Source: Sulfurovum sp. (GTDB lineage Bacteria > Campylobacterota > Campylobacteria > Campylobacterales > Sulfurovaceae). Taken from it: DNA of 6,999 nucleotides. Positions 1 through 6,999 of the stretch are shown one piece after another (within the stretch, counting starts at the first letter, position 1; each line of letters opens with the position of its first letter). Made by a program: the position numbers and the translations under genes. The stretch is taken from positions 1 through 6,999 of the forward strand of contig JALVGO010000277.1 of NCBI GenBank assembly GCA_027029065.1. Reading direction: 5' to 3'. The notes below the pieces were generated by a model, which saw only the letters and a list, made by a program, of their open reading frames with translations, was not told the origin of the DNA and made no database searches.

Positions 1-127
1 CGCATTAAATAACTACGATAAATAATAAAAAAAGTGAGGTAATACCTATGAAAAAATTAATTAATGCGATTATCCTGTATCTGATTAAGAAAATCATTGA
101 CTGGTTATTTAGTTGAGTTTCGGACAC
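1..127. repeat. Terminal redundancy (same 127 bp as 6873-6999)
   Basis: The first 127 bases are identical to the last 127 (6873-6999). They also match 3519-3645, after which the copies diverge. A 127-bp end overlap matches a common largest k-mer size of short-read assemblers, so it is most simply the overlap of a circular contig and not a biological terminal repeat. The peptide gene at 48-116 is then the same physical gene as 6920-6988. The contig also ends exactly where the internal repeat ends, which is a branch point in an assembly graph. Confidence 0.85.
48..116 (+). CDS. 22-aa amphipathic peptide, possible type I toxin (redundant end copy)
   Basis: This is the same gene as 6920-6988 if the contig is circular; see 3566-3634 for the full description. 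Only 47 bases of leader are present here, but they include the whole local RNA structure. GAGG at 36-39 is the Shine-Dalgarno, partly inside a hairpin AGGT(37-40)-AAT-ACCT(44-47). CGCATTAA at 1-8 is exactly complementary to TTAATGCG at 61-68 inside the coding region. The stop TGA is at 114-116, followed by a hairpin at 121-138. Confidence 0.6.
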   Translation: MKKLINAIILYLIKKIIDWLFS

Positions 128-138
128 ATATATGTCCG
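121..138. terminator. Hairpin between convergent small genes (unit A)
   Basis: CGGACA (121-126) and TGTCCG (133-138) form a 6-bp stem with a 6-base loop. The hairpin begins 4 bases after the stop of the plus-strand peptide gene and lies just beyond the stop of the minus-strand 39-aa gene. Only TTT follows on the plus strand, so as an intrinsic terminator it is weak. The unit B counterpart (3640-3655) keeps a hairpin although its right arm differs in sequence. Confidence 0.45.
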
Positions 139-142
139 TTTG

Positions 143-262
143 CTACTTTCTCCAGTCGTCTATCTTGGTTATGAGATACGATACTGGAGAGAAGAGAATG
201 AAGAGGATCGCACCGGCGGGAGATATGCCGCTGCTCCTGATCGTCTTATAGAATTTAAGCAT
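143..262 (-). CDS. 39-aa single-helix membrane protein (unit A)
   Basis: I do not recognise this family. The ATG (260-262) overlaps the end of the preceding 119-aa gene by 8 nt (ATGCTTAA), so translation is probably coupled. The protein has a basic N-terminus (MLKFYKTIR), then SGIS at residues 11-14, a hydrophobic stretch at about 15-32 containing SP at 25-26, and a charged tail ending WRK. This suggests one membrane span. The best support is its counterpart at 3680-3796, which has the same position, the same 8-nt overlap and matching residues (YK at 5-6, R9, SGIS, A18, L20, SP, Y29, KI at 33-34) despite strong nucleotide divergence. It is third in the rep operon. A holin-like, partition or membrane-tethering role is guesswork. 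Confidence 0.72.
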   Translation of the reverse strand: MLKFYKTIRSSGISPAGAILFILFSPVSYLITKIDDWRK

Positions 263-614
263 TTTCAATCTCCTTGAGGATCCTTTGGAACTCTTCGGGA
301 TCGGAACAGTCGCTTAGGGTGTCGATCCAGCCCTGGATCTTCGCTCTCTTGTTATAAAGATCCATTAGCACCGGCTCCAGGGTGTGGAACATACCGGCGT
401 TACCGATCTTGACCTCTTCGGCTTCTCCTCTTCGGATCTCTTTGAGGTGTTGGGTTAGGTACTCCAGCTTTTTGATGATGTCGTCGGTAACTTCCTCATC
501 GGTGGCACCCCAACCGGCACGGGGCAGATCATAATGAATGATCTCTTGAAGTCCTGCGGCGGTGTCCTCGATGGCTTCGCCGGTGAATGTTGTTTTGATG
601 AATGGGTCTGTCAT
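255..614 (-). CDS. 119-aa acidic helical protein, second gene of rep operon A
   Basis: The function is not recognised. The start is the ATG at 612-614, which overlaps the rep stop codon as ATGA and has AGGAG 7 nt upstream. A longer reading frame to 692 would run inside rep and lacks this context. Residues 75-119, starting MFHTLEPVLMDLYN, match the 59-aa protein of unit B. The match continues through IQ-x-WIDTL (93-100) and the acidic tail EEFQRILKEIE. The N-terminal 74 residues are extra and include a charged helix-like stretch at about 41-68. There is no signal peptide or membrane span. Coupling to rep and conservation beside two unrelated-looking reps suggest a role with replication, copy control or maintenance, but this is inference. 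The gene then overlaps the 39-aa membrane protein by 8 nt. Confidence 0.82.
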   Translation of the reverse strand: MTDPFIKTTFTGEAIEDTAAGLQEIIHYDLPRAGWGATDEEVTDDIIKKLEYLTQHLKEIRRGEAEEVKIGNAGMFHTLEPVLMDLYNKRAKIQGWIDTLSDCSDPEEFQRILKEIENA

Positions 615-1540
615 TTGGTCTCTCCTGCATAGTCTAATAGATCGGGTTGGAAGCAATAGAGCCTCTCTCTGTTTTCGTGCAGCCACTCCCACGCTTTGGC
701 GGCGGTCTCTTTATCCAGGGTGGCAAAGTCGCTGTTAGCGTCGGAGTAGTAGAGGTAGCCTCTGCCGTCGCATTTGAGCATACGCCCGTCTTTTGCGGGG
801 TAGAGCGGTTCGTTTGCGTAGAGTTCCCGGATTATGGAGACAAAGGTTTTCAGATCGGTATGGTTTTTGCGGATCTCAAAGGTGATCTCGGCTACTTTCC
901 TGCCAAGCTTTCGCTCTGTGAGCTTGACTTCCAGGTCTGTATATTTGTTGATGTCAGTTTCGGCTTTCTTGAGTACCTGCCTTTTAAAGTTGTCATACCT
1001 CAAAAGAGATTTCGGCACCTTGAGGATCTCTTGCAGCTCCTCGACTTTCCAGGTGCGGCTGCCGATCTTCGCATACTCTTTGAGCAGCAGATACATTCTT
1101 TTGGAGTAGCTCGATTTCATCGGCAGCATATGGCGGATATCGGAGATTACAAAACGGCTCTTGATCTCCAGTAGGTAGGGCTTTAGCCGTTTATCGAAAC
1201 GGCAGCGGATAATGCCGTCCTCATACTCAAAGAAGCTAAACCAGTTTACGATCGCCCAGCGTTTCTTTGGGTTATCCGTCGGCAGTTCCACCGGCTTACT
1301 CATCAAGGATCTCACATTGTCCTTGAGCTGTTCGCTGTTCCATACCCTGCCGCTCTTTCGGTTCAAGTCCTTGATACTGAACTCATAGTCCTTGAAGTCC
1401 TCATCTTCTTTCTTGATCGCCGTTAGCAGCATCAGCACCAAATCGATCTCCGCTCTTGTGAGGGCATACCTGGCATTGATAATAAGATGAGATTGCCTTG
1501 AATAGTTCCGATCCGTTAAAGGTAACTTTTTATCTTCCAA
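611..1540 (-). CDS. Rep_3-family plasmid replication initiator (unit A)
   Basis: This protein would bind the iterons at 1600-1670 and open the origin. Its 309 residues show the tandem winged-helix pattern of Rep_3/RepB-like initiators. The N-terminal half covers about 15-140. The second wing carries SYSKRMYLLLKEYAKIGS (144-161), a W-x-VEELQEIL helix, and YDNFKRQVLKKA followed by KLGRKVAEITFEI up to residue 223. Residues 230-309 are an extra C-terminal region (DGRGYLYY near 258-265, AWEWLHENRERL near 283-294) that Rep B lacks. The start is TTG at 1538-1540, because no ATG fits and AAGGA lies 6 nt upstream. An inverted repeat at 1561-1584 just ahead suggests autoregulation. The stop overlaps the next gene's ATG. 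A 60-base sample inside (1021-1080) has 33 G/C, richer than Rep B. Confidence 0.9.
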   Translation of the reverse strand: MEDKKLPLTDRNYSRQSHLIINARYALTRAEIDLVLMLLTAIKKEDEDFKDYEFSIKDLNRKSGRVWNSEQLKDNVRSLMSKPVELPTDNPKKRWAIVNWFSFFEYEDGIIRCRFDKRLKPYLLEIKSRFVISDIRHMLPMKSSYSKRMYLLLKEYAKIGSRTWKVEELQEILKVPKSLLRYDNFKRQVLKKAETDINKYTDLEVKLTERKLGRKVAEITFEIRKNHTDLKTFVSIIRELYANEPLYPAKDGRMLKCDGRGYLYYSDANSDFATLDKETAAKAWEWLHENRERLYCFQPDLLDYAGETK

Positions 1541-1560
1541 ATCCTATCCTTTTTATTATA

Positions 1561-1584
1561 TGTAGTATTTTATCTAAAACTACA
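1561..1584 (-). promoter_or_regulatory. Probable Rep A operator: inverted repeat before rep
   Basis: TGTAG and TTTTA pair with TAAAA and CTACA around a two-base centre, with a 2-nt bulge. The left arm GTAGTATTT also occurs at each iteron junction (for example from 1619), so the operator looks like inverted half-iterons. Rep_3 initiators commonly repress themselves as dimers at such sites. The rep TTG lies 20 bp downstream. TATAAT boxes read on the minus strand at 1555-1560 (very close to the start) and at 1609-1614 (inside the first iteron). I cannot tell which is used. Confidence 0.5.
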
Positions 1585-1599
1585 TAAATCTATATTTAT

Positions 1600-1670
1600 A
1601 GTATTTCGATTATAAAAAGTAGTATTTCGATTATAAAAAGTAGTATTTCGATTATAAAAAGTAGTATTTA
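1600..1670. repeat. Origin iterons of unit A (3 x 21 bp plus a partial)
   Basis: Three exact tandem 21-bp units begin at 1600, 1621 and 1642. Each starts AGTATTTCGA and ends TTATAAAAAGT, and a partial copy AGTATTTA follows at 1663-1670. The 21-bp period places copies near helical phase, as in iterons bound by Rep_3 initiators. They sit directly upstream of the Rep A gene in AT-rich DNA, so this is the likely replication origin. Every unit also holds a minus-strand TATAAT. Confidence 0.88.
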
Positions 1671-1691
1671 AGTCTCTCAAACCCCGATAAA

Positions 1692-1708
1692 ATGGGCATT
1701 TGAGGCAC
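1692..1708. other. Conserved 17-bp origin-side motif (unit A)
   Basis: ATGGGCATTTGAGGCAC recurs with a single change at 5047-5063 in unit B, where the surrounding origin DNA is otherwise different. In both units it follows the iterons by a similar distance (21 bp here, 23 bp there). It ends 58 bp before the start of the long repeat here and 57 bp before it there. Conserved sequence and spacing suggest an origin element. I do not recognise it as a DnaA box. Confidence 0.5.
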
Positions 1709-1770
1709 CTCTACAGCTTATTACAGCTTTTATATTAAAAGACTTGTGTCCTGCGGACGGCTTTTTACTC

Positions 1771-1798
1771 CAAAAAGAAAGGGCAGATTTTTACCTGC
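1771..1798 (-). terminator. Terminator overlapping the end of mob copy 1
   Basis: On the minus strand GCAGGT-AAAA-ATCTGC forms a 6-bp stem with one G-T pair (1783-1798). It contains the relaxase TAA stop and is followed by CCTTTCTTTTT. This is a plausible intrinsic terminator. Copy 2 has the same stem with CCTCTCTTTTT. Confidence 0.5.
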
Positions 1799-3179
1799 TC
1801 ATACCACCTCTTGACCTCGATTTGTCTTTGGTCTTGGATTGGGCTTTGAACTCTTTAACGGATCGATCCCTTTCTGGTTGCTGCAACTTCCTGAAAAAGT
1901 CTTTGACCTTATCGACTGCCTTACCCAGAGAGTTAAATACCGATTTGGCATCTTTGATAAATCCTCTAACCGATTGCTCCCTCTCTCTTAGTCTCGTATA
2001 AAGGCTATTGGCTTGGGTTATTGTGATTTTGAAGCCTACAACCTCTTTTTTCAAGACCCCTTTGGTTATCGGCTCCGCCTCATTGTCAAGGAACTCTTTA
2101 AGCAGCAGCTCCGATCCGTAATCGCTTAGTAACCTCTCAGCTCTCCACTTTAGCTGCTCCTCACCCGGAAAGGATATGCCGTTATTCAGCTCTGTAACCG
2201 TCCGTAAATCGATTTTAGAGCCGTTAGCCATACTCTGACCCTCTTTAGGGCTTATTTTGGCTTCTAAGGCTTTATTTTGCTCAATTAGGGAGTCAATCCT
2301 CTCTTCCTGGTCAAGTATGATCTCTCGATACTGCTCCAGCTTCTCATCTTTGGCGTTGTCTCTTCTAAGATCCTTTCGGAGATCTTCGATCTGCTCTTTG
2401 AGATCCTCGATCGTGAGATCCTTGGCTTTGATCTTCTCTTTGAGCTGCTTATTCTCGGCTTCCAGCCGTGCATAATCTTCCCGATTAGCTCCATTCGCCT
2501 TTAACTCTTGCCGGAGATCGGCTATCTCCTGCTTGAGATCCTTGACCTTTGCCAATTCTTGGCGTTTAGCCTCTTTGTAGGCTTTGTGATCCAGCCTTAC
2601 GGCTTTGCTTCCTCGCTTCCCCCGCTCCATTCCCAATACCTCGGCTGTGAGGTCTTGGAGCTTGGATAGGCGTTCTCGGTTCATTGCCTTTAGTTCGGGG
2701 TTCTCTCTCTTTTGGCGTTCGGTCAATCCTTTGCGGTAGAGCTGCTGCCCTGTCTGCCGGTCCAGTGTAAAAAAAGTAATGTGGGCGTGGAGGTTGTATT
2801 GAGGCACTCCCCGCTCGTTGATATGTCCTTCATCTCGATGTATGGCGATCTGTACACCGGTAAATCCTGTCTCTTTCTCAATCGCCCTGGTGAGTCGCTG
2901 CACATCTTCCAAAGTGTGCTCTTTGTTCAGATTGACAACGGCTTCCCACACATAGCTTTTAGCCTTGAGTGGCTGACCGAATTTCTGCCGGTAGTTCTCT
3001 CTCGCTTCGGTGTAAAGATCGGAGATCATTTTGGAGGCTTCACCGGCAGAGCGATCCACTTCATTTTGGAGTCTGTATTCTGCCGGCAGAAGATAATCGG
3101 GTTCCCGATCTTCTGACCGGTCATTGTGAGCCAAGCCACCTTTGGCAGCCTTGGCGAAATTGATCGATGCTTTAGCCAT
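1791..3179 (-). CDS. mob: MobV-like relaxase (Mob_Pre family), copy 1
   Basis: This protein nicks oriT and pilots the plasmid strand in conjugative mobilization. It would need a mating-pair apparatus from another element, since none is encoded here. It has 462 residues from the ATG at 3177-3179, which has AAAGGAGA just upstream. An in-frame extension to 3296 would read through the oriT repeat and is rejected. Motif I is HNDR (18-21). The metal-binding motif is HRDEG (114-118) followed by NLHAHI (129-134), a stretched form of the MobV H-x-DE-...-H-x-H signature. Residues about 200-310 are rich in heptad-like K/E/L and predict a coiled coil. The tail (about 430-462) is very basic. A strong internal start sits at residue 317. 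Copy 2 differs at six residues, all from 297 onward (S297A, T327M, T329A, N366Q, I387M, V422A). Confidence 0.9.
   Translation of the reverse strand: MAKASINFAKAAKGGLAHNDRSEDREPDYLLPAEYRLQNEVDRSAGEASKMISDLYTEARENYRQKFGQPLKAKSYVWEAVVNLNKEHTLEDVQRLTRAIEKETGFTGVQIAIHRDEGHINERGVPQYNLHAHITFFTLDRQTGQQLYRKGLTERQKRENPELKAMNRERLSKLQDLTAEVLGMERGKRGSKAVRLDHKAYKEAKRQELAKVKDLKQEIADLRQELKANGANREDYARLEAENKQLKEKIKAKDLTIEDLKEQIEDLRKDLRRDNAKDEKLEQYREIILDQEERIDSLIEQNKALEAKISPKEGQSMANGSKIDLRTVTELNNGISFPGEEQLKWRAERLLSDYGSELLLKEFLDNEAEPITKGVLKKEVVGFKITITQANSLYTRLREREQSVRGFIKDAKSVFNSLGKAVDKVKDFFRKLQQPERDRSVKEFKAQSKTKDKSRSRGGMSR
2229..2246 (-). promoter_or_regulatory. Internal Shine-Dalgarno and ATG inside mob
   Basis: Within the relaxase frame, AAAGAGGG (2239-2246) stands 7 nt before ATG (2229-2231, Met317). 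Translation from here would give the C-terminal 146 residues, starting MANGSKIDLR, as a separate protein. The same site is intact in copy 2 (5583-5600), although flanking codons have changed. It could be chance, an internal translation start, or a trace of an ancient fusion. Confidence 0.35.
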
Positions 3180-3198
3180 CGTCTCTCCTTTGTGCAGC

Positions 3199-3300
3199 AC
3201 CCTTGCGGTCAAACAAAGCGCAGTATCAATACCTTTAGGTTTGATAATGCGCACTATCAAACCTAAAAGGTTCTTGTGCGAAAAATTATACCGCAAGGGT
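3199..3300 (-). other. oriT: Probable oriT: nested inverted repeats upstream of mob (copy 1)
   Basis: The outer arms ACCCTTGCGGT (3199-3209) and ACCGCAAGGGT (3290-3300) are perfect complements. Inside, 3231-3246 pairs with 3255-3271 with one bulged base. Read on the minus strand, the inner hairpin is AGGTTTGATA, loop GTGCGCAT, TATCAAACCT. This has the plan I recall for the pMV158 MobV origin, a hairpin with loop GTGTG/T preceded by TA. By analogy nicking would fall in the loop after GTGCG (between 3250 and 3249, minus strand). That position is inferred. Confidence 0.72.
3285..3290 (-). promoter_or_regulatory. Probable -10 box of mob, copy 1
   Basis: A perfect TATAAT lies on the minus strand about 106 bp before the mob ATG and touches the outer oriT arm. 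No good TTGACA is seen 17 bp upstream, which is tolerable in Campylobacterota-like promoters. The transcript would carry the oriT hairpin in its leader. Relaxase binding at oriT could therefore repress mob, as is known for pMV158 MobM. Confidence 0.55.
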
Positions 3301-3565
3301 ATTAATTTTTGATGAGCTGCACTGACGGCAGCAGATACACAGCCGCAGCTGTGTGGTTACTCCAAAAGAAAATTTTTGAGATGAAAATAGGCTTTATAGA
3401 TTACTACTGAATAGCAAAAATATAAATAGAAATGAGAAACTGAACAGAAATAAAATCTCACACCTATAACAGTGCTGACGACTTGAATTTTCGGTTCAGT
3501 CTCTGCGGAGTTATCAACCGCATTAAATAACTACGATAAATAATAAAAAAAGTGAGGTAATACCT
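3301..3565 (+). other. Non-coding leader upstream of the 22-aa peptide (copy 1)
   Basis: I see no credible gene in these 265 bases. They hold two hairpins. A 7-bp stem ACACAGC-CGCA-GCTGTGT lies at 3337-3354. A longer stem pairs GAG plus ACTGAAC (3434-3445) with GTTCAGT plus CTC (3494-3503), with two bulged A. A TATAAA at 3421-3426 is one possible plus-strand -10 box. The mobile unit preserves the whole stretch without change in copy 2 (6655-6919), so it may be a structured 5' leader or encode an RNA regulator. Confidence 0.4.
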
Positions 3566-3586
3566 ATGAAAAAATTAATTAATGCG
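3519..3586 (+). promoter_or_regulatory. RNA structure burying the peptide's ribosome binding site
   Basis: CGCATTAA (3519-3526) is exactly complementary to TTAATGCG (3579-3586), which lies inside codons 5-7 of the peptide gene. The pairing would enclose the whole initiation region. Within it, AGGT (3555-3558) and ACCT (3562-3565) form a small hairpin that covers most of the GAGG Shine-Dalgarno, directly before the ATG. Such double sequestration is typical of type I toxin mRNAs kept silent until processed. Here it is inferred from complementarity only. Confidence 0.45.
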
Positions 3587-3634
3587 ATTATCCTGTATCT
3601 GATTAAGAAAATCATTGACTGGTTATTTAGTTGA
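3566..3634 (+). CDS. 22-aa amphipathic peptide, possible type I toxin (copy 1)
   Basis: An ATG with GAGG 9 nt upstream starts a 22-residue peptide beginning MKKLINAIIL and ending KKIIDWLFS, with stop TGA. On a helical wheel K3, Y11, K14, K15, D18 and S22 gather on one side, while I5, I9, L12, I13, I16, W19 and L20 face the other. This is a short cationic amphipathic membrane helix. Peptides of this type include TisB-like and AapA-like type I toxins and PSM-like peptides. I see no sequence family match and no proven antisense RNA. It is transcribed away from mob, lies in the part of the repeat with no substitutions, and has its start site in RNA structure. A plasmid-stability toxin is the leading idea; a chance frame remains possible. 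Confidence 0.6.
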   Translation: MKKLINAIILYLIKKIIDWLFS

Positions 3635-3639
3635 GTTTC

Positions 3640-3655
3640 GGACACTTATGTGTCC
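3640..3655. terminator. Hairpin between convergent small genes (unit B)
   Basis: GGACAC (3640-3645), loop TTAT and GTGTCC (3650-3655) form a perfect 6-bp stem. It sits 5 bases after the peptide stop and 24 bases before the stop of the convergent 38-aa gene. There is no clear T run, so its role as terminator is uncertain. The edge of the long repeat falls exactly at the end of the left arm. Confidence 0.4.
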
Positions 3656-3679
3656 ATCGGTTTATGTCATAATAAACGG

Positions 3680-3796
3680 CTATCTCTTTTCGGAGATCTT
3701 GCCGTAAATGTAGAGTATCGGAGAGGCAGCGATCAGGAGGACGGCAGCCCACAAAGAGATACCGGATCCCCTCAAGCTCTTGTAATAGCTAAACAT
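3680..3796 (-). CDS. 38-aa single-helix membrane protein (unit B)
   Basis: This is the counterpart of 143-262. The ATG (3794-3796) overlaps the end of the 59-aa gene by 8 nt (ATGTTTAG), the same overlap length as in unit A. The protein begins MFSYYKSLRGSGIS, has a hydrophobic segment at about 13-31 (LWAAVLLIAASPILYIY) and ends in a charged tail, KISEKR. It shares YK, R9, SGIS, SP at 25-26, Y29 and KI with the unit A protein. The nucleotide sequences are very different, so the similarity indicates selection on protein. No function is recognised. Confidence 0.72.
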   Translation of the reverse strand: MFSYYKSLRGSGISLWAAVLLIAASPILYIYGKISEKR

Positions 3797-3968
3797 CTTT
3801 TAACTCCTTGAGGATCTGCTCGAACTCCTCCAGGGACGGATCGCCCTGGAGAGTATCAATCCATTTTTGGATCTGCTGCCGCTTCTCTTCGCTGCCGGCT
3901 TTGCTTTTGGCGTTGTATAAGTCCATTAGGACGGGTTCCAGCATATGGAACATTGTTGCTTCGGTCAT
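3789..3968 (-). CDS. 59-aa acidic helical protein, second gene of rep operon B
   Basis: The start is the ATG at 3966-3968 with AAAGGAG 9 nt upstream; that Shine-Dalgarno overlaps the Rep B stop codon. A longer frame to 4007 would begin inside rep and has no ribosome site. Residues 6-19 (MFHMLEPVLMDLYN) match residues 75-88 of the 119-aa protein of unit A almost exactly, and IQ-x-WIDTL and EEFEQILKEL follow. This protein lacks the 74-residue N-terminal part and has a few extra charged residues (about 21-32) between the two helices. It is probably a small soluble two-helix protein. The role is unknown; genetic coupling to rep hints at a replication-accessory function. Confidence 0.82.
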   Translation of the reverse strand: MTEATMFHMLEPVLMDLYNAKSKAGSEEKRQQIQKWIDTLQGDPSLEEFEQILKELKDV

Positions 3969-3981
3969 TTGCTTAACTCCT

Positions 3982-4758
3982 TTAAAATAGTCTCGGTGCA
4001 TTTTCAATTACATCAATCGTAATGGATACGGCTTTTGGTCTGCCGGCATCAAAGTAATCGTAGTTTGTTTCATAGATAAAACTTAGTTTACTGTGTGCGT
4101 CCAATTCTTCTTTGACCGGCTTTAGTATTTTTCTTTCAATATCCGCAAAGCGTTTATAATGCGTTCCAAATAGTGCATTAAGCTCGTGTAGCTCGAATGT
4201 CTTACGCTTTGCAACATTCTCGCTATATTGACTGATGCGATAAAGAACTGGTAGCAGTCTCAAGGTATGTTTGGATTTAAACTTCATCAAGGATTTTGTA
4301 TCGATCATCGAATAGTTTCGCTTAACATCAATGATCTGACGGGCAATCTTTACAAAGATCTTTATCTCAATGGTATGCTTACCATAGACGAATTGATAAT
4401 AAGGGAGCAAACTTATGCCTGTCTCGGTATTATTTTCTTCATCGATAAATGTAATACTTGTTTGTTGCATTGCCTTAACATTTCTCTTGATCTCCGGGAG
4501 GCTCATACCTGTATATTTGAGCATATCCCGTGTATCCATCTTAATCGTTAAAAGCTTATCGCTATCCATCGTATCAAGATCTTTAACTGTTTCTATGGCA
4601 CTGGCAAGATAATAGATCGTCTTTAAAGCACCGGCAGTATTCTTTTGAATAGCACTCTCAATAAATGTATTACTGATCTTTCGATGGACTTTAGTCTTTT
4701 TTGACGCTTCAAGTTTTTCCTTTTTTAGCTTTGCTAAATTTTCCGGGCTTGGGATCAT
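3982..4758 (-). CDS. Rep_3-family plasmid replication initiator (unit B)
   Basis: This initiator has 258 residues from the ATG at 4756-4758, with AAAGG 6 nt upstream. It follows the Rep_3 plan: a lysine-rich start, a first winged-helix region at about 30-140, then YSMIDTKSLMKFKSKHTLRL (149-168) with YRISQYSE. After FELHELNALFG come YKRFADIERKILKPVKEEL (201-219) and a final strand region, AVSITIDV. It ends soon after the second wing and lacks the 80-residue tail of Rep A. Identity with Rep A by eye is low, so the two replicons are distinct and may be compatible. A 60-base sample (4081-4140) has 21 G/C against 33 in Rep A, which suggests a different source. Repeats at 4766-4820 and the iteron field at 4836-5025 lie directly upstream. 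Confidence 0.88.
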   Translation of the reverse strand: MIPSPENLAKLKKEKLEASKKTKVHRKISNTFIESAIQKNTAGALKTIYYLASAIETVKDLDTMDSDKLLTIKMDTRDMLKYTGMSLPEIKRNVKAMQQTSITFIDEENNTETGISLLPYYQFVYGKHTIEIKIFVKIARQIIDVKRNYSMIDTKSLMKFKSKHTLRLLPVLYRISQYSENVAKRKTFELHELNALFGTHYKRFADIERKILKPVKEELDAHSKLSFIYETNYDYFDAGRPKAVSITIDVIENAPRLF

Positions 4759-4765
4759 TTTAAAC

Positions 4766-4820
4766 CTTTAGGGAGTATTTTTTTACTTTAGGGAGTATGG
4801 TTAGGACTTACTCCCTAAAG
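4766..4820 (-). promoter_or_regulatory. Probable Rep B operator: repeated CTTTAGGGAGTA
   Basis: CTTTAGGGAGTAT occurs at 4766-4778 and 4786-4798 (20 bp apart). The reverse complement TACTCCCTAAAG at 4809-4820 makes a perfect 12-bp inverted repeat with the second copy. The group begins 7 bp ahead of the Rep B start. The core TTTAGGGA resembles the iteron core TTTAGTGA, as expected when Rep dimers repress their own gene at half-iteron sites. No clear -10 box is seen. Confidence 0.6.
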
Positions 4821-4835
4821 TGACAATATTTTTAT

Positions 4836-5025
4836 TTTAGTGACCTTATGAAATTATAGTCACTTAATACTTTAGTGACCCTTATTGTAAATAGGTAACA
4901 AAATATTTTAGGGACAAAAAAAATCATTTAGTGACAATATCAATAATTAGGACACTAATACTCGTATTTGGTCACTAAATTCGTAATATTTGGTCACTAA
5001 ATTCGTAATATTTGGTCACTAAAGT
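4836..5025. repeat. Origin iterons of unit B, both orientations
   Basis: The core GTCACTAAA occurs at 4971-4979, 4993-5001 and 5015-5023 in a 22-bp tandem array; units begin ATTTGGTCACTAAA and end TTCGTAAT. The reverse core TTTAGTGAC occurs at 4836-4844, 4871-4879 and 4927-4935 with irregular spacing. Degenerate copies lie near 4858 and 4951. This fills the gene-free stretch 4759-5144, which is very AT-rich. It is the likely Rep B replication origin and differs in sequence from the unit A iterons. Confidence 0.85.
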
Positions 5026-5046
5026 ATTTCTTAAAGTTCCCATTTT

Positions 5047-5063
5047 ATGGGCATTTAAGGCAC
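5047..5063. other. Conserved 17-bp origin-side motif (unit B)
   Basis: ATGGGCATTTAAGGCAC matches 1692-1708 in unit A with one change, again between the iterons and the 3' end of mob. Here its ATGGG also pairs with CCCAT at 5039-5043. TTTTTCACA follows at 5064-5072 and resembles a DnaA box only weakly. Confidence 0.5.
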
Positions 5064-5110
5064 TTTTTCACATACCTATAACTACTCTTTGTAATTATTT
5101 TTTATAAAAA

Positions 5111-5118
5111 GGGGGGGG
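5111..5118. repeat. G8 homopolymer downstream of mob copy 2
   Basis: Eight consecutive G lie in an otherwise A/T-rich stretch, 26 bp beyond the relaxase stop codon and 2 bp outside the long repeat. Unit A has no such tract at the same place. It is prone to slippage in replication and sequencing. It is not in a coding region, so no protein phase variation is implied. Confidence 0.8.
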
Positions 5119-5124
5119 AAACTC

Positions 5125-5152
5125 CAAAAAGAGAGGGCAGATTTTTACCTGC
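5125..5152 (-). terminator. Terminator overlapping the end of mob copy 2
   Basis: This has the same stem as in copy 1: minus-strand GCAGGT-AAAA-ATCTGC at 5137-5152, which includes the TAA stop and is followed by CCTCTCTTTTT. One base in the tail differs from copy 1, leaving the stem unchanged. Confidence 0.5.
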
Positions 5153-6533
5153 TCATACCACCTCTTGACCTCGATTTGTCTTTAGTCTTGGATTGGGCTT
5201 TGAACTCTTTAACGGATCGATCCCTTTCTGGTTGCTGCAACTTCCTGAAAAAGTCTTTGACCTTATCCGCTGCCTTACCCAGAGAGTTAAATACCGATTT
5301 GGCATCTTTGATAAATCCTCTAACCGATTGCTCCCTCTCTCTTAGTCGTGTATAAAGGCTATTGGCTTGGGTCATTGTGATCTTGAAGCCTACAACCTCT
5401 TTTTTCAAGACCCCTTTGGTTATCGGCTCCGCCTCTTGGTCAAGGAACTCTTTAAGCAGCAGCTCCGATCCGTAATCGCTTAACAGCCTCTCGGCTCTCC
5501 ACTTTAGCTGCTCCTCACCCGGAAAGGATATGCCGTTATTCAGCTCTGCAACCATCCGTAAATCGATTTTAGAGCCGTTAGCCATACTCTGACCCTCTTT
5601 AGGGCTTATTTTGGCTTCTAAGGCTTTATTTTGCTCAATTAGGGCATCGATCCTCTCTTCTTGGTCAAGTATGATCTCTCGATACTGCTCCAGCTTCTCA
5701 TCTTTGGCGTTGTCTCTCCTAAGATCCTTTCGGAGATCCTCGATCTGCTCTTTGAGATCCTCGATCGTGAGATCCTTGGCTTTGATCTTCTCTTTGAGCT
5801 GCTTATTCTCGGCTTCCAGCCGTGCATAATCTTCCCGATTAGCTCCATTCGCCTTTAACTCTTGCCGGAGATCGGCTATCTCCTGCTTGAGATCCTTGAC
5901 CTTTGCCAATTCTTGGCGTTTAGCCTCTTTGTAGGCTTTGTGATCCAGCCTTACGGCTTTGCTTCCTCGCTTCCCCCGCTCCATTCCCAATACCTCGGCT
6001 GTGAGGTCTTGGAGCTTGGATAGGCGTTCTCGGTTCATTGCCTTTAGTTCGGGGTTCTCTCTCTTTTGGCGTTCGGTCAATCCTTTGCGGTAGAGCTGCT
6101 GCCCTGTCTGCCGGTCCAGTGTAAAAAAAGTAATGTGGGCGTGGAGGTTGTATTGAGGCACTCCCCGCTCGTTGATATGTCCTTCATCTCGATGTATGGC
6201 GATCTGTACACCGGTAAATCCTGTCTCTTTCTCAATCGCCCTGGTGAGTCGCTGCACATCTTCCAAAGTGTGCTCTTTGTTCAGATTGACAACGGCTTCC
6301 CACACATAGCTTTTAGCCTTGAGTGGCTGACCGAATTTCTGCCGGTAGTTCTCTCTCGCTTCGGTGTAAAGATCGGAGATCATTTTGGAGGCTTCACCGG
6401 CAGAGCGATCCACTTCATTTTGGAGTCTGTATTCTGCCGGCAGAAGATAATCGGGTTCCCGATCTTCTGACCGGTCATTGTGAGCCAAGCCACCTTTGGC
6501 AGCCTTGGCGAAATTGATCGATGCTTTAGCCAT
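5145..6533 (-). CDS. mob: MobV-like relaxase (Mob_Pre family), copy 2
   Basis: This is a second intact 462-residue relaxase, from the ATG at 6531-6533 with AAAGGAGA upstream. The catalytic half is identical to copy 1: HNDR at 18-21, HRDEG at 114-118 and NLHAHI at 129-134. The coiled-coil region is also unchanged up to residue 296. Six substitutions fall in the C-terminal third (A297, M327, A329, Q366, M387, A422), mostly conservative, and no frame is broken. Both copies therefore look functional and should act on the identical oriT of either unit. The internal Shine-Dalgarno and Met317 are kept (5583-5600). Having two complete relaxases on one small plasmid is redundant, which supports recent fusion of two plasmids or a false assembly join. 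Confidence 0.9.
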   Translation of the reverse strand: MAKASINFAKAAKGGLAHNDRSEDREPDYLLPAEYRLQNEVDRSAGEASKMISDLYTEARENYRQKFGQPLKAKSYVWEAVVNLNKEHTLEDVQRLTRAIEKETGFTGVQIAIHRDEGHINERGVPQYNLHAHITFFTLDRQTGQQLYRKGLTERQKRENPELKAMNRERLSKLQDLTAEVLGMERGKRGSKAVRLDHKAYKEAKRQELAKVKDLKQEIADLRQELKANGANREDYARLEAENKQLKEKIKAKDLTIEDLKEQIEDLRKDLRRDNAKDEKLEQYREIILDQEERIDALIEQNKALEAKISPKEGQSMANGSKIDLRMVAELNNGISFPGEEQLKWRAERLLSDYGSELLLKEFLDQEAEPITKGVLKKEVVGFKITMTQANSLYTRLREREQSVRGFIKDAKSVFNSLGKAADKVKDFFRKLQQPERDRSVKEFKAQSKTKDKSRSRGGMSR

Positions 6534-6552
6534 CGTCTCTCCTTTGTGCAGC

Positions 6553-6654
6553 ACCCTTGCGGTCAAACAAAGCGCAGTATCAATACCTTTAGGTTTGATA
6601 ATGCGCACTATCAAACCTAAAAGGTTCTTGTGCGAAAAATTATACCGCAAGGGT
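6553..6654 (-). other. oriT: Probable oriT, copy 2
   Basis: This is identical to 3199-3300. The outer 11-bp arms are at 6553-6563 and 6644-6654. The inner hairpin arms are at 6585-6600 and 6609-6625, with minus-strand loop GTGCGCAT. It lies in the same orientation as copy 1, so site-specific or homologous recombination between the two would separate the units. Confidence 0.72.
6639..6644 (-). promoter_or_regulatory. Probable -10 box of mob, copy 2
   Basis: TATAAT on the minus strand is in the same position relative to mob and oriT as the box at 3285-3290. Its context is identical, so both relaxase genes should be expressed and controlled alike. Confidence 0.55.
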
Positions 6655-6919
6655 ATTAATTTTTGATGAGCTGCACTGACGGCAGCAGATACACAGCCGC
6701 AGCTGTGTGGTTACTCCAAAAGAAAATTTTTGAGATGAAAATAGGCTTTATAGATTACTACTGAATAGCAAAAATATAAATAGAAATGAGAAACTGAACA
6801 GAAATAAAATCTCACACCTATAACAGTGCTGACGACTTGAATTTTCGGTTCAGTCTCTGCGGAGTTATCAACCGCATTAAATAACTACGATAAATAATAA
6901 AAAAAGTGAGGTAATACCT
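6655..6919 (+). other. Non-coding leader upstream of the 22-aa peptide (copy 2)
   Basis: This is identical to 3301-3565 and I see no gene in it. The 7-bp hairpin is at 6691-6708. The longer stem pairs 6788-6799 with 6848-6857. The base-paired element CGCATTAA starts at 6873. Confidence 0.4.
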
Positions 6920-6988
6920 ATGAAAAAATTAATTAATGCGATTATCCTGTATCTGATTAAGAAAATCATTGACTGGTTATTTAGTTGA
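6920..6988 (+). CDS. 22-aa amphipathic peptide, possible type I toxin (copy 2)
   Basis: This is identical in sequence to 3566-3634 and, on a circular molecule, the same gene as 48-116. Here the whole upstream leader is present. The Shine-Dalgarno hairpin is at 6909-6919, and CGCATTAA (6873-6880) is complementary to TTAATGCG (6933-6940). The stop TGA is at 6986-6988. The downstream hairpin is cut by the contig end and continues at 121-138. Confidence 0.6.
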   Translation: MKKLINAIILYLIKKIIDWLFS

Positions 6989-6999
6989 GTTTCGGACAC

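Follow-up and report, generated by a model that had tools for sequence, protein, structure and literature searches.

A 22-codon frame on a circular Sulfurovum plasmid contig as a candidate RNA-controlled, type I toxin-like peptide gene

The frame at positions 3566–3634 of the window, as we call the whole 6,999-nucleotide stretch of Sulfurovum sp. DNA analyzed here, is tentatively read as a real gene for a small membrane peptide that is controlled by RNA and works like a type I toxin, a reading to which we give not quite an even chance. It is somewhat likelier than any single rival, the main one being that the frame arose by chance. Computation gave the frame itself, its Shine-Dalgarno (SD) sequence, a predicted two-step folding of its mRNA, a strand-biased hairpin in the leader, and, in a related contig, L006, a different peptide frame that occupies the corresponding slot. 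The original prediction of a type I toxin candidate draws support from the frame, the folding, the L006 frame, and a conceivable antisense RNA, but no homologue of the peptide was found and several of the single features stand at chance level.

The 22-codon frame is present as had been claimed, running on the plus strand from ATG to TGA and encoding MKKLINAIILYLIKKIIDWLFS, with the SD sequence GAGG read from the sequence at 3554–3557 of the same strand. A short hydrophobic peptide frame with a ribosome-binding site, as looked for in type I toxin–antitoxin loci, is therefore in place, and frames so short slip past ordinary gene finding. The cationic amphipathic helix originally described is borne out by a net charge of +3 and a helical moment of 0.31 for the whole peptide (0.65 for residues 9–19), but it is not distinctive: the whole-peptide moment was equaled by 20% of 5000 residue shuffles, so that the amphipathic character is largely a matter of composition. 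Comparable frames (ATG, 16–36 codons, SD, and at least 60% hydrophobic residues) appeared in 3.1% of 4000 shuffles of 3180–3760 taken on both strands, and in 1.4% of 4000 shuffles of one strand of 600 nt. It is possible, although we find it doubtful, that a short frame has simply arisen by chance in this AT-rich intergenic stretch, and that the structure of its RNA or DNA is there for plasmid transfer, replication, or the control of the relaxase mRNA; that the single features lie near chance level and that the searches found no homologue of the peptide both favor this explanation. The cationic, hydrophobic composition is also common to many membrane peptides, which would suit a real membrane peptide with another role, be it directed at competitors in the way of a leaderless bacteriocin or concerned with mating or the cell envelope, and lacking an antisense antitoxin; we hold this to be rather improbable. 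An identical second frame is found at 48–116 on the plus strand (its copy at 6920–6988 belongs to the terminal overlap of the circular contig). It was discarded as evidence of conservation, since no difference separates the two copies along 1260 bp around the gene and the second is thus uninformative on selection.

The contig is circular, with identical first and last 127 bases, leaving 6872 unique bases, and a block of 1889 bases (1767–3655) is duplicated, the other copy consisting of 5121–6872 plus 1–137. The two blocks show 24 differences, 21 of them within the relaxase gene and none between 2386 and 3645. The 462-aa relaxase (mobilization protein) is encoded on the minus strand at 1791–3179, divergently from the peptide frame, with a second copy at 5145–6533, and matched no Pfam family above its cut-off in the profile scan. 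A Pfam-type family scan recognized Rep3-type replication initiators at 611–1540 and 3982–4758, both on the minus strand and each followed by a small ORF, and by eye iteron-like direct repeats that differ between the two modules lie upstream of each rep gene (1561–1680 and 4860–5040). A 59-aa ORF without assigned function (3789–3968, minus strand) is convergent with the peptide frame; its C-terminal part and that of a 119-aa ORF at 255–614 look alike by eye. Family scans, PHROGs included, gave neither ORF a family at a meaningful E-value, and the 119-aa ORF had no match in plasmid records and matches in 2 of 397 genomes, both weak. The 127-base overlap (1–127, 3519–3645, and 6873–6999) is also the exact end of the stretch 2386–3645 that is identical in both modules. 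Given that placement, the 6872-bp circle with its two rep and two relaxase genes might have arisen from two plasmids, each about 3.4–3.5 kb long, either as a cointegrate or through an assembly join between them.

Between the relaxase gene and the peptide frame lies an inverted repeat (3234–3267) that we interpret as oriT-like. Of the 35 distinct relaxase loci, 7 carry its 16-base core, with at most one substitution, within 500 nt of where the relaxase gene starts. Hairpins of this region dominate the sequence upstream of the peptide, with z scores from −4.1 to −5.8 for 80-nt segments within 3200–3299, and this again agrees with a chance frame placed in a stretch structured for other purposes.

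An argument for the frame comes from the predicted folding of its mRNA, whose long leader follows from an assumed transcription start. Partition-function folds were computed for growing transcripts with an assumed start at 3434, and the regions for several of the structural tests were picked once the fold was known. With that start, the predicted SD hairpin, AGGU-AAU-ACCU at 3555–3565 (3555–3558 with 3562–3565, plus strand), keeps 3.4–3.7 of its 4 pairs at all transcript ends tried between 3570 and 3662; if the RNA runs on to 3675, the hairpin is gone for two of four assumed starts. The SD had been described as lying in a local hairpin; the hairpin is indeed predicted, but not above chance, for local SD pairing was equaled by 28% of 300 shuffles with assumed transcript ends. 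Similarly, CGCATTAA at 3519–3526 is the exact reverse complement of TTAATGCG at 3579–3586, a leader–ORF match of 8 bp equaled by 13–17% of 1000 leader shuffles. The pairing, originally thought to close around the start region, stands as an exact match and as a predicted pairing of nascent RNA, but it was ruled out as an element of the final structure, where 0.3 of its 8 pairs are expected in the full-length RNA.

The leader arm at 3519–3533 (plus strand) is predicted to change partners, pairing first with 3579–3586 (nucleotides 14–21 of the ORF) in nascent RNA only and later with 3620–3631 at the ORF end, which closes a 5′–3′ long-distance interaction. With the start at 3434, the early pairing goes from 4.3 to 7.2 of 8 pairs as the RNA end reaches 3586–3600, and is down to 1.1 by an end at 3615, ousted by a predicted intra-ORF hairpin (3575–3606, plus strand); the late pairing holds 11.1 of 12 pairs at an end of 3631, 8.0 at 3658, and 6.5 at 3662. 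The order of folding is the same for four assumed starts (3434, 3463, 3505, and 3515) at ends from 3600 to 3662, and the late pairing spans 6.5–11.4 of 12 pairs across these starts at ends from 3635 to 3662. At an end of 3675 it is lost in the first copy for two of the four assumed starts; in the second copy, which diverges from the first beyond 3645, it amounts to 7.9–11.1 at ends equivalent to 3635–3662 and falls to 3.8 at 3675 and 0.1 at 3700. The late pairing therefore depends on termination near a hairpin at 3640–3655. At an RNA end of 3590 the start codon is 76–96% unpaired, so that the early pairing surrounds the start site but leaves it uncovered, and in RNA truncated at 3615 the AGG of the SD is still 89–97% paired, which leaves the opening step unaccounted for.

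Of 400 random synonymous recodings of the ORF, 2% did as well as the natural sequence on the early measure, 8% on the late measure, and 0.75% on the two together, and the rarity of this two-step folding argues against a chance frame. The late pairing was equaled by 0.5% of 200 shuffles of the whole mRNA, and the assumed mRNA (3434–3662) folds with a z score of −3.0, none of 300 shuffles being as low. Overall stability is ordinary among the synonymous recodings (50.5% as low), as is the energy of the leader–tail duplex among 2000 shuffles (32%). A short frame with alternative RNA folds would also suit a leader or attenuator peptide, one translated in order to regulate another plasmid function. 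We regard this as quite improbable, because no recognized gene follows downstream on the same strand, the 59-aa ORF and the rep gene being convergent, and because a terminator-like hairpin stands directly 3′ of the frame. That hairpin, GGACAC/GTGTCC at 3640–3655 on the plus strand, has a weak U tract and was not called by the terminator scan.

As for the 5′ end, a TATAAAT found by eye at 3421–3427 (plus strand) is the candidate −10 element of the peptide mRNA, with a start near 3434, and the promoter scan offered TAAAAT at 3451–3456 of the same strand as an alternative; promoter-like sites were not in excess (1 counted versus a shuffle mean of 1.6). On the minus strand, GATAAT at 3587–3592, inside the ORF, is a candidate antisense −10 element that matches TATAAT at 5 of 6 positions, a common motif without statistical support here. 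A possible 3′ end for such an RNA is given by the leader hairpin at 3435–3504 on the minus strand, which has an 11-bp outer stem and a U-rich tail (about 3434–3415). It folds at −25.9 kcal/mol (z −4.7) on the minus strand versus −18.3 kcal/mol (z −3.3) on the plus strand; the outer stem is unbroken over 11 bp on the former and carries one A·C mismatch on the latter, and 4% of 500 shuffles equaled this asymmetry. On these sequence features an antisense RNA of about 150–165 nt, covering the leader arm, the SD, and the start codon, is conceivable. The strand-biased hairpin could equally be of service to the relaxase mRNA, since the relaxase gene is read in the same direction, and this counts for the explanation by chance. 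A membrane peptide with another role, for its part, would be consistent with the unremarkable promoter-like sites on which an antisense RNA would depend; against it, a type I locus would need features such as the SD hairpin, the two-step folding, and the strand bias of the leader hairpin, and no recognizable export or immunity gene occurs among the ORFs scanned, in which the small neighbors are without assigned function.

Taking the frame as a type I toxin-like gene, we envisage a scheme that infers transcription and the two ends of the mRNA, as well as the antisense RNA, processing, toxicity, and plasmid maintenance. The cationic, hydrophobic, membrane-active peptide would help the plasmid to persist in its host, as type I toxins do. 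Its mRNA would be produced in a form poorly used by ribosomes, with the SD within a small hairpin, and the leader arm (3519–3533) would pair with codons 5–7 during transcription and shift to the ORF end once the RNA is complete; processing would then open the peptide mRNA. In plasmid-bearing cells, a short-lived antisense RNA, starting near 3580 on the minus strand and ending past the hairpin 3504–3435, would cover the leader, the SD, and the start codon. No partition gene was recognized among the plasmid ORFs scanned, and if the toxin is real it would suggest how small plasmids of this kind persist in these hosts. It would also extend to a plasmid the transient-to-locked mRNA folding described for chromosomal toxins of Helicobacter pylori.

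The likeness to AapA- and TisB-type systems that had been proposed holds as no more than an analogy of mechanism: the peptide matched no Pfam or NCBIfam model, in a comparison confined to those libraries, and the layout proposed for its transcript is unlike that of aapA3. There is no support for placing it in the AapA, TisB, or Ibs family. The absence of any Pfam or NCBIfam family for the window peptide extends to TisB, whose model presumably belongs to the libraries scanned. The antitoxin of that system, IstR-1, binds an upstream standby site. In Escherichia coli, TisB is likewise an amphiphilic helical peptide, of 29 aa, with an inhibitory structure in the 5′ UTR of its mRNA, but it is encoded by an SOS-controlled gene (PMC8309996). 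The Ibs peptides of the Ibs/Sib system of E. coli resemble the L006 peptide in hydrophobicity and length (19 against 18 aa; PMC8309996). The window peptide is more charged than Ibs and matches no Pfam model.

More can be said of aapA3/IsoA (PMC6733600). It also encodes a short peptide in Epsilonproteobacteria with an SD masked in small hairpins, and in H. pylori its transient early structures give way to a 5′–3′ long-distance interaction (PMC6733600); the same succession is found in our predictions, dependent on the RNA ends. The full-length aapA3 mRNA measures 225 nt (PMC6733600), against about 229 nt in the window if the RNA spans 3434–3662, and its antisense −10 element lies within the toxin frame, where bases 87 and 90 were mutated, the start codon having been mutated at 54 (PMC6733600); in the window such an element is a candidate only. 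However, aapA3 is chromosomal and encodes 30 aa, with a start codon near nucleotide 52 (PMC6733600), which implies a short leader and a longer 3′ part, whereas the transcript we propose has a long leader and a short 3′ part. The SD itself takes part in the transient hairpins of aapA3 (PMC6733600), while the early pairing in the window only encloses the start site. Finally, trimming of the 3′ end opens the aapA3 mRNA (PMC6733600), an opening that the window model does not reproduce, the AGG remaining paired at 3615. On small Campylobacterota plasmids, no type I toxin is announced in the portions of the literature covered by our search, although one could still be in print.

Further support, which we consider not decisive, comes from L006, a 5139-bp contig of a Campylobacteraceae metagenome-assembled genome whose relaxase is 49% identical to that of the window over residues 1–268 and which matches the window over 52 bp (88%) at the inverted repeat. 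There, an 18-aa ATG frame, MRILAIILLLMVLSSFCW (2151–2095, minus strand), lies downstream of an SD-like AAAGGAT, 403 nt from ATG to relaxase start as compared with 387 in the window. Its leader–ORF match, of 9 bp, begins at ORF nucleotide 14 as in the window, and 1% of 1000 leader shuffles equaled it. The assumed 5′ end of the L006 RNA is predicted to pair with the 3′ end, with 8.45 expected pairs (equaled in 1% of 200 shuffles), and the RNA folds with a z score of −3.9. Unlike in the window, the early pairing is kept in the full-length RNA, and among synonymous recodings 25% reached the early measure, 4% the late one, and 3% both. This similar arrangement at the same place speaks against a chance frame.

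The flanks, up to 600 nt, were surveyed at 35 distinct relaxase loci drawn from 47 (L001–L047; L070 stands outside the set). L006 is the closest of the 35 and alone has a comparable short hydrophobic frame in the slot, with a different peptide; that the other 34 had none in the flank examined favors chance. Frames that have an SD and whose residues are at least 80% hydrophobic were expected 0.037 times over the 35 loci and seen once, in L006, and at 60% hydrophobicity one was seen with 0.98 expected. A 27-aa frame at another locus (L005), about 779 nt from the relaxase start, was rejected as a further example because its start falls within the terminal part of an annotated gene; it gave one Pfam match, below its cut-off. 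That the L006 peptide is an Ibs was likewise set aside, as PF13956 had no match at E ≤ 10 in the L006 genome, with 22 candidates scored in a test that covered the genome and had the 18-aa peptide itself outside the scan. A further reading, which we hold to be unlikely, is that the mobilizable plasmids of Campylobacterota with relaxases of this family have a slot for toxins beside oriT, where unrelated short toxic peptides replace one another and the RNA logic is kept, namely a leader–ORF pairing from nucleotide 14, a 5′–3′ lock, and an antisense RNA that starts within the frame. The RNA switch would then be under more selection than the peptide, and annotation based on sequence would overlook every such system. 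A 20-bp inverted repeat was also noted by eye in the reverse complement of L006 (2790–2845), between the oriT-like repeat and the candidate peptide promoter.

Relatives of the relaxase were found in 182 of 72,556 plasmid records (Bacteroides 60, Campylobacter 35, Helicobacter 24), the ten best matches among these records being all from Campylobacterota, and in four genome sets (6/6, 65/397, 3/175, and 4/220), loci being retrieved for only part of the genome relatives; the six in the genome-contig set all bear campylobacterotan names. From these matches the host is probably a campylobacterotan. Close relaxases, at 81–96% identity, are known as proteins on metagenome contigs. Two phage matches to the relaxase were weak, and neither it nor the two replication initiators gave anything usable in IMG/VR. 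The original prediction had pointed to plasmids as the place to look for relatives of the peptide, and none, of the peptide or of the DNA of its region, was found in the 72,556 plasmid records. Among 397 Campylobacterota genomes, 18 matched the peptide at E ≤ 10, the best at 0.24, which yielded no homologue; no Pfam family reached E ≤ 10, NCBIfam gave no match, and the best PHROGs E-value was 6.9. The stretch between the oriT-like repeat and the leader had no match, the inverted repeat itself had one short match attributable to chance, and its 16-base core occurred in none of the 397 genomes and in five IMG/VR contigs, none with a credible relaxase match. A 40-aa frame on the opposite strand had no match in the protein database. 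Rfam gave one match below the gathering score in the window (4780–4918, away from the peptide locus) and ten in L006, all below gathering scores, and the L006 peptide region gave short, low-coverage matches in nine plasmid records. Two DNA patterns had no match in IMG/VR, and a looser one retrieved 113 stretches with frames of up to 60 codons in other layouts. Matches to IKKIIDW in IMG/VR were set aside. Several of these viral contigs (L071, L072, L074, L075, and L096, among others) share a recurring frame, M..EIKKIIDW.LYKQ.PAW.L....I.WIL, which seems to encode a very small, conserved membrane protein of viruses that has no relation to the window.
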